64,000 bases of DNA from the NCBI GenBank assembly GCA_000309945.1, contig CM001633.1:3917912-3981911 (forward strand), in the 5' to 3' direction. Shown piece after piece: positions 1 through 64,000 of this stretch. Position numbers and translations under genes: made by a program. The notes below the pieces were generated by a model, which was not told where the DNA came from, ran no database searches, and saw nothing but the letters and a program-made list of their open reading frames with translations. The stretch comes from Leptolyngbyaceae cyanobacterium JSC-12. GTDB lineage: Bacteria > Cyanobacteriota > Cyanobacteriia > Leptolyngbyales > Leptolyngbyaceae. Numbering within the stretch: the first letter of the stretch is position 1; each line of letters opens with the position of its first letter.

Positions 1-2
1 TG

Positions 3-422
3 GTCATCCAAGGTAAGCCCAAGCTCAAGCTCTACGGGGCACCCTACACGCTGCACGAAATCGGTGGCTTGCTGAAAACGACGGAAGCACTGAAAAAGGC
101 TGATTTTCCGCGATCGCAGCTTTACCAAATTCGTAGCTTACTAGAGCGAGGTAAACGTACCGCCATGCTCAATTACCGCTATTTCCGAGTACGGCTAAAA
201 GAAGACAAACAGCGCCTACTCGAAGAGACTTTTGAAAAGGCTTGGTGCCAACCCAAAGACAGCGAAAACAGTGGTAATCTCGCCCCCTGGATGTCCCTCA
301 AGGAAGACGCAGGCACAACTTACGAAACCATCTGGCGTGAGCTGGTAGACCTCTATCCCTTTATTGACGAACAAGCATCAACCCCTGCCATGTCTACACC
401 AGCAAACAGGGAGGAACAGTAA
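3..422 (+). CDS. cas10: Cas10 large subunit, C-terminal end (partial)
   Basis: The reading frame is open from the window edge, so only about the last 139 codons are visible. The tail reads LHEIGGLLKTTEAL, then FPRSQLYQIRSLLERG and a helical acidic stretch. This resembles the C-terminal helical domain of type III Cas10/Csm1 proteins, which bind the small subunits. The palm (GGDD) and HD domains would lie outside the window. Cas10 nucleates the type III effector complex and can make cyclic oligoadenylates. The stop TAA overlaps the ATG of the next RAMP gene by one base, so the two are translationally coupled. The assignment rests on the tail sequence and on position before csm3- and csx10-like genes. 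Confidence 0.65.
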   Translation, partial: VIQGKPKLKLYGAPYTLHEIGGLLKTTEALKKADFPRSQLYQIRSLLERGKRTAMLNYRYFRVRLKEDKQRLLEETFEKAWCQPKDSENSGNLAPWMSLKEDAGTTYETIWRELVDLYPFIDEQASTPAMSTPANREEQ

Positions 423-1153
423 TGGTACAGTTACGCGAGTTGCCTCAAACCTCCCAAAATTCCCTATCGCTAACCGCTCTGATTGACAGTGCTCTCTGTG
501 TCGGAGCAGGCGGTTCTACTGGCTCACTGGCCGATAAACCCATTGTTCGCTTGGCTGATGGGCGGTTGCTGATTCCTGGCTCGCAACTGAAAGGTCGCCT
601 GCGCCATGAGTGCGAAAAACTGGCACGAGCCTTGGGCTGGCCCGTCTGCGAATCTCCCGTAGCAGAAACCATGTGTCCCCAAATTGGGCGGGATAACCCA
701 GCGTTTCAGCGAGCAGATTACCTTATTGCAGGCAAGACCTTTGCTGAGGGTGAGCCGCAGCATCACTGCATCATCTGCCAGATCTTTGGCAATCCCGCAT
801 TGCCGTCGCGCCTGATCGTGGATGACCTTCTTTGCCTGGAAGATCCCGCGACCTTGCCTGAAGTTTTGCGTCCGGGGGTGACTATCAATCGCCGTCGTCG
901 CACCGCCGAAGACCAGAAGCTGTACTTTTTAGAAACCTCACCGGTCAATGTGCAACTACCGTTTGTCGGCCAGCTCCACTTCCAGTCGGACTGTCCACCC
1001 TATGCCAGGGCACTGGTGCTGGCCGCCCTCCATCATATTCATGCCTTGGGCGGCAGCAAGTCGGCTGGTTTGGGCTGGCTGACGTGGAAAATTGGTGACA
1101 CTGAAATTGATCCGAGGGCCTGGGAATTGCTGAAGGTAGGGGGTGCTTCATGA
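422..1153 (+). CDS. Csm3/Cas7-like RAMP protein (type III-D)
   Basis: 243 aa. RAMP (RRM-fold) backbone subunit that binds crRNA in type III effector complexes. Visible signs: an N-terminal strand followed by VGAGGSTG, the typical LLIPGSQLKGRLRHE loop (about residues 50-63), a zinc-ligand-like HCIICQIFG block (about 118-126), INRRRRTAED in place of the usual VxIDR motif, and a C-terminal glycine-rich loop GGSKSAGLGWL. Length fits Csm3 (about 220-250 aa). It overlaps cas10 by 1 base and csx10 by 4 bases, so it sits in one operon. Which Csm3 paralogue position it occupies in the complex cannot be told from sequence alone. Confidence 0.8.
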   Translation: MVQLRELPQTSQNSLSLTALIDSALCVGAGGSTGSLADKPIVRLADGRLLIPGSQLKGRLRHECEKLARALGWPVCESPVAETMCPQIGRDNPAFQRADYLIAGKTFAEGEPQHHCIICQIFGNPALPSRLIVDDLLCLEDPATLPEVLRPGVTINRRRRTAEDQKLYFLETSPVNVQLPFVGQLHFQSDCPPYARALVLAALHHIHALGGSKSAGLGWLTWKIGDTEIDPRAWELLKVGGAS

Positions 1154-2394
1154 AAGAGATTCAGTTAACCATCAAAGCGTTATCGCCGCTGGCGATCGGG
1201 ACGCGCAAGCCGGGTGGTTCCGTGAGTGAGGCTCAGGACTACATTCCGGGTTCGGTGATTCGGGGGGCGATCGCCGCTCAGATTTTGCAATATCCCGGCG
1301 TGGATCAAGCTCAACCCGGTGGGGACTTTCAACGGTTATTCCTGGACGACGGTGCGGCTATTTTCAGCAACGCCTACCCCACTATCAAAAATCGCCAAGG
1401 AGACCTCTTACCGGTTCGTCTCCTGCCAGCCACTGCCGTCAGTTCCAAGAGCAACCCAGGATTCCGTACTGGCAATTCAGACAATCATGGTGTGTTTGAC
1501 ACCCTAATTGATCGCTTCTGTGCCGAAGGACATCACCACTTGTACGACCCCAACTGCCCCCAGGATGGTGGACGGGTTGAACCCTATGGTGGCTTCTACA
1601 CCGTTGCAACAGGTGACGATGGAAAAACGATATACTCCTCGCAGAAAGTGGAGACTCGACTGCTAACTCGCGTTGGCATTAACCGAAGACGAGCCACCGC
1701 TCAGGAAGATATCCTTTACAGCATCGAAGTCATCAGCGAAACTCGGAAAAAAGGCGAACAAGATACGCTCTTCTCTGGTACTGTTCGCCTCGCAGACGAA
1801 ACGTTAGCCAGCGTACTGACGGATTTCATCAATGCTCAGTCTCAGTCTTTGAGACTGGGCGGCTCTACCTCCAGAGGCTTGGGCAAAGTGGAGATAACTG
1901 CCCAATTGCAGGACTGCACTGTTGAGGTTGAACATCGCATTAAGCAATTCAATCAACAGTTGCATAAGCGCTGGTACGCATGGGACGTATTCGGCAAACC
2001 CCAGAATTCCCCGTTGGAAAATCGCCGTTTCTTCAGCCTCGATCTGCAATCAGACGCAATTTTGACGGATCAGTGGCGGCGCACAATGGTCATCTCTCCA
2101 GAGATGCTCTGTCAGGAAACGGGGGTAACTGATCCTGATTTAGAACTCCATGCTAGCTACAGCAGTTACGACTATCGTTCTGGCTGGAATGCTGCCTGGG
2201 GCTTGATGAAAGATGTGGAATTGGTGACTAAGCGTGGATCGGTCTACCTGTTCAGCACACCCCAGATCGATCAGTGGCTACCGGCCCTGGAGAGCCTAGA
2301 GCAACGGGGTGTGGGCGATCGCACCTGCGAAGGCTTTGGACAAATCCGCGTTTGCGATGAATTTCACACTATTTTTCGGGAGGAAGCCAAGTGA
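1150..2394 (+). CDS. csx10: Csx10-like RAMP protein (Cas5-type, III-D)
   Basis: 414 aa, about the size expected for Csx10, the Cas5-like RAMP that marks subtype III-D and contacts the crRNA 5' handle. It opens MKEIQLTIKALSPLAIG and has YIPGSVIRGAIAAQ (about residues 30-44). A VGINRRRATAQEDILYS motif lies in the middle, LGGSTSRGLGKVEI near residue 235, and a final GVGDRTCEGFGQIRV loop near the C-terminus. These are tandem RAMP hallmarks with two glycine-rich loops. Its ATG overlaps the upstream RAMP stop (ATGA), and its own stop overlaps the GTG of the next gene. It is intact. Confidence 0.75.
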   Translation: MKEIQLTIKALSPLAIGTRKPGGSVSEAQDYIPGSVIRGAIAAQILQYPGVDQAQPGGDFQRLFLDDGAAIFSNAYPTIKNRQGDLLPVRLLPATAVSSKSNPGFRTGNSDNHGVFDTLIDRFCAEGHHHLYDPNCPQDGGRVEPYGGFYTVATGDDGKTIYSSQKVETRLLTRVGINRRRATAQEDILYSIEVISETRKKGEQDTLFSGTVRLADETLASVLTDFINAQSQSLRLGGSTSRGLGKVEITAQLQDCTVEVEHRIKQFNQQLHKRWYAWDVFGKPQNSPLENRRFFSLDLQSDAILTDQWRRTMVISPEMLCQETGVTDPDLELHASYSSYDYRSGWNAAWGLMKDVELVTKRGSVYLFSTPQIDQWLPALESLEQRGVGDRTCEGFGQIRVCDEFHTIFREEAK

Positions 2395-2939
2395 GTACAG
2401 TTTCTAGTATCAATGTTCAAGAGCAACTTTCACTGAGAATCGATCAAGGCATCAGCCATGAGCTTGATGATGTTATTGGTAAAGTTGAGAGAGTTGCGAA
2501 AAAGTTTGACATCCAAAAAGTTAAGGAGAAGTCACCTATTAAGAATGTCGTCGCAGCAGCAACTGAGCCAATTACATCTCTCGAAGTCATAAAGAACTTC
2601 ATCCGTTATCAAGTAGGTCGAAAGAATGCCAGTGAAATTTGGAAACTCGAAAGCAAAGAGTCTGAGAATAAGGTCAGCCTTTTTGCAGATGCAGTTGTTA
2701 AAGATTTAAATAGCCTATCAAATAACTGTAAAACAATTATTGATTCTATTGAAGTAAGCATTTCCAAAAGCCTTGAGGATAGCAATCTCTCGGACTTTGA
2801 AAAAGATCGTTTGAAAACACTCAAAGAGCACCTTCAGACTAATAAGAGTGCAGTAATTCGATCACTGCATTTAAGACTAGCTCGTCTATATCTAGGTTAC
2901 TTGAGCCGAGAACATACGGCACTTGTAAAGAAAGGCTAA
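2391..2939 (+). CDS. Helical protein of unknown function in the type III-D operon
   Basis: 182 aa starting at a GTG that overlaps the csx10 stop by 4 bases (GTGA), so translation is coupled to csx10. The protein is Lys/Glu/Ser-rich and predicted mostly alpha-helical. It has no Cys pair, no RAMP glycine loop and no visible catalytic motif. Codons are more AT-rich than the RAMP genes before it, like the following CARF gene, suggesting the two came together. A structural role (a small Cas11-like subunit) or a partner of the CARF nuclease are both possible. I do not recognise the family. Confidence 0.7.
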   Translation: MSTVSSINVQEQLSLRIDQGISHELDDVIGKVERVAKKFDIQKVKEKSPIKNVVAAATEPITSLEVIKNFIRYQVGRKNASEIWKLESKESENKVSLFADAVVKDLNSLSNNCKTIIDSIEVSISKSLEDSNLSDFEKDRLKTLKEHLQTNKSAVIRSLHLRLARLYLGYLSREHTALVKKG

Positions 2940-3604
2940 ATTCGCTTTTGTATCACCGAGAAAACAGGAGGATTAAAATTTATGGGCACTGCACTCATTC
3001 TTATAGGAGGACGTAGCGCTGTTCCAGCGATATCTGGAGTACTTCAATTTCTGGATAATATCAGCAAAATCAAGTTTCTCACTTGTGAAGGAGAAGAATA
3101 TGAAGAACTTCAGAGAATCACCTCTAATTTTATACAAGACAAAAAAAAGGATGTAGATTTCTTGCCCGACCGGGATGTCAGGAAGGTTGATCCTTACAAC
3201 TTTGCCGAAGTCTTGAAAGCATTAACTGAACTGCTTTCCGGAGAGGACGATGTTTCCTTTGCCAGTCTAGCTTCAGCCCCGCAAACGATGTCTGTTGCTA
3301 GCTACGACTTCCTTCAGAAAAATTTTCCAAATGCAATTGTTTTTACTGTTAGCACTGACCGGGCAATCATTATTCCTCTCAAGGAAAATGAGTCTCCAAT
3401 ATCATTCACACATAAACTAACTGTAGAAGACTACATTCGAGCATATGGACATGAGATTTACAAAAGAAAAGCGGAAAACAGCTTTACTTTTCAGAACCAT
3501 CAACAACTAAAAGAGTTAGTTGATTACTTTGTTGAAAATATCGAAGTCGTTGACTCAATACTGTTGGAAATTCGACAACAAGCTGGCAAAGGTAGCGATT
3601 CAAA

Positions 3605-4119
3605 TGAACTACCCCGCTGCAAGCAGACGGGGTATCAGAATCAAAAAAGAGTAAGCTGCTCATCTCGGTGTAGCTTGAGATATTCGTTACCCTGATTTTT
3701 GACGTAGTTCGCAATCATCCCTTCATCCCCGTGTTTCCCAACTGTACTTGCAAAATAGCCATCACTCCAAAACTCTCCACCCCATAGCTTTTGCTTCACC
3801 TGAGGACAACGCCGAAACACTTCCCTTGCGGTCAAACTCTTGATCATTTTGACCAATTTGGTCACGCTGTATGTCGGCACCGATTGGACTAAAAAGTGCA
3901 CATGGTCTTTGTCTACACCGATTTCTATAAATTTAATCTCGTAGCGTTTCTCAATCTCCAGGCAAACTTCTCGCAAAACTTCATCGACCTGTTCATCAAA
4001 CACAGCCCGCCGATACTTTGCTGGAAACACAAGGTGGTATAGCAAAACCGTAACGTTATGACTTTTGTGGATGTACTCGCTCATCCCTGCATTTTACGCT
4101 GCAGAGCAGCGGGGAATTG
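3605..4119 (-). mobile_element. IS200/IS605-like element, tnpA only
   Basis: About 515 bp inside the Card1-like gene. Both ends carry subterminal hairpins: CCCCGCTGCAAGCAGACGGGG at about 3612-3632, and CGCTGC-TCT-GCAGCG at about 4097-4111 next to GGGGAATT. It has no terminal inverted repeats and no clear target duplication, as expected for Y1-HUH single-strand transposition. The exact ends are inferred from the hairpins and from restoration of the host reading frame, and may be off by a few bases. No tnpB is present. Confidence 0.75.
3641..4084 (-). CDS. tnpA: IS200-type Y1 transposase TnpA
   Basis: 147 aa, the normal size for IS200/IS605 TnpA. It has the HUH motif as DHVHFLVQS (about residues 59-67) and the catalytic tyrosine in NYVKNQG near residue 127, plus the typical KSLTAREVFRR and WGGEFWSDGYFAST blocks. 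It nicks and joins single-stranded DNA at the element's hairpin ends. The frame is intact and all key residues are present, so it may be active. It reads against the cas operon. Confidence 0.93.
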   Translation of the reverse strand: MSEYIHKSHNVTVLLYHLVFPAKYRRAVFDEQVDEVLREVCLEIEKRYEIKFIEIGVDKDHVHFLVQSVPTYSVTKLVKMIKSLTAREVFRRCPQVKQKLWGGEFWSDGYFASTVGKHGDEGMIANYVKNQGNEYLKLHRDEQLTLF

Positions 4120-4697
4120 ACCCATAGAGATTAAAAACTCTTGCGCGATATCTTTAAGCGAAGACATCATTAATAAACATAACTTGGTAAAATCTTTTGT
4201 TATTGAATTTCTTGAAAAATTGCAAGCAAAAGAATTAATTGATGGGTTGAGCACAGACTCCGAAATATCTTTTCGTGTCAAGCCCGATCCGTATAGTTTT
4301 CTACAGGGAGACTGGCTTGAACTATTCGCCTATTGTCAGGCTCAAGAATGTCATTTCGACTCACTAGAGCCTTCTATTGAGATGAGTGACTATAATGGCG
4401 AAATCGATTTGTTTTGTCTTCATAATTCAAATCCTTTAATATGTGAATGCAAAACAGGAAAATTTGACAAGAAAGAAATATTTAAGCTGCGTAACATTGC
4501 TGAAAAGTTAGGAGAGAGTTATTGCCTCAAAGTTCTTATAGTAAGTTCTGTTGAAGTTTCTGATGAACTTGAGCAGGAAGCTAGTAATAGTAGGGTAACA
4601 ATCTTTAAAGGTCGAGATCTGATTAAGCTGTCACAACTTCTCAAACAAGAAATGGAAGATCCTCATTATAAAAGACGATAATTGGAGCTAGTGGACT

Positions 4698-4958
4698 ATG
4701 ACTCTGAAGCAGCATGCACAAACACTCTACTTAGATGCCGAGGGACGATTGACTTTGCCGGATCAAGTTCGCCAAGAATTAGGTTTGACTGAGGGCGATC
4801 GCTTCATTCTCACTGTCTTAGAGACAGGCGTTCTACAACTGGCAAGCCTGAAGCAGCAAGTCCATAGCCTACGCGGAATTCTAACGAATCCAACGCCAGA
4901 ACGAAGCGTCGTGGATGAGTTGATTCAAGAACGTCGTCGGAGTTCTGCAAATGAGTAA
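4698..4958 (+). CDS. AbrB/SpoVT-type antitoxin (VapB-like)
   Basis: 86 aa. The core LYLDAEGRLTLPDQVRQELGLTEGDRFILTV is the swapped-hairpin AbrB DNA-binding fold used by VapB/MazE-type antitoxins. The C-terminal tail would bind the toxin. It starts 16 bases after the broken Card1-like gene and its stop overlaps the vapC-like start by 8 bases, the standard toxin-antitoxin layout. It is intact, while its toxin partner is truncated. Confidence 0.8.
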   Translation: MTLKQHAQTLYLDAEGRLTLPDQVRQELGLTEGDRFILTVLETGVLQLASLKQQVHSLRGILTNPTPERSVVDELIQERRRSSANE

Positions 4959-5277
4959 GGTAGTGCTAGATGCTTCAGCAATGCTGGCTTATCTTTTTGA
5001 TGAAGATGGAGCCGACTTCGTTGAAACAGCACTCAACGATCATGTCTGTGTGGGTGCTATAAACTGGGCTGAAGTTCTTTCAAAGGTTGAAGATAAAGGA
5101 CATTCGTTTAATGACTTAACCAGGACTCTGAGAGGATGTTTGAAAAGGGTGGAGAGGGAGCATGTCAGTTTTGCAAGTCTCTGCATTTGCCCTCATCCCC
5201 CAACCCCTTCTCCCAAACTTGGGAGAAGGGGAGTCGAAGCTTCAAGTCCCTCTCCCAAGCTTGGGAGAGGGATTTAG
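4951..5277 (+). pseudogene. VapC-like PIN toxin, truncated by a palindromic repeat
   Basis: The first ~60 residues (VVLDASAMLAYLFDEDGADFVE and INWAEVLSKVED) are a PIN-domain ribonuclease front with the first acidic residues of the active site. Homology ends around residue 55-65. From about 5189 the frame reads through a nested palindromic repeat, giving the artefactual tail CPHPPTPSPKLGRR, then stops. The second half of the PIN domain with the remaining acidic residues is missing, so no active toxin is expected. Confidence 0.8.
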
Positions 5278-5286
5278 GGTGAGGGC
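5189..5286. repeat. Nested palindromic (MITE-like) repeat
   Basis: About 98 bp. Outer arms are GCCCTCA...TGAGGGC. Inside are two further palindromes: CCCCTTCTCCCAA with TTGGGAGAAGGGG, and the perfect TCCCTCTCCCA-AGC-TTGGGAGAGGGA unit. This CTCCCAAGCTTGGGAG style is a common small interspersed repeat in cyanobacterial genomes. It lies at the point where the vapC frame is lost. Confidence 0.75.
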
Positions 5287-5312
5287 GCAAAGGTGACATG
5301 CTTCCGGTGGAG

Positions 5313-5395
5313 AAGGCTAAAGCCATCACTACAAACCCCAAAAAACAGCCCCATTCATCCATATTTTTAGGTTTGTAGTGACGACTTTAGTCGTC
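5313..5395. repeat. Second inverted repeat, TCACTACAAACC arms
   Basis: A perfect 12-bp inverted repeat, TCACTACAAACC (5326-5337) and GGTTTGTAGTGA (5370-5381), is followed by the palindrome CGACTTTAGTCG (5382-5393). It looks like another non-autonomous interspersed repeat, nested in the wreckage downstream of the vapC fragment. Confidence 0.6.
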
Positions 5396-5463
5396 AAAAT
5401 CACTGGAAACCAGACCTCTAAAGCATCCTCTGACGATTTCGTGGAGTATTAGGAGCTAATCTT

Positions 5464-6084
5464 ATGTCATTCAGCAGTTATAAGAATCTTGGCGAAACTC
5501 TCAAAGAATTTCAAATCACCTATGCCGAAGACCACTTTATGGCTGAAGTTGCATTTGATATTTCTGACTACTTTCGTACTGATCTGACACTCATGATGAA
5601 AGATGGAATCGTGGATAACTCTGAATTGGTAATTTGCGAAAATTTAATCTATCCCGTATTGAAAGAAGTTTGGAAACAATATCGTCGCGATTTTCTTTTG
5701 TGGAGTCAGCAGTTCCTAAACTGTGATGCGAAACTGTCTGGATTTCCAGAATATATCCTGGCACGGCGATCGCCATTGGGCAAGGTAGTCTTTGATCAGC
5801 CCTACTTTTTACTGGTGGAAGCAAAGCAGGATAATTTTGATGCTGGATGGGGGCAGTGTTTGGCAGAAATGGTTGCCGCACAACGACTGAATGACCCCGC
5901 TCCAATCACAATTTTCGGAATCGTCTCAAATGGTGCAATCTGGCAGTTTGGCAAACTTGCAACAGTGCATTTTAGCAAACACCCTCAGCCCTATACCATC
6001 TATGAACTGGATAAACTCTTTGCCGCCGTCAACTACATCTTCCAACAATGTCAATTACAACTGAATACCTTGATAGCTGCTTAA
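5464..6084 (+). CDS. PD-(D/E)XK nuclease-like hypothetical protein, copy A
   Basis: 206 aa. The second half has LSGFPEYILARRSP followed by PYFLLVEAKQDNFDAGWGQCLAEMVAAQ, i.e. an ExK (EAK) after a hydrophobic strand, then a helix with a conserved GQCLAEM. This is the layout of restriction-endonuclease-fold proteins common in cyanobacteria. An AGGAG-type site precedes the ATG. It resembles the next gene in the EAK...GQCxAxMVAAQ block, so the two are paralogues or partners. Substrate unknown. Its place inside a type III locus makes an accessory or defence role possible but unproven. Confidence 0.7.
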   Translation: MSFSSYKNLGETLKEFQITYAEDHFMAEVAFDISDYFRTDLTLMMKDGIVDNSELVICENLIYPVLKEVWKQYRRDFLLWSQQFLNCDAKLSGFPEYILARRSPLGKVVFDQPYFLLVEAKQDNFDAGWGQCLAEMVAAQRLNDPAPITIFGIVSNGAIWQFGKLATVHFSKHPQPYTIYELDKLFAAVNYIFQQCQLQLNTLIAA

Positions 6085-6329
6085 TTTTCATTCCATAGAA
6101 GGGACGCTCGAATGACAGAAAAGCTCAGTCTAAGTAGCTGGGTGCAATTAAATTAAAGATGGCTTTGGGGGGTGGAGGAGGTGAAACCCCCTGCCTAGGG
6201 GCAACGCCCTCACTCCCTTTTCTTCCAATTAACTATGTCTACCTACTTAACAAGGGTTAACTTAAAAGCTGACTGAAGAAGTGCTCATTAGAGAACTCTT
6301 GCAAGAAACATCTACAGGAGGTGAAAACA
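6085..6329. other. Intergenic stretch with GC-rich repeat-like segment
   Basis: No gene is seen. Positions 6160-6215 contain a GGGGGGTGGAGGAGG run and a CCCCCTGCCTAGGGGC hairpin-like block flanked by AATTAA on both sides (about 6149 and 6227). It resembles a small interspersed repeat of the kind found between cyanobacterial genes. A strong Shine-Dalgarno, AGGAGG at 6316-6321, sits 8 bases before the next ATG. Confidence 0.45.
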
Positions 6330-6947
6330 ATGTCATACAGTGAATTTACCATTGCTAAGGTTCAGGAACTTTTTCATCTAGTGATCGATGAACAGAGGGA
6401 GCTTTTTTCAGATGTTCAGCCAGTCAAACCATCAGAATTATTACAGATGATTCTCAAGGAATATCTATCACTGGCAATTGATGTCAATAGCGAAAAAGTT
6501 CGTTCAGAATTCATCATTGCACCTGTTTTGGGTGATGTTCGCCGTCAAAGTAATTATCAAATCTCCCTATTTTCAGGCAAAGAATTTGACGTTGATCGAG
6601 AGCAGGGGCTGAGTGGTTACTGTGATTTCATTTTATGTTTATCTAAAGAGCAGCTTTATATTCAAGCACCTGTTGTGATGATTGTGGAAGCAAAGAATGA
6701 AAACATTGTCGGTGGTATGGGGCAGTGTATGGCCAGTATGGTTGCTGCTCAGGTATTTAACCAGCGGACAGGTAAACCTATCGATGAGATTTATGGAGCT
6801 GTCACAACCGGGACAAGCTGGAGATTTTTGAAATTAGTTGGTCAAACTCTCTGGGTTGATAGAAGTGAATACTACATCAGGGAAGTGGATAAGATTTTAG
6901 GTATTTTGATGCTACCTGCGAATCTTTTGTTGAAGCCAGTAGAGTAA
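6330..6947 (+). CDS. PD-(D/E)XK nuclease-like hypothetical protein, copy B
   Basis: 205 aa from the ATG at 6330. A GTG at 6321 overlaps the AGGAGG site and is not a likely start. It has LSGYCDFILCLS, then PVVMIVEAKNENIVGGMGQCMASMVAAQ, matching copy A in the acidic-ExK core and the GQCxAxM helix, but it diverges elsewhere. There is an additional upstream acidic stretch, FDVDREQGLSGYCDF. The pair reads as two related restriction-fold proteins placed between the two halves of the type III-D operon. Function unknown. Confidence 0.7.
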   Translation: MSYSEFTIAKVQELFHLVIDEQRELFSDVQPVKPSELLQMILKEYLSLAIDVNSEKVRSEFIIAPVLGDVRRQSNYQISLFSGKEFDVDREQGLSGYCDFILCLSKEQLYIQAPVVMIVEAKNENIVGGMGQCMASMVAAQVFNQRTGKPIDEIYGAVTTGTSWRFLKLVGQTLWVDRSEYYIREVDKILGILMLPANLLLKPVE

Positions 6948-7011
6948 AAAAGTGCATTGATCGTTAGCACATTTTGTTCGTGATGTCCTCATCAGTGGGT
7001 ATGACTTTGCC

Positions 7012-7875
7012 ATGTTTGACACTTTCATGTTTGACACTTTTAAGAACCGTCTAGAAATCCACGGTACTCTGACAACGATTACGGCCCTTCGCATTAGTGC
7101 TGGTCGATCAACTGAGCCGATTGGCTCTGACCTGCCCGTGGTCAAGGATTCCCTCGGTCGGCCCCTGATTCCGGGAGCCAGTTTTAAGGGAGCGTTGCGA
7201 TCGCGCCTCGAAAGTTTCCTGCGGGGTATTGATGAGACCCTGGCAGTAGACCCCAGTGATTTGGCAGGTTCTTACTGGATGAGCCAGGTAAAAGATCTCA
7301 AGAAGAAATACGAAAAGGATGATAAAGTCCTGACCGATCATTTGGTTAGTATGACCGATGAAGTTTCACAACTTTTCGGCTCACCTTGGATTGCCAGTAA
7401 ATTCCAAGTCCGTGACCTTACCGTCTTTCCCGATGCTTGGTTTGGCCAGTACCAAGAGCGAGACGGCGTTGCCATTGATCGAGACACAGAAACCGCCGCC
7501 GATGGCAAACTTTATGATTTTCAGGTCGTGCCTGCTGGAACTCCCTTTGAGTTCAAAGCGGTGGTTGAAAACGCCAAAGACTGGGAACTGGGCTTACTCA
7601 TGATTGGCCTCCACCAGTTTGAGAACGAAATGATTCCCCTCGGGGGAGGTCGTTCACGCGGGTTGGGCGTCGTCAAGCTGCAGCTCGACGAAATGCTTTG
7701 GGTTAAACCCAGCAGTTCCCAAGATTTGATGGACTACTTGAGACATTTAGTTGATGGCCAACTCCAGCCTTATGTCAAATCTCCTCCAGAAATAGAGAGA
7801 CTGAAACATCAGTGGACGACAGAACTACTCAACCAACTGCCTAAATTAGCCGCGAGGGAGACCACCCATGCATAA
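7012..7875 (+). CDS. Csm3/Csx7-like RAMP protein
   Basis: 287 aa. Cas7-type backbone RAMP with LRISAGRSTEPIGSDLPVV near the N-terminus, LIPGASFKGALRSRLES (about residues 52-68), LFGSPWIASKFQVRDL, the RDGVAIDRDTETAADGKLYDF motif typical of Csm3/Csx7 thumbs, and the final glycine loop LGGGRSRGLGVVKL. The start is ambiguous: ATGTTTGACACTTT occurs twice in tandem at 7012 and 7027, giving two in-frame ATGs. It opens the second cas block and overlaps the next RAMP gene by 8 bases. Confidence 0.85.
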   Translation: MFDTFMFDTFKNRLEIHGTLTTITALRISAGRSTEPIGSDLPVVKDSLGRPLIPGASFKGALRSRLESFLRGIDETLAVDPSDLAGSYWMSQVKDLKKKYEKDDKVLTDHLVSMTDEVSQLFGSPWIASKFQVRDLTVFPDAWFGQYQERDGVAIDRDTETAADGKLYDFQVVPAGTPFEFKAVVENAKDWELGLLMIGLHQFENEMIPLGGGRSRGLGVVKLQLDEMLWVKPSSSQDLMDYLRHLVDGQLQPYVKSPPEIERLKHQWTTELLNQLPKLAARETTHA

Positions 7876-8836
7876 ACGCTTTGTAAACCACTGCACCATA
7901 GACCTCGTCATTTCTCCCTGTGGTCCCATACTGATTAAATCCGGCAAAGAGGGAGCCGATCCCACCAAGCCGGACATGGAATTTGTCGAAACCTACCACC
8001 AGGGAGGACGCTCGATTTACCTGCCAGGTAGCTCTCTCAAGGGAGCTATTCGTGCCCATGCGGAGCGGATTGTTAGAACGGTTGGAAGTGATAAACTCTC
8101 CAGCAATGGAGTTTGGGCAAATGATCCACTCAATGATGATTACGATTACCTGAAAGATGAGCACGATAAAAAGAAAAAGCTCCCCTCTAATCTTCTTTAC
8201 CAGAAATCCTCTTTTACTGATCAACTCTTTGGCAATACATCCGTTGCCAGTCGCATCAGAATTGAAGATGCTCATCCTAGCAATCCCAAGCAAATTAGGC
8301 TAGAGGAACGGAATGGCGTAGCCATCGATCGCGTCTTTGGCTCCGTTGCTGTTGGTCCCTTTAATTACCAAGTTTGCACCACTGGTGAATTCAAAACGAA
8401 GATTCATCTGAAGAACTTTACCCTGGCTCAATTGGGATTAATCGGTCTGGTGCTGCGAGACCTCAACGATGGCTGGTTTGGCCTCGGCTTTGCCAAATCT
8501 CGCGGCATGGGAACCGTCACTGTCCAGTTCAATTCGGCCACCGTCCAGTATCCTGGCTGTGTGCTGGAGAATGAGCAGATTAAAGCGATCGCCTCCAATC
8601 AACAATGGTCAAACACCGTGCTGTTGGGAGTGGGTGAGTTTTTAGAGAACGCCGAGGCTGAGAAGTATGGCTTTCCCAAGCCCGATCACCAAGAAACACA
8701 GGAAACACTTGTTGCCGCCACGGCAATGCCCCTCGGATTTGGGGTGCAACTTACTTGGACAGGTCAAACTCAAGTAGAAGATTTGTTCCAGCGGTCAGTG
8801 AAAGCCTGGAGTCGAGTTCTGGGGGTAGCGGCATGA
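7868..8836 (+). CDS. Csm3-like RAMP protein
   Basis: 322 aa. RAMP hallmarks: ILIKSGKEGADPTKPDMEFV, YLPGSSLKGAIRAHAERIV (about residues 56-74), QLFGNTSVASRIRIEDA, RNGVAIDRVFGSVAVGPFNY, and the glycine loop GLGFAKSRGMGTVTV. A Lys/Asp-rich insertion (about residues 90-112) separates the first strand-helix unit from the rest. The aspartate of GVAIDR lies in the family's conserved thumb region. The terminal TGA overlaps the ATG of the csx19-like gene. Likely a crRNA-binding backbone or RNA-cleaving subunit of the III-D complex. Confidence 0.85.
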   Translation: MHKRFVNHCTIDLVISPCGPILIKSGKEGADPTKPDMEFVETYHQGGRSIYLPGSSLKGAIRAHAERIVRTVGSDKLSSNGVWANDPLNDDYDYLKDEHDKKKKLPSNLLYQKSSFTDQLFGNTSVASRIRIEDAHPSNPKQIRLEERNGVAIDRVFGSVAVGPFNYQVCTTGEFKTKIHLKNFTLAQLGLIGLVLRDLNDGWFGLGFAKSRGMGTVTVQFNSATVQYPGCVLENEQIKAIASNQQWSNTVLLGVGEFLENAEAEKYGFPKPDHQETQETLVAATAMPLGFGVQLTWTGQTQVEDLFQRSVKAWSRVLGVAA

Positions 8837-9261
8837 GTGCGTTTGTTGGAACTCGAACCGTGGCATCGGCTGAGGAGTTGCGATCGCTGATCCAGCAGTT
8901 CCAGGGAGAAAAGTCTTGCTTCTTCCTACGATGGCCTCACAAAGTCAGCGGGTTTTGCAAAACCTTACCGGATGACTTCCCCAGTCCCGAAGGTCAGATG
9001 TTTGACAGCCAAAAAGAACTGCGCTGGAAACGACAGGGTAAAGGCTACAGCGTTCTACTGCTAAGTGCCAGCGAAGTCTACGACGATTTTGAGCCTGTCG
9101 GTAAAGCCTGGGATATTCACGTTCAGGACGCTCACATCTACCCCAAGACAGAAACTCGATTTCCCAAAGGTATTAACGATCAGCAGATCAATATTGGTCA
9201 ATGTTTCTTCGCTGATCCACAAACGGCCACTGTCCATTTTGTTGCGCTAGTCGCGAAATAA
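8833..9261 (+). CDS. Csx19-like type III-D accessory protein
   Basis: 142 aa from the ATG at 8833 that overlaps the previous stop (ATGA). An upstream in-frame start would bury it in the RAMP gene and is not needed. The sequence has LRSLIQQFQGEKSCFFLRWPHKVSG and ELRWKRQGKGYSVLLLSASE. It matches my recollection of the small TIGR03984/Csx19 family that accompanies Csx10 in III-D loci. The role of Csx19 within the complex is poorly defined. The family name is a recall-based call. Operon position (between two RAMP genes, 5 bases before the next) supports a complex subunit. Confidence 0.6.
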   Translation: MSAFVGTRTVASAEELRSLIQQFQGEKSCFFLRWPHKVSGFCKTLPDDFPSPEGQMFDSQKELRWKRQGKGYSVLLLSASEVYDDFEPVGKAWDIHVQDAHIYPKTETRFPKGINDQQINIGQCFFADPQTATVHFVALVAK

Positions 9262-9266
9262 AGACA

Positions 9267-10322
9267 ATGACAACTCCTAAGCCAAAGCCAGTTCTCAAAA
9301 AGAAACCGACACAAGTTTCTGAAAGTGATACAGACAGAAAGCCTAAGCCCTATGATTTTGTCGCTTTACCATCGGGTGGTAAAAGATTGGGTGCTGTACA
9401 GGGTCACCATATCTTAGAAGATGAATTACTTAATGGAAGGTTGTATCTAAGCCTGACAATTCAGACAACATCTTTTGTCGCTTCGGGTCTAACAGTTCTG
9501 GGTTCTGATCTTTCATCAAAAATTCCGCTTATTAAAACTAGCATTTTCAATGAGCAAAAACTGATTATTCCTGGCAGTTCCCTTAAAGGAACTATTCGCT
9601 CAGCCTATGAGGCAATTACAAAAAGCTGCTTGTGCAAGACAAAAGCACAAACAAATAAGGTTCCCGATAATTTTTCAGAATGCAGAATTAAGAGGGAAGA
9701 GAAACAGGTTTGTCCTGCTTGCCAACTGTTTGGCGCAATGGGATGGCAAGGCTTAATCTCATTTCCCGATGTAGTTGGAGTCGAAGTATCAACCGGGATC
9801 AGCTTCGTTCCTTCGCTCTATGCTCCACAGTCCAAGAGTAACAACTACTACCAGAGCAATCAACAAATCAAAGGTAGAAAGTTCTACTACCATGCTAGGG
9901 AAGCTGTTAGTCATGGAGAAAAAGGCATTGATGCTCAAGTAGCGACAAAGAACTATGTCTTCAAAGCTGTTTTGCAACTCAAGAATGTATCTAAGCAGCA
10001 GTTAGGAGCACTTTGCATTGTTCTTGGTCAAGACCCCAAGCATCCGATGGCGCTAAAAGTTGGGGGTGGTAAACCCATCGGTATGGGCACGATGACCGTT
10101 GAAATCGAAGCCTTGGAAAAACCCCAGCGTTTGAAGGAGGAGCGTTACACCCAGTATGCCATTCCAGAGTCTAACCGTCTGACCGGGAACTCTTTGAAAG
10201 CCTTTGTAGAAGAGGCCATTCAAGCTGCTCATCGAGGTTTAGTCGAGAAACCCCAGTTGGAGGCCCTGGCCGAAATCCTCAAATGGCCAACCGATAGAAC
10301 CGCACCGGAGGGCATGTACTAA
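9267..10322 (+). CDS. Csm5/Csm3-like RAMP protein with Cys-rich insertion
   Basis: 351 aa. A Lys/Pro-rich basic N-terminal tail (about residues 1-35) precedes a RAMP core with LIIPGSSLKGTIRSAYEAI (about 105-123). A cysteine-rich insertion follows, CLCKT...SECRIK...VCPACQLFGAMGW, probably a zinc site. The glycine loop is KVGGGKPIGMGTMTV. CPxCxLFG is typical of Csm3/Csm5-type RAMPs. It overlaps the next gene by one base (TAATG). It probably forms part of the backbone or caps the 3' end of the crRNA, but the exact subunit identity is not resolved. Confidence 0.8.
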   Translation: MTTPKPKPVLKKKPTQVSESDTDRKPKPYDFVALPSGGKRLGAVQGHHILEDELLNGRLYLSLTIQTTSFVASGLTVLGSDLSSKIPLIKTSIFNEQKLIIPGSSLKGTIRSAYEAITKSCLCKTKAQTNKVPDNFSECRIKREEKQVCPACQLFGAMGWQGLISFPDVVGVEVSTGISFVPSLYAPQSKSNNYYQSNQQIKGRKFYYHAREAVSHGEKGIDAQVATKNYVFKAVLQLKNVSKQQLGALCIVLGQDPKHPMALKVGGGKPIGMGTMTVEIEALEKPQRLKEERYTQYAIPESNRLTGNSLKAFVEEAIQAAHRGLVEKPQLEALAEILKWPTDRTAPEGMY

Positions 10323-10945
10323 TGGAAGCAACTAGCGATTTAAGCAGTATTCAGTGGCAAGTGGCCGATGCGATCGCTCGTCAACTCGTTCTTGACAAGA
10401 GCGACCACAACGAGTTTCGAAAAACCATTGCTTACTTGCGGGCTTACTCAGATCGAGCAGATGCTGGGAAAAAATATTTCGATTACCTGAATACCCTGGC
10501 TCGCAATGGCGATCGCATTGGTCATAGTAAGCAAACTCCAGGCTATCTAAAAAGCATTGCCGAAATATGTCAACAGTATTTAATAGCCTATAAAGACGAT
10601 GTGCCAGCTATGCTGCAGATCCTAGGGTGGGCTGCTCGACTTATGCTCTATTACAAAGAAGCTGGCCCCATTGGCGAACTACCTCAACTCCCTATTCAAT
10701 CTGAGCGGGAAGCTGAAATTCAAGCTGTAACCGCCGCTCATACGTTTGAGGTAGGACAAGAACTAAAGGCGACAGTGCTGTCAATCAAGGGCAACAAGGT
10801 GACCTACGAAATTCTAGACACCATTAAGCTAACAACAAAAGAACCTAAAAAGGCCGCCGCTTTGACAGAGGGGCAAATCACCACAGTCAAAGTGGTCGCG
10901 CTCAAGGAAGATGGTAGCTTGAAGACAGTCAAGTATTCGACTTAA
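10322..10945 (+). CDS. Putative small-subunit (Cas11-like) protein with C-terminal beta domain
   Basis: 207 aa. The first ~115 residues are helical (EFRKTIAYLRAYSDRADAGKKYFDYLNTL, QTPGYLKSIAEICQQYL), in keeping with Csm2/Cas11 small subunits. After a short linker, about residues 145-207 (EVGQELKATVLSIKGNKVTYEIL, EGQITTVKVVALKEDGSLKTVKY) look like a small beta-barrel of OB/S1 type. Small subunits normally lack such a tail. It closes the second cas block. The small-subunit role is inferred from size, helical front half and position. Confidence 0.6.
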   Translation: MEATSDLSSIQWQVADAIARQLVLDKSDHNEFRKTIAYLRAYSDRADAGKKYFDYLNTLARNGDRIGHSKQTPGYLKSIAEICQQYLIAYKDDVPAMLQILGWAARLMLYYKEAGPIGELPQLPIQSEREAEIQAVTAAHTFEVGQELKATVLSIKGNKVTYEILDTIKLTTKEPKKAAALTEGQITTVKVVALKEDGSLKTVKYST

Positions 10946-11146
10946 GTCAACGCAGACTCTACGCCCTATTGCCAAGCTGTACCCTCACCTATTATCAAAG
11001 ACTTTAATAGTATGGTTTGGATTTTGACTCAGATTTTTTACTTGCTGAAGAGCCTCTTTGAGTGGATTTTTACAGGCAAGGATAGAGCTACTGGGATAAT
11101 TTCAAAGTCATTGCAGCACATCTAGTAAAGCCGAAGAGGTCTTGAT

Positions 11147-11602
11147 ATGAACTCAACTCTCAATACTCAAAACCTATATGATCAAGATTTTGTTGAATGG
11201 TGTGAAATAACCGCTGCTCAACTCAGAGACAGGAAATTTGAACAGGTGGATCTGGAGAACTTAATTGAGGAGATTGAGGGGTTGGCGAAACGAGATCGGC
11301 GAGAATTGAAAAATCGATTAACGGTTCTACTCGCCCATTTGCTCAAACGAATTTATGTCAATAGTCCAGAGAACTTTCAGGGATGGGAACTCACCATCCG
11401 AGAGCAGCGCCGTCAAATCCAGGATCTGTTGCAAGATTCGCCCAGCCTGAAGTCCTATATCGGGGAAGTGTTCAATACAGCCTATCAAAATGCCCTTGAT
11501 GATGTCCGCCTTGAATATCAACAGAATGAGTTTCCTGGCACCTGGGAATTTGAGCTAAACTCAGAATCCCTTCTGTCTGATAACTATTGGGTAGTGCAGT
11601 AA
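11147..11602 (+). CDS. DUF29 family protein
   Basis: 151 aa. It shows the complete DUF29 pattern: LYDQDFVEWCEITAAQLRDRKF, then VDLENLIEEIEGLAKRDRRELKNRLTVLLAHLLKR, and the distal QRRQIQDLL and LPGTWEF-like (FPGTWEFEL) signatures. DUF29 proteins are numerous in cyanobacteria and have no known function. About 200 bases separate it from the cas block, so it is probably a separate unit that simply sits inside the locus. Confidence 0.9.
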   Translation: MNSTLNTQNLYDQDFVEWCEITAAQLRDRKFEQVDLENLIEEIEGLAKRDRRELKNRLTVLLAHLLKRIYVNSPENFQGWELTIREQRRQIQDLLQDSPSLKSYIGEVFNTAYQNALDDVRLEYQQNEFPGTWEFELNSESLLSDNYWVVQ

Positions 11603-11647
11603 CCCTCTCTCGAAGACGCTGTCCCGTTACCTCGAAACCAATTCCCC

Positions 11648-11965
11648 ATGATCCTCTCAGAGACCGAAATTCAGCACGCCCTTAACCAAGCTCAGGCGGC
11701 ATTCCCAACTCTCTCAAAGTGGGCCTATCACAATGCCAAGGATGAAGACTATTTCGGCTTTGCCCTTTGGGACTGCTTTCAACCCGATCCAGAGGTGCTG
11801 ATGCCCCGCACCTTTTTCATCACCCTCGACACCTACGAGCAGCAACAGTCAGTCCATCTCACCATTGGTCAACATGCCTACCTGTGGTCGAGCGCAGACA
11901 TGGGCGATGGGAAGTACCGATTGTCGCCCAATTCAAGCAGGCAAGATGCAATTGCTGAAATCTAG
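11648..11965 (+). CDS. Hypothetical protein, 105 aa
   Basis: 105 aa, family not recognised. The sequence is mixed alpha/beta with an aromatic-rich core (WAYHNAKDEDYFGFALWDCF, TFFITLDTYEQQQSVHLTIGQHAYLWSSADMGD). No membrane segment or catalytic motif is visible. It lies 44 bases upstream of the CARF-HEPN gene and in the same direction, and may be cotranscribed with it. Confidence 0.6.
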   Translation: MILSETEIQHALNQAQAAFPTLSKWAYHNAKDEDYFGFALWDCFQPDPEVLMPRTFFITLDTYEQQQSVHLTIGQHAYLWSSADMGDGKYRLSPNSSRQDAIAEI

Positions 11966-12700
11966 GAAGGAAGACAAACCCGGCTGAACTGACTGTAAAA
12001 GGAGAACTTATGCAACTGCTGAGTGTCTTGGGCACAGGCCGCTACGAAGAAACCTGCTATACCTGGCAGGGGCAACAGGTAAAAACTCCTTACGTTATCC
12101 ATGCCCTGTGTGAGTTTTTCCAGCCCGACCAAGTCACTGTTCTGGTCACTCAAGAAGCAAAGACAGCCCATTGGCAGAACCTGCAGCAGGCCGTTGGACA
12201 GCGTTCCCTAATTCCTGTTCCGATTCCCTCTGTTCAATCGGAAGCCGAAGTCTGGCAAATTTTTGATGCGGTTGTCACTGCTGTTGAGCCAGAGACGCAA
12301 GTGATATTTGATATCACCCATGCCTTTCGTTCTATTCCCTTATTGGTATTATTGGCCGCTGCCTTTCTGCAAAAAGCCAGACAGGTCAACATTCAGGGCG
12401 TTTACTACGGTGCCTTTGAAGCCAACCGGCAGGCACCTCCGATTGTAGATCTGACACCAGCCATCAAATTGTTGGACTGGCTAACCGCCACGGATAAGTT
12501 TTTGGCGACGGGTTCTTCAGTTGAGTTAGGCCAACTGCTATCCACTATTCAACAGGATTTTTACCGCCAGGGGCAGCCAAACAATACTGAAATCCGTCCA
12601 ACCCGGCTTAAGTCAATGGGCGATCGCATCCAGGTCATTTCCCGATCGCTAGAACTGGTGCGGCCCTTGGATTTGTTAGACGAAGCCGCCAGACTGCAAA

Positions 12701-14192
12701 CACAACTTGGCAAGTTACCGAAGTAGAAAAAACGATCGCCAATCAACTGGGGAGGAGAGCTTGTAAAATCTGTTCATTTGTATGTCCGTGAGAACATCGC
12801 GTCACAATGAATTGCAGCAAATCATCAAAGGCTTGACGAGTGAGGGTATAGAGCTTCTGTCCCACCGTTTGCTTGCCTTGAGCAAACTCAAATCGTTCAG
12901 ATTGTGCGCCAGAACAGGCAGTCCGTTGCAGAATCGACTGCGCCACGCAACTAAGACGGAAGTGACGGTTGACCGCTTCCTCGTTCCGCACCTGAGCCGA
13001 CTCTAGCCCGGTGTGCTGTTTGCTCACCTCATGAAAGACCTCGCAGGACCATCGATAACTCCAAGTCTGCATGACTCGCCCACTTTCCCAATGCAACGCA
13101 TCGGTGAGCAGGAAGCGAGGTGGGTCTTGTAAATCTGCTTGCTCGTGGACGATGACCAATCGCTTGCGTCCAAACTTCTTGAGGCGCACGACTTTGGTAA
13201 ATGCCCAAATCGGTTTCGTTTCGCCGTTGCGGCAAGTGACTTGAATCGGGCGAAAGCTCTCTGGGTGATGGATTCTGAGTTCTAAACCAATCGCATCTAC
13301 CCGTTGCCATTGGTCATTCCACAAGATGTTGCGAGAACTTTCAACTTCACTCACCCAGTGTTTTCCTGCGGACTCAATCATGGTGGTTAACTCAACAGTC
13401 AACACCCCATTGTCAAACGCATAATCGGCGGTGGGAAATTGTCCTTCCGCTTCCACTTGGCGCACAATCTCGACGGCAATCTCGGTGCGTTTGCGATACT
13501 CCAATCGATTCTTGTGATAATGCAACATCTCAATCAGTCGTTCTCGCACTTGGTCTAAATCGTCATAGTGGGATTTTGCCGTCACCTTCAGATACTCCCG
13601 TTCTGCCACTGAAAAATCTGGAAACTGCACCACCACGTCAATCCCATCAATTAGGTGGCGGTTCGCAATCGTCGCCGTCACCACCGTTTGAAAGCAACTC
13701 ATCCGATGTTCCACATAATCATAGGATCGCTTCACCCCAAAGATCTGCTTGCCCCAATCGTGATGGCTGAGCGTCCAATCCAGACTGATGACTTCTCGCC
13801 CTCGCCCCTGATGCTCTTTGGCTATCACAGCACGATGATGGGACATTAACTCTGAACTCCTCCAGCCCGCCTCAAACACCGCTGCGTGCATCGCTCTTCG
13901 TCCGCCGACCTCCCCACCTGCTACCCATTGTCCGGCAATCCCTTGCAAGGTTTTGTTCTCACTCAACAGCAATCCGGTCACATAGCGACTCACCTGCTCA
14001 AAGCCTGCGCCTCGGCAGAACAGGTCTCGATATTTCCCAAACTCTTGAGCAATCGTCGATGGCACAGCGACAAAGGGCAGCATGATACGGCTACGGCTAA
14101 CGTCTCCTACATTTTCTGCTTATCTTTTTCCTTTCTGGGTAACTTGCCAAGTCGTGTATCTTTTTCCTTTCTGGGTAACTTGCCAAGTCGTG
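12701..14192 (-). mobile_element. IS4/IS701-like insertion sequence, copy 1 (1492 bp)
   Basis: Flanked by the 6-bp target duplication TGCAAA. Ends are imperfect inverted repeats of about 19 bp: CACAACTTGGCAAGTTACC on the left, CACGACTTGGCAAGTTACC (reversed) on the right. It is 36 bp longer than copies 2 and 3. The right end carries a perfect tandem duplication of its last 36 bp (14121-14156 and 14157-14192). The transposase it carries is identical to those of copies 2 and 3. Confidence 0.93.
12743..14083 (-). CDS. DDE transposase, IS4/IS701-like (copy 1)
   Basis: 446 aa, full length. Candidate catalytic residues are D in VISLDWTLSHHDW, D in YAFDNGVLTVE, and E in WSYRWSCEVFHEVSK. The last block fits the IS4-type R-(3)-E-(6)-K signature, with W in place of the usual Y three residues before R. 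It is read antisense to the CARF-HEPN gene. The translated sequence is the same in all three copies, which points to recent transposition and an intact, possibly active enzyme. Confidence 0.92.
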   Translation of the reverse strand: MLPFVAVPSTIAQEFGKYRDLFCRGAGFEQVSRYVTGLLLSENKTLQGIAGQWVAGGEVGGRRAMHAAVFEAGWRSSELMSHHRAVIAKEHQGRGREVISLDWTLSHHDWGKQIFGVKRSYDYVEHRMSCFQTVVTATIANRHLIDGIDVVVQFPDFSVAEREYLKVTAKSHYDDLDQVRERLIEMLHYHKNRLEYRKRTEIAVEIVRQVEAEGQFPTADYAFDNGVLTVELTTMIESAGKHWVSEVESSRNILWNDQWQRVDAIGLELRIHHPESFRPIQVTCRNGETKPIWAFTKVVRLKKFGRKRLVIVHEQADLQDPPRFLLTDALHWESGRVMQTWSYRWSCEVFHEVSKQHTGLESAQVRNEEAVNRHFRLSCVAQSILQRTACSGAQSERFEFAQGKQTVGQKLYTLTRQAFDDLLQFIVTRCSHGHTNEQILQALLPS

Positions 14193-14890
14193 TGCAAACC
14201 CTTTCTAGTGAGCAACTGCAACATGAAGTGGGCATCTTCGCCAAACCGTTTCAACTCCTGCTGGAGCCGATTCAGCAGGATTATGGTCAGTTTGCCCTGA
14301 AACAAGCCAGACAGGCCGAGCCAACCACCGTCTTACGGAAGCAGTTTTGTCTGCTGCGCTGGTATGTGGCCAAAGAACAGGCGACCCAGGCAATTCTGCT
14401 AGCTCGAGAATGGCTGGTGTCGGCTCTGTGTATGGCAGATCAACGAAATTATCTGGATAAAGCAGAACGAAAAACCATCGAAGACAAGTTAGGGCAGATG
14501 ATTGGCGCAACACCCTCATCGCAGGATATTGCCCGGTATGTCCAAGATCCGCAAAAGCTGGCCGCTGTCTGGTCAACCTTAACCGAATACCGCAATGACA
14601 TTGCTCATACCCAAATGCGCCCAACGCAAATCTCCGCTGATACGCTGCAAACCTATGTCCAGCAAACCTTGCTGTCAGAACTCTCTGCCCTGTTTCCCCA
14701 ACTGACCGCTGAGGATGGAGTATCTCCTCCAGCAGCCGACCCTGAAGTTTCAGCGGTAGAGAATACGCTCGAACAGGAAATGCTTGAAACCCTGAACCAC
14801 CTTCCGCCAGCGCAGCAGCAGACTGTTCTGGACTTTGCCCAATTCCTCCGGCAAAAATATGACCCTCAGCAGTCCCAGCGCAGTCTGTAG

Positions 14891-15218
14891 GAGTTTCTGG
14901 ATAGATCACGGAGAAAGACATGACTGAAATCCTACTCTAGTGAAGCTGGGAAAACCAGCAGAGATGCCGCCTTTGAACGGGCAACTCAGCGATCGCAGCG
15001 TCCGTGACTCCCTACACTCAATCATCGCTGTCAGCCTTGCGGTTCGGTCATTGCGACCCTCGTATGGGCGATCGCCCCAATGACAGGGCTTCCGCTCCCA
15101 TCCTATTGTTCAAATCGGAAAGGTTCAGATGCACTGCACGAGCTTTTCCTAATTCAAAATTTGCTCAAAGCACTTTGTTCGATCGCACTTCACTCTATCA
15201 AAACCAGGAGAGCAGACT
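14891..15218. other. Intergenic region before the glycosyltransferase pair
   Basis: 328 bases with no convincing gene. It contains two GCGATCGC (HIP1) sites, near 14989 and 15068, and a purine-rich AGGAGAG Shine-Dalgarno-like stretch just before the next ATG. No hairpin with a T-tract or clear promoter was found by eye. Confidence 0.4.
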
Positions 15219-16295
15219 ATGCGAATTGCACAAATTGCTCCGTTGTGGGAGCGAGTTCCCCCTCCAGCCTACGGCGGTACCGAATTAGTGGTGAGTTTAT
15301 TAACAGATGAACTGGTTCGACGCGGACATGAAGTTACGCTGTTTGCCACAGCTGATTCAATCACCCTCGCCAAGCTGGAACCTGGAGCAATTCAGCCCTT
15401 ACGCTTGATGGAAGCAACGCCGCAAGAGGCTCAGGTTTATGACACTCTACAACTGAGCAAAGTTTACGAACATGCCAGCGACTTTGACATTATTCATTCC
15501 CACGTTGATTTTCAAGCCTTCCCTTATGCCAATTTGGTAAAAACACCAACCGTGCATACTACTCATGGCATTATTCCACCCTGGGTTGAGCCAATTTACA
15601 TCAAAAATAAACACCAGAATTTTGTCAGTATTTCCAATTCACAACGTCGGGATGATCTGGGTTTAAATTACATTGCCACAGTCTATAACGGCATTGATCC
15701 AAGTACCTATGTTTTCCATCCTCAGCCAGACAATCCACCCTATCTAGCATTTCTGGGGCGGATGTCTCCAGAGAAAGGTCCCCATCTGGCGATCGAAATT
15801 GCAAAGCGGACTGGCTGGCATTTGAAGATGGCAGGAAAGGTTGATCGCGCCGATCAAGCATTTTTTGAACAGCAAGTTGCACCCCTGATCGACGGTGAAC
15901 AAATCGAGTTTTTGGGTGAAGCGAATCATGCTCAGAAAAGCGACCTCATGGGAGGAGCCGTAGCGACCCTGTTCCCCATTACCTGGCGAGAACCCTTTGG
16001 TTTGGTGATGACCGAATCAATGGTGTGTGGCACTCCCGTCATTGCAATGGCAATGGGTTCGGCTCCAGAAGTGATTGTTCATGGCAAAACCGGGTTTCTC
16101 TGTCAAACCATTGATGAGTGTATTGCAGCGATCGATCGAGTGGCTGAAATTGACCGTCGAGTGTGCCGTCAGCATGTGGAACAGTATTTTAGCGTTCGGT
16201 CAATGGTAGATGGCTATGAAGCAGTTTATCGGGACGTATTGGCCAAGAGTTATCAGCGCAATGGCTATCAGAAAGCTCCTATGATTGCAGCCTAG
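15219..16295 (+). CDS. GT4 family glycosyltransferase
   Basis: 358 aa. GT-B fold with N-terminal MRIAQIAPLWERVPPPAYGGTE (the GGxE loop), FDIIHSHVDF in the first domain, YLAFLGRMSPEKGPHLAIEIAK at the domain junction, and the catalytic-region motif EPFGLVMTESMVCGTPVIA with the E-x7-E pattern of GT4 retaining enzymes. It transfers a sugar from an activated donor to an unknown acceptor in the cytoplasm. It is followed after 26 bases by a second glycosyltransferase-like gene in the same direction. Confidence 0.9.
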   Translation: MRIAQIAPLWERVPPPAYGGTELVVSLLTDELVRRGHEVTLFATADSITLAKLEPGAIQPLRLMEATPQEAQVYDTLQLSKVYEHASDFDIIHSHVDFQAFPYANLVKTPTVHTTHGIIPPWVEPIYIKNKHQNFVSISNSQRRDDLGLNYIATVYNGIDPSTYVFHPQPDNPPYLAFLGRMSPEKGPHLAIEIAKRTGWHLKMAGKVDRADQAFFEQQVAPLIDGEQIEFLGEANHAQKSDLMGGAVATLFPITWREPFGLVMTESMVCGTPVIAMAMGSAPEVIVHGKTGFLCQTIDECIAAIDRVAEIDRRVCRQHVEQYFSVRSMVDGYEAVYRDVLAKSYQRNGYQKAPMIAA

Positions 16296-16321
16296 AGCAT
16301 ACAGCTAATGGAGGTGACGAT

Positions 16322-17725
16322 ATGGTATCTCATCCCCCTCGGCAAGCGATCGCCCTACTGATCATTGAACCCAATCAACAGCCTTCAAGCTCTGGACTCA
16401 CTCAAGACGCGATCGCGCCAAACGATACCCAACACATCCACCAACAGATCACTCAACTTGCGTCAGCCCTGGCAAAGGCAGGATGGCAGGTTGATCAATT
16501 TGTTGGAAGGATTGGTAATGGGGAAGGTAATCGGTTAGCAAATAGCTGGATGACGGTCCAGCACTCACCGAATCATTGCAAAATTTACCTTGACACACCA
16601 GATATTGCTCAATTTGTGCAGCAATTTTGCAAATTTACTCTTCAACAAGGACGGAACTATCCACTGATTCACACCTGGAATGGTTTAGCAGGTCAAGTAG
16701 GATTGCAACTGAAACAGTCAAAGAACATTCAGTGGATTCATTCTCACTGGCAATATGACAATCTTTGGAGTCAGGAGTGGCTTGAAATTGCCCAGCAAAC
16801 CAGTGGTTATTCCTCAGCTTATGTGGCTTGGGAAATCTGGCGACATGCCGATGAAATCGTTGTACTCAATGCAAATGATGAATGGACTGCTCGCAAGTTT
16901 CAATCTTCCTTACTCGAAAAATTTCGTCATCTATCCAACGTAGAAGCCAAGTGCGAGTTAGGATATTCTGCCTCTGACGCAGTTATTTTATGGGTTGCCC
17001 CATCTCCTCGATCCACAAATCAAGGGATTCAGCAAGTTGATCGCTGGCTTGAAGTTGCCATCCACCTGAATCAACTCTCGACGACTAATCCCCATCGCTT
17101 CCGAAAACATCGGTGGGTATTGCTTCCAGATACTTTGAATTCAGTAGATGATGCCGCTGCATTACGTTCCGCCATTCAACACAAAATTGCCCAGCTAAAG
17201 TTGCATGATGTTCACTGGTCAGTACCTTGTGCATCTGAAGGTCTTGAGCGTTACTATCGTGCTGCGAATGTCTGTGTGCTTGCTAACTGGAATGAACCCT
17301 TTGCTGACAAAGCCCTGAAGGCGATCGCGCAGGGTTGCCCTGTTATTGCCTCACAATTGGGCAGTGCGAGATTCGCTGTCATTCCCGAAGAAACTGGAAT
17401 ACAGGTTACTACCAACACTCCAGCAGCCTGGGCAGAAGCGATCGCACAGGTATTGCAAGGCGAGCAATGGGTGCAACGCTTACAACAGTATGCTGCTGGT
17501 CGCTGGCATCCAACTCCAGGTTGGGCAATCGTGGCGGCTCATTTGAGCGAAATTTACCGACGATTATTGGCACAAACCATCAGTCAAGTTCCTCTCTGGC
17601 AGAGTCAAAAACCCTATTCGATTCTGCTACCACAACCCGCCGCCGTTGCAAATCTCACCGATTTCAAACAAAAGGTCGAGATACCATACCATTCGCCGCA
17701 TCCACCAGTCACGGCGATGGCGTGA
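16322..17725 (+). CDS. Glycosyltransferase-like protein, C-terminus altered at a junction
   Basis: 467 aa with a strong GGAGGTG ribosome site just before the ATG. GT-B-like layout: ITQLASALAKAGWQVDQFVGR (N-domain), PLIHTWNGLAGQVGLQLKQ, HADEIVVLNANDEW, then a C-domain with YYRAANVCVLANWNEPFADKALKAIAQGCPVIASQLGSARF. It is probably cotranscribed with the preceding GT4 gene. The last few residues (PPVTAMA) run in a different frame over a CHAT-protease fragment (from about 17701), so the natural C-terminus was probably lost in a recombination. Substrate unknown. Confidence 0.8.
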   Translation: MVSHPPRQAIALLIIEPNQQPSSSGLTQDAIAPNDTQHIHQQITQLASALAKAGWQVDQFVGRIGNGEGNRLANSWMTVQHSPNHCKIYLDTPDIAQFVQQFCKFTLQQGRNYPLIHTWNGLAGQVGLQLKQSKNIQWIHSHWQYDNLWSQEWLEIAQQTSGYSSAYVAWEIWRHADEIVVLNANDEWTARKFQSSLLEKFRHLSNVEAKCELGYSASDAVILWVAPSPRSTNQGIQQVDRWLEVAIHLNQLSTTNPHRFRKHRWVLLPDTLNSVDDAAALRSAIQHKIAQLKLHDVHWSVPCASEGLERYYRAANVCVLANWNEPFADKALKAIAQGCPVIASQLGSARFAVIPEETGIQVTTNTPAAWAEAIAQVLQGEQWVQRLQQYAAGRWHPTPGWAIVAAHLSEIYRRLLAQTISQVPLWQSQKPYSILLPQPAAVANLTDFKQKVEIPYHSPHPPVTAMA

Positions 17726-17952
17726 TTGGGTTATCCCGTTCTTTGATTGCGGCGGGTGTGCCCAGTATTATTGTCTCCCTCTGGAAAGTGCCGGATGACT
17801 CGACGGCATTTCTGATGACGGAGTTTTACAAGAACTTGCAGAAATCCCCTGACAAGGCACAGGCTCTCCGTCAGGCGATGCTGACCACCAAAGCCAAGTA
17901 TGCCGATCCGCTCCATTGGGCGGCCTTTACCTCAATCGGAGAGGCGGAGTAA
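17701..17952 (+). pseudogene. CHAT-domain protein, C-terminal fragment
   Basis: In the third frame the sequence reads GDGVIGLSRSLIAAGVPSII, then VSLWKVPDDSTAFLMTEFYK and DPLHWAAFTSIGE. This is the end of a CHAT (caspase-like) peptidase domain as found in TPR-CHAT proteins. The catalytic His and Cys regions and all upstream sequence are missing. Homology starts abruptly at about 17713, inside the last codons of the glycosyltransferase gene, marking a deletion or recombination junction. Confidence 0.8.
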
Positions 17953-18192
17953 TGGGCGATCGCAAAAGATTTGCAAGCTCCAGAAACACGATTAAAGGCT
18001 CAAAAAGTCAATCAGGAAGAAATCACATTACAACGAACAAATTACTTCGATGTAAATTCTTTGTGAAGTTTCAACGTCAGGTGGGCAAATGCTTGCACTG
18101 AAAGCACTTTACAAAGAATAATGCCTGACTAGGCTGTAGCAAATGTGTCCCTCAGTCTGTAGAGTTTGTGATTGATTTCTGGAGTGTTGAAT

Positions 18193-19257
18193 ATGAATTT
18201 GTTGACAAGAACTCTGTTAAGCGCGATCGCTAGTTTTGGTTTCGTTTTAGTGTCGGCAGGTTTACCCGTGCAAGCCAAACCTACTCAATCTCAGAGTACA
18301 CCAACCGATGTGAAACTTGTCCAGGCGAAACCAACCAAGGCGAGTGAGTTCTTCAAGCAAGCCGAGAGAAGGCTAAAGGACTATCCAGATTACTACACGC
18401 TGTACCGAGTGGTTGAGCGCTTGTCTCGAGCCAATCGGCTAGACGGGAGTCCGTGGCGAGTCAGTATTTCTACAAAGTATGACATCAACGCCTTTGCAAC
18501 CCAGGTAAACCTCATTGTTTTTTATAACGGACTGCTGGATATGTTGTCCGGCGATAACGATGCGATCGCGTGCGTTGCAGGTCATGAAATGGCGCATCAC
18601 ACTCAAAACCATATTCCCGTTGGTGAAGCACAAAGACAAAAGATTTTGCAACAACTTCGCTCTGAAGCAATTCAGGAAGTTGCCGCCGAACAGGAAGACC
18701 TGCGTAACGACTTGCAGCGACTTAACGCGGGTAGTTGGGTCACAGGTCAAGCGGCTTCTCTTGGCGGGTTAATTCGAGGTGCTGGCGGCATCCCAGGCTT
18801 GGTTGGCGGACTGATTGGTAACGCCCTGCAAGGACAACGCCAGCGCCGTTTAGAAGAGGCGGTCAAACGGATTGAACAAATTTCGGCTGAGAAAGAAGCC
18901 AAAATTCGGAAGGAATGGGCTGATCTGAGTTATCGCCATGAGTTTGAAGCAGACAAGCTGGGCTACCAGTACATGGTGCGGGCTGGGTTCAATCCAGAGG
19001 GCTGTTTGACAGTGATGAATCTCCTCAGTCGGTTGCCCGGTAGCCAAACGCCCAGTGACAGTCATCCATCCCCCACCGATCGCCTGACTGCGATCAGGGC
19101 ACTCAGTAGTCAATATCCAACGGCTACGCTGGTTGCCGAAGGGCGCAAGAATCTAGCTGCCAATCCACAACCCCTGACGTTTGATGTATCACGCGATGAC
19201 AGAAGCCTGCGAATTGATTCTAAAGCGGGTAGTAAAAAAGGGGGGTTTCCTGAGTAA
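18193..19257 (+). CDS. M48 family metalloprotease (secreted)
   Basis: 354 aa from the ATG at 18193 (an upstream in-frame TTG at 18172 is less likely). The N-terminus MNLLTRTLLSAIASFGFVLVSAGLPVQAKP is a signal peptide with an AXA-like cleavage site. The zinc motif is HEMAHH in VAGHEMAHHTQNH, with the third ligand in HEFEADKLGYQYM. A glycine-rich hydrophobic loop (AASLGGLIRGAGGIPGLVGGLIG) lies between them, as in BepA/LoiP-type quality-control proteases. It probably acts in the periplasm on misfolded outer-membrane proteins. Confidence 0.9.
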   Translation: MNLLTRTLLSAIASFGFVLVSAGLPVQAKPTQSQSTPTDVKLVQAKPTKASEFFKQAERRLKDYPDYYTLYRVVERLSRANRLDGSPWRVSISTKYDINAFATQVNLIVFYNGLLDMLSGDNDAIACVAGHEMAHHTQNHIPVGEAQRQKILQQLRSEAIQEVAAEQEDLRNDLQRLNAGSWVTGQAASLGGLIRGAGGIPGLVGGLIGNALQGQRQRRLEEAVKRIEQISAEKEAKIRKEWADLSYRHEFEADKLGYQYMVRAGFNPEGCLTVMNLLSRLPGSQTPSDSHPSPTDRLTAIRALSSQYPTATLVAEGRKNLAANPQPLTFDVSRDDRSLRIDSKAGSKKGGFPE

Positions 19258-19392
19258 CTGAGCGCATCACAGCTAGTCTAGGTTTCAGGCACTTAATCAG
19301 CGACTAAAACTGTCTGGAGTATTGCTTTAGAAAAGTTGAAACAAAAAAAGTTGAAACAAATAATGCAGGATATTGAGAAGCCAGTATGCCAG

Positions 19393-19959
19393 TCACAAAA
19401 ATAAGCGATCGACCGAACACTCAAACCCTGGCAGCAAGGGTGACGTGAGGATATCGTTTGTGATGAGAGTGCACACCAGTTTTAACAACGCTTGTTGCCG
19501 ACGATAGACCTCGACTTGTTGCAATTGCCAATCTAAAATCCAATATTCTTGCACCCCGCGTTCGGTATACAGTTTAAGTTTGGCTTGTTTATCCCGTCGA
19601 GTGTTTTCTGCACCTGGAGACAATACTTCAACAATCAACTCCGGAGTGATGGTTAAATGTCCGGCTTCATCCAAACCATCTGCCAATCGCTCTTTACTGA
19701 TCCAAACCACATCCGGAATCACGTTATCGGCATCGCTGAAAATTACACCTGGCGTTTGAACGACTTCACCTAAATCCGTTGCCTCAGACCAAGCATCCAA
19801 AGCACGATGAATTTTGCCGCAAGCTTTCTGGTGTTTCCAGTGAGGGGCACGGGTCACAAACAATTCTCCATCGATGATTTCGTAACGATTGCTGCTCTCT
19901 GGCAATAGCTCCAGGTCTGAAGTCGTCCAGCGTACCCGTTCCGTTGTGGGTTGGTTCAT
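19393..19959 (-). CDS. Uma2 family endonuclease
   Basis: 188 aa from the ATG at 19959 (MNQPTTERVRWTTSDLELLP). Longer frames run into the IS end and are artefacts. It has the Uma2/DUF820 signatures YEIIDGELFVTRAPHWKHQ, VIPDVVWISKERL, LIVEVLSPGAENTRRDKQAKLKLY and GVQEYWILDW, the restriction-like fold with D and ExL/ExK-type acidic residues. Uma2 proteins are abundant in cyanobacteria and often spread with mobile DNA. Biological role unknown. The 108 bases upstream run into IS copy 2. Confidence 0.93.
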   Translation of the reverse strand: MNQPTTERVRWTTSDLELLPESSNRYEIIDGELFVTRAPHWKHQKACGKIHRALDAWSEATDLGEVVQTPGVIFSDADNVIPDVVWISKERLADGLDEAGHLTITPELIVEVLSPGAENTRRDKQAKLKLYTERGVQEYWILDWQLQQVEVYRRQQALLKLVCTLITNDILTSPLLPGFECSVDRLFL

Positions 19960-20067
19960 ACCGCCTCCCGCGAGAATCCTGATTTGATTGTATCGGTCTG
20001 TCAACAGATAGCTGTTAGCGGTTGTGTTGACGATTTGCGAGCTGCTTGCCACCACTGAACATTCAAT

Positions 20068-21523
20068 CACGACTTGGCAAGTTACCCAGAAAGGAAAAAG
20101 ATAAGCAGAAAATGTAGGAGACGTTAGCCGTAGCCGTATCATGCTGCCCTTTGTCGCTGTGCCATCGACGATTGCTCAAGAGTTTGGGAAATATCGAGAC
20201 CTGTTCTGCCGAGGCGCAGGCTTTGAGCAGGTGAGTCGCTATGTGACCGGATTGCTGTTGAGTGAGAACAAAACCTTGCAAGGGATTGCCGGACAATGGG
20301 TAGCAGGTGGGGAGGTCGGCGGACGAAGAGCGATGCACGCAGCGGTGTTTGAGGCGGGCTGGAGGAGTTCAGAGTTAATGTCCCATCATCGTGCTGTGAT
20401 AGCCAAAGAGCATCAGGGGCGAGGGCGAGAAGTCATCAGTCTGGATTGGACGCTCAGCCATCACGATTGGGGCAAGCAGATCTTTGGGGTGAAGCGATCC
20501 TATGATTATGTGGAACATCGGATGAGTTGCTTTCAAACGGTGGTGACGGCGACGATTGCGAACCGCCACCTAATTGATGGGATTGACGTGGTGGTGCAGT
20601 TTCCAGATTTTTCAGTGGCAGAACGGGAGTATCTGAAGGTGACGGCAAAATCCCACTATGACGATTTAGACCAAGTGCGAGAACGACTGATTGAGATGTT
20701 GCATTATCACAAGAATCGATTGGAGTATCGCAAACGCACCGAGATTGCCGTCGAGATTGTGCGCCAAGTGGAAGCGGAAGGACAATTTCCCACCGCCGAT
20801 TATGCGTTTGACAATGGGGTGTTGACTGTTGAGTTAACCACCATGATTGAGTCCGCAGGAAAACACTGGGTGAGTGAAGTTGAAAGTTCTCGCAACATCT
20901 TGTGGAATGACCAATGGCAACGGGTAGATGCGATTGGTTTAGAACTCAGAATCCATCACCCAGAGAGCTTTCGCCCGATTCAAGTCACTTGCCGCAACGG
21001 CGAAACGAAACCGATTTGGGCATTTACCAAAGTCGTGCGCCTCAAGAAGTTTGGACGCAAGCGATTGGTCATCGTCCACGAGCAAGCAGATTTACAAGAC
21101 CCACCTCGCTTCCTGCTCACCGATGCGTTGCATTGGGAAAGTGGGCGAGTCATGCAGACTTGGAGTTATCGATGGTCCTGCGAGGTCTTTCATGAGGTGA
21201 GCAAACAGCACACCGGGCTAGAGTCGGCTCAGGTGCGGAACGAGGAAGCGGTCAACCGTCACTTCCGTCTTAGTTGCGTGGCGCAGTCGATTCTGCAACG
21301 GACTGCCTGTTCTGGCGCACAATCTGAACGATTTGAGTTTGCTCAAGGCAAGCAAACGGTGGGACAGAAGCTCTATACCCTCACTCGTCAAGCCTTTGAT
21401 GATTTGCTGCAATTCATTGTGACGCGATGTTCTCACGGACATACAAATGAACAGATTTTACAAGCTCTCCTCCCCAGTTGATTGGCGATCGTTTTTTCTA
21501 CTTCGGTAACTTGCCAAGTTGTG
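20068..21523 (+). mobile_element. IS4/IS701-like insertion sequence, copy 2 (1456 bp)
   Basis: Inverted-repeat ends CACGACTTGGCAAGTTACC and (reversed) CACAACTTGGCAAGTTACC. Unlike copies 1 and 3, the 6 bases on the two sides differ (TTCAAT on the left, TGTCGT on the right), so there is no target duplication. This is the mark of recombination between two copies or an adjacent deletion. The element itself is full length and matches copy 3 in length. Confidence 0.92.
20141..21481 (+). CDS. DDE transposase, IS4/IS701-like (copy 2)
   Basis: 446 aa, same protein as copies 1 and 3. It starts 73 bases inside the left end. All three candidate acidic residues (SLDWT, AFDNG, SCEVF) are present. It is read away from the Uma2 gene and towards the primase gene's 3' end. 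Confidence 0.92.
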   Translation: MLPFVAVPSTIAQEFGKYRDLFCRGAGFEQVSRYVTGLLLSENKTLQGIAGQWVAGGEVGGRRAMHAAVFEAGWRSSELMSHHRAVIAKEHQGRGREVISLDWTLSHHDWGKQIFGVKRSYDYVEHRMSCFQTVVTATIANRHLIDGIDVVVQFPDFSVAEREYLKVTAKSHYDDLDQVRERLIEMLHYHKNRLEYRKRTEIAVEIVRQVEAEGQFPTADYAFDNGVLTVELTTMIESAGKHWVSEVESSRNILWNDQWQRVDAIGLELRIHHPESFRPIQVTCRNGETKPIWAFTKVVRLKKFGRKRLVIVHEQADLQDPPRFLLTDALHWESGRVMQTWSYRWSCEVFHEVSKQHTGLESAQVRNEEAVNRHFRLSCVAQSILQRTACSGAQSERFEFAQGKQTVGQKLYTLTRQAFDDLLQFIVTRCSHGHTNEQILQALLPS

Positions 21524-23599
21524 TGTCGTAGTGTCGGTGTCGAAATTCTCCCCTACCGACACCGTAAACACGTCCTTTATATTAACCGTGTAGCTTACAG
21601 TGTAGGGATGTAATAGTTGCTGGATAAGGGATAGAGGGGTATCGACACTTGAAGCACGGTAATAACTGCAAAAAACTTAGATTTTTGTCCAGACCTTCCT
21701 ACGTTTGCCATCGATGATCCGTGCATTGTTGAGTGGTTTCCATCCCAACGCATACAGAATCGTTTTGACTCGATTCTGTGAAACCTTGTCATGCTTGGAT
21801 TCTTCCAGCTTGAACAGGTTCTCCAGAATTTCGGCAATGGCAACTTGATTCTTAAATTCAACAAACTCTTCAATGGCATCTGCCCACGAATCAGAGATTT
21901 GGTACTGTTCACGCTCTTGCTCTACCCGTGCTTCTTGCTCCTGGTCAAGCCACCATTTTTCACCGGCTCGGTAGAGTGTGACGGCGGCTGCCCAAATGCG
22001 ATCGCGTTGTTGCTGTAACATCACCCGATCAATCGGTTGAATGACTGGCAGCACCCAAAACCGACGATTTCCGGTCATGTCTGCCAGAAATTCTTGCTGG
22101 TTGGTGGTACCGACAATCACTGATGCTCGTTTCATTGCCTCAACGGAGCGCCCATAGGGAGGACGAACATGATCGATGGGGCAAGTGATGAATGCTTTCA
22201 CCTGGTTGATGTCTTTGCGTCCAAACACAGTTTCTAGCTCTGCCCATTCGATAATCCAGGCACGATGTAGTTTTAACCGTTCATCTTTGTCGGAAACGGA
22301 ACCAAGGGAGTCATCAAACCATTGCTCACCCGCGAGAATGCGGAAAAATGTGGACTTGCCGTACCCCTGTTTGCCTTGCAGGATGAGGGCACAGTCCAAT
22401 TTGCATCCGGGTTCATAAGCCCGTGCTACCGCTCCCACCAAAAACTTTTTGAGCAGTACTTGATGCAATTCTTCAGAGGTTCCCAAGTAGCGCAGTGCTA
22501 ACCCATTCAGGATGCTGGTGTCGTTGCCATAGCGCTTGTGAACCTGGTTCAGGTATTCCACCACGGGACTGTAAGCATTCTGCTTTGCTAGCTTCATCAC
22601 AATGTCTGACACATCTTCCCTAGATGAGCGGATGGATAGGCGATGAGTGACGATGAGTTCCAATTTGGCGGATGTCGGGTCAAACTCTGCCCCATCCAGT
22701 TCGATTTGCTTAAACAAAGTGTTGAACCGCAATCGTTCCAAGAATCGAGCTTCAATCAGCCGATAGTCCCTTAGCAGTTTTGGGATTTCCTCTGGAGTGT
22801 CGCCTGGGCGCTCCGGTTCCGATTTTGGTGCGAGACGTGTACTGATCGCGGCTAAAACATCTGCTGCTGACAGTGAGTAATCCTGAATCCAGTCGGCAAT
22901 ATCAACCCCACCAGCAGGGGGTAACTTGCTCCACAGTGGGCTATCAGGATAGGCATATAGCCATTGGGCATCAGGGAAATCTTGAGCAATGTCCTCAGCG
23001 TGTTTGATTCCTGGTTCATCGCGGTCTGGGCAGATGACGATGGATGCACCATTCAAGTTTTGTACGTAATTCTCATAGCCGTACTTGCGCCACTTGCCAG
23101 CACCCCCTAATGAGCAGGTTGCAGCAATGCCCATCGACATGAGCAGGTCTACTTTTCCCTCTCCTTCAACGATGAGAATGGGTTGATTGTCTGCGATCGC
23201 CCGTTGGTTCAGTGGGTCAAAGATGCGGTAGAGATGAATGCGGTCATACACCGACTCCGGTAAGCCTTTTTCCCATCGGTTGCTACGCTTGTTTTCCTGC
23301 CAAAATTGGCGTTTCCCTTTGCCGTCATCCACCCGACGAACTCGCACCACTTCGCGCCCATTGGCATCGTGATAGATAAACTCTTGATTCTGAGCAGGTT
23401 TGAGTGGTTTCTCGGTTCGCTCCAACTGCTTGACATAAATCGCGGCGCTATCAGCACCATGCAATCCAGAATCACAGTATTTCCCTGTGAAGTGGTAGCC
23501 GTTGACGGCGGATGGTGCTGATTCTTTAGCGTAGGTGTGGCAAAGGACGCGGTTTTCGTCTAAAGTCCACGAGCAATCGCGGTCTTTGGTGCGTCCACA

Positions 23600-25055
23600 C
23601 ACGACTTGGCAAGTTACCCAGAAAGGAAAAAGATAAGCAGAAAATGTAGGAGACGTTAGCCGTAGCCGTATCATGCTGCCCTTTGTCGCTGTGCCATCGA
23701 CGATTGCTCAAGAGTTTGGGAAATATCGAGACCTGTTCTGCCGAGGCGCAGGCTTTGAGCAGGTGAGTCGCTATGTGACCGGATTGCTGTTGAGTGAGAA
23801 CAAAACCTTGCAAGGGATTGCCGGACAATGGGTAGCAGGTGGGGAGGTCGGCGGACGAAGAGCGATGCACGCAGCGGTGTTTGAGGCGGGCTGGAGGAGT
23901 TCAGAGTTAATGTCCCATCATCGTGCTGTGATAGCCAAAGAGCATCAGGGGCGAGGGCGAGAAGTCATCAGTCTGGATTGGACGCTCAGCCATCACGATT
24001 GGGGCAAGCAGATCTTTGGGGTGAAGCGATCCTATGATTATGTGGAACATCGGATGAGTTGCTTTCAAACGGTGGTGACGGCGACGATTGCGAACCGCCA
24101 CCTAATTGATGGGATTGACGTGGTGGTGCAGTTTCCAGATTTTTCAGTGGCAGAACGGGAGTATCTGAAGGTGACGGCAAAATCCCACTATGACGATTTA
24201 GACCAAGTGCGAGAACGACTGATTGAGATGTTGCATTATCACAAGAATCGATTGGAGTATCGCAAACGCACCGAGATTGCCGTCGAGATTGTGCGCCAAG
24301 TGGAAGCGGAAGGACAATTTCCCACCGCCGATTATGCGTTTGACAATGGGGTGTTGACTGTTGAGTTAACCACCATGATTGAGTCCGCAGGAAAACACTG
24401 GGTGAGTGAAGTTGAAAGTTCTCGCAACATCTTGTGGAATGACCAATGGCAACGGGTAGATGCGATTGGTTTAGAACTCAGAATCCATCACCCAGAGAGC
24501 TTTCGCCCGATTCAAGTCACTTGCCGCAACGGCGAAACGAAACCGATTTGGGCATTTACCAAAGTCGTGCGCCTCAAGAAGTTTGGACGCAAGCGATTGG
24601 TCATCGTCCACGAGCAAGCAGATTTACAAGACCCACCTCGCTTCCTGCTCACCGATGCGTTGCATTGGGAAAGTGGGCGAGTCATGCAGACTTGGAGTTA
24701 TCGATGGTCCTGCGAGGTCTTTCATGAGGTGAGCAAACAGCACACCGGGCTAGAGTCGGCTCAGGTGCGGAACGAGGAAGCGGTCAACCGTCACTTCCGT
24801 CTTAGTTGCGTGGCGCAGTCGATTCTGCAACGGACTGCCTGTTCTGGCGCACAATCTGAACGATTTGAGTTTGCTCAAGGCAAGCAAACGGTGGGACAGA
24901 AGCTCTATACCCTCACTCGTCAAGCCTTTGATGATTTGCTGCAATTCATTGTGACGCGATGTTCTCACGGACATACAAATGAACAGATTTTACAAGCTCT
25001 CCTCCCCAGTTGATTGGCGATCGTTTTTTCTACTTCGGTAACTTGCCAAGTTGTG
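23600..25055 (+). mobile_element. IS4/IS701-like insertion sequence, copy 3 (1456 bp)
   Basis: Clean insertion. The 6-bp target duplication TCCACA is at 23594-23599 and 25056-25061, and the ends are CACGACTTGGCAAGTTACC and (reversed) CACAACTTGGCAAGTTACC. It is antisense to the primase gene it interrupts. This copy defines the element's true ends and length, against which copies 1 (36 bp longer) and 2 (no duplication) can be judged. Confidence 0.95.
23673..25013 (+). CDS. DDE transposase, IS4/IS701-like (copy 3)
   Basis: 446 aa, identical in translation to the transposases of copies 1 and 2, with SLDWT, AFDNG and SCEVF blocks intact. It is expressed, if at all, from within the IS, as the host primase gene is read on the other strand. 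Confidence 0.92.
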   Translation: MLPFVAVPSTIAQEFGKYRDLFCRGAGFEQVSRYVTGLLLSENKTLQGIAGQWVAGGEVGGRRAMHAAVFEAGWRSSELMSHHRAVIAKEHQGRGREVISLDWTLSHHDWGKQIFGVKRSYDYVEHRMSCFQTVVTATIANRHLIDGIDVVVQFPDFSVAEREYLKVTAKSHYDDLDQVRERLIEMLHYHKNRLEYRKRTEIAVEIVRQVEAEGQFPTADYAFDNGVLTVELTTMIESAGKHWVSEVESSRNILWNDQWQRVDAIGLELRIHHPESFRPIQVTCRNGETKPIWAFTKVVRLKKFGRKRLVIVHEQADLQDPPRFLLTDALHWESGRVMQTWSYRWSCEVFHEVSKQHTGLESAQVRNEEAVNRHFRLSCVAQSILQRTACSGAQSERFEFAQGKQTVGQKLYTLTRQAFDDLLQFIVTRCSHGHTNEQILQALLPS

Positions 25056-25129
25056 TCCACAGACTGGACATGGTTGTTGCTTGCTGGAATGGTTAAACTG
25101 AGAGTGCCGAAGAGGCTTATTTAGGGTAG

Positions 25130-25164
25130 AGCGATCGCCGTTCATGAGATGGCGATCGCTCTTG
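25130..25164. repeat. HIP1-based perfect inverted repeat in the primase 5' end
   Basis: AGAGCGATCGCC (25130-25141) and GGCGATCGCTCT (25153-25164) form a 12-bp perfect inverted repeat around an 11-base spacer, built from two GCGATCGC octamers. On the plus strand it is followed by CTTGTTTTTGG, like a weak terminator. On the minus strand it lies within the first codons of the primase gene and overlaps an alternative ATG at 25145, so it could influence its translation. Confidence 0.6.
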
Positions 25165-25184
25165 TTTTTGGTAGGTTGCATGAT

Positions 25185-25433
25185 TTATTTCCCCACAGAA
25201 GCGAGTCTTTTAGCTTTCATGAATTGCTGGCAGTAGAGTTCATGAGCTTTTGGGTCATCCTGATTTCTGAACAAATCCTGGATCGATTCCTGGATGTACC
25301 GTGTGTTGCGAGAGTTGAACCGCACGAAATGAATGCCTTCAATCAGCTTTCCAGCACGTCTCCACTGGCTAAGGGTATAGGGTGAAATGCCGAGAAGTTT
25401 TGCAGCTTCCTGCTTAGTGATTGGAGTTGCCAT
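25185..25433 (-). CDS. Helix-turn-helix DNA-binding protein (excisionase/MerR-like)
   Basis: 82 aa. ITKQEAAKLLGISPYTLSQWRRAGKLIEGIHFVRFNSRNTRYIQESIQDLF is a winged helix-turn-helix of the excisionase/MerR type. Its stop lies 3 bases before the primase start, so the two genes are one unit. In integrative elements such a protein serves as excision factor or replication/transcription regulator. The short length and position next to the primase favour this. Confidence 0.8.
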   Translation of the reverse strand: MATPITKQEAAKLLGISPYTLSQWRRAGKLIEGIHFVRFNSRNTRYIQESIQDLFRNQDDPKAHELYCQQFMKAKRLASVGK

Positions 25434-25739
25434 AATCCTTAAACGCAGCAGTGCCCAAATGCACGGCTAAGGCATCTGGGCACTGCTGCATGGGGGATTA
25501 AATTTAGGACACCTTAGCAAGGTTTATGACCCTACGTAGTACGGTTCCATCCCCACCGCTAAGGTGCTCTTTCCCGCTTTACCCCTTCCTTGCTAACCAC
25601 ACCTGGGAACATCTTTGTAGGGAGACATTCTTACGTGGTGCTGACTATCACAACAAGTTCAGGTTCGGGAGCCGACAAACTATTGGGAACCTGAAACTTT
25701 ATCCCATGATGCCGATCAGTGTACTTCAGATGTCAGCAC
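25434..25739 (-). ncRNA. Candidate structured non-coding RNA or origin region
   Basis: About 300 bases between two minus-strand genes with an exceptional density of perfect inverted repeats. They are 13 bp at 25445-25457/25477-25489 (extended by 4 bp after a mismatch), 9 bp at 25510-25518/25558-25566, 9 bp at 25514-25522/25588-25596, 9 bp at 25658-25666/25687-25695, and 8 bp at 25638-25645/25732-25739. The two 9-bp pairings that share 25514-25518 exclude each other. The 25658-25695 stem is nested inside the 25638-25739 stem. The outer stem includes the stop codon of the upstream gene. Strand, and RNA versus DNA function, are not established. Confidence 0.5.
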
Positions 25740-26278
25740 GTTGAAGATATTTGTGGCTTTTTCTCGCTTTCATCTGGTTGCTTGACTATAAACACTTCTG
25801 CACAAGCGTTCAGGTTGTACTGGTAGTAGGTTGCTTTCGACCCAAAGTTCAACGCTCGCCAGTGGATGTTTTGTTTCAACGTTCCCCGGAGCCGCAAGGT
25901 GTGCAGGAACTCAGTGGAGATATCGAACTCTTCTGCAACCGCATGAGCGTTCATCCATTTTCCTCGCGTGTAGTCGTACATTTTGGGTTCGTATTCGGCT
26001 CCAACCATCCAGGTCAATACTTCTAGTTGCTCCTGGGTGATCGTGTCCTTGTTTCTGGCTGCTTGAAGCAAATCCATCATCAAATCTCCGACATAGCAGG
26101 ATTCAACGGTTTTTTGAGCATCTTCTAGCGAGTCGCATTCAACTGTGAGCAGTTGCCCATCGTCGGGGTTGAGAATGCGGTAAACGCCCTCTACAGGGAC
26201 GATGAGATAGCGCAGGTAGGCGACAGAGTTCTTGAAGTCGAAGCGATAGTAAGGCTGTAGCTCGTTACTTGTATTCAT
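25733..26278 (-). CDS. Hypothetical protein of the integrative element, 181 aa
   Basis: 181 aa, not a family I recognise. The N-terminal half is mixed alpha/beta (YYRFDFKNSVAYLRYLIVPVEGVYRIL). The C-terminal part reads like a helix-turn-helix (NAHAVAEEFDISTEFLHTLRLRGTLKQNIHWRAL), similar in style to the 82-aa HTH protein downstream. It may be the first gene of the minus-strand replication operon, transcribed from the divergent control region 26279-26397. A regulatory DNA-binding role is possible. Confidence 0.65.
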   Translation of the reverse strand: MNTSNELQPYYRFDFKNSVAYLRYLIVPVEGVYRILNPDDGQLLTVECDSLEDAQKTVESCYVGDLMMDLLQAARNKDTITQEQLEVLTWMVGAEYEPKMYDYTRGKWMNAHAVAEEFDISTEFLHTLRLRGTLKQNIHWRALNFGSKATYYQYNLNACAEVFIVKQPDESEKKPQISSTC

Positions 26279-26308
26279 AGCAGTAACTCAATTACCAACA
26301 ATCTATAG

Positions 26309-26354
26309 AGTAGTAATAAATTAGATATAAATCAATATCATATTTATTACTACT
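26309..26354. promoter_or_regulatory. Divergent control region with 13-bp inverted repeat operator
   Basis: AGTAGTAATAAAT (26309-26321) and ATTTATTACTACT (26342-26354) form a 13-bp perfect inverted repeat between the divergently read 181-aa gene and the ribbon-helix-helix gene. Further TAGTAAT (26364-26370) and CAATTAC (26290-26296) half-sites flank it. The spacer is AT-rich. This fits an operator bound by the adjacent ribbon-helix-helix protein, controlling both operons like a phage-type switch. Binding is inferred. Confidence 0.65.
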
Positions 26355-26397
26355 GCGATATTCTAGTAATTGTTCACTAATATGGAGCAATCAACGT

Positions 26398-26610
26398 ATG
26401 ACAGTGGCAAAGGTGAGTAAACGAATCCTGGTTACGATACCCGACTCAGTTCATGATGAATTGGCAGCATGGGCAGAATATCAAGGTAGACCAACGGCAA
26501 ATCTTGCGGCTTACCTGATTGAGTTAGGTATCAGGGATGCAAAGAGCAAGGGTGAATTCAAGACTCTTCCTCCCGCGGTTCAAAGCCAAGAAGGTGGTAG
26601 TAATGACTAA
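26398..26610 (+). CDS. Ribbon-helix-helix (CopG-like) regulator
   Basis: 70 aa. VSKRILVTIPDSVHDELAAWAEYQGRPTANLAAYLIELGIRDA has the beta strand followed by two helices of CopG/Arc-type repressors. It lies immediately beside a 13-bp inverted repeat, its probable operator. It is the first gene of the plus-strand operon of the element, and its stop overlaps the next ATG by 8 bases. Probably autoregulates and balances the two divergent operons. Confidence 0.8.
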   Translation: MTVAKVSKRILVTIPDSVHDELAAWAEYQGRPTANLAAYLIELGIRDAKSKGEFKTLPPAVQSQEGGSND

Positions 26611-26836
26611 CCCCAGGTACGACGAGAGCCGGGATGAAACCCGACACGCGGCTGTAAGTGAAGAAGATTGTGAAGAAATGGCAGACACTTACGAGTGGGA
26701 CTTAAAACGGGTAGAACAAAGTAATACAGATGTCCTTCCAGTTGATTGTGTGTTTGATGGCTACTGCGAGTTTCCGCCTTCTCGCATGGATCTAACGCAA
26801 GGCGACTATTTCACGGAGAAAAAGGAAGATGCGTAA
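26603..26836 (+). CDS. Small acidic hypothetical protein
   Basis: 77 aa from the ATG at 26603, which overlaps the end of the ribbon-helix-helix gene. A longer frame from 26537 has no better start. It is rich in Asp and Glu (YDESRDETRHAAVSEEDCEEMADTYEWDL). No domain recognised. It overlaps the next gene by 8 bases, so all three form one translationally coupled operon. Confidence 0.6.
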   Translation: MTNPRYDESRDETRHAAVSEEDCEEMADTYEWDLKRVEQSNTDVLPVDCVFDGYCEFPPSRMDLTQGDYFTEKKEDA

Positions 26837-27344
26837 ACTGATTCTGTTCAAGGCAGACAAAGGTGAAATTCAGAAGTATCGCAGCGAAACCGCTACAACC
26901 GTTGGTGAGTCGTTTTACCGGGTTGCAAATGCGGGGTCAGTTCCCTCGCTCATCGATACGATCGCTGAACATTATTGCTCCAGCAACAAACCTGCCCCTG
27001 AACCTGGGTATCGATTAACTGAAACTGTGCCAGATGACCAAGAATCCTTTCGGGATAGCGGCTGGGAAGTGGTGCGAGTGGACGAATACACCCCAGACAT
27101 TCCGCCTCCACATGGCTCAGAGTTTGGCTCAATCTACATTTGCTACTGTGCCTACAAGCCCGTAGCGCCAGAAGAGGCTTGGACGAAAAAGGCTCATCGC
27201 ATTGCACCTTCCCTAGATTCCTTTGGTGGCGACAAAGCTGCTTATGAAAAGTGGCTCGAATCTCAGCCCATTGCTATGCAAGAAGAATCCAAAGCGGTTA
27301 CTAATTGGATGGAGACGCAAGTAAAGCAACACGCTGAAGTCTAG
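26829..27344 (+). CDS. Hypothetical protein, 171 aa
   Basis: 171 aa, no family recognised. Begins MRKLILFKADKGEIQKYRSETATT. The middle is proline-rich with an aromatic stretch (GSEFGSIYICYCAYKPVAPEEAW), and the end is helical. No membrane or secretion signal. It is the last gene of the element's plus-strand operon and is followed by a strong terminator at 27382. Confidence 0.65.
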   Translation: MRKLILFKADKGEIQKYRSETATTVGESFYRVANAGSVPSLIDTIAEHYCSSNKPAPEPGYRLTETVPDDQESFRDSGWEVVRVDEYTPDIPPPHGSEFGSIYICYCAYKPVAPEEAWTKKAHRIAPSLDSFGGDKAAYEKWLESQPIAMQEESKAVTNWMETQVKQHAEV

Positions 27345-27381
27345 TTACTGTAAAAAGAATTCAAACTCTTATGTTTGTAAG

Positions 27382-27415
27382 CTCCCTAGAAAACCACTCT
27401 AGGGAGTCTTTTTTT
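27382..27415 (+). terminator. Rho-independent terminator of the element operon
   Basis: A 9-bp perfect stem, CTCCCTAGA and TCTAGGGAG, with the loop AAACCAC, is followed by TCTTTTTTT. It lies 37 bases after the stop of the 171-aa gene. Confidence 0.9.
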
Positions 27416-27493
27416 GATCTAAGTTATGATCTAAGGCTTTGAGATGGAAACTTGAAACTGCTTCACAGTAAGGTTTTCAGGCTTCTGAACAAT

Positions 27494-27538
27494 TGATTTG
27501 TAATCAGCCGGTCGCAAGTTCGAGTCTTGTCACCAGCT
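27494..27538 (+). other. 3' fragment of tRNA-Thr(UGU), integration site (att)
   Basis: TGATTTGTAATCAGCC holds the anticodon arm with anticodon TGT. Then come a variable loop, the T-arm GCAAG-TTCGAGT-CTTGT, and the acceptor strand CACCAGC. The 5' half of the tRNA is missing: upstream bases do not form the D-arm or acceptor partner. This is the usual trace left at one end of an element that integrated into the 3' end of a tRNA gene, and the element lies to its left. Confidence 0.8.
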
Positions 27539-27546
27539 TTGGTAGA

Positions 27547-27577
27547 AAAAGCTCGGATCCAAAGAATCCGAGCTTTT
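27547..27577. terminator. Bidirectional terminator between tRNA-Thr fragment and ndhD1
   Basis: A 12-bp perfect stem AAAAGCTCGGAT / ATCCGAGCTTTT with an A-rich 5' side and T-rich 3' side. It can end transcription from the tRNA (plus) and from ndhD1 (minus, which stops at 27617). Confidence 0.8.
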
Positions 27578-27616
27578 CTGAGGTAACCGTGCAAACTCTA
27601 ACTGTAGCTGTGCAGT

Positions 27617-29248
27617 CTACTTAAGCACTCCTAACAAATCACTTGCTGACGCTTTGGGAAGTTGTGGAGCTACCGAAACTTGAGGTAGTGCTTGGAGCGG
27701 TTGCTGAGCGATCGCCGAGACAACCGTACGAGCGCGAGTTGCAACCTGTACAGTCTTAACATCATAGGTTTGGGTCAGCAGCTTAGGGTAGAGACCCACA
27801 CCAATCACTGGAATCAACAAACAAGCAGTAACAAAGATCTCCCGTGGTCTTGCATCCCAGAATCCGCCCGTCTGCCCATATTCCTCAGCCAACTCTTCAG
27901 CCAACTCAGGATTCTGCTTACCGTAGAACACCTCACGCAACATCGAGAGTAGATAAATCGGTGTCAGAATCACCCCAACTGCAGACAACACCACCATGAC
28001 AACCTTGAAGGTTGAGGTATAGGAGTCGCTCGAAGTCATTCCCAAGAAAACCATAATTTCACTAGCAAAACCGCTCATGCCAGGCAAGGCTAGAGATGCC
28101 ATTGAGCCAGCCGTAAACAGCGCAAATACAATTGGCATCGGCTTTGCTAATCCACCCAGCTTATCCATGATTAATGTGTGAGTACGCTCGTAGGTGACAC
28201 CTGCCAGGAAGAAAAGTGCAGCCGCAATCAACCCGTGAGATACCATCTGGAGAATTGCACCACTTAATCCAACTTCGGTGTAGGAAGCGACACCCAGCAG
28301 AACGAAGCCCATGTGAGAGATGGAAGAGTAAGCAAGACGACGCTTGAGATTCCGCTGAGCAAAAGATACGAGCGCGCCATACACAATATTGACAACACCT
28401 AGAACCGCAAGAACTGGCGCAAAGTAGAAATTAGCATCTGGCAACATCTCAATATTCATGCGGATCAGAGCATATCCACCCATCTTCAGAAGTACACCTG
28501 CCAAAATCATAGAGACAGGAGAGGACGCTTCACCATGCGCATCAGGAAGCCAGGTATGCAGCGGAAACACTGGAAGCTTAACACCGTAAGCAATAAGCAG
28601 CGCAGCATAGATTAACACCTCGAAACCCAGGGAATAGTCCTTCAGCGCTAACTGGCGCATATCGAAGGTAAACTCGCCACCGTAAAACGCCATTGCTAAA
28701 GCTGCAACCAGAATGAAAATGGAGCCGATCGCAGTATACAGAATGAACTTAGTTGATGCGTAGAGACGCTTCGGTCCACCCCAGATTGAAATCAAAATGT
28801 AAACCGGAACCAGCTCTAACTCCCACATTAAGAAAAATAGGAGCATGTCTTGAGCGCAAAATACACCAATCTGGGCACTGTACATCGCCAGCATCAGAAA
28901 ATAGAAAAGGCGAGGCTTTTTAGTCACTTTCCAGGATGCCAGGATTGAAAGGGTCGTTACGAGACCTGCTAAGACAACCAGCGGCATGGAAAGACCGTCA
29001 ACCGCCAAAGACCAGTTCAAACCCAGTTGGGGAATCCAGCTAAAGGACTCGTTGAGCTGGAAGTCAGGACTGGAAAAATCGTAGTTTTGCCACAAGGTGT
29101 AAACAATTAAGGCAAAATCGACCAGACCAACGAAGAAAGCATACCAGCGTACGGTTTTACCCTGCTTATCGGGCAGTACCGGAATTAAAAGAGACGCTAC
29201 AAGGGGTAGCAGTGTGACAGTCGTTAACCAGGGAAATTGCGTACTCAT
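27617..29248 (-). CDS. ndhD1: NAD(P)H-quinone oxidoreductase subunit 4 (NdhD1)
   Basis: 543 aa from the ATG at 29248 ([19 protein letters not shown]). A longer frame with five extra codons is unlikely. It is a proton-pumping antiporter-like membrane subunit of the thylakoid NDH-1L complex, which works in respiration and cyclic electron flow around photosystem I. It has about 14 membrane segments, [13 protein letters not shown] (the conserved Glu of the NuoM family), the [21 protein letters not shown] block and KLPVFPLH. Length and start match cyanobacterial NdhD1. ndhF, often next to it, is not in the window. Confidence 0.95.
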
Positions 29249-29816
29249 CTTAAGAAGTGACACAAGGGATCGTGGGGATAGTGGCGTTGAGGCCGCTTAA
29301 CAAAGGTTTACAGCAACCAGCGCTTAATCCGCAGAGAAGCCCACTTACCCAAGTGGAGGACTGGCAATGCCAGACGCGCTTGAAATTGGTAACTGAGCTA
29401 GTCGGGGTATTCGCTATATCGCCCGGCACAAGTGCTACAGAGCGAAAACGACATTTGTGAACCCAGAATATGCCATCGACAGACTAAGCCAACGTCAAGT
29501 GGTAACGAATGAGAATTATTACCTATTACTAGGTTACCCTAGTTTGTAAAGATAGTTAAACTTGTTTGGATAAAAGATAACGAATTTGGGATAGATATTT
29601 TGATTGATTTTGCAAGATAAATGCCTATTCCTCCCTGAGGATCTATATGCATCAAAGCTTTCGCTCATAGAGTCGCTTATAGAGTGTGACGATCGCGGTT
29701 AGTCTCCACCCTTTTTCTGCAATATTTTTGTTACAAAATCTTGAGCAATTACTCCTGAAACTTCTACGATCGATACTCTGAAAATTGCACTCCAATAGAC
29801 AGCGAGGCAGTCGGGA
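29249..29816. other. Intergenic region upstream of ndhD1
   Basis: About 570 bases with no supported gene. The part from 29460 to 29640 is AT-rich and probably holds the ndhD1 promoter, but I see no motif clear enough to place it. Short frames here have no codon pattern or homology I can recognise. Confidence 0.4.
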
Positions 29817-30359
29817 ATGCCAAAATTTCAAGATATGACTGTATGGCGGCAAGCGGAAATATTGATGCAGCCTGCATTTATTCGGCTCATCGCGAATATT
29901 GGTAAGCAACTGGAACAATCAACCTGGAAAGGGCAATACGAAGATGTGTTGGTTTGGGAAGAAGGGGTTGATGAGGCTACAAAAGCAAAAGTCTTGCAGC
30001 TTCGGAAAGATTTAGAGCAAGCCTCAATGAACGCAGCAGAAACTGCTCCTGATACGATCGCAGACATTGAACGCACATTGGCGACTCTGCCGTCCCCTTT
30101 CCCTGGCTACCAGTTATGTTTAACTCAGGGAACTCACCAGATTTGCGTTGATTTATGGGAATTGTGCTATCGTATCTGCTTTCGAGATTACGACATAACA
30201 TCGGGAACCTCTAGAAATCGAGGGTTTGGGCAACCTCCAAGCCAAGGGGTGGAAGTAGACAAGACATTATTTGATGAAACAGGGGATGTAGATTGGCATC
30301 GGCTGGACGATAAAACAAAAAGCTTAGTGGATGGAATTTTCGCCAATCTTCCCAATTAA
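29817..30359 (+). CDS. Conserved hypothetical cyanobacterial protein, 180 aa
   Basis: 180 aa with intact frame and an ATG at 29817 (MPKFQDMTVWRQAEILMQPAFIRLI). No signal peptide, membrane segment or known catalytic motif. The sequence is helical at first, then has an aromatic/Cys stretch, GTHQICVDLWELCYRICFRDY. I believe similar proteins occur in cyanobacteria but I do not know a function. The stop lies 10 bases from the convergent exoprotein gene. Confidence 0.6.
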   Translation: MPKFQDMTVWRQAEILMQPAFIRLIANIGKQLEQSTWKGQYEDVLVWEEGVDEATKAKVLQLRKDLEQASMNAAETAPDTIADIERTLATLPSPFPGYQLCLTQGTHQICVDLWELCYRICFRDYDITSGTSRNRGFGQPPSQGVEVDKTLFDETGDVDWHRLDDKTKSLVDGIFANLPN

Positions 30360-30369
30360 CAGGGCATTT

Positions 30370-33300
30370 TTATTGGTTGCACAGGGTTGGCAGCCTGGGA
30401 AGTGCAGGATTAGCGGCTGCGATCGCGACCAGCATGACATTGCCCTGATTATCCAATGACCAGCTATTCGCTTCCACAATTACCTGTTCAGAAGCCTGAG
30501 ACGGCGAGGTGATCGAGGTTTCTGGTTGATTTCCAGTTGGGTCAGTGCCAGTTTCCACCTGATTTTCTGAGTTCTGAACAATCGGACTGTTTGCCGAGAC
30601 CCAATCTGTGATGCCCATTTCATCTGTGAAAGGGTCCGTGGGGCTACTAGGCAAGCCTCCTCGCCCCGTCACAGTGAATGCCCCAGTTCGTTGGGCATTT
30701 CTGGGTTGGCAGGTTTGGGCAATTTGCTGAGAGGGGTCTACCAGGGAAGCTGGTAGTTGTTGCAAACCACGACTAGGGTCTATATCAGGCGTATTGATAA
30801 ATACCTGATCCGCGATCGCCGGATTTGATTGAGAAAACGACGTGATGTCATTGGTGGGGAGGCGTTGTGGATCGAGTTCAAACGGATTGGTGGTGCGTAG
30901 CAATCGTTCCAGATCAGCCCGCGATCGCGGCGTAAGCCAGTAAATGCCTTGAGCATTGATTGTCAAGCGTCCACCCGCGCCACCAAAAGCATTAGCAATG
31001 ATGTCAGAATTTTCCAGCGGAGCGGCAACCACAAACAGAGCATTGATTGTGATATTGCCACCACTGCCGCCAAACCCAATCCCAACTTCAGGGGTTGATA
31101 AGATGCCCGAACGGGTTGTAATTGTAGAGTTACGCCGTAGCAACAGCAGTTCTTTCGCATTTAATTGAATATTTCCACCCTTACCAGAAATCGCTGAAGC
31201 AGAGATTGAACTGCCGCGATCAAGCCGAATAGAACGTGCTTCGATATCGATATCGCCTGATATACCTGCGTTTTCGCCCAGCGTGTTGACAAACTCGATC
31301 GCTTGCCTCAATTGCTCTGGATCAAACTGATTGATTGTTCCTGTGCTTTGCAACGCCAATAAAATGTCTCGGAAAAAAAAGCTTCCACTCGATATAGTGC
31401 TGTTATCTAAAGAAAGTTGATCGGTGGCACGGATCGTTACTTTGCCAGAATTGCCGGAGCCTAGCGTTCCTGCCAAAATACCAGCACCCTCTGAGAGGGT
31501 GACGGAATTGGTCGTGACAAAAATATCGCCACCGCGACCATTGCCAAACGTTAAAGAGAATAAGCTGGAACCAGAACTACTTAAAACAACGCGATCGCGC
31601 GCCTGAATTGAAATAGTTCCCGAATCGCCGAATCCGACCGTACCGCTGATAATAATGGCGTTATCTGTGACAAAGACGGAATCAGCCTGAATGGCAATAT
31701 CGCCTCCCTGTCCTGTCGATCCAGCGGTTGTGATGATGCTACTATTTAATCCGCCGAGAAAAACTCTGCCGCGCGCTTGAATTGTGACATCTCCAGCACT
31801 GCCGCTGCTCTTGGTCACGCTGCCTAAAAGGCTGCCATTCAACAAGTCCAGTGAGTTAACCGTGATCGAGATATTGCCACCATCCCCACTCAGTCCCAGA
31901 GTAGAGGTGTTAAGTTGGGCACCATTGGCAAACGTTAACTGAGACGCACCCAGTTGCACATCTCCCCCTCTACCTGCGATCGCCTCTAACGTACTGAAGA
32001 TACCACCGCCCTGTTCACCATTGGTTTGCAGTCCATCAAACAGCATTGAATCCCGCGCCTGAATTGTAATGTTTCCCGCGATTCCGCTCAGTCCTGCTGC
32101 TGAAGCATTAATCTGGGCTGCCCCCACAAACCTTAAAGACCCGGTAGAAATTTGAATATTGCCCCCCTGCCCCGCTCCAAGTGTCACACTGCCGATTCCT
32201 GAAAACCCACTAGTTCCTGGCAGACTGGGTGTACTGTTGTTTCCATCAAAAAAAATACTGTCGCGGACGGCAATGTTGATGTTGCCAGCATTTCCCAAAC
32301 CAAGTACGGACGTATTGATTTGAGCACTATTCGTAAAGCTTAAACTTCCGGCTGAAATGTTAATGTCCCCTCCGATTCCCAACCCAAACACAACACTGCC
32401 AATGGCAGATGAGCTGATGATGCCGCTCGTCGGATCTGGTGCGCTCACCCCATCTGCCACAACGGCATCCTGTACGCGAATCGTGATATTGCCACCTTTC
32501 CCCGACCCGAAGCCGTTGGAGGTATTCACTTGGGCACCCTGCCGCAGCGTGAGGGAACGGGCATTCATTTGAATATCCCCGGATACGCCGGATGCCTGAA
32601 CAATTTGGTTGAAGACACCGCCCCCAGTGATGGCGATCGCCTCTGTTGCATCTAGGGTAATCGTCCCGGCGCGATCAGTGGTGCCAATTGCTTGCAGAAT
32701 CCCGCCCTCTAAGCGACTGCCACCCGTCATTGTGATGTTACGCCCGGCAATCTCAATCTCACCTTCCCCTCGCGCCGTTACATTAACCGTTGAACCATTG
32801 GTCAGCGCGACATCACCACGAGGGAGGGTTGGCGGTAAGGTCAACTTTAACTGATTGCCTTGCAGCGTCAGTCCAACACTACCAGGAGCACCCATGCTTT
32901 GAATTGCAACGCTGCGATCAGGCGTTTGAATAAAGGTGTTGTCTACTTGGATATTTCCACCCACGAGGGCAAAATTGCTGAAATTATCCAGAGTTCCGGC
33001 TGCTAGGAAGGACGATCGCAGTTGAATGGGGCTGGGTGTTCTGGTAAAACCTAAGCCAATCGGCACATTCACCGTGAGCAATGGGGCTGGATCGCTCGTG
33101 CGAAACTCAATCCCGTTTGGGAACAGCAGGCGATCGGCAGTGGTTGCCAGAAATGAGCCACCGATATTTAGGCTGGCTCCTGGACCAAACACAATGCCGT
33201 TGGGGTTAAGCAGAAAAAAGTTGGCTGGATTCGTAGTGGTGATCCTGCCATTAATCGTGGAAATAAATGGATTACCTACGCCAGTGACTCGCGCAATGAC

Positions 33301-33567
33301 CGTTTGAACTGTTGGAGCGTTGACGAAAAGTGCCGTGTCCGCCGGATTGCGCAGCGAGAATTGCCCAAAGCTATGAAACAGGTTGCTGCCGCGCAGGGTG
33401 CCATTCGTAATTAAGCAGGAACCACTATCGCAGGATGCTAGCAGTGAGCCGTTGACCTGTGTACCCAGAGTTCCATCCCCAGCAATTTGCGCTTGAGCGG
33501 CGGCGACCATCGTACTACCAACAATCAGATGGCTAATCATCGCTGACAGAATGGGCGATCGCATCAT
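30370..33567 (-). CDS. Two-partner-secretion exoprotein (filamentous haemagglutinin N-terminal domain)
   Basis: 1065 aa from the ATG at 33567 (MMRSPILSAMISHLIVGSTMVAAAQAQ, a signal peptide). The open frame extends upstream to 33807 but has no homology there. Residues after the signal form a TPS (haemagglutination activity) domain with GSNLFHSFGQFSLRNPADTALF and NPANFFLLNPNGIVFGPGASLNIGGSF. The rest is a repetitive beta-helix with many GNITI/GDI repeats, ending in a Pro/Thr-rich tail. Secreted across the outer membrane by a TpsB porin, which is not in the window. Adhesin or surface protein, target unknown. Confidence 0.9.
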   Translation of the reverse strand: MMRSPILSAMISHLIVGSTMVAAAQAQIAGDGTLGTQVNGSLLASCDSGSCLITNGTLRGSNLFHSFGQFSLRNPADTALFVNAPTVQTVIARVTGVGNPFISTINGRITTTNPANFFLLNPNGIVFGPGASLNIGGSFLATTADRLLFPNGIEFRTSDPAPLLTVNVPIGLGFTRTPSPIQLRSSFLAAGTLDNFSNFALVGGNIQVDNTFIQTPDRSVAIQSMGAPGSVGLTLQGNQLKLTLPPTLPRGDVALTNGSTVNVTARGEGEIEIAGRNITMTGGSRLEGGILQAIGTTDRAGTITLDATEAIAITGGGVFNQIVQASGVSGDIQMNARSLTLRQGAQVNTSNGFGSGKGGNITIRVQDAVVADGVSAPDPTSGIISSSAIGSVVFGLGIGGDINISAGSLSFTNSAQINTSVLGLGNAGNINIAVRDSIFFDGNNSTPSLPGTSGFSGIGSVTLGAGQGGNIQISTGSLRFVGAAQINASAAGLSGIAGNITIQARDSMLFDGLQTNGEQGGGIFSTLEAIAGRGGDVQLGASQLTFANGAQLNTSTLGLSGDGGNISITVNSLDLLNGSLLGSVTKSSGSAGDVTIQARGRVFLGGLNSSIITTAGSTGQGGDIAIQADSVFVTDNAIIISGTVGFGDSGTISIQARDRVVLSSSGSSLFSLTFGNGRGGDIFVTTNSVTLSEGAGILAGTLGSGNSGKVTIRATDQLSLDNSTISSGSFFFRDILLALQSTGTINQFDPEQLRQAIEFVNTLGENAGISGDIDIEARSIRLDRGSSISASAISGKGGNIQLNAKELLLLRRNSTITTRSGILSTPEVGIGFGGSGGNITINALFVVAAPLENSDIIANAFGGAGGRLTINAQGIYWLTPRSRADLERLLRTTNPFELDPQRLPTNDITSFSQSNPAIADQVFINTPDIDPSRGLQQLPASLVDPSQQIAQTCQPRNAQRTGAFTVTGRGGLPSSPTDPFTDEMGITDWVSANSPIVQNSENQVETGTDPTGNQPETSITSPSQASEQVIVEANSWSLDNQGNVMLVAIAAANPALPRLPTLCNQ

Positions 33568-33751
33568 AATGAAGGCTCCGGCGTTGCTGAATCCTGGTCT
33601 GAACGCGTCGATCCTAATCCTCACACAGGGGAAATGCCTACAGGCTACTAAACCCAATACTGAAATCGCAAGTGTTCCAGGTACCTCGAACGTAGACTGC
33701 TTGTAGCTGCAACCGAGATAAGCTAAGAAAGTTAGTGCAAGTAAACCAGCA

Positions 33752-34807
33752 ATGATACAAGCTTTGCAAGAGAGCCAAATCAAAACAGGTGCCGTGTTTG
33801 AGTCCAATTCTCCAGTTCCTGTCAGTTTTGGGAATGACGCAATCGCCCTGAAAGCTATACAAACTGGGGTTGTCCTGTGCGATCGTTCTCATTGGGGACG
33901 GCTGCGACTCAGCGATGCGGATTGTAAAACCTTTCTGCACAATCAAAGTACCAACGACTTCAACACGCGCCAGCCCGGAGAAGGCTGCGATACAGTCTTC
34001 GTAACATCGACCGCTCGCACGATTGATCTGGCAACTGCTTATGTATTGGAAGATGCAGTGATTGTTGTTGTTTCACCAAATCGGCGCGACTATCTGATGA
34101 AATGGCTGGATCGCTACATTTTTTTTGGAGACAAGGTAAAACTTCAGGATGTTACCGAGCAAACTGCCCTGTTTAGCTTGATCGGTCCAGATAGCCATCG
34201 TTTGCTGGAAACTTTGGGAATTGAACCCCTGCACGATCGCCCCTATGCCAGTCATCGCCTAGTGAACCTCGGTGGGCAATCTGTGCGCGTGGCGGTTGGC
34301 AGTGGTTTGGCAACAGCAGGCTATACGCTGCTAATGCCTGCTGAGAGTGCCGCTCAAGTATGGGAAAGTCTGATAACTGCAGGTGCAGTACCGATGGGCG
34401 ATCGCCTCTGGGAACACTTGCGAATTTTGCAGGGGCGTCCCAAACCAGACCACGAATTGACAGACGATTACAATGCGGTAGAAGCCTGCTTGTGGCAGGC
34501 GATTTCAATCAGCAAGGGCTGTTACATTGGGCAGGAAACGATCGCCCGATTAGATACTTATAAAGGCGTGAAGCAGCAAATTTGGGGAATGTGGCTGCCT
34601 GAGAGTGCCATACCTGGAACCCCAATTACTTTAGAAGCAGAAAAAGTAGGCATCGTGACGAGCGTGACCCAGACGGATATGGGAGCGTTTGGGTTAGGAT
34701 ACGTTCGTACCAAAGCAGGTGGGGCTGGGTTGCAAGTGCAGGTAGGGGGAAGATCCACAGAACTTGTAGATCTGCCGTTTTTGCGAAGAGAACGTCAGGC
34801 AGGGTGA
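33752..34807 (+). CDS. ygfZ: Folate-binding protein YgfZ/GcvT-like
   Basis: 351 aa. GcvT-fold protein with HWGRLRLSDADCKTFLHNQSTNDF near the N-terminus and the diagnostic KGCYIGQE motif (about residue 251-258) of YgfZ. YgfZ/IBA57 proteins use folate in the assembly or repair of some Fe-S enzymes. The neighbour on the opposite strand is a small 2Fe-2S protein, fitting an Fe-S context. Overlapping aminomethyltransferase annotation is possible, but the Cys motif favours YgfZ. Confidence 0.85.
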   Translation: MIQALQESQIKTGAVFESNSPVPVSFGNDAIALKAIQTGVVLCDRSHWGRLRLSDADCKTFLHNQSTNDFNTRQPGEGCDTVFVTSTARTIDLATAYVLEDAVIVVVSPNRRDYLMKWLDRYIFFGDKVKLQDVTEQTALFSLIGPDSHRLLETLGIEPLHDRPYASHRLVNLGGQSVRVAVGSGLATAGYTLLMPAESAAQVWESLITAGAVPMGDRLWEHLRILQGRPKPDHELTDDYNAVEACLWQAISISKGCYIGQETIARLDTYKGVKQQIWGMWLPESAIPGTPITLEAEKVGIVTSVTQTDMGAFGLGYVRTKAGGAGLQVQVGGRSTELVDLPFLRRERQAG

Positions 34808-34823
34808 AGTCTCAGTGGGTAAG

Positions 34824-35138
34824 CTATGGGTTGGGGCGCTGCGGCGGATGCTTGCTCTCAGCAGGATGATAGCGAGGATACAGCATTGCCTGGATCGGTT
34901 GACCGTTGATTAAATGCCGCTCGGCGATCGCTAACACTTCCACTGGCTGCACTCGCCAATACCAGATGTCATCCGGCATAACGTGCACCATCGGACCATT
35001 TCCGCATTGCCCCATACATTGGCTCTTGAGAACCGTCCACTCCGGCACCTGCAAATTCTCGAAAGCCAGGAAAACTGCCAGAGAACCTTGCTTCTTACAC
35101 GCGCGGGACTGGCAGATCCATACGCATTTGCTACCCAC
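34824..35138 (-). CDS. Thioredoxin-like 2Fe-2S ferredoxin family protein
   Basis: 104 aa. CVWICQSRACKKQGS and the distal CMGQCGNGPMVHVMPDDIWY carry the four-Cys pattern of thioredoxin-fold 2Fe-2S ferredoxins, also seen in the NuoE-like family in cyanobacteria. Electron-transfer role in the cytoplasm, partner unknown. It is preceded on the same strand, 21 bases away, by a 46-codon ORF. Confidence 0.8.
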   Translation of the reverse strand: MGSKCVWICQSRACKKQGSLAVFLAFENLQVPEWTVLKSQCMGQCGNGPMVHVMPDDIWYWRVQPVEVLAIAERHLINGQPIQAMLYPRYHPAESKHPPQRPNP

Positions 35139-35159
35139 ATCCTCTGGCTGCCGAGTCGT

Positions 35160-35300
35160 TTATTTCACACCACGCTTTTGTACAGAGGCAAGCAACTGAG
35201 GACGAACCTGCCGTGCCCAAAGCTCAAAATCAAACTCTGGCTGCTCCGATGCGGATTGTTCACCAGACTTACCTTGCTTTGTTTCAATGTGTGTTTTCAT
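35160..35300 (-). CDS. Small conserved-looking protein, 46 aa
   Basis: An ORF of 46 codons, MKTHIETKQGKSGEQ then PEFDFELWARQVRPQLLASV and QKRGVK, ending 21 bases before the ferredoxin-like gene on the same strand. The pattern FDFELWARQVRPQLLASVQKRG is amphipathic and resembles the ends of small cyanobacterial proteins. It may be the first gene of a two-gene unit. Function unknown. Confidence 0.5.
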   Translation of the reverse strand: MKTHIETKQGKSGEQSASEQPEFDFELWARQVRPQLLASVQKRGVK

Positions 35301-35645
35301 ATCAAATCCCTTAAACCATGCCCTATTACTGTTGAACCACGAAACAGCCTCAATTGACTACCCTAAAATCCCGTCTAAATGCGAATAATGCAATATGTCC
35401 ATGTAAATTTCACATTTCGATATTGACTTGATAAAAAATTCCCTCTCAGGGAAGAAGGCATCCCCCAAATGTTAGATTTGCTTTCAGTCAAAATGCCTAT
35501 TCTCAAAATCCGTTCGCCAAGCAGCTACAAGAATCGAGCCTTGAAGCCTGTTTCCGCTTCTTCAAATTCATTGACAAGTAGTTTCTTTGAAGACAAATTT
35601 TTCAAAAATTTCTTCCACTCAGGAAAACGCTTTTATGATGGGAAG
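35301..35645. other. Intergenic region between small ORF and dam
   Basis: Mostly AT-rich. An in-frame ATG at 35469 would add 59 residues to Dam, but those residues do not match the family, so this stretch is taken as leader. No terminator hairpin was found by eye. Confidence 0.4.
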
Positions 35646-36473
35646 ATGCAGCCTCAACTTTTGTGTTCCGTTGAGCCTCGCCCATTTCTAAAGTGGGCAG
35701 GGGGAAAAAGTCAACTCATTCCGCAGTACATTCCCTATTTTCCCAAGAACTATTCCACCTACTATGAACCATTCTTGGGAGGAGGGGCTATTTTTTTTCA
35801 TCTTCAACCCCGCAGGGCTTTGCTGATGGACATTAACTCTGAATTGGTGAATGTTTATCAGTGTGTACGCGATCGCGTGGATGAGTTAATCGAATTTTTG
35901 AAACATCATCGCAATTGCCATTGTTCCGACTATTACTATCAAATGCGGGCTTGCATTCCAGCTTCGGCTGTTGAACGAGCCGCACGTTTGATTTATCTCA
36001 ATAAAACCTGTTTCAACGGGTTGTATCGAGAAAATTCCAAGGGACAATTCAATGTCCCAATTGGACGCTATAAAAACCCCGGAATTTTTGATCCTGATCT
36101 GTTATATGCTGCATCGCGATCGCTGCAAACGTCCGAAGTAGTCATTGCCCCCTTTGAAGCAGTTCTGGAGTATGCTCGAAGCCATCAGGATTTTGTTTAT
36201 TTCGACCCGCCCTATCATCCCATCAGTGCTACCAGTAACTTTACTGCTTATAACCGTTACGCCTTTAAGTCAGACGACCATATTCGATTACGTGACACAT
36301 TTGTTGAACTGGCAAAGCGAGGAGTGAAAGTGATGCTTTCTAACTCTGATTGTCCATTTGTGCGAGAACTGTATCAAGGGTTTCATATTCACCCAATTCT
36401 GGCAGCCCGTGCTATCAACTCCAACGCCAAACGCCGTGGAAAAATCACCGAGTTGCTGATTACGTCTTATTGA
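35646..36473 (+). CDS. dam: Dam-like DNA adenine methyltransferase (D12 class)
   Basis: 275 aa from the ATG at 35646 (MQPQLLCSVEPRPFLKWAGGK), the usual size of Dam. An upstream ATG at 35469 adds an unmatched leader. Motif I appears as PFLKWAGGKSQLIPQY and EPFLGGGAIFFHL, the catalytic motif IV as DPPYHP, plus CFNGLYRENSKGQFNVPIGRY. D12-class enzymes methylate adenine, typically in GATC. GATC is the core of the GCGATCGC octamers seen throughout the window. No cognate endonuclease is adjacent, so it is an orphan. Confidence 0.92.
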   Translation: MQPQLLCSVEPRPFLKWAGGKSQLIPQYIPYFPKNYSTYYEPFLGGGAIFFHLQPRRALLMDINSELVNVYQCVRDRVDELIEFLKHHRNCHCSDYYYQMRACIPASAVERAARLIYLNKTCFNGLYRENSKGQFNVPIGRYKNPGIFDPDLLYAASRSLQTSEVVIAPFEAVLEYARSHQDFVYFDPPYHPISATSNFTAYNRYAFKSDDHIRLRDTFVELAKRGVKVMLSNSDCPFVRELYQGFHIHPILAARAINSNAKRRGKITELLITSY

Positions 36474-36505
36474 TCGTTCACCAGATCTTAACCAGTCATC
36501 AACTC

Positions 36506-36895
36506 TCACGGGAGCGAAAATAACTGCACCTTGTCGTACTGATAAAGGACAATCGCTGCAAGCGGCTCAAGCTGTTTTGCCAACTCTACATTAGTTTCAG
36601 GAGAGGCATCTGAAACAGGTACCCCAGTATCAACTTCTCCACCAACGCCACCCAGACAAAGGGGACGATCTTGAGGAATATCTTGAGGTTGACAATAGAT
36701 GGCATAGTCGGTTGCGATCGCGCTACCCAGACCACTTGCTAACGTATGACGGGAAACCTCAGTGGGAAGGAACCCAGGAACAGGTTTAGAACGAATGATT
36801 TCCACGGCTGATCCGGCGATCGCCTGCGAGGTAAACCCACTCAAAATCGTTGCGATCGCTGTCAACCCAACTGTAACTGCCAATGCTCGCACCAT
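36506..36895 (-). CDS. Secreted hypothetical protein, 129 aa
   Basis: 129 aa with a clear signal peptide (MVRALAVTVGLTAIATILSGFTSQAIAG). The mature part contains a pair of cysteines (YAIYCQPQDIPQDRPLCLGG) that could form a disulphide, and ends in VLYQYDKVQLFSLP. Exported to the periplasm or outside. No family recognised. Confidence 0.7.
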   Translation of the reverse strand: MVRALAVTVGLTAIATILSGFTSQAIAGSAVEIIRSKPVPGFLPTEVSRHTLASGLGSAIATDYAIYCQPQDIPQDRPLCLGGVGGEVDTGVPVSDASPETNVELAKQLEPLAAIVLYQYDKVQLFSLP

Positions 36896-37167
36896 AAGTT
36901 GGAACCAGATTGAATATCAGGCGTTGATACAATTCACCATGCAAACTCAAGTTTAGTATAGTCGCCTGTGCTTCAATACTCGGCAAACGGTGTAATTACT
37001 TGAATAATTTACCGAGCACTCTGAATTGGTCATTGCTGCTCTGGTTGTGCTCAACTCTGTAGCTGGTACCATATGCAACATTGTCAAGGCGAGTCAGAAC
37101 ATCTATCCAGAACCGATTTTTTAGGAATTCAACTGGTTCTGAGTATTCTGACCGATGCAATAGTACG

Positions 37168-39054
37168 TCATAATTCCCTGGTTAAGCCAAGTGCCCGTTT
37201 AAGTTTAAGCCAATGTTTGCGGATGAGCCAAAACTTGCTGCTTTCCATGGCTGCGATTCTTTGTTGGGCATGCTGAAGCTCAATTTGCGTTTGCTGCAGA
37301 CGTGTTTGAACGGAGTGATAAGCAAATGATGACATTGTGGGAAGTTTGCGATCTTGCATCATGGTTTGAATCCGCTGAATCGCTACATTCAGTTCTTCGG
37401 AACAGGGGGCTTCAGCAGACACCGAATTTCTAGAATCAATTTCACACGTTGCTTCGTAGCTAAACATGACATTACATCGAGCACGCAAATTGAGCCACAG
37501 GAAAAAATCATCCCAATAATTAAGCTGAGGATCTTGTAGTAAAAATTCATCAATTAATGATGAGCGAGCGAGGAAGCTACTAACAGTAATGAAATGAAGG
37601 CAGCCAAGCCAGTTAAACAAATTGGATGATTGAACGGTTGCTAAACTAGCTTGATCAAATACCTCGACTGAATCGATGACTTCTTTTTCTGAAAGTTCAA
37701 TTACTTCGGAATAAGCCATGCCGATGTGTTTAAAGCGCTCTAATATTGACACAAGCGTATGGATATGATTTGGATAAATAATAGATGCTTGATCCAATAC
37801 TCCAAAATACTCAGCAGAAACTGCTCGTATCCCAGACCATAATTCACTGCTCCTAAAAACGCATCTTGAAAAACCTGAAATTTCAGGTTGAATAACGTGG
37901 ATAGTAAGTTTATCCTGATAGTCCTTTAAAGTTGAAGAAATTTCCTCACTTTTTTCATTATCTACTATTAAAATAGACAAATTTTGATAAGTTTGTTTTT
38001 GAATACTGTCAAGTGTTTTTTTAAATTGGGATAAATTGCTTTTCTGAATTCTCAGAATTAACTGAACTGAGGGTTTTTGAGATAACTGATGGGTTTGGGG
38101 CAAAGAGTAGTGCTGAACAAAGCCTTTAGTTTCAAGCAATTGTTGATGTTGATCTTGAAGATTAGATAGTAGTTTTTCTAATGTGAATTTTTCAGTAAAA
38201 ATGTGATGAGCCGCTTGAGACATCTCTAATGCTGTTTGTGGATGGGTGGAAACCCAGCGAAGATGTTCAGCAATCTGCGTTACTTGATCTACTAAGTTTA
38301 AGTGAGTATCTAAGTAGAGCACAGTATCGGAAAATTGGTCTCGAATGAATGGATGCTCTCCACAAATCGCGATCGCGCCCGATGCCACAATTTCAAAAAT
38401 TCGCATAGAGGGAATGCCCTCTTGCGTATGCTCCTGCCGATGCAGGCATAATCCAACCCCTGCAGCGTTGATGGCATTCAATACACTGATGCCATCAAAT
38501 GGTAATGTCCCTTTATACGCCGTTTTAAGATAAGACCAACTGGATGAAGAGCCGTAGGTTTCCAGAATTCCTTCTTTCTCTAGTGCTAAAAACAATGACT
38601 TAAAGCGCTCTCCATCCCAATTCGTGCCAACATAAGCTAAACGAGGTGATTGCAGGTTGGGTGCTCGGTAGACGGTTTGGTTAGTACTCGTAAAAAAGGA
38701 AGCAATGAAGTATCGCTTAGGCGTATTGTATAGCTGATCTGCAAGCCACAAATCTGTCTTCTTTGAAGAAGACAGGTAGGCGTCGTAACTTAAAATATTA
38801 CGGATAAAGCGATCGTCTGTTTCTATTAGCACAGTAGGGTTCCAAAGACAGCCATAAGTTGGGTAGCGAGTTAGTTTGGGACTTCTAAAATGCAAATTCA
38901 AAACAAAATCTGGGTGGCATTGGTTAATCGCGTCTGAAGACCCAACTTCTACAGCATCCCAACCTAGGTTCATTGCGGCTAGCGCCAATCTACGCGACAA
39001 TTCTGCTTCAGCAAATTGCTTGCCATAGTACGTATTTTGAATTGCGATTCTCAT
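37168..39054 (-). CDS. Two-domain glycosyltransferase: CgeB-like plus GT2
   Basis: 628 aa. The first ~310 residues resemble CgeB/spore-maturation type GT-B proteins (VGTNWDGERFKSLFLAL, GVGLCLHRQEHTQEGIPSMRIFEIVASGAIAIC with the conserved Glu). Residues about 330-560 form a GT2-type domain (SVQLILRIQKSNLSQFKKTLDSIQKQTYQNLSILIVDN), but the DXD is not obvious. It ends in a coiled coil. It is the distal gene of a minus-strand polysaccharide cluster. Substrate unknown. Confidence 0.8.
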   Translation of the reverse strand: MRIAIQNTYYGKQFAEAELSRRLALAAMNLGWDAVEVGSSDAINQCHPDFVLNLHFRSPKLTRYPTYGCLWNPTVLIETDDRFIRNILSYDAYLSSSKKTDLWLADQLYNTPKRYFIASFFTSTNQTVYRAPNLQSPRLAYVGTNWDGERFKSLFLALEKEGILETYGSSSSWSYLKTAYKGTLPFDGISVLNAINAAGVGLCLHRQEHTQEGIPSMRIFEIVASGAIAICGEHPFIRDQFSDTVLYLDTHLNLVDQVTQIAEHLRWVSTHPQTALEMSQAAHHIFTEKFTLEKLLSNLQDQHQQLLETKGFVQHYSLPQTHQLSQKPSVQLILRIQKSNLSQFKKTLDSIQKQTYQNLSILIVDNEKSEEISSTLKDYQDKLTIHVIQPEISGFSRCVFRSSELWSGIRAVSAEYFGVLDQASIIYPNHIHTLVSILERFKHIGMAYSEVIELSEKEVIDSVEVFDQASLATVQSSNLFNWLGCLHFITVSSFLARSSLIDEFLLQDPQLNYWDDFFLWLNLRARCNVMFSYEATCEIDSRNSVSAEAPCSEELNVAIQRIQTMMQDRKLPTMSSFAYHSVQTRLQQTQIELQHAQQRIAAMESSKFWLIRKHWLKLKRALGLTREL

Positions 39055-39110
39055 AGACTTTGGCGATCGCTATCAGCACAAAATACCTAACTTACTCACG
39101 TCCTCAGCAT

Positions 39111-40010
39111 TTATTTAAACCAACATAGCCCCCGTTCTTGTTTAGAGGCAAAGTTCCAGTTATAGCAATAAATAAATTCTGCACCAAACAGTTTGAGTAA
39201 AACCTTTAAAGACAAATCTCGTAAGCGCGATCGCAACTTGCTGCAGGTTGGAGGTTGGTCGTAACATCCATGCAAATCAAAATTGTGATAGAGAAATGAG
39301 TAGATATCTGCCAGGTAACCCCTTAAAGGACCATACCGCTTGATCACACGATACATTTCTGCAACCAGTGCATTGCCCCCAGTCGAAGTTTTATTTGTTT
39401 CGCTGAAATAGTAGTGAGACAAAATTTGATTTGTGATTGCCAGGTTTGCACCCGCCGCTTTTAAGCGATTCCACCAATCCCAATCAAACGCATATCGATA
39501 ACTTTCATCCAGTTCGCCAGCAGCTCGATGCAAATCAGCTTTCCATAGGGTGCTGGGTTGCTCAATACCATCAATGTACGCAATTCGTTGCATTAAATTA
39601 GGATCGGGAACTGTTTCTACAATCGTTCCATCCCAAAAAATGCGACGACAACCACCCGTTACTAAATTTACATTGGAATTTGTATTAAAAATCTCCACAA
39701 AGTGATGCAATGCTCCAGGTGCTAGTTCATCATCCGCGCAGAGCCATCCCCAAATGTCTCCAGTTGCCAATCGAAATCCTTTATTGAGCGCATTCGCCTG
39801 CCCTTTGTCTGGCTCGGAAATGATGTGGCTAAAGTAAGACTTGTAGGTTTGAACAATCTCCATAGTGCCATCCTGGCTGCCACCATCTGCCAGAATTAGT
39901 TCCAGATTGGGATAGTTTTGAGTAATTAGCGATCTAATGCTGTTTTCTAGCGTAGAGGCTGCATTGAAAGCTGGGATAACAATACTAATTTTAGGGACTT
40001 CGCTGGGCAT
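39111..40010 (-). CDS. GT2 family glycosyltransferase
   Basis: 299 aa from the ATG at 40010 (MPSEVPKISIVIPAFNAASTLENS). A longer frame to 40082 contains the tandem SNSAFN/SNSAFN repeat and is less convincing. GT-A signatures: SIVIPAFNAAS, LILADGGSQDGTMEIV, GQANALNKGF, WGWLCADDELAPGAL (the DXD-like motif as ADDE) and FDWDWWNRL. An inverting sugar transferase of the surface-glycan cluster. Confidence 0.9.
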   Translation of the reverse strand: MPSEVPKISIVIPAFNAASTLENSIRSLITQNYPNLELILADGGSQDGTMEIVQTYKSYFSHIISEPDKGQANALNKGFRLATGDIWGWLCADDELAPGALHHFVEIFNTNSNVNLVTGGCRRIFWDGTIVETVPDPNLMQRIAYIDGIEQPSTLWKADLHRAAGELDESYRYAFDWDWWNRLKAAGANLAITNQILSHYYFSETNKTSTGGNALVAEMYRVIKRYGPLRGYLADIYSFLYHNFDLHGCYDQPPTCSKLRSRLRDLSLKVLLKLFGAEFIYCYNWNFASKQERGLCWFK

Positions 40011-40097
40011 GTGAAATGAATAATGCAACCATTCAATAACGTTATTGAATGCTGAGTTAGAGTTGAATGCTGAGTTAGACACGAATTAACTTGGCAA

Positions 40098-40877
40098 TTA
40101 ATGCTCGCTGAGCTTTGCATGTAAGTCAAACCAGCCATCATTGACTGGATTTAAATCTGGCTTGTTCCAATAGGCATTGATTTCAAGCGCGATCGCATCA
40201 TAATCTTTCCATTCACCAACAGTTTCTTCGCCAAACGGTCCACTCGCTCCTGAAATGAACTGTTGATCCACAAAAGTTCCTTCTAAAGGAGGAAAAGGGC
40301 ACTTCATTTCAGTAACCTTTGCTTGATTGATAAACTTAAACTTGTCATAACCTGCTGCTTGCAATCCATCCAGCATTGTCCTGTAACCATTTTCTACAGA
40401 AACATACTTTGGTTTTGCTTTTAATAAATGAAGACGATTAATAACATGAGTATCACTCGCCTCAATATCGACTTTCAAATAATATGGAACCCCAAACTCT
40501 TCAATCACCTTGTCAATGGTGGTACACTTCACTTTGATTTCATGAAATTTCTTGGCATACTCATGGTTCTCAAACCATTTTGTTAAAGAACTCCATTCGC
40601 TATAAGTTTCATTAACGTAAAAAGGCAATTCACCATCCACATCAGCGATACCAATTTCTAAAATTTTCAATTGCCCGCGATTGATATAGGTTGCAAATTT
40701 TTCCTGAGCTTGTTTCACCAAAACAGGATTGGCTTCGATCGCAACAACATCAAATCCTTTTTTCAGGTAGAATTCTGTGTCTTGCCCGATGTGCATACCA
40801 ACATCAAAAATTAGATTCTCGTTATATGATCCACCCACAATTCTGTTCCTCCACCAGCGAGTTTTTATAGATACCAT
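40098..40877 (-). CDS. FkbM family methyltransferase
   Basis: 259 aa. SAM-binding motif I as LIFDVGMHIGQDTEFYLKKG, motif II VVAIEANPVLVKQA, TTIDKVIEEFGVPYYLKVDIEASD (the FkbM-specific block). Methylates a hydroxyl of a sugar or polyketide-like substrate. Adjacent glycosyltransferases suggest O-methylation of the exported glycan. It is intact and reads with the rest of the cluster. Confidence 0.92.
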   Translation of the reverse strand: MVSIKTRWWRNRIVGGSYNENLIFDVGMHIGQDTEFYLKKGFDVVAIEANPVLVKQAQEKFATYINRGQLKILEIGIADVDGELPFYVNETYSEWSSLTKWFENHEYAKKFHEIKVKCTTIDKVIEEFGVPYYLKVDIEASDTHVINRLHLLKAKPKYVSVENGYRTMLDGLQAAGYDKFKFINQAKVTEMKCPFPPLEGTFVDQQFISGASGPFGEETVGEWKDYDAIALEINAYWNKPDLNPVNDGWFDLHAKLSEH

Positions 40878-41001
40878 TTCTAATAGTGGTCAGCCTACCA
40901 ATCTTACCGATTGGAAATCTTCAATAGCATACAATAAAGTGGTAATGCACCAACGCCTATCCATCAATTGCTGTTCACGGAGAACTTTCACGCTATTGAT
41001 A

Positions 41002-41943
41002 CTAGGAACTTGCAAGTTCTTTGGGAGGATGTCGTAATTCTCGAAAATATCCTAAATCCCAAGCAATCAGACCAATTAAGTGAACAAAGTTTTTGATATC
41101 TCGTGTCTTGACATTATCGATCATGATTTTGGACGCTTCCCGCACTGAAACTGGGGTGAACGGATGACCAAGGGCGCGCTCTAGAATCACGTGACTTCTG
41201 CCGTAGGAATACATTAATCTTAAGAGATAAAGCAGCTTAAATCGATTTGGATTGAGGTGATGAATCAACACTAGGCTAGGCTGATAAGAGCATTCCAGCC
41301 CTAGATCGTAAGCACCTCGCATCATTAAAGAATCTTCGCAGGATAATAAACCGCTTCGTCCTCGTCTGCCCAGTTTCAATGCTTCTGGAATTTCGTTGAG
41401 CCGCTCCAGGTAGCGTTTCAAAACTTGTCGTCGCACGCCAGCTCCGGCTGTGGGAGGTTCCCATTCTCCCCAATGTTTTGACAGGTTAGTAATGATATCA
41501 TCGCCAAAATCACGAACTGCCAGATAGGGTAACAATGGTTCTATCCACTTTGGACAAGAAAGATTGGGAGCTAGTAAGAGTTTTCCGCCAAAGCAACCAA
41601 TATTGGGATTATGGACAGCAATGGCTAATGCAGTTTCTAAATAGTGACTGGTTAACTCGTTATCATCATCAACAAACACGAGCAGGTCTCCAGTTGTTTC
41701 CTCAACTGCGCGTCGTCGAGCATGTAGATTTCCCAGTTGCGGTTCAACAACGATTTGATAGTTAATTCCAGTGTTTTTTAGGGGATGTAAATCGATTTCT
41801 GTTAAGGGTGGGGTTGAACAATTATCAATCACCCAAACTTTGTAAGCATCTTTGGAGAGTGTTTGGTTGGCGATCGCGTTTAATACAATCGCAAAAATAT
41901 CTCGCCGTGGATTGTGGGTGCAGATGCAAACATCCAAAACCAT
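41002..41943 (-). CDS. GT2 family glycosyltransferase
   Basis: 313 aa from the ATG at 41943 (MVLDVCICTHNPRRDIFAIV). The alternative start at 41973 would overlap the upstream gene. GT-A features: VCICTHNPRRD, KVWVIDNCST, GNLHARRRAVEETTGDLLVFVDDDNELT (DXD as DDD), and GLLSCEDSLMMRGAYDLG with the ED motif. It begins 7 bases after the stop of the three-domain methyltransferase, so both are in one operon. Confidence 0.9.
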   Translation of the reverse strand: MVLDVCICTHNPRRDIFAIVLNAIANQTLSKDAYKVWVIDNCSTPPLTEIDLHPLKNTGINYQIVVEPQLGNLHARRRAVEETTGDLLVFVDDDNELTSHYLETALAIAVHNPNIGCFGGKLLLAPNLSCPKWIEPLLPYLAVRDFGDDIITNLSKHWGEWEPPTAGAGVRRQVLKRYLERLNEIPEALKLGRRGRSGLLSCEDSLMMRGAYDLGLECSYQPSLVLIHHLNPNRFKLLYLLRLMYSYGRSHVILERALGHPFTPVSVREASKIMIDNVKTRDIKNFVHLIGLIAWDLGYFRELRHPPKELASS

Positions 41944-41950
41944 AAAACCG

Positions 41951-44395
41951 TTAACTCCATCGATTTGATGCACGTAGTGGACTATCCCGCTTCACAAACA
42001 CAAAGTCTACCTGTCCTAAGTCATCTTCATATGGACGGCGAATATGCCCTGCAATGTCAAATACAACGTAATTCCGTGCTGCCATATATGCCACGACTTC
42101 ATGAACGAGCGGTTGCTCTGGCATAAATTCAAATAGCGACGTTTCCATAATGAATACGTCCGCCGTCTCAAACAGGCGTTGTCCACCCTCTAGCGCTTTT
42201 AACTCGTAGCCTTGCAAATCCATCTTGACAAGCTGAGGCGGTTTTAGTTTTCCTTCTGCCAATAAATCATCCACTCGACGAAGTTCTACAACCCTGTCTT
42301 GAGGCTCTGGTGGACGATTGAATGATAGGAGAGAACTCCCATCTAAATCAGTTGTTACGTTCATCAGCAGTTGATCGGTGCGATCGCCTACTGCACACAG
42401 GATATAGTGAAAGCGATCGCTACTTTCACACAGTTCTTGCAATCGCACTTCGCTCTCTTGCAGGGGGTCAACCATGTAAAAGGTAGCTTCTGGGAAAAAG
42501 CTTTGAGCATATTCAGACCAATAGCCCTTGGCTGCCCCCAAGTCTAAAACAATCTCTGGCTTAAACCCCTTTTGAAACAGATGGTGCAGAACAAATTCCA
42601 TAGAAAGAGGGGAGGGGGAGGGTGGAGAGGCGTGAGTTGATAGATCTGGCGATACCGACCCTACTCCAAAAGTCACTGAGAGATTTGTGGAGTCTGCGGT
42701 ATCCCTTAAAATTCGCTTAAACACATCATCTAGCTTGGTCAACCCTAGTTGACGCCCCAACTTTAACCAACGACTTGCCAACAAATGTTGTCGTAACTCT
42801 TGAAGTTGTTGATGTGAGGCTTGCAGGTGCTGCTCTAATTGTTGCGAATACTGCTGTAGCCTCTCAACGTTACGCCGCTCGTCTGCCAGTTTAGCTTCGT
42901 TGGAGTCTACCCATCGGCGTAATTCAGTTGATAATGCTTGCTGTTCTGCCAACTCAATATTGAGCTTGTCCACAGTGGTGGCATATCCTTGAACCTGCTG
43001 TTGTAGGTCCTGAGAACGCTGTTTTTCCTGATAAAAGTTCCGACGCATTTCTACCCCCATTGCCGCTGTTTCCCACCGCTGCACAATGTCCTGCGCGATC
43101 GCGAGCAAATCTGGATCGGCTGCGGCTAGTCGCTGGTTCACCGCATTCATGTCCAGTACTGCAAATAAATTGGCATAAGGATACGCTAACCGCACAGGTT
43201 CCGGTACAAGACAAAAATTTGTCGCATCAAAACGGCACAGAGTATAGCCAAGATCCTCCAGCAGGTTACGTAGTTCTCTAGTGCTAGTACCTGCTGCGGC
43301 TGCGTTCGCTTCGGTAAACTCAATCATCCACAGTGGCAATCGACCTGCCCGAATTGACTGTTCTGCTCCTTTGAGAACTGGAATTTCCCACCCTTCAACA
43401 TCCAGCTTGGCAAGGGTAACGGTGTCAATGTTGAGCTCTTGTAGAATGCTATCTAGCGATCGCTGGGATACTAATACCGTGTCACGACCAATCACGGCTT
43501 CCCCATCAATTTGGGTTATGGCTGAAGCATTTTGAGCAAACGTGCTAAAAGCAGACATTCCAGGTTTTCCTAGCAGCAACTCAGCCGTGCCGTTAGTATC
43601 AGATAACCCCACATCCAACGCCTTGAAGCAAGTGCAACCAAGTGCCTCCAGATTTTTCTTATACAAGTCAAAACATAGAGGATTGGGTTCAACCCCCACG
43701 ATTTCACCATTGTTGTTCAGGCGCTTTGCCGCGATACACGAAAATAGTCCAACATGTGCACCACAATCGAAAAATGTGTCACCTGGACGTAGATAGAGCC
43801 ATAAAAATGCCTGCTCTAACCCTTCAAATGCCCCTTCCTCCAACAGTTGACCAACATGATCTGCCTTGGGTGTTTGAATTTTCCCTACATAAGGAAGATG
43901 AACTTCAAACGAACCAGACTGATGATTAGGAAGTGGATACCGATTAATGCGAATAAACTCCAAATCTCCTGCAGACTCTGTTGTTTGTGAGGTTGGTTGA
44001 AGCAAGCGAAATCCGTTGCTAGACAAATGCGTTGTAATGCTTTCCTGATCAGGCACAGATTGAAATAAGGATGTATTTTCGCAGGACTGGATAATAATTC
44101 GCTTAACTCGATGAATTGCGTTCCTTGCCCGTTTGAGAATCTCAAGTGCTTTAGGAGCATTGATTTTAAGCAGGTCAACTTCAGCAAGTGAATTCTCTTC
44201 AAAAAACAAATCTAACTGAAATGTTTCGCTCTCTACTTCAACACAAAACACATGCAAGTTCGGCAGATGGTGAGAGCGGAGGTGTTCTGCGAAGGCTGGT
44301 GCCGACTCAAGAGCGTACACAATGTTATTGACATCTTGAGCATAAGGAATTGCGAATCTTCTACCATCCAAAGCACCAATGTCAACAACAAGCAT
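41951..44395 (-). CDS. Large protein with three FkbM-type methyltransferase domains and a coiled coil
   Basis: 814 aa, three times the usual FkbM length. Residues 1-~160: MLVVDIGALDGRRFAIPY and EVDLLKINAPKALEILKRA, an FkbM-like unit that looks degenerate. About 165-420: GDTFFDCGAHVGLFSCIAAKR and SLDSILQELNIDTVTLAKLDVEGWE, a full domain. About 480-570: coiled coil (LQQQVQGYATTVDKLNIELAEQQ). About 610-800: EIVLDLGAAKGYWSEYAQSFFP and QLVKMDLQGYELKALEGG, a second full domain. A multi-site glycan O-methyltransferase or scaffold is plausible. Confidence 0.85.
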   Translation of the reverse strand: MLVVDIGALDGRRFAIPYAQDVNNIVYALESAPAFAEHLRSHHLPNLHVFCVEVESETFQLDLFFEENSLAEVDLLKINAPKALEILKRARNAIHRVKRIIIQSCENTSLFQSVPDQESITTHLSSNGFRLLQPTSQTTESAGDLEFIRINRYPLPNHQSGSFEVHLPYVGKIQTPKADHVGQLLEEGAFEGLEQAFLWLYLRPGDTFFDCGAHVGLFSCIAAKRLNNNGEIVGVEPNPLCFDLYKKNLEALGCTCFKALDVGLSDTNGTAELLLGKPGMSAFSTFAQNASAITQIDGEAVIGRDTVLVSQRSLDSILQELNIDTVTLAKLDVEGWEIPVLKGAEQSIRAGRLPLWMIEFTEANAAAAGTSTRELRNLLEDLGYTLCRFDATNFCLVPEPVRLAYPYANLFAVLDMNAVNQRLAAADPDLLAIAQDIVQRWETAAMGVEMRRNFYQEKQRSQDLQQQVQGYATTVDKLNIELAEQQALSTELRRWVDSNEAKLADERRNVERLQQYSQQLEQHLQASHQQLQELRQHLLASRWLKLGRQLGLTKLDDVFKRILRDTADSTNLSVTFGVGSVSPDLSTHASPPSPSPLSMEFVLHHLFQKGFKPEIVLDLGAAKGYWSEYAQSFFPEATFYMVDPLQESEVRLQELCESSDRFHYILCAVGDRTDQLLMNVTTDLDGSSLLSFNRPPEPQDRVVELRRVDDLLAEGKLKPPQLVKMDLQGYELKALEGGQRLFETADVFIMETSLFEFMPEQPLVHEVVAYMAARNYVVFDIAGHIRRPYEDDLGQVDFVFVKRDSPLRASNRWS

Positions 44396-44578
44396 TATTC
44401 ATTTCTCCAGGAAATTTAATTAGCAGATAAGCTGGAACACAATTTGGGCTTAGAGCAATCTCTGTGTTCCATTTCCAAACCTCCTTTACGAGAGGGAGAT
44501 ATACGAGAAGGAGATTGGACTTTAAAGAGAATATCGTATGTTCATAGCAGAAAGCTGATGATGAGGTATGAGGTGTGC

Positions 44579-45346
44579 TTACATGCCGATGTGTGTATTA
44601 GATTTTGTATTCGATAGGGATGCATTCAGCCGTTTTTGTTGGAGTAAGAGTTCTTCTACTAATAGGGGATTTTCGAGAGGGTAACGTGAAGCGATAAAGA
44701 CAGATCGTGTCAACGGCACATTCTCTGGAGGTACAGTGTTCCAATCGATGGGGAATTCTTCATGATCAGGCTGGGTGATAGGCAGATATACATGTTCAAA
44801 AAAATGTTTAAGTTGGTTATAAACCCAAGAACGAGTCGGTCTACACCCTTGCCCTGAAAAACTTTGGGTCGGATTGGCTTTGATTTCTTCACAGAGATTG
44901 ATTTGATCGCCAGTTCCAAATGAAACGCAGGTTTCTAACAACAAAAAGCCACTGCAATGTTGAGCCATGTAGGCGATCGCGGTGGCGGGTTCTTTTAAGT
45001 GATACAACAGACCATAACAGTACACAATGTCAAAAGGTTTTTCAAATGTGAAAGTTGGGCAATCCAAATCCAAAAATCTCACGTCCAAATCTGGATAGCG
45101 AGACCGAAGAATTGCCAGATTTTCAGGTCTTGCTTCCACACTAACGACCTGGCAGTTTCGTTCTAAAAAAAAGCCTGTATGGTCACCGATTCCTGCACCT
45201 ACTTCCAGCACAGTAGAATCAGCTATTGGCAAATTTAAGCTAGCAAGATGTTCCAGTCGCTTCTCATTATGTCGCTGATAATGCTCAGATTGAAAACAGG
45301 CAAGGGGAGAATTAAATAGCTCGGATTCACTCAAGTTAGTTGCCAT
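44579..45346 (-). CDS. Class I SAM-dependent methyltransferase
   Basis: 255 aa. Motif I is VLEVGAGIGDHTGFFLERN, motif II VVSVEARPENLAILRSRYP, and post-motif PFDIVYCYGLLYHLKEPATAI is typical of type-11/23 methyltransferases. It probably modifies a sugar or lipid intermediate of the same glycan cluster. It lies between the three-domain methyltransferase and the ABC exporter genes, same strand. Confidence 0.9.
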   Translation of the reverse strand: MATNLSESELFNSPLACFQSEHYQRHNEKRLEHLASLNLPIADSTVLEVGAGIGDHTGFFLERNCQVVSVEARPENLAILRSRYPDLDVRFLDLDCPTFTFEKPFDIVYCYGLLYHLKEPATAIAYMAQHCSGFLLLETCVSFGTGDQINLCEEIKANPTQSFSGQGCRPTRSWVYNQLKHFFEHVYLPITQPDHEEFPIDWNTVPPENVPLTRSVFIASRYPLENPLLVEELLLQQKRLNASLSNTKSNTHIGM

Positions 45347-45410
45347 CTTGAAACACTCCTCATCGGCAATGCTACAAACACACTTCTTCTTATCACATTC
45401 AGCCTTCTAA

Positions 45411-46745
45411 TTAAATGGTGTTTACTTGAATGTCTGGGAAGCAAAGCCCTGTTTGCGTAGGGTACCCATCTGTTACAACATCAATAATTCCCGCCGTTTC
45501 GATCCAATCATAAACAATCTGTGCAGCATATTGATGTTCTGCGATCGCAATCGTAATCGTGTATTTCTCTGGAAAAATGAGTAAGCGAAATCGGAATTGA
45601 CAGATAAAGGGTTTACTAAAGTGGGCTGGCTCCGGGGGGGTTGCTAACAAACAAGTATTCGTACCAATACAAACTTGTCCCAATCGATTCTTCACCTGGA
45701 AGCCAATATTCAAGGGACAAATTTCGGCTGAATGTTCGCCCACTTTAACCGACAGTAAAATTTCTTCACCTACCTGGAATGTAGTTTTTGGATTACCATT
45801 CCTATCTGCGATCGCCACTCCCACAATTAATCCTGGAAGTTCCCCATAGCGATGACTATCTGCAAACTCACAAACAAAACCCTGAGGGATGCCTTCTAGA
45901 GGAGGAATAGAAGCATCTAAATTTGGTAAGGAATTGTTTAAATTTGGTAAGGAGTTGTTTGTAGAACTCGTTTGAGAAGCGATTAACCTGGGCTGTAATC
46001 GTTGAGGTGCAGATTGTTCGTAGTACATCTCAGTGTACCTAGCAACCATTGCCGCAGGTGAGCCACTATCAACTAATTGCCCATTTTGCAGAATAAAAGC
46101 GCGATCGCAAAGCTTGACAACCGCTTGAGAATCATGGCTGACAAAAATAATTGTCACTCCACTTGCTCGTAATTCTTCTAAGCAGCGAACACATTTTTGC
46201 TGAAAAAAGATATCCCCAACTGCCAATGCTTCATCCACAATCAAAATCTCTGGCTCAACATGAATGGCTACTGCAAACGCTAACCGCACAAACATGCCGC
46301 TGGAATAAGTTTTAACAGGTTGATCGATAAAATCTCCAATCTCTGCAAATGCCGCGATTTGCTCAAACTTTCGAGCAATTTCAGCCTGACTTAACCCTAA
46401 AATTCGTCCCTTAAAAAAGACATTTTGCCGACCAGAAAATTCTGGATCAAATCCACTTCCTAACTCCAGCAAGGCTGATACTCGTCCCTGCACCCGAACA
46501 TTTCCACTCGTAGGAGTTAATGTTCCAGCAATGATTTGCAGTAGGGTACTTTTTCCAGAACCATTTCGCCCCAAAATTCCAACGGTTTCCCCTTTCTGCA
46601 TCTGCAAACTAATGTTTTGCAGTGCCCAAAACGCTTCAGCCCGACTTTTTCCTGGCAAAAATGTTTCCTTTAGTCGTTCTGCTGGATGTGCATAGCGTTT
46701 GAAGCACTTTGAAACATTGCTCAGTGAAACTACTACTTCATCCAT
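45411..46745 (-). CDS. Polysaccharide ABC exporter ATP-binding subunit (Wzt/TagH-like)
   Basis: 444 aa. Walker A is GILGRNGSGKSTLLQIIAGTL, the signature is VKTYSSGMFVRLAFAVAI, Walker B is PEILIVDEALAVGD, and the H-loop is IIFVSHDSQAV. The C-terminal ~180 residues form a Wzt-C-type carbohydrate-binding beta domain (EILLSVKVGEHSAEICPLNIGFQVKN). Between them lies a short Asn/Leu repeat (SLPNLNNSLPNLDASIPP). It powers export of the surface polysaccharide with the permease that follows. Confidence 0.93.
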   Translation of the reverse strand: MDEVVVSLSNVSKCFKRYAHPAERLKETFLPGKSRAEAFWALQNISLQMQKGETVGILGRNGSGKSTLLQIIAGTLTPTSGNVRVQGRVSALLELGSGFDPEFSGRQNVFFKGRILGLSQAEIARKFEQIAAFAEIGDFIDQPVKTYSSGMFVRLAFAVAIHVEPEILIVDEALAVGDIFFQQKCVRCLEELRASGVTIIFVSHDSQAVVKLCDRAFILQNGQLVDSGSPAAMVARYTEMYYEQSAPQRLQPRLIASQTSSTNNSLPNLNNSLPNLDASIPPLEGIPQGFVCEFADSHRYGELPGLIVGVAIADRNGNPKTTFQVGEEILLSVKVGEHSAEICPLNIGFQVKNRLGQVCIGTNTCLLATPPEPAHFSKPFICQFRFRLLIFPEKYTITIAIAEHQYAAQIVYDWIETAGIIDVVTDGYPTQTGLCFPDIQVNTI

Positions 46746-46796
46746 ATCTTGCTATGCATCCCCCCATCACAGCGATCTCATCCTAATCCAACCAGA

Positions 46797-47669
46797 CTAG
46801 AGTACATCTGCAAACGCAGAGCGTAACCGTCGGTAGATTCCCAATCCTCCGTAAAATACAGCGATCGCTACCCCCCAAAACAATCCCCACTCAGCTAAGT
46901 GGCGCACTTCTCCAATCAGAATCAGGTCGCGATACGTCTCAACTAGCGTTGCCAACGGATTTAGCCAGAGCACCCAAAAACGGAATGATTCAGGAATTGC
47001 AGAGCTTGGATAAATAATCGGGGTAACGTAAAACCAGAGATTCAGCAAAATAACAATAGTTTGAGGAATATCTCGAATAAACACTGTGAGGGCAGCAACC
47101 AAATATCCTAATCCTGCCGTAAACAACAACTGTGGCATCCAGATAAGTGGCAGTAAAAAGACCGTACTATGGACTGTTTGGCTCGTAAAGGCGACAAAGG
47201 TAATCAGCAAAATCAAGCCAAACAAACTTTCTAGAAACGCTGAACAGATTGGCACCAGCGGCAACAAAGTTAATGGAAACACCAGCTTTTTGACCAGGTT
47301 TGGCTGAGAAACCACAGACGTTGCAGCTTGAGTAAACCCGCTCGTAAAAGCTATCCAGGAAATTAACCCTGCAAATAGCCATAGCCCAAAAGTAAAGCTA
47401 TTGGACGGTAGACCGTTGAGATTGAGCTTAACCTTGAGAACAACTGAGAATACGTAGGTGTAAACCAATAGCTGCGAGAGTTGATTCAACAACGACCAGA
47501 AATTCCCCAAGATTGAGCCTTTGTATCGAGCTTCTAAATCCCGCTGCACCAATGTCTTTAATAAATCGAGCTTTGTCCACCCAGCCGAACTAATGGGCAA
47601 CCAACGACTAAATTTCCAGAATGTTCGAATGATTGAACGAAAAGATTTGGACAAGACCGATTTCCTCAC
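46797..47669 (-). CDS. Polysaccharide ABC exporter permease (Wzm/TagG-like)
   Basis: 290 aa with about six membrane segments. It starts with an amphipathic cytosolic front (TLVQRDLEARYKGSILGNFWSLLNQLSQLLVYTYVFS), typical of ABC2-type permeases. GLWLFAGLISWIAFTSGF and FYVTPIIYPSSAIPESFRFWVLWLNPLATLVETYRDL are family hallmarks. It is the first gene of the minus-strand cluster (37168-47669), and its partner ATPase begins 51 bases downstream. Confidence 0.93.
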   Translation of the reverse strand: MRKSVLSKSFRSIIRTFWKFSRWLPISSAGWTKLDLLKTLVQRDLEARYKGSILGNFWSLLNQLSQLLVYTYVFSVVLKVKLNLNGLPSNSFTFGLWLFAGLISWIAFTSGFTQAATSVVSQPNLVKKLVFPLTLLPLVPICSAFLESLFGLILLITFVAFTSQTVHSTVFLLPLIWMPQLLFTAGLGYLVAALTVFIRDIPQTIVILLNLWFYVTPIIYPSSAIPESFRFWVLWLNPLATLVETYRDLILIGEVRHLAEWGLFWGVAIAVFYGGLGIYRRLRSAFADVL

Positions 47670-48191
47670 GCACAGCGAGCCGTTGGTTTCTTGAGAAAGA
47701 AATGAATCACCTCATCCTATCGCACGCCTTCATCCCCCTGAGCAGCACCTAAAACTTGAAGAAAGTCTTTAGATGTGGGGCGATGGGTTCGACCATTATG
47801 GCATCTCGTAAATGTACCAAACAGAACACAAACAACGGATCTGCACATTATTTATCTAGTTTCATAAAACTTATCTGGCTTCATAACCCATGTCCAGCCA
47901 GAGACCCGGAATTTCCCCAAAAAGAAACGATAAGTCTGGATGCGGAAGCGGTTTATCTAAATTTCAGTCGGACGCAGGAGCGCGCAGCAGTTTTTCTTTA
48001 AGAAAGATTCAGTAAAAAGTCGGTAAATTTGCTGGACAAGAAGTAGAGCACTGATCAAGGTTCCGTAATTGTGACAAGTTGTTCTGGAAAGGTCGCTGTC
48101 TATTCTGAAATCGGAAGCGGATCCCGCTGCGATTTTCTGAAGCATGGGTGAAGCAAGAGTTCCTGTTCTTAACGAATTTAGAGGAAAAACA
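47670..48191. other. Long divergent intergenic region, gas-vesicle promoter region
   Basis: 522 bases with no supported gene between the divergent permease gene and gvpA. It must hold the promoters of both operons, but I cannot place -10/-35 elements with confidence. A Shine-Dalgarno-like AGAGGA lies just before the gvpA ATG. Confidence 0.4.
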
Positions 48192-48410
48192 ATGGCTGTT
48201 GAAAAAGTAAACTCTTCTTCGAGCTTGGCAGAAGTAGTTGATCGCATTTTAGACAAAGGAATTGTTGTAGATGCTTGGGTTCGTGTGTCGTTAGTAGGTA
48301 TTGAGCTATTGGCGATCGAGGCTCGTGTTGTGATTGCATCGGTTGAAACCTACTTGAAGTATGCTGAGGCCGTTGGTTTGACTGCTCAAGCTGCGGTTCC
48401 TGCTGCGTAG
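48192..48410 (+). CDS. gvpA: Gas vesicle structural protein GvpA
   Basis: 72 aa from the ATG at 48192 ([20 protein letters not shown]). An in-frame upstream start at 48144 is not needed. Near-canonical Gvp[22 protein letters not shown] and [23 protein letters not shown]. It forms the ribs of the hollow gas vesicle wall. First gene of the gvp operon. Confidence 0.97.
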
Positions 48411-48479
48411 TGTGTTTCAGTAGTTCCATACTTGTGTTCATCTTCGTTCACATTCGTTTTGTCTCCGGGTTCCCCATTG

Positions 48480-48502
48480 CTCCCCGCTTACCGGGGAGTT
48501 TT
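48480..48502 (+). terminator. Hairpin between gvpA and gvpC (partial terminator)
   Basis: CTCCCCG-CTTAC-CGGGGAG followed by TTTT. A 7-bp GC-rich stem with a short T-tract could end most transcripts after gvpA, giving far more GvpA than GvpC, as seen in other gvp operons. Read-through to gvpC is inferred. Confidence 0.65.
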
Positions 48503-48596
48503 GGGGGTTTCCAAGACAGAATTTTTCGATGTATGAGGTATAACTGCCATCACCTCTTGGTTGTTATTCCTATCTAATGAGAGGAATCTTAGAATC

Positions 48597-49667
48597 ATGG
48601 CTTTAATTGATGCTTGGCAGGCAGGTAGACAACAGCGGCAACAAGAGATTGCTCAAAGACAACAAGCAGTCCAGCAGATTTTGTCTGAGTTTGGGGTAGC
48701 TCGGCAGCAGGCAGCATTGCAGCTACGGTCTGATCTCGGTGCATTTCGTGAAGGCTTGATTCAGCAAGAGCAGCGACGTCGGGCTGATTTTTGTGAGTTG
48801 GCAGCGGAACTGCAATTATTTCGTGATGCATTGCGGGCAAATGTACGATCGCTGCGTGAAGCGATGCAAGTTGACATTGCCACTCGCCAGGTTGATGTTC
48901 AATCCTTTTTATCAGCTTGCCAGGAGCAGCGATTGCAGGTTAACGCGGAAACTCGGGCAGAGCTTGCAGCTTTTATGGCAGCCTTGAGGTCTGAGGTTGA
49001 CGGATATCTAGCTGAGCTAGAGATTCTCCGTCACGAGCGGGCAATCCAGCTACAACAGAACTTACAGCAGAGTCGTACTGTGCGTGAAGCAGAGGTGCAA
49101 AGTTTATTTGAGCGCTTTGCAACATTTCGGGCAAAACGGCGCGAGTTTCGGCGATCGCTGAGTGAAAGCGTTTGGGGCATTCCTCCTTCAGTTGAGTTCA
49201 CTAAGTCTCACCCTCAACTCCTGCCCTTGGGTGTACCTAAACCCGTTTCTGCACAAACATCGGCTTCTCAGTCAGCTACTAAGCCTGCTTCTGCCAAGCC
49301 CACCATGGCAAAGCTGTCATCCAAAAGCCCTCAGACCAAACGTCCGGTTGGCAAAACAACCGCTCCTAAAGGTACTCCCAAGGTAACAGCAAACCTATCG
49401 ACGGCAGCCAAAACCGTTCCCGTTGCAAAAGTTAGCCTTGCCCAGCCTGCCTCACCTACGGTGGAAACTCAGAGCAATGATGTGGCATTTGAAAAAGAGG
49501 TTTACGCTTTTCTGCATCAAAACCAGGGTGCCCGCCTCACCCAAATCGAGTCATCGCTAAAAATCAATCGGTTCCAGGCAGTGGATGCGCTGCGATCGCT
49601 AATCAAAAAAGGATTAATTACTCAGCGCGATCGTGTGTACTTAACACAAGCAGCAGCTCAGAGCTAG
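48597..49667 (+). CDS. gvpC: Gas vesicle protein GvpC with C-terminal winged-helix-like extension
   Basis: 356 aa from the ATG at 48597. Classical cyanobacterial GvpC is about 160-200 aa. Residues 1-~200 are the expected helical protein with degenerate ~33-residue repeats (RQQAALQLRSDLGAFREGL, RRRADFCELAAELQLFRDAL, ETRAELAAFMAALRSEVDGY) that clamp the outer GvpA shell. About 210-290 is an Ala/Ser/Pro/Lys linker. About 295-356 (KEVYAFLHQNQGARLTQIES, INRFQAVDALRSLIKKGLIT) looks like a small winged helix, closely similar to the tail of GvpN. The tail is not part of normal GvpC. Confidence 0.85.
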   Translation: MALIDAWQAGRQQRQQEIAQRQQAVQQILSEFGVARQQAALQLRSDLGAFREGLIQQEQRRRADFCELAAELQLFRDALRANVRSLREAMQVDIATRQVDVQSFLSACQEQRLQVNAETRAELAAFMAALRSEVDGYLAELEILRHERAIQLQQNLQQSRTVREAEVQSLFERFATFRAKRREFRRSLSESVWGIPPSVEFTKSHPQLLPLGVPKPVSAQTSASQSATKPASAKPTMAKLSSKSPQTKRPVGKTTAPKGTPKVTANLSTAAKTVPVAKVSLAQPASPTVETQSNDVAFEKEVYAFLHQNQGARLTQIESSLKINRFQAVDALRSLIKKGLITQRDRVYLTQAAAQS

Positions 49668-49771
49668 AAACCAGGAATTAGAAGCCAGGAGAAATGAATC
49701 GAGGTATCGGGTAGGTGTCCCCCTCCCCTCCTCCCCATCACCTGTTACCCATCACCCATCACTGAACACCT

Positions 49772-51049
49772 ATGACCACTATCCTTCGAGCCAGCCCCCG
49801 TCGATTTGTCAGCACTCCCTCCATTGAGCGGATCGTGACCCGTGCATTGCGCTACCTCCAATCAGGATTTTCGGTGCATTTACGCGGACCCGCTGGAACT
49901 GGCAAAACCACATTGGCAATTCATCTTGCTGACTTACTTGCCCGTCCCATGATGCTAATCTATGGCGATGATGAGTTCAAAACCTCTGACCTGATTGGTA
50001 ATCAAACGGGCTATACCCGCAAGAAAGTTGTGGACAACTTTATCCATAGCGTCATCAAGGTAGAGGATGAATTGCGACAGAATTGGGTTGATTCTCGCCT
50101 GACACTTGCTTGCCGAGAGGGGTTTACGCTGGTGTATGACGAGTTCAACCGCTCCCGTCCGGAGGTGAACAACGTATTGCTATCAGCACTGGAGGAAAAA
50201 CTGCTGGTGCTGCCACCAAGCAATAATCGCAGCGAGTATCTCCGGGTCAATCCTCATTTCCGCGCGATTTTGACTTCTAATCCAGAGGAATACGTAGGGG
50301 TTCATGAAACTCAAGATGCGTTGATGGATCGGATTATTACCATCAACATTCCAGAACCGGATGAATTGACCCAGCAAGAGATTTTGGTGCAGAAGACAGA
50401 GTGCGATCGCGTCAGTGCTATGCTGATTGCCCGATTAGTGCGCGCATTTCGAAGTAAGACTGGAGCCGAAAAATCTTCTGGGTTGCGAGCGTGCTTGATG
50501 CTGGCAAAAATTTGTCAGGAGCACGAAATCTTGGTGGCGGCTGAAAATGCTGAGTTTCGAGATGTTTGCGCTGATATTCTGCTGTCTCGTGCTGGTATTT
50601 CACTGGAAGATGCCACTAAAGCCCTTTGGGAAGTGCTGAACGAAATTGTACGAGATGGGTTTGGCGACATTCCGGTGATGACATCCTCTATGCCTGCTCC
50701 TCCGCTAGCTCAAGCAACAAATGGAGCATTATCTACCGCAGAAATTGCCCAAAACCTGGCGGCGTTAGAAGCGGATGCCAAAGCAACTCAACCCAAAGCT
50801 GCACGGAAAACCAGCATGGCAACAGCAGCACCTGAAAACGCCAAGACTGAAAGTGCCAACGGTACTGCCATTCCACATGAACAAGCGATCCTAGATTATC
50901 TGCGCCAAACGAAGGGAGCTAAACTCGCAGAACTGGAAAAAGCACTGAAACTTGATCGCGTGCAGTCAGTGGATGCGCTACGCCTGTTGGTAGAGCAAGG
51001 CAAGGTTGAGCAACGCTATCGACTCTATGTGTTGAAGGAGGAAGCATAA
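49772..51049 (+). CDS. gvpN: Gas vesicle ATPase GvpN with C-terminal winged-helix-like extension
   Basis: 425 aa, longer than typical GvpN (about 320-350). Residues 1-~305 form the MoxR-type AAA+ core: Walker [16 protein letters not shown], Walker [25 protein letters not shown], sensor [12 protein letters not shown]. It helps assemble or enlarge gas vesicles. Then come a linker rich in Ala/Thr and residues ~366-425 ([41 protein letters not shown]), homologous to the GvpC tail. The stop overlaps the gvpJ ATG by one base. Confidence 0.93.
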
Positions 51050-51468
51050 TGACCACAGCGACATCCACTAGGGTTCCTGCTTCTACGAAAGATTCTGCCA
51101 GAGCCATCCAAACTTCCACGATGGGGTCTACTCTGGCAGACGTGCTAGAGCGTGTGTTAGACAAGGGCATCGTTATTGCTGGCGATGTTTCGGTTTCCGT
51201 TGCGAATACTGAGCTGTTGAATATTCGCATTCGTTTGCTGATTTCATCGGTAGACAAGGCCCGCGAGATTGGGATCAACTGGTGGGAAAATAATCCCCAC
51301 TTCAGTGCTCAGACTCAAAACTTGCTGGAGGCAAATCGCCTATTGCAAGAGCGAGTAGAGAGTTTGGAAGCAGAACTGCGATCACTGCGATCGCTGCCTT
51401 CTAATCAAACTAAGAGTCCAGCTGATCTATCGCTCGACTCTTTTAGTCAGGAACTGTTGGGTATTTGA
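51049..51468 (+). CDS. gvpJ: Gas vesicle protein GvpJ
   Basis: 139 aa. A GvpA-like core (LADVLERVLDKGIVIAGDVSVSVANTELLNIRIRLLISSVDKAREIGINWW) with an N-terminal Ser/Thr tail and a C-terminal coiled coil (LLEANRLLQERVESLEAELRSL). GvpJ is a minor shell or nucleation protein. Translationally coupled to gvpN. Confidence 0.93.
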   Translation: MTTATSTRVPASTKDSARAIQTSTMGSTLADVLERVLDKGIVIAGDVSVSVANTELLNIRIRLLISSVDKAREIGINWWENNPHFSAQTQNLLEANRLLQERVESLEAELRSLRSLPSNQTKSPADLSLDSFSQELLGI

Positions 51469-51541
51469 AAGCAGATGCGATCGCTCCATCTCCCGCTAAA
51501 TCCAGCACAATGAGGGTTAGAACTTTCAGCGAATCAACTGA

Positions 51542-52000
51542 GTGTCTTCCGAACTTCCTGTTCATGCTGTCCCCAATTCCTCCAAAGCCAGCAAAGAGGC
51601 TGGACTCGCTCCCCTCTTGCTCACGGTAGTGGAGTTGATTCGGCAATTGATGGAAGCCCAGATTATCCGCCGTATGGAGGCAGGAGAACTTAGCGATGAA
51701 GACCTTGATCGCGCCTCTGAAAGCTTACGGAAACTGGAGGAACAGGTCATCCAAATTTGTGAAATGTTTGAGATTGACCCGAAAGATTTGAACATTGACT
51801 TGGGGGAAGTGGGGTCATTGTTACCTCAAAACGGCAGCTACTATCCAGGCGAAAAATCCTCCAGTCCCACCATCCTAGAACTGCTTGATCGCCTCCTGAA
51901 TACAGGCGTTGTGTTGCAAGGCGAAGTGGATCTGGGTCTGGCAGAGATTGATCTGATTCATGCCAAGCTACAGTTGGTATTAACTTCCAAACCTATTTGA
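51542..52000 (+). CDS. gvpK: Gas vesicle protein GvpK
   Basis: 152 aa starting at GTG 51542, with no ATG in a sensible place. GvpK hallmarks: LLTVVELIRQLMEAQIIRRMEAGELSDEDLDRASESLRKLEEQV, DLNIDLGEVGSLLP, and SPTILELLDRLLNTGVVLQGEVDLGLAEIDLIHAKLQLVL. A minor gas vesicle assembly protein. It is the last gvp gene seen here. gvpF/L, gvpG, gvpV and gvpW are absent from the window. Confidence 0.93.
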   Translation: MSSELPVHAVPNSSKASKEAGLAPLLLTVVELIRQLMEAQIIRRMEAGELSDEDLDRASESLRKLEEQVIQICEMFEIDPKDLNIDLGEVGSLLPQNGSYYPGEKSSSPTILELLDRLLNTGVVLQGEVDLGLAEIDLIHAKLQLVLTSKPI

Positions 52001-52135
52001 AATCCACAAGGGCGACCACACGTCCCATTTCTAAAACTATTCTGACGCTGGCAGACCTTGAGAGTCGGTTCAACCGGTTGCCCAACCCCCGACCTCGATT
52101 TCTTTTTGGAATGGGTTCTAGATTTATCGGATTAA

Positions 52136-54223
52136 TTAAGGCGTACTAACTTCTTCGGCAACTGCCAGATTAATCGTGTAGTCCACCGGGTTTTTAGAGC
52201 TTGGGACAACTACAATTTCGTAATAGCCTGATTCAGTTAATTTACCAGTCCAGGTAGTTTTACGAGAGTCTTCCAGCAAGGCGGGAGAGTTGCCTGTGGG
52301 CGGATAGAGCGACAAATAAACTGACTCTGCTGCCGCTTGAAGCTGGAGTTGCAGGGTTTGGTTGGCGGCTAAATTCGCGATGTAAGCCTTGCCTTGACCC
52401 GGTTGCAATGTACCACTGATGCGATCGCTAAAGTTGCCTGATGGAAATTCAATTTTCTGTAATGCCCTGCCAGACTGCACTGCAACAAATTGATCGGCTG
52501 AAATTGCTTGCCACACTTGCCCCATCAGTTGGTTCAGCAGATTCTCACCTCTAGATTGTTCTGGAAACAGATGGAAAAAGGCGGCATCTGCCAGATCGTT
52601 CAACGCTCGTCCACTCAGGTTAAATTGACTCACCGCATTCTGGCGATCGCGAAGATTGGCTTCCGTGTACTGTCCCAGCCGCGATCTAGATTCTGGGCTA
52701 ATCTGTTCCAACCGATCTAGATACTGTAAAGCGATCTCATCCCAGGATTTCCGTAAATCTGCATCTGCTGCATCCATACTGAGCTTACGTCCGTTCATCT
52801 CTGGATGTCTGGCATAAAAGGACTGATTCACCAGTTCGACGAAGAAAGCATTATCAATGCCCGACTGTTGCCGTCGTGTATCAATTTTCTGTTTGCGTTC
52901 CTGTTCCGCTTTAGAAAAAGCTGGTTCCTGCGGTGCAGGGGTGGTTGGCTTTGGAGATGGCTTGGTTGGCGATGGTTTGATAATCTCTGGTAATTGAGCC
53001 TTCAACGCTGGACCAATCCACTTCACACCAGCCCACCAACCAGCCCCAATCATCCCTACCAGCAGCATCGTTGCCACGAGTACCCCTCTTCCCTTCTGTT
53101 GTCGAGGTCTGGCAACAGGCGGCACCGCCACAGGCTGGGTTAAGCCTTTTGGAGCAACGGCGATCGTAGCAGGGTCAGGAGCATAAGCTGGAATCGGTGT
53201 TCCAGGTTGAGCATAGGCTGGATTCGTATTACTTCCAGGCAAAGTTTGGGATAGCGAATATCCTGCTCCCCTTAGAGCTTGCTCTACCTCTTGAGCGGAT
53301 TGGTAGCGCTTGTGGGGATAGGGATCCATCATGCGTGCCAGGATCGTGATCAGGCTAGAGCGTAAAGAGACTTCTTGCCGCCATTGATGCCGATTCAATG
53401 AACCATTACGGTTGAAAAGTACTTCTGGTTCTTTGCCTGTAAACAGCACTAGTACTGTGACGGCCAGGGCATATAAATCACTATGAGGATAGACCTCTCC
53501 CAGTTCTAGTTGTTCAGCCGGAGCGTAGCCAACCTTACCTAAGCGAGTGACTTTTTCAGGCTGGGTTAGCGTTGTCACGGGACGACTGGCAGAAATTACT
53601 TTTGCGGCAACCTGTTTTACACCACCAAAATCAATCAAAACTGGCAGCCCATCCGGCGATCGCTGGATCAGGTTATCAGGGGAAATGTCTCGGTGAATCA
53701 CCCCAAGCGAATGGATGTAACTCAATACAGGCAATAGCTGTAGCAGTAAATGTCCTACTTCTGCCTCAGAAAAGGGTTGTCCTTGTTGCAAGCGAGTTTT
53801 TAGCACCTCGTAGTAGGTTTCACCTGCTACATAGTCCTGTACTAAAAAAATGCGTTCTTGCCCTTGCCACTCGGCTCGAAACATTTCCCGAAAGCGAGGA
53901 ATTTGAGAATGCTGAAGCTGATAAAGAATGCCTGCTTCTCGGGCAAACAGTTCCTCTGCTTTTTGCAACTCTTCATGTCCCTGCACCTGGGGAGCAAATT
54001 CTTTTAGCACACAGGGTTCATCAAAGCGGTTCGTATCCTCAGCTAAATAAGTGCGTCCAAACCCCCCCTGCCCTAGCTGGGAGACGACTCGATAGCGCCA
54101 GCCCAATAGCTGCTCGGTCGCCGAATTTGCTTTTGTGCCAGTTATTAACAATACCTCGCCACACAGGCGACAAAAACGGCTGTCGGAAGTGTTGAAGTGT
54201 CCCTGGCTGCAATAAAGCGTCAT
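52136..54223 (-). CDS. Serine/threonine protein kinase with zinc-ribbon and sensor domain
   Basis: 695 aa. N-terminal zinc ribbon (MTLYCSQGHFNTSDSRFCRLCGEVL). Kinase domain about residues 45-310 with SQLGQGGFGRTYLAED, VLKEFAP (lysine), VIHRDISPDNLI (catalytic loop with HRD) and VLIDFGGVKQVA (DFG). A membrane segment near residue 385 (GVLVATMLLVGMIGAGWWAGV) follows a Pro-rich stretch. The outer half contains a helical domain of ~140 residues and a C-terminal PPC-like beta domain. A cyanobacterial membrane-bound kinase; signal and substrate unknown. Confidence 0.93.
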   Translation of the reverse strand: MTLYCSQGHFNTSDSRFCRLCGEVLLITGTKANSATEQLLGWRYRVVSQLGQGGFGRTYLAEDTNRFDEPCVLKEFAPQVQGHEELQKAEELFAREAGILYQLQHSQIPRFREMFRAEWQGQERIFLVQDYVAGETYYEVLKTRLQQGQPFSEAEVGHLLLQLLPVLSYIHSLGVIHRDISPDNLIQRSPDGLPVLIDFGGVKQVAAKVISASRPVTTLTQPEKVTRLGKVGYAPAEQLELGEVYPHSDLYALAVTVLVLFTGKEPEVLFNRNGSLNRHQWRQEVSLRSSLITILARMMDPYPHKRYQSAQEVEQALRGAGYSLSQTLPGSNTNPAYAQPGTPIPAYAPDPATIAVAPKGLTQPVAVPPVARPRQQKGRGVLVATMLLVGMIGAGWWAGVKWIGPALKAQLPEIIKPSPTKPSPKPTTPAPQEPAFSKAEQERKQKIDTRRQQSGIDNAFFVELVNQSFYARHPEMNGRKLSMDAADADLRKSWDEIALQYLDRLEQISPESRSRLGQYTEANLRDRQNAVSQFNLSGRALNDLADAAFFHLFPEQSRGENLLNQLMGQVWQAISADQFVAVQSGRALQKIEFPSGNFSDRISGTLQPGQGKAYIANLAANQTLQLQLQAAAESVYLSLYPPTGNSPALLEDSRKTTWTGKLTESGYYEIVVVPSSKNPVDYTINLAVAEEVSTP

Positions 54224-54245
54224 AAATCAGAAGTAGAACATACGA

Positions 54246-55172
54246 CTAGAGGATATCCTCTTCCGTTTTAGCCTCTTCTGTTTTCATGTCCATAGATGCT
54301 AAATCCGGTTTTTCGTCTGGTTGAATTGTTTCTAATTCAGCAACAGTATCCTGAACGGCAGAGTCATGAGCATTTGAAGGGGGTGCCTCTTCCTCCTCAA
54401 CTCCCCAAACATCGTCCAGTTCAGATTCAGATGTGTCATTTGTTGAGGCTATTGGATTAGTCATGCCATCAACAGATAGGGCAGAAAGTTGAGGACTTGG
54501 GCTGGTTGGGAGCGTAGAAGGAGTTGAGATGGTTGGCATTTCGCCCGATGCGACTGAACCGGGAGCAGGATTGACGGACTGCACCACGACGGGTGGCAAA
54601 ATCTGGTTAACTGGAAAGCCCAGCAGGGAGAAGTTTTGGCGAACCTGATCGATCGCGTAGGGGGAAGTTGCAGTGAAATTAGCCTCACCAGTCAACATTA
54701 CACTGAGAACGCTTACTGGAACTTGCAAAAATAGATTGGCACCCAGAAAAGCGATCGCAGCCAACAATAGTCCCAGCAGTCGAGCATTCGGAGCAAAAGG
54801 CGCAATTGAAGCGGCGATCGGAGCAACGTAATAAAGCTTTTGCACCACGATAAAAAGCAAGACTGCCGAGCTTATCGCCAGGATGCGATTGCGTTGAGAC
54901 TTGAATAGAGTCAGTAGCCTGCGTTGGTCTTCAGTTAATTGTTCTGGCTTGAGTGCTACTGCCATCAAACTGAAAATGTAGAAGGGACGTTGCCACTGCA
55001 TCCAGAGAATGGGGGCAATTCCTGCAATGCCAATCAGCCCAATCTCCAGCCAAACTGGCAGTAGGGGATCGCCTACTGCCAGCCCCAACAGGCAAAGCTC
55101 CAACCATATAGGGAGCGAGGCAATCCCCGCCAGATGAATCCATAAGTAGGGGTCGAACCAAAAAGAACGCAT
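54246..55172 (-). CDS. Low-complexity-tail membrane protein
   Basis: 308 aa from the ATG at 55172 (MRSFWFDPYLWIHLAGIASLPIW). The frame is open upstream to 55241 but the match is to the later start. It has six or so membrane segments (LWIHLAGIASLPIWLELCLL, ILAISSAVLLFIVVQKLYYVAPIAA, LLGLLLAAIAFLGANLFLQVPVSVL), then a Ser/Pro/Glu-rich acidic tail. Members of this cyanobacterial family have no assigned function. It follows the kinase gene on the same strand, 22 bases apart. Confidence 0.8.
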   Translation of the reverse strand: MRSFWFDPYLWIHLAGIASLPIWLELCLLGLAVGDPLLPVWLEIGLIGIAGIAPILWMQWQRPFYIFSLMAVALKPEQLTEDQRRLLTLFKSQRNRILAISSAVLLFIVVQKLYYVAPIAASIAPFAPNARLLGLLLAAIAFLGANLFLQVPVSVLSVMLTGEANFTATSPYAIDQVRQNFSLLGFPVNQILPPVVVQSVNPAPGSVASGEMPTISTPSTLPTSPSPQLSALSVDGMTNPIASTNDTSESELDDVWGVEEEEAPPSNAHDSAVQDTVAELETIQPDEKPDLASMDMKTEEAKTEEDIL

Positions 55173-55344
55173 AACAAACTGTGCAACGGATGAAACCCAT
55201 GCCCAAGTATAAAACCTGGTAGCCCCTACTCTGTGGCACAAATTAAATTGAGTTTTTAGCCGCGCCCAACAACCCGAAAACTGGAGGTTTCTCTAGGGAA
55301 ACCCATGAGTTTAGACGTAGACGAGGTTTAATGCTTTTGCAACC

Positions 55345-55626
55345 CTAACGAGAAGCCGCTTCGGCTAACGTTCGTTCTTCAACAGTTTCTCGCTGGCGCT
55401 TCATTTCTTGCAACTGTTGCAGCAAAGACTCCATCTTCGCTTGAAGATCCAGGTACTTCATCTGCTGATCCGCCTGGTACTGTAACTTCATCGCTTTCAT
55501 CAGACGGGATTCAGGCGAACTCTCTGCAGTGTTTTCTGATGGATTTATGGTGGCATCTGCGACGGGTTGAAGTTTAGATGCATCCGATAGAGAACTTCCG
55601 TTTGTCAAACTCTCACTAGTCAACAT
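55345..55626 (-). CDS. Small coiled-coil hypothetical protein, 93 aa
   Basis: 93 aa. N-terminal half is Ser/Ala/Glu-rich and probably disordered. The C-terminal half is a coiled coil (LMKAMKLQYQADQQMKYLDLQAKMESLLQQLQEMKRQRETVEERT). No known domain. Possibly a structural or adaptor protein. Confidence 0.6.
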   Translation of the reverse strand: MLTSESLTNGSSLSDASKLQPVADATINPSENTAESSPESRLMKAMKLQYQADQQMKYLDLQAKMESLLQQLQEMKRQRETVEERTLAEAASR

Positions 55627-55860
55627 ATCAATGTTTTAGTTATTTGTACTCACTAACACCACTCGTTACATCTTAACCCGAACTTTACAAAAAGATAGCG
55701 TCTTTAGTGGAGGTTTTGTAACTGGTTGGATTAATCCACTTCATGCAAGACTCTAGAATGCGGATTAAATCGAGGTAAACTAAGAGTTCAGGTTTTTATT
55801 AGCGCGATCGCACCCTAATTTACAGTGACATCGAGTTTGTTCACAAGTTCCCCGATAGGT

Positions 55861-56937
55861 ATGATACCCTCCGCTTGTCAAGGGGGTTGGCGAGGATTGA
55901 TTGAAGAATATCGCTCTTTTTTGCCCGTGACCGACAGCACCCCGGTTGTCACTTTGCGGGAAGGTAACACTCCTTTGATTCCGGTTCCAGCGATCGCTGC
56001 TGAAATTGGCAGACAAGTGCAGGTGTTTGTTAAATATGATGGCTTGAATCCTACCGGTAGCTTTAAAGACCGGGGGATGACAATGGCAATCACGAAAGCC
56101 AAAGAGGCTGGAGCCAAAGCCGTCATATGTGCTAGTACGGGCAATACCTCTGCGGCTGCGGCTGCTTATGCGCGGCGCGGCGGTTTACGAGCGTTTGTGC
56201 TCATCCCCGATGGCTATGTGGCATTGGGTAAGTTAGCTCAAGCCCTGGTTTATGGTGCAGAAGTTCTGGCAATTCAAGGAAACTTTGATCAGGCATTGAA
56301 AATTGTCCGCCAGATGGCAGAGACCCATCCCGTAACTCTGGTGAATTCAGTGAATCCTTATCGGCTGGAGGGGCAAAAAACGGCAGCGTTTGAAGTTGTA
56401 GATGTTTTGGGAGATGCGCCTGACTGGCTATGCATTCCAGTGGGTAATGCTGGAAATATCAGTGCTTATTGGATGGGGTTCTGCGAATATCACCAGCATC
56501 AGCGTTGTACAAAACTGCCTCGAATGGTGGGCTTCCAGTCGGCCGGAGCCGCACCTCTAGTGACTGGACATGCGGTAGACTATCCTGAAACATTGGCAAC
56601 TGCGATTCGGATTGGCAATCCTGCTAACTGGGAACGGGCGATCGCAGTGCGGGATGCCAGTCAGGGGGCCTTTCATGCTGTCACAGATGATGAAATTTTG
56701 GCGGCGTATCGTCTGTTAGCTTCGCAAGAGGGTGTGTTTTGTGAACCTGCCAGTGCAGCGTCGGTAGCGGGTCTGCTAAAAGTAAAAGATCAGGTACCTA
56801 CTGGTGCGACGGTTGTTTGTGTGCTCACGGGCAACGGTTTGAAAGATCCGGATACAGCGATTAAACATAGTGAAAATCCTTTGAAGCAAGGTATTGCGCC
56901 TGATCTAGAATCAGTTGCCAGAGCCATGGGATTTTAA
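55861..56937 (+). CDS. thrC: Threonine synthase
   Basis: 358 aa from the ATG at 55861 ([22 protein letters not shown]). A longer frame from 55825 is less likely. PLP-dependent fold-type II enzyme: conversion of O-phosphohomoserine to threonine. Key motifs: [33 protein letters not shown] (PLP lysine in SFKDRG), [40 protein letters not shown] and [15 protein letters not shown], all typical of cyanobacterial ThrC. Confidence 0.95.
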
Positions 56938-56941
56938 AGCA

Positions 56942-57874
56942 GTGTTTTTTCACAAAGATGCACAACTTGAAGAACAGGGCGATCGCATCCTGGAAGCAAC
57001 CTGGGCAGCGTTTCCAGGTTTAGCTCGCAATCAGCTCGCACTTACCTGGGTAGTGTATGATTCCCCTGCGCCAGTGAACACTGGTGGGGCGCTTAGCCCA
57101 GAGGAATTCTGGAGATATTCGCCGCGTGGGTTTAGTTATCGCGGCGTGGAATTGATCTATCCAGCGAGTGTCGTTAAGCTGTTTTACCTGGTGGCGATGC
57201 AGGAATGGCTGGAACGCGGCATGGTGCAGCCTTCTACTGAACTGGATCGCGCTATGCGAGATATGATCGTAGACTCTAGCAATGATGCAACTGGGCTGAT
57301 TGTGGATGTGTTGACCGGAACTACTAGCGGTCCAGAGCTATCGCCCGCCCCATTTGAAACCTGGAAACAACAGCGGCTGATTGTGAACCGCTATTTTGAA
57401 TCCTTTGGCTGGGAAGAACTCCATACCATCAATGTCTGCCAGAAAACTTGGTGTGATGGACCTTATGGACGAGAAAGAGCATTTTACGGCGAACATTTTG
57501 AAAACCGAAATATGCTCACTACCAATGCTACTGCTCGACTGCTCCACAGCATTGTCGGTGGTGTAGCGGTTTCTTCACCCCGATCGCAAGCAATGATGGC
57601 ACTTATGCGGCGATCGCTGCATCCAGAACTGCTGATGGCAGACCCCGAAAACCAAGTCACTGGCTTTTTGGGTGCAGGTTTACCACTGGATGCACAACTT
57701 TGGTCAAAAGCCGGGTTGATGAGTCGGGTGAGGCACGATGCTGCCTATATTGAATTGCCCAACTGCAAACCATACTTGCTGGTCGTCTTTATGGAAGGAG
57801 CAGATCACGCCAAAAATGAATCGATTCTGCCGTTTATTTCACAGCAGATGGTGGAAGCTGTGCGATCGCTTTAG
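56942..57874 (+). CDS. Class A beta-lactamase-like serine hydrolase
   Basis: 310 aa from the GTG at 56942. A TTG at 56915 lies inside thrC. Motifs of class A-type serine hydrolases: SxxK as YPASVVKLFYLV, SDN-like as DSSNDATGLIV, and the K-T/S-G region as WSKAGLMSRVRHDAAYIEL. There is no signal peptide, so a cytosolic or atypical location is possible. Family members often act on D-amino acid or peptide substrates rather than antibiotics. It starts 4 bases after thrC's stop. Confidence 0.85.
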   Translation: MFFHKDAQLEEQGDRILEATWAAFPGLARNQLALTWVVYDSPAPVNTGGALSPEEFWRYSPRGFSYRGVELIYPASVVKLFYLVAMQEWLERGMVQPSTELDRAMRDMIVDSSNDATGLIVDVLTGTTSGPELSPAPFETWKQQRLIVNRYFESFGWEELHTINVCQKTWCDGPYGRERAFYGEHFENRNMLTTNATARLLHSIVGGVAVSSPRSQAMMALMRRSLHPELLMADPENQVTGFLGAGLPLDAQLWSKAGLMSRVRHDAAYIELPNCKPYLLVVFMEGADHAKNESILPFISQQMVEAVRSL

Positions 57875-57930
57875 TCGCCACCTCAGAACTCTTCAAGAAC
57901 TCTAAGATCTGGCTCCCAAAAACTTGTTCG

Positions 57931-59259
57931 CTACTGCAACCTCACCTGATCAATGGTTTTGAGCTTACCGTCATCCTCTACCCGCCAAACATCATAAACT
58001 CCAACCACATCACCATTCTCATCAATATCCACATTGCCGCTGGCACCCTGGTAGTTAATGTCTTTTCCTTCTTTCAGGAGCTTCAGCCCTTCACATACAT
58101 CCGAGACTTCCTCTCCTGGCGCATTTGCCACTTCTCGAAGTTTGCTTTGAATCGCTTCGCCTGTGTTCGCTTTAGCTGCCTGTGCTGCTAATACTAACAA
58201 GGCTGCTGCATCCCAGGCTTGTGGGGCATATTCAGCCGGAGGTCGGTTGAACTTTTCTTGCCAGAGTTTGGAAAAAGCATCTAATGCTTTGCCATCTGCA
58301 CCGGGTACGGTTCCTAGCGCACCTGCCAGGATAAACTTGCCATCCGCAGTTTTACCAACTTGAGTAGGAAATTGCTCAGATTTTGAACCGTCTGTCAACA
58401 AGATTTGGACACCAGTTTTTACACCTTGCTCATAAGCAGTTTTGAGCAAGAGGGCACCAGTTTCGGCATAGGCGATCGCAGCTACCGCTTCAGGTTGACC
58501 ACTAAACGCCGCTTGCACTTCTGTCTCAAAGGTGGTTGCCTTGGGGTCATAGCGTGTGGGTTTTGCTTCGTTGGTGATGGTGCCGCCCAATTGTTTGAAT
58601 GCTTTCACAAATTCTTTCTCAAAACCAACGCCATAATCATTGTTGATTACAACCGTTGCAACCTTACGTTTGCCTTTTTCGTAAGCCAGCTTCGCTAATG
58701 CTCTAGCCTGATAGGTGTCGGGGGGGGCTGTGCGTGCCCAATAGCCCTGAAATTCACCCTTTTTAGCACGTTCAGTGAACACGGGACTGGTACTACCGGG
58801 AGAGATAAGCATCACCTTATTTCGCACCGCGATCGGGGCAGCAGCTGACGATACACTACTGGCGAAGGAACCCACCACTCCTGCCACTTTGTCCACTTCC
58901 GCCAGTTTGGTCATCCCATCAGCACCAGCGGTTGGATCCGTTTGGTCGTCAGTGTTTGGCACCAGCGTTACTGGACTACCATTAACACCCCCACACTGGT
59001 TAACTGTATCTACCAGCATTGGAACTGCCGCCAACATTGGCTGCCCCACAGAAGCCAGATCTCCAGTGGCAGGAAGCAATGAACCGATCTTAAGTCCTGC
59101 GCCACCGCCAGCGGTTGGAGAGGTCGTGGTATTGCTGCCTGAAGGCGTAGTGTCTTGTTCTTGGCAAGCGGCTGCAACGATTCCGATAGTTAGGACGATT
59201 GCCGCCAGGGAAATTGCTTTAATAGGCTGAATTGGGTTGGGGGAAACCAGTCTACTCAT
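57931..59259 (-). CDS. Periplasmic binding lipoprotein, branched-chain amino acid/amide ABC type
   Basis: 442 aa. Lipoprotein signal ending at the lipobox AAAC (Cys32). Type I periplasmic binding fold with LKIGSLLPATGDLASVGQPML, VAGVVGSFASSVSSAAAPIA, KVMLISPGSTSPVFTERAKKG, VATVVINNDYGVGFEKEFVKAF and AEYAPQAWDAAALLVLAA. It binds a small solute such as an amino acid. Partner permease and ATPase genes are not in the window, so the exact ligand is open. Confidence 0.9.
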   Translation of the reverse strand: MSRLVSPNPIQPIKAISLAAIVLTIGIVAAACQEQDTTPSGSNTTTSPTAGGGAGLKIGSLLPATGDLASVGQPMLAAVPMLVDTVNQCGGVNGSPVTLVPNTDDQTDPTAGADGMTKLAEVDKVAGVVGSFASSVSSAAAPIAVRNKVMLISPGSTSPVFTERAKKGEFQGYWARTAPPDTYQARALAKLAYEKGKRKVATVVINNDYGVGFEKEFVKAFKQLGGTITNEAKPTRYDPKATTFETEVQAAFSGQPEAVAAIAYAETGALLLKTAYEQGVKTGVQILLTDGSKSEQFPTQVGKTADGKFILAGALGTVPGADGKALDAFSKLWQEKFNRPPAEYAPQAWDAAALLVLAAQAAKANTGEAIQSKLREVANAPGEEVSDVCEGLKLLKEGKDINYQGASGNVDIDENGDVVGVYDVWRVEDDGKLKTIDQVRLQ

Positions 59260-59417
59260 CGAAGTGGGTAATAGAAATCAAGATGCTATCGTAGCGCGAT
59301 CGCGGGCTACTCAACACAAGTAATGTAAAACACAAATAATTTAAGAGGGCTTTCCACGCAACCAGTGAAAAGCCCTTCTCAACAAAATCTAGATCCTAAA
59401 GAAACCAGATCCAGAAC

Positions 59418-59508
59418 GGAGAGAGAGGGATTCGAACCCTCGGTACGGCCTTTCGATCCGTACAACAGATTAGCAATCTGCCGCTTTCGACCACTCAGCC
59501 ATCTCTCC
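59418..59508 (-). tRNA. tRNA-Ser(GCU)
   Basis: 91 bases on the minus strand. Acceptor stem GGAGAGA pairs with TCTCTCC. It has a type-II long variable arm, anticodon loop CAGATT-GCT-AATCTG (anticodon GCT, codons AGC/AGU) and the T-loop GGTTCGAATCC. The sequence ends without an encoded CCA. It lies 49 bases from mraY on the same strand. Confidence 0.97.
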
Positions 59509-59557
59509 AGTTGTTCGAGTGTTTATCATAACAGATTTTGCCGAACTGGTCTTTGTA

Positions 59558-60655
59558 TTAGCTAAAAATGGCTAATGTCAGGAAAACAAGCAGTGCTCCT
59601 ACCAGATAAAAGACCCCAACAATTTGAGTTTCAGACCAACCGGATAACTCTAGATGATTGTGATAAGGCGACATTTTGAAGAAACGCTTGCCAACTCCAT
59701 CTGGACCTTTGGTGGCTTTGAAATAGGCAACCTGAATCATGACTGAAAGCGTTTCGACCAAAAACAACCCACTGAGAACTAGCAAGACACATAAAGCATT
59801 AGTAAGGAGTGCTACTGCTGCTAAAGCCCCGCCTAATGCTAGAGAACCAGTATCGCCCATGAATACTCGTGCTGGGTTGCGGTTGTGCACCAAGAACCCT
59901 AAGCAACTACCGCTCAAACAGGCACAGAATATCATCAGTTCAGGCGCAGTAGGAGCTACGAATGCCCCTAGCCCCAGTAACGCGATCGCAACGGTTCCGC
60001 CTGCCAACCCATCCAATCCATCGGTTAAGTTGGTCGCATTACTTTCTGCCACCAAAGCAAACCAGCCAACCGGAACCATGAGAATGCCTAACGGCAACAT
60101 CCAGCCAAAAGGAAGCGCCAAGGTTGTCATGCTCACTGGCTGGGTAACTGCTGCCCAGGCACAGAATACTCCCCCGAAGCCAATTTGAAGTGCTAGCTTC
60201 ATGCGGGGAGAAATGCCCTTGTTAGACTTACGCCGAATAATTTGCCAATCATCTAACCAGCCGATGAAAGCATAACCCACAGTCAATGCAGAAACTGCCA
60301 TCACTGAGGCAGCAAAACCCGACCAAATCATCGCTACGATCAAGGCGACAGGAACAAAAAAGATGCCGCCCATCGTTGGAGTGCCAGCTTTCTTGAGGTG
60401 CGATTGGGGCCCATCCTCTCGAATCGTTTGCCCTGCCTTGAGCGCCCTTAGCACTGGAACTACCCAAAAACCGACTAATGCCGTTACCAATCCACAGGCC
60501 CAGAGTGGCAGGGTAAGAGACTCAGGCTGAAATGGAGAACGCCCAGCAAGCCAATCGAGATAGAGCGCTCCAACACTTAAACCAACTGCCAGCAAGCTAA
60601 ATAGCAATGAGCCTGAGAGCCTAAATGAGCTGCGGTAAAATAGTTTTGCATCCAC
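59558..60655 (-). CDS. mraY: Phospho-N-acetylmuramoyl-pentapeptide transferase
   Basis: 365 aa, about ten membrane segments. It moves the phospho-MurNAc-pentapeptide onto undecaprenyl phosphate, giving lipid I. Motifs: KAGTPTMGGIFFVP, FIGWLDDWQIIRRKSNKGISPRMKLALQ (DD motif), NATNLTDGLDGLAGG (NLTDGLDGL), FMGDTGSLALGGALAAVAL, and PDGVGKRFFKMSPYHNHLELSGWSE. All catalytic aspartates and the distal HNHLE are present. Confidence 0.97.
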   Translation of the reverse strand: MDAKLFYRSSFRLSGSLLFSLLAVGLSVGALYLDWLAGRSPFQPESLTLPLWACGLVTALVGFWVVPVLRALKAGQTIREDGPQSHLKKAGTPTMGGIFFVPVALIVAMIWSGFAASVMAVSALTVGYAFIGWLDDWQIIRRKSNKGISPRMKLALQIGFGGVFCAWAAVTQPVSMTTLALPFGWMLPLGILMVPVGWFALVAESNATNLTDGLDGLAGGTVAIALLGLGAFVAPTAPELMIFCACLSGSCLGFLVHNRNPARVFMGDTGSLALGGALAAVALLTNALCVLLVLSGLFLVETLSVMIQVAYFKATKGPDGVGKRFFKMSPYHNHLELSGWSETQIVGVFYLVGALLVFLTLAIFS

Positions 60656-60806
60656 AAATGTTTATCTCACTCCACACACTACATATCGTTGCATTGATCT
60701 AAATAAGTGCAACGTTCCTTGATCGCTCACAACCACACAAATCTTAAAACGCGATGGGTGATATGAAAATAGTGCGGCACTACATTTCAGCAGCAATCGC
60801 GCAAAA

Positions 60807-61043
60807 TTAATCATCCAAATCTAAATCATCATCATCGTCATCTAAATCAAACGAGTTGTCTTCGCCCGCCATCAGCTCATTGATTTCTTCTTCATCGTCT
60901 GAATAATCATAGTCGTTACTATCGCGGGCTAAAAGGCGACCCGATTGTTCCAGCCAATCTAAAATTGATACGGCTTGCCGTGAAGCAGAAACACTTGCCC
61001 GCTTGTTGCGGGGTTCTTCATGCAGAGAGGGATTGTACGTCAT
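60807..61043 (-). CDS. DUF3134 family protein
   Basis: 78 aa from the ATG at 61043 (MTYNPSLHEEPRNKRASVSAS). A TTG 8 codons upstream is less likely. Cyanobacterial DUF3134: basic N-terminus, QAVSILDWLEQSGRLLAR, then a long Asp/Glu-rich tail (LDDDDDDLDLDD). Function unknown. The acidic tail may bind metal or a basic protein partner. Confidence 0.85.
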   Translation of the reverse strand: MTYNPSLHEEPRNKRASVSASRQAVSILDWLEQSGRLLARDSNDYDYSDDEEEINELMAGEDNSFDLDDDDDDLDLDD

Positions 61044-61311
61044 AGGTGCCAGTTGGTTAGGTATCAAGTGCGGTCAGTATACTGTAAAGATCTAAGAGTG
61101 TGGTATCGGAAAACAATCTTTCTTACTTTATTCCGCTAATAAATCAACCAGAGTTTATCACCCTTTCGGTAGAAAGCAAGTTTTTTGTCTAAACCAAGTC
61201 CATCTAGGGACTGAGGGTTTGCCTCAGGAGAAATGAGAGGTCTGAATGTGGAAGCCGCTTAATTCAAGTATTTCATAGAGAAATTCATCTTCCCCATCGG
61301 GGAATACGGAA
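61044..61311. other. Intergenic region between DUF3134 and PAP/fibrillin genes
   Basis: 268 bases without a gene. It separates divergent genes and must carry their promoters. A possible hairpin CTTCCCCATCGGGGAATACGG lies near 61288-61307. Confidence 0.35.
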
Positions 61312-61896
61312 ATGATTGGGAAAGCAGACTTATTAGAAACCATTGCTGGAAAAAATCGTGGGTTGCTGGCATCGGACTCGCAAAAGCAGGCAATTCTGTC
61401 AGCGATCGCTCAATTGGAAGACCGCAATCCCACACCTCGCCCGGTAGAAGCAACGGATCTATTAAATGGAGACTGGCGATTAATTTACACCACTAGTCGT
61501 GGCATTTTAGGGATTGATCAGGTGCCATTCCTTAAACTTGGTCAGGTTTATCAATGTATTCGGGTTGCGGACGCTTCGCTGTATAACATTGCAGAAGTCT
61601 ACGGGTTGCCCTTATTAGAAGGAGTAGTGAGCGTTGCGGCTCGGTTTGTGCCCGTGAGCGATCGCCGGGTAGATGTTACGTTTGAGCGTTCCATTATTGG
61701 ACTTCAACGCCTCATTGGTTATCAAACTCCTGAAACCTTTATTAAGGAAATCAAAGCAGGCAAAAAGTTTCGAGCGATCGATCTGGCAATTACCAATCGA
61801 GAACAAAGCGGCTGGCTGGACATTACTTACTTAGATCAAGATTTACGAATTGGGCGTGGTAATGAAGGAAGTGTGTTTGTGTTGACGAAGGGCTGA
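61312..61896 (+). CDS. PAP/fibrillin family plastid-lipid-associated protein
   Basis: 194 aa. Lipocalin-related PAP/fibrillin domain: LLNGDWRLIYTTSRGILGIDQVPFLKLGQVYQCIRV, RFVPVSDRRVDVTFERSIIGLQRLIGY and the DITYLDQDLRIGRGNEGSVFVLTK signature. In plants and cyanobacteria these are thylakoid or plastoglobule-associated proteins linked to stress and pigments. No signal peptide. Confidence 0.93.
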   Translation: MIGKADLLETIAGKNRGLLASDSQKQAILSAIAQLEDRNPTPRPVEATDLLNGDWRLIYTTSRGILGIDQVPFLKLGQVYQCIRVADASLYNIAEVYGLPLLEGVVSVAARFVPVSDRRVDVTFERSIIGLQRLIGYQTPETFIKEIKAGKKFRAIDLAITNREQSGWLDITYLDQDLRIGRGNEGSVFVLTKG

Positions 61897-62072
61897 GAAG
61901 CCAGAAGGATTTGAGATTGTTGATTGTAAATTCCAAATTGCAGAAGTCAAGAATGAGGAGATGAGGAAGGCGAGGAAGATGGAGAAAACCTTCAAAATGC
62001 AAAATTCTCCAACTCCCCATCCCCCCAACTCCCCAGCTCCCAATTTCCCCATCCCCCTATCCCCTCTACCCA
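61897..62072. other. Intergenic with C-rich low-complexity run
   Basis: Between the PAP gene and the nuclease gene, positions about 61995-62070 form a tandem-like series of CCCC-AACTCC-CC units, simple low complexity. No gene is recognised. A similar C-rich stretch occurs before gvpN near 49715-49740. Confidence 0.45.
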
Positions 62073-62912
62073 ATGTCATCCTCTCCTCTTCCGGCTTTAC
62101 GCCTGTCTCAAAGACATCTGAATCTTCTTACAGCCTGTCCGCGTAAGTTTCAGCACAGTTTTATTGAGCAACTGGGAGGCACGGACGCGATTGCCCAGCA
62201 AGACCGTCTGCTTCAAGGGGCACGATTTCACCTGCTGCTTCAGCAATGGCTGCTTGATTTACCAGTTGACTCTGTACTGGTAGCAGAAACCCAGTTTCAC
62301 CAGTGGTTAACGGCTTTTAGAGCGGCTGCACCTCAAATTCTGGATGCAGAAGCCCAGCAACAACCAGAGAGCGATCGTACCCTCGAATTTGCAGGCTATT
62401 TATTAACTGTGCGCTACGACCTGTTGCTGATAGCTGACCATCACGCCAAAATTCTGGATTGGAAAACCTATCCTCGTCCCAAAAACACCCAATGGCTGGA
62501 GCAGAACTGGCAAACTCGCCTGTATCCATTTGTGTTGGCAGAAACAAGTGCTTACTTACCGGAACAAATCTCGATGGTGTATTGGTTTTTTCAGGCAGAA
62601 CAGGCTACCACTCCTCAAAGCCTGACATTTCAGTACAACACCAGTAAGCATGAGCAAACTCGCCAGGAACTAACGAATCTGCTCAACCAACTCTCTGAAT
62701 GGCTCGACTGTTACCAGGCAGGCAAACCCTTTCCCCGGGTAGGATGGGAATCATCCCAGTGTGCAGTGTGCAGTTTTGCAGCACGATGCGGTCGAGTGAC
62801 TGGTTCCTTGGATGAGGCTGCAGTTATTGAAAAGGAGTCTCCCGCGATCGCAACGGACCAACTGCCTGACCTGCTTCCCAATCTAGCGGAAATTGCAGAA
62901 GTGCCGCTTTAG
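62073..62912 (+). CDS. PD-(D/E)XK nuclease with Fe-S cysteines (Cas4/RecB-like)
   Basis: 279 aa. LTACPRKFQHSFIEQL (first Cys), LAFAGYLLTVRYDLLLIADHHAKILDWKTYPRP (D...DWK, the DxK-type nuclease strand), and a C-terminal SSQCAVCSFAARCGRV with the other three Cys. This four-Cys layout is that of Cas4/AddB-type 4Fe-4S exonucleases. A stand-alone cyanobacterial version. It is 54 kb from the type III locus, so no CRISPR link is implied. Confidence 0.88.
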   Translation: MSSSPLPALRLSQRHLNLLTACPRKFQHSFIEQLGGTDAIAQQDRLLQGARFHLLLQQWLLDLPVDSVLVAETQFHQWLTAFRAAAPQILDAEAQQQPESDRTLEFAGYLLTVRYDLLLIADHHAKILDWKTYPRPKNTQWLEQNWQTRLYPFVLAETSAYLPEQISMVYWFFQAEQATTPQSLTFQYNTSKHEQTRQELTNLLNQLSEWLDCYQAGKPFPRVGWESSQCAVCSFAARCGRVTGSLDEAAVIEKESPAIATDQLPDLLPNLAEIAEVPL

Positions 62913-62972
62913 TTGTTCTGTCTACAAGTGCGTTATGCTCCGCGATCGTTCCCTCCCCTTCTTTCTCCGTCT

Positions 62973-63539
62973 ATGACTGCTGAATCAAAACCTGACGAAC
63001 CCTTACCTATCACCATTCGGGATATGGACATCAATGACCTAGCCCCCGTTTATCATCTGGGCGAGATGTTGTTTACTAGCGATTTGTATCCTTTCATCTA
63101 TCGCACCTGGGATCAATGGGAAGTGATTGGGCTATACAACACTGACCCAGAATATTGCCTGGTGGCAGAGTCAGATGAGAAACTGGCAGGGTTTGTGCTA
63201 GGTACCATCATCAACAAAGCACCCTGGACTTACGGTTATATTCTTTGGCTAGGAGTTGATCCAGCATTTCAGCGGCGTGGGGTTGCCGATAGCCTGGTGG
63301 ATCGCCTGGTGGAGCGCATGATTGATGATGGTGCCCGATTTATGATGGCCGACACCGATCCAGAAAATGTGCCTGCTGTCAAATTTTTCACTCGCAAAGG
63401 TTTTAATAATGTCCGCAGGCACATTTTTCTCTCCATGAACCTGAGCAAGCACGAATATTACGGCAAGCTAATCGCCTACGAACGGGAAAAAGCTGAACGC
63501 GCCGTCTGGAAGCGCCCCCGTCGCCCAACCAAATCTTGA
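62973..63539 (+). CDS. GNAT family N-acetyltransferase
   Basis: 188 aa from the ATG at 62973 (MTAESKPDEPLPITIRDMDINDL). Upstream in-frame codons lie directly after the previous stop. GNAT core: ILWLGVDPAFQRRGVADSLVDRLVERM (acetyl-CoA loop Q/RxxG), ARFMMADTDPENVPAVKFFTRKGF. RimI-like in layout, but the target is unknown. The C-terminal tail is basic (KAERAVWKRPRRPTKS). Confidence 0.9.
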   Translation: MTAESKPDEPLPITIRDMDINDLAPVYHLGEMLFTSDLYPFIYRTWDQWEVIGLYNTDPEYCLVAESDEKLAGFVLGTIINKAPWTYGYILWLGVDPAFQRRGVADSLVDRLVERMIDDGARFMMADTDPENVPAVKFFTRKGFNNVRRHIFLSMNLSKHEYYGKLIAYEREKAERAVWKRPRRPTKS

Positions 63540-63901
63540 TTCAGTTGATTTGGTGGTTGATGTAGGGCAGAGAGTATAGGGGGTTGGGTGCATTTGATGC
63601 AAGGGAAAAATACACTCGCTGAGAGGTTTCGAGATTTTGTTCACTGAGTGGTTGGCAGGTTGACATCAGTGGCAATACGCTCGTATTGATGCGGTCTTTC
63701 TAAACGTGTAAGTTGGCGGCAATCTGCTAGTTGCCATGAAATTACTTTCAGAAATGGTAAATCTTTGGGAACCTCAATGGAATCAGGTGCAACAGACATC
63801 ATTCACGAACGACTAGAACAGGCTTATTCGTTAGGATAGGACTATTCTTGTGTATGCACTGCTCAAAAAACAGCCTTTAATTTCAAGCTATAACAGCTGC
63901 G
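63540..63901. other. Intergenic region, no gene recognised
   Basis: About 360 bases. Between 63738 and 63820 a short open frame (MKLLSEMVNLWEPQ...) ends early and has no recognised match. The rest is unremarkable and may hold the promoter of the following gene. Confidence 0.4.
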
Positions 63902-64000
63902 ATGCCAGAACAACCTCAATGGCAGATTCAAACTAGCAATCCTCCGCAATGGCTAGTGCAAGCGATTCGGCGGGTGATGCCACAGCTAAAAGGTACAGTG
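63902..64000 (+). CDS. recJ: Probable RecJ single-strand exonuclease, N-terminal start (partial)
   Basis: The first 33 codons are visible: MPEQPQWQIQTSNPPQWLVQ, then AIRRVMPQLKGTV. This W-x-I/L-x-T start followed by P-x-W-x-V/L-x-A-I/V-R is how cyanobacterial RecJ proteins begin. The DHH catalytic motifs lie beyond the window. Assignment is from the N-terminal pattern alone. Confidence 0.5.
   Translation, partial: MPEQPQWQIQTSNPPQWLVQAIRRVMPQLKGTV

What the first reader, a model, noticed from the sequence alone, without database searches (positions are those of the whole stretch)
25434..25739. Three-hundred-base region of nested and competing perfect stems inside the element
Five perfect inverted repeats of 8-13 bp fill the gap between the 181-aa gene and the HTH-primase operon. 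Two 9-bp pairings share 25514-25518 and cannot form together, which is riboswitch- or pseudoknot-like. The 25658-25695 stem nests in the 25638-25739 stem, and the latter covers the upstream stop codon. The region could be a structured RNA (leader of the HTH-primase genes) or a replication origin. I cannot match it to a known RNA family.
Basis: partly seen in the sequence, partly recalled or inferred. Interest (0 to 1): 0.75.

Follow-up and report, generated by a model that had tools for sequence, protein, structure and literature searches.

The report
Conserved hairpin ahead of element's primase
Of five mirror-image repeats in a gap of a small mobile DNA element in a cyanobacterium, only one long hairpin stands out as both stable and fully preserved in the only close relative found; the switch-like pairings around it are not preserved, so this looks like an ordinary control region rather than a new RNA switch.

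Summary
The five perfect inverted repeats are present as stated. One matters: the 25445-25489 hairpin (18 pairs on the - strand, one G.U; 9-nt loop), ending 11 nt before the HTH start codon. It supplies nearly all the folding excess (- strand z -5.25, + strand -3.69; without it -1.19 and -0.62).

One close homologue was found: a 6.9-kb contig of a same-genus MAG with an intact 6.5-kb element in tRNA-Thr. There the hairpin lies in a 69-nt identical run, the longest in the 1.2 kb compared, while fourfold sites differ by 15%. Three of the other four stems lose pairs; double changes are no more than in shuffles.

So the switch and nested-stem reading is not supported. An origin here is less likely, since a GTGTCG repeat cluster lies beside the primase's 3' end, though 4 of 19 other primase loci also have an unusual hairpin ahead of the gene. 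I favour a leader or intercistronic RNA hairpin controlling the HTH-primase operon (0.38). In this genome the element is probably dead: an IS interrupts the primase, and tRNA-Thr, integrase and attL lie 620 kb away.

The parts
25445..25489 (-). Hairpin: 18 pairs (13 perfect, then one G.U, then 4) and a 9-nt loop; ends 11 nt before the HTH start codon
   Evidence: z -6.43; homologue -7.42; no difference in 45 nt
25424..25492 (.). 69-nt run identical to the homologue (hairpin, linker with AAGGA, first codons of the HTH gene), the longest identical run in the 1.2 kb compared
25510..25566 (.). 9-bp inverted repeat CACCTTAGC/GCTAAGGTG; 2 of 9 pairs broken in the homologue
25514..25596 (.). 9-bp inverted repeat TTAGCAAGG/CCTTGCTAA competing with the previous one; in the homologue 3 of 9 pairs broken, 2 changed on one side, 1 on both
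25638..25739 (.). 8-bp inverted repeat whose right arm covers the 181-aa stop codon; in the homologue 2 of 8 pairs broken, 1 changed on both sides
25658..25695 (.). 9-bp inverted repeat, kept in the homologue (one end pair changed on one side, still a U-G pair on the - strand)
25608..25732 (.). More conserved non-coding block (9 differences in 125 columns, 1 gap column); no folding excess in the window (z 0.27 and -0.30 for 25606-25735)
25490..25607 (.). Variable middle block (29 differences in 115 columns, 5 gap columns)
25185..25433 (-). 82-aa HTH_17 / excisionase-like protein, first gene of the HTH-primase operon
   Evidence: PF12728, 1.4e-07; phrog_66, 2e-07
25733..26278 (-). 181-aa protein, no family matched, same direction, upstream of the region
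21677..23599 (-). Primase-helicase gene (VapE-like domain), main part after the IS insertion
25052..25181 (-). N-terminal part of the primase gene, cut off by the IS
23600..25056 (+). IS copy interrupting the primase gene; transposase best matches NCBIfam IS701 models, below their cut-offs
20068..21524 (+). Identical IS copy at the broken left edge of the element half
21523..21648 (.). GTGTCG/CGACAC repeats by the primase 3' end (5 copies here, the first overlapping the IS edge; 6 in the homologue's cluster): candidate origin
27494..27552 (+). tRNA-Thr 3' fragment: right attachment site

Best explanation
The region is the non-coding control gap of a small tRNA-Thr-integrated element. Its one clearly preserved structure is the 25445-25489 hairpin, which acts as RNA: the - strand transcript forms an 18-bp stem just ahead of the HTH start codon, in the leader or in the intercistronic part of a message read through from the 181-aa gene, and sets the stability, processing or translation of the HTH-primase message. 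Shown: the hairpin, its position, its conservation and its predicted stability. Inferred: that it is transcribed and acts as RNA, and how it acts. The other four repeats are mostly accidental or not under pairing constraint. In this genome the device is probably a relic, because the primase gene is interrupted and the element is split.
For: The hairpin alone carries the folding signal (- strand z -5.25 with it, -1.19 without; alone with short flanks -6.43, homologue -7.42). No difference in a 69-nt run against 69 differences at 468 fourfold sites. On the - strand (HTH-sense) the odd pair is G.U, so the stem is continuous; on the + strand it is an A.C mismatch. It lies 11 nt from the start codon, and the genes on both sides run the same way; a scan of 25300-26500 found no promoter-like or terminator-like site on either strand, which fits read-through but is weak (that scan expects only about 2 of each by chance and covers sigma-70 type only). 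In the genome only its own two arms match an 18-nt arm pattern with fewer than 2 mismatches.
Against: Only two sequences exist and the hairpin does not vary, so no covariation shows pairing as RNA. The simplest mode of action, masking of the AAGGA ribosome-binding sequence, is no better than with shuffled upstream DNA (91 of 200 and 47 of 200 shuffles mask it at least as well). No T-run follows the stem on either strand (read), so it is not a standard terminator. Among relatives of the HTH none of 29 other places has a like hairpin within 450 bp (best score 13 against 15). The G.U argument rests on one pair. The window holds two other inverted repeats of equal score at 5.2-5.4 kb. Hairpins ahead of other primase genes fit a replication role as well. 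No expression data.
Confidence: 0.38

Rival explanations
1. The hairpin is a DNA replication signal: on single-stranded DNA it is recognised or used by the element's own primase-helicase, as a single-strand initiation hairpin or part of the origin.
For: It stands ahead of a primase-helicase operon. Known analogues: RSF1010 ssiA, a 40-nt site with a hairpin bound by RepB' (PMC4434180, passages), and the pRN1 stem-loop needed for replication beside a repressor plus primase operon (PMC4234260, abstract and section 14). Plasmids as small as 3.1 kb (Microcystis, 34% identity over 45% of the query) carry a VapE relative. Of 20 primase loci scanned, 5 have within 600 bp ahead of the gene a hairpin that at most 1 of 200 shuffles reaches: the homologue (score 15), L111 (14), L114 (12), L103 and L105 (11 each).
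Against: A cluster of 6 GTGTCG/CGACAC copies within 203 bp lies by the primase 3' end in the homologue and is kept in part in the window, a better origin candidate. pRN1's stem-loop is downstream of its primase gene. In one search, 15 of 20 loci have no such hairpin, no shared sequence was noticed among the others, and shuffles do not allow for ordinary terminators between genes.
Confidence: 0.28
2. The palindrome is a double-stranded operator bound by the 82-aa HTH protein or the 181-aa protein, giving feedback control of the operon.
For: It sits just ahead of the HTH gene. HTH_17/excisionase-like proteins bind DNA, often near their own genes (general knowledge). The letters, not only the pairing, are conserved.
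Against: 18-bp arms with a 9-bp spacer are long for an operator (general knowledge). With up to 3 mismatches the arm matches only two other places in the homologue's contig, both inside genes: 3583-3595 (primase, 1 mismatch) and 6067-6079 (171-aa gene, 3 mismatches); 17 of 200 shuffles reach 4 matches in all. Relatives of the HTH lack a like palindrome.
Confidence: 0.19
3. A switch or antitermination leader in which competing stems decide expression of the operon (riboswitch-like, or like the CI RNA leader of satellite P4, which is recalled and comes from no call).
For: Complementary CCTTAGC/GCTAAGG segments recur: 4 of the 7 copies in the 64-kb window start at 25368-25558. The upstream GCTAAGG and the hairpin loop with its neighbouring stem base (CCTTAGC on the - strand) could pair, and both are unchanged in the homologue (letters; the pair list printed there was one position off, the pairing is read by eye).
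Against: Two of the four copies are lost in the homologue (L040 keeps 4469 and 4513); both competing stems lose pairs; no clear folding excess without the hairpin; no Rfam match at gathering.
Confidence: 0.07
4. The hairpin has no function and is conserved by chance or by recent exchange between the two elements.
For: Only two sequences; identical runs of 40-64 nt also occur in the coding parts.
Against: The next block (115 columns) differs by 25% and the HTH gene by 14.5%; by arithmetic from the 14.7% fourfold rate, a 69-nt identical run at a given place has a probability of about 2 in 100,000, not corrected for choice of place.
Confidence: 0.08

Closest known systems
pRN1 replicon: repressor (orf56) plus replication protein (orf904) operon with essential stem-loop (PMC4234260; abstract and section 14 read)
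   Same: Small DNA-binding protein gene followed by a primase-type replication gene; a strong stem-loop in a non-coding part
   Different: pRN1's stem-loop (100 nt) is downstream of the replication gene, variable in sequence but conserved in structure; here 45 nt, upstream of the operon and identical in sequence
RSF1010 single-strand initiation sites ssiA/ssiB (PMC4434180; passages)
   Same: A hairpin-bearing site of similar size in an element with its own primase
   Different: RSF1010 has one site on each strand and the RepB' archaeo-eukaryotic-type primase; here one hairpin, and a primase-like protein with a VapE-like domain
tRNA-integrated satellites and islands with primase-helicase genes (PICI and P4 types; recalled, plus the listing)
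   Same: Tyrosine integrase at a tRNA 3' end, excisionase-like HTH, primase-helicase with VapE-like domain, direct-repeat attachment sites
   Different: 6.5 kb only; no packaging or helper-hijacking gene recognised among the proteins scanned

Membership tests
Known RNA family (Rfam 15, including riboswitches) | Score at or above the family's gathering score | tested here: not met
   in 64 kb only a tRNA and a hit on its other strand, both at about 59.4 kb. (25300-25850): five hits, E 0.31-3.5, 14.9-19.7 bits against gathering scores of 54-100
Conserved structured RNA spanning the whole region | Stems kept, with compensatory changes, in homologues | tested here: not met
   three of five stems lose pairs; double changes no more than in shuffles. 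Two sequences only
Conserved structured RNA spanning the whole region | More stable than shuffled sequence beyond the one hairpin | tested here: not met
   Met only through the hairpin; without it z -1.19 (28 of 200 shuffles as good) and -0.62 (57 of 200)
Intrinsic terminator | GC-rich stem followed by a T-run | tested here: not met
   Letters: GTTTAAGG follows the stem on the - strand and ATGGGGGA on the + strand. One search found no terminator-like site, but it allows loops of 3-8 only and so might not have reported this 9-nt loop
Iteron-type replication origin in this region | Several copies of a short repeat, kept in homologues | tested here: not met
   GCTAAGG/CCTTAGC: 4 copies at 25368-25564 (one inside the HTH gene), 2 kept in the homologue; top 6-mer count in the region 3 in the window, 2 in the homologue
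pRN1-type stem-loop origin | Stem-loop downstream of the replication gene and needed for replication | tested here: not met
   The hairpin is upstream of the operon; need for replication not testable with these tools
RSF1010-type ssi site | Hairpin bound by the element's primase on single-stranded DNA | not testable with these tools
   Binding needs an assay; in the homologue's contig, loops up to 25, no second inverted repeat scored above 11
tRNA-targeted integrative element with its own primase | Tyrosine integrase next to a tRNA 3' end and direct repeats at both ends | tested here: met
   G002 contig: 47-nt direct repeat read at L040 8-54 and 6498-6544, integrase. Window genome: tRNA-Thr plus integrase at C1:3.32 Mb, right repeat at 27494-27552
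PICI or P4-type phage satellite | Helper-dependent packaging or capsid-remodelling genes | tested here: inconclusive
   No such function among the element proteins scanned with Pfam, PHROGs and NCBIfam, apart from a weak PHROG terminase-small-subunit match of the HTH protein's helix-turn-helix (2.3e-4); the 181-, 99- and 171-aa proteins match no family

The most novel reading that the evidence does not exclude
The hairpin is a single-strand initiation or cis-regulatory signal of VapE-type primase-helicase elements of cyanobacteria (a hairpin ahead of the primase gene recurs, with different letters, in some other loci), with the primase-downstream GTGTCG cluster as the matching origin, giving a compact, testable cyanobacterial replicon of about 6.5 kb.
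Probability: 0.17. Interest if true: 0.5.

Novelty: new member of a known kind. Interest (0 to 1): 0.25.

Why it matters
It narrows a five-stem puzzle to one hairpin with a clear test, and removes a weak riboswitch candidate. The intact relative is a 6.5-kb tRNA-Thr element with integrase, primase-helicase, a candidate origin and a candidate control hairpin: a small system for studying how such elements replicate in cyanobacteria. The window's copy shows how insertion sequences can break such an element and leave its halves 620 kb apart.

Tried and rejected
Riboswitch or competing-stem switch: rejected as leading reading because the stems are not kept in the homologue and the region without the hairpin does not fold clearly better than shuffles. 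Masking of the ribosome-binding sequence: its GG is mostly paired in predicted folds (less so for one G with 300 nt upstream), but shuffled upstream sequence does as well, so not claimed. Small coding gene in the block 25608-25732: a one-base indel separates the homologues, not pursued. Dispersed repeat: not supported. The one viral-contig hit to the arm pattern shows no second arm in the 401 bases read. Homology of the 82-aa protein and the 181-aa C-terminus: suggested by eye, BLASTP gives E 0.51, not claimed. More homologues of the region: none in 386 genomes of the phylum beyond the window's own (queried with the G002 version; the other listed matches are 18-57 bases long, best E 7e-4, list cut by the tool), none in plasmids or phages. 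The 181-aa protein over most of its length: only the two genomes among 388 of the class; five others match a part. Viral-contig scans with the primase and the 181-aa protein found no relative. Four loci with the best relatives of the 171-aa protein outside the two elements (from three genomes) show no HTH, primase or 181-aa match and no exact hairpin arm.

On rereading I mended one claim: I had meant to say that other primase loci lack a hairpin ahead of the gene; one search shows that 4 of 19 others have one that at most 1 of 200 shuffles reaches. I moved the odds slightly for that (best explanation 0.40 to 0.38, replication 0.25 to 0.28, operator 0.20 to 0.19, novel case 0.15 to 0.17).

Full report
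Observation. One of them, 25445-25457/25477-25489, extends inward to 18 pairs with a 9-nt loop if one G.U is allowed on the - strand. For a fixed 306-bp stretch the count is above chance (5 against a mean of 0.305; none of 600 shuffles reaches it), and also without the hairpin (4 against 0.232; none of 600). Across the window one of 255 tiles of 250 bp has 4 such repeats, by its coordinates this one, so the stretch is the extreme of a set and was chosen for being so. The two competing stems share an arm and come from a repeated CCTTAGC/GCTAAGG motif: 7 copies in 64 kb, 4 of them starting between 25368 and 25558. By the simple score two other places in the window (5209-5268, 5317-5390) equal the hairpin's 15.

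Folding. The - strand of 25434-25739 folds at z -5.25 and the + strand at -3.69, none of 100 shuffles as good. Leaving out the hairpin, 25495-25739 gives -1.19 (28 of 200 shuffles as good) and -0.62 (57 of 200). The hairpin with short flanks gives -6.43, and its homologue -7.42. The block 25606-25735 gives 0.27 and -0.30; an overlapping but not exactly matching 130-base stretch of the homologue gives -1.75 (12 of 200) and -0.38. So the structural signal is the hairpin.

Relatives. The region occurs once in the window's own genome. Among 58 genomes searched with 25185-26300, three match: the own genome, G002 (same genus, 88% over 1,067 bases of the query), and G015, over about 100 bases inside the HTH gene. 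G002's 6,910-base contig is, by length and 100% protein match, a contig of the MAG Leptolyngbyaceae cyanobacterium C42_A2020_001. It carries a 47-nt direct repeat of a tRNA-Thr 3' end at 8-54 and 6498-6544 (read) around an integrase, a primase-helicase with VapE-like domain, the HTH gene, this region, the 181-aa homologue, a ribbon-helix-helix gene and the 99- and 171-aa homologues. It is a contig of a metagenome bin, so its assembly is unverified.

Conservation. Between window and G002 the hairpin has 0 differences in 45 nt and lies in a 69-nt identical run (25424-25492), the longest of 12 runs of 25 or more in the 1.2 kb compared; the middle block 25490-25607 has 29 differences in 115 columns plus 5 gap columns, and 25608-25732 has 9 in 125 plus 1 gap column. 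Fourfold sites in five gene comparisons differ at 69 of 468, unevenly (from 1 of 28 in the 99-aa gene to 8 of 28 in the HTH gene). Of the other stems, 25658/25687 is kept (one end pair changed on one side, still U-G on the - strand); 25510/25558 loses 2 of 9 pairs; 25514/25588 loses 3 of 9, with 2 changed on one side and 1 on both; 25638/25732 loses 2 of 8, with 1 changed on both sides. Double changes are no more frequent than when partners are shuffled (238 of 500 and 262 of 500 shuffles reach the observed). With two sequences this control is weak. The hairpin never varies, so it offers no covariation for or against.

Other elements. One search was given 48 loci; 32 returned an HTH match, at 30 distinct places, one of them the homologue. 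Of the other 29, the best inverted repeat within 450 bp upstream scores 13 (L039, 103-153 bases ahead), the rest 12 or less, against 15 for the hairpin; one locus has only 130 bases upstream (L022), and one has an insertion sequence 38 bases ahead (L012). Ahead of three (L019, L028, L030; the last seen by eye) a stem followed by T-rich sequence stands, which looks like an ordinary terminator. Ahead of the primase gene itself, 20 loci were scanned over 600 bp (after): the homologue has the hairpin (15; 0 of 200 shuffles), and four others have an inverted repeat that at most 1 of 200 shuffles reaches: L111 (Nostoc plasmid, 14, 66-134 bases ahead), L114 (Microcystis plasmid, 12, 32-66), L103 (11, 99-131) and L105 (11, 221-248). 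The remaining 15 do not. Shuffles do not account for terminators between genes, and some primase starts were taken mechanically, so this is a lead, not a result. The region itself was sought in plasmids, phages and 386 genomes of the phylum without a further homologue.

Origin. In the homologue GTGTCG/CGACAC occurs 6 times in 1908-2110, just beyond the primase 3' end, and twice elsewhere in 6.9 kb; a 12-bp perfect inverted repeat (2018-2068) stands with it. The window keeps 5 copies in 21523-21648, the first overlapping the IS edge, and two lie at the displaced half (L123 8701 and 8778). Of 564 half-overlapping 250-bp tiles of window plus contig, two reach 6 copies of one 6-mer: this cluster, and a GATCGC tile at 36626-36875 (GATCGC as part of a common cyanobacterial repeat is recalled). 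This is a better origin candidate than the region in question, by analogy with pRN1, whose essential stem-loop is downstream of its replication gene (PMC4234260, abstract and section 14). It remains a candidate: no replication test was possible.

State of the element here. The primase gene is interrupted by an IS copy (23600-25056) identical to one at 20068-21524 and to a third at C1:3.32 Mb; the transposase matches IS701 models below their cut-offs. The third copy abuts the rest of the element: 376 bases at 93% and 1,361 bases at 89% to the left part of the G002 element, including integrase and tRNA-Thr. The two halves lie 620 kb apart on opposite strands, as an inversion between IS copies would leave them (inference). 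The element in the window's genome is therefore probably not functional.

Mechanism. I favour an RNA hairpin in the leader or the spacer of a 181-aa/HTH/primase message (0.38). For: direction, place, the G.U that closes the stem only on the sense strand, and no promoter-like or terminator-like site in the scan of 25300-26500 (in the homologue, no promoter-like site and two terminator-like sites, neither at the hairpin). Against: no transcript data, no covariation, and the simplest mode of action, masking the ribosome-binding sequence, is not above the shuffled control. A replication hairpin (0.28) and an operator palindrome (0.19) stay open.

Literature. Four searches listed 12 of 41, 10 of 13, 8 of 43 and 2 of 2 papers; none of the listed titles is about this element or hairpin. 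Only PMC4234260 (abstract, section 14) and PMC4434180 (passages) were read. P4 and PICI comparisons are otherwise recalled.

Noticed in passing
window 20068-27552 and L123 7243-10501: One tRNA-Thr element split into two halves 620 kb apart on opposite strands, with identical IS copies at both break edges and a third inside the primase gene; fits an IS-mediated inversion.
   Followed up: yes
L040 1908-2110; window 21523-21648: Cluster of GTGTCG/CGACAC repeats with a 12-bp inverted repeat beyond the primase 3' end: candidate replication origin, with an IS copy of the window inserted in it.
   Followed up: partly
L103, L105, L111, L114 (600 bp ahead of the primase ORF): Inverted repeats ahead of other VapE-type genes that at most 1 of 200 shuffles reaches (4 of 19 other loci); could be terminators or a shared replication feature.
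   Followed up: partly
window 26309-26354: AT-rich palindrome (13 perfect pairs, score 14 over 20-nt arms) between the divergent 181-aa and ribbon-helix-helix genes; in the homologue this stretch (L040 5256-5602, spacer and ribbon-helix-helix gene) has no DNA match to the window, as if repressor and operator were exchanged together.
   Followed up: partly
window 26591-27344; L142, L143, L144, L145: The 99- and 171-aa genes travel as a pair: relatives lie side by side in 4 of 4 fetched loci (the best matches), and relatives of the 171-aa protein are in 40 of 388 genomes of the class, the two element-bearing genomes included; no family matched. In L144 the pair lies near an integrase and a tRNA-Pro.
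   Followed up: partly
window 23121-23133; L040 3583-3595: The primase gene holds a one-mismatch copy of the hairpin arm; the leader's 5' arm could pair with the primase message over 13 bp with one G.U (read by eye). Possibly chance: near copies of the arm are over-represented in the genome (67 against 18 for the reversed pattern).
   Followed up: no
window 59417-59473: Rfam reports the family Plastid-psbl-rps4 just above its gathering score on the strand opposite a tRNA-Ser gene: probably the antisense of the tRNA, not a separate feature.
   Followed up: no
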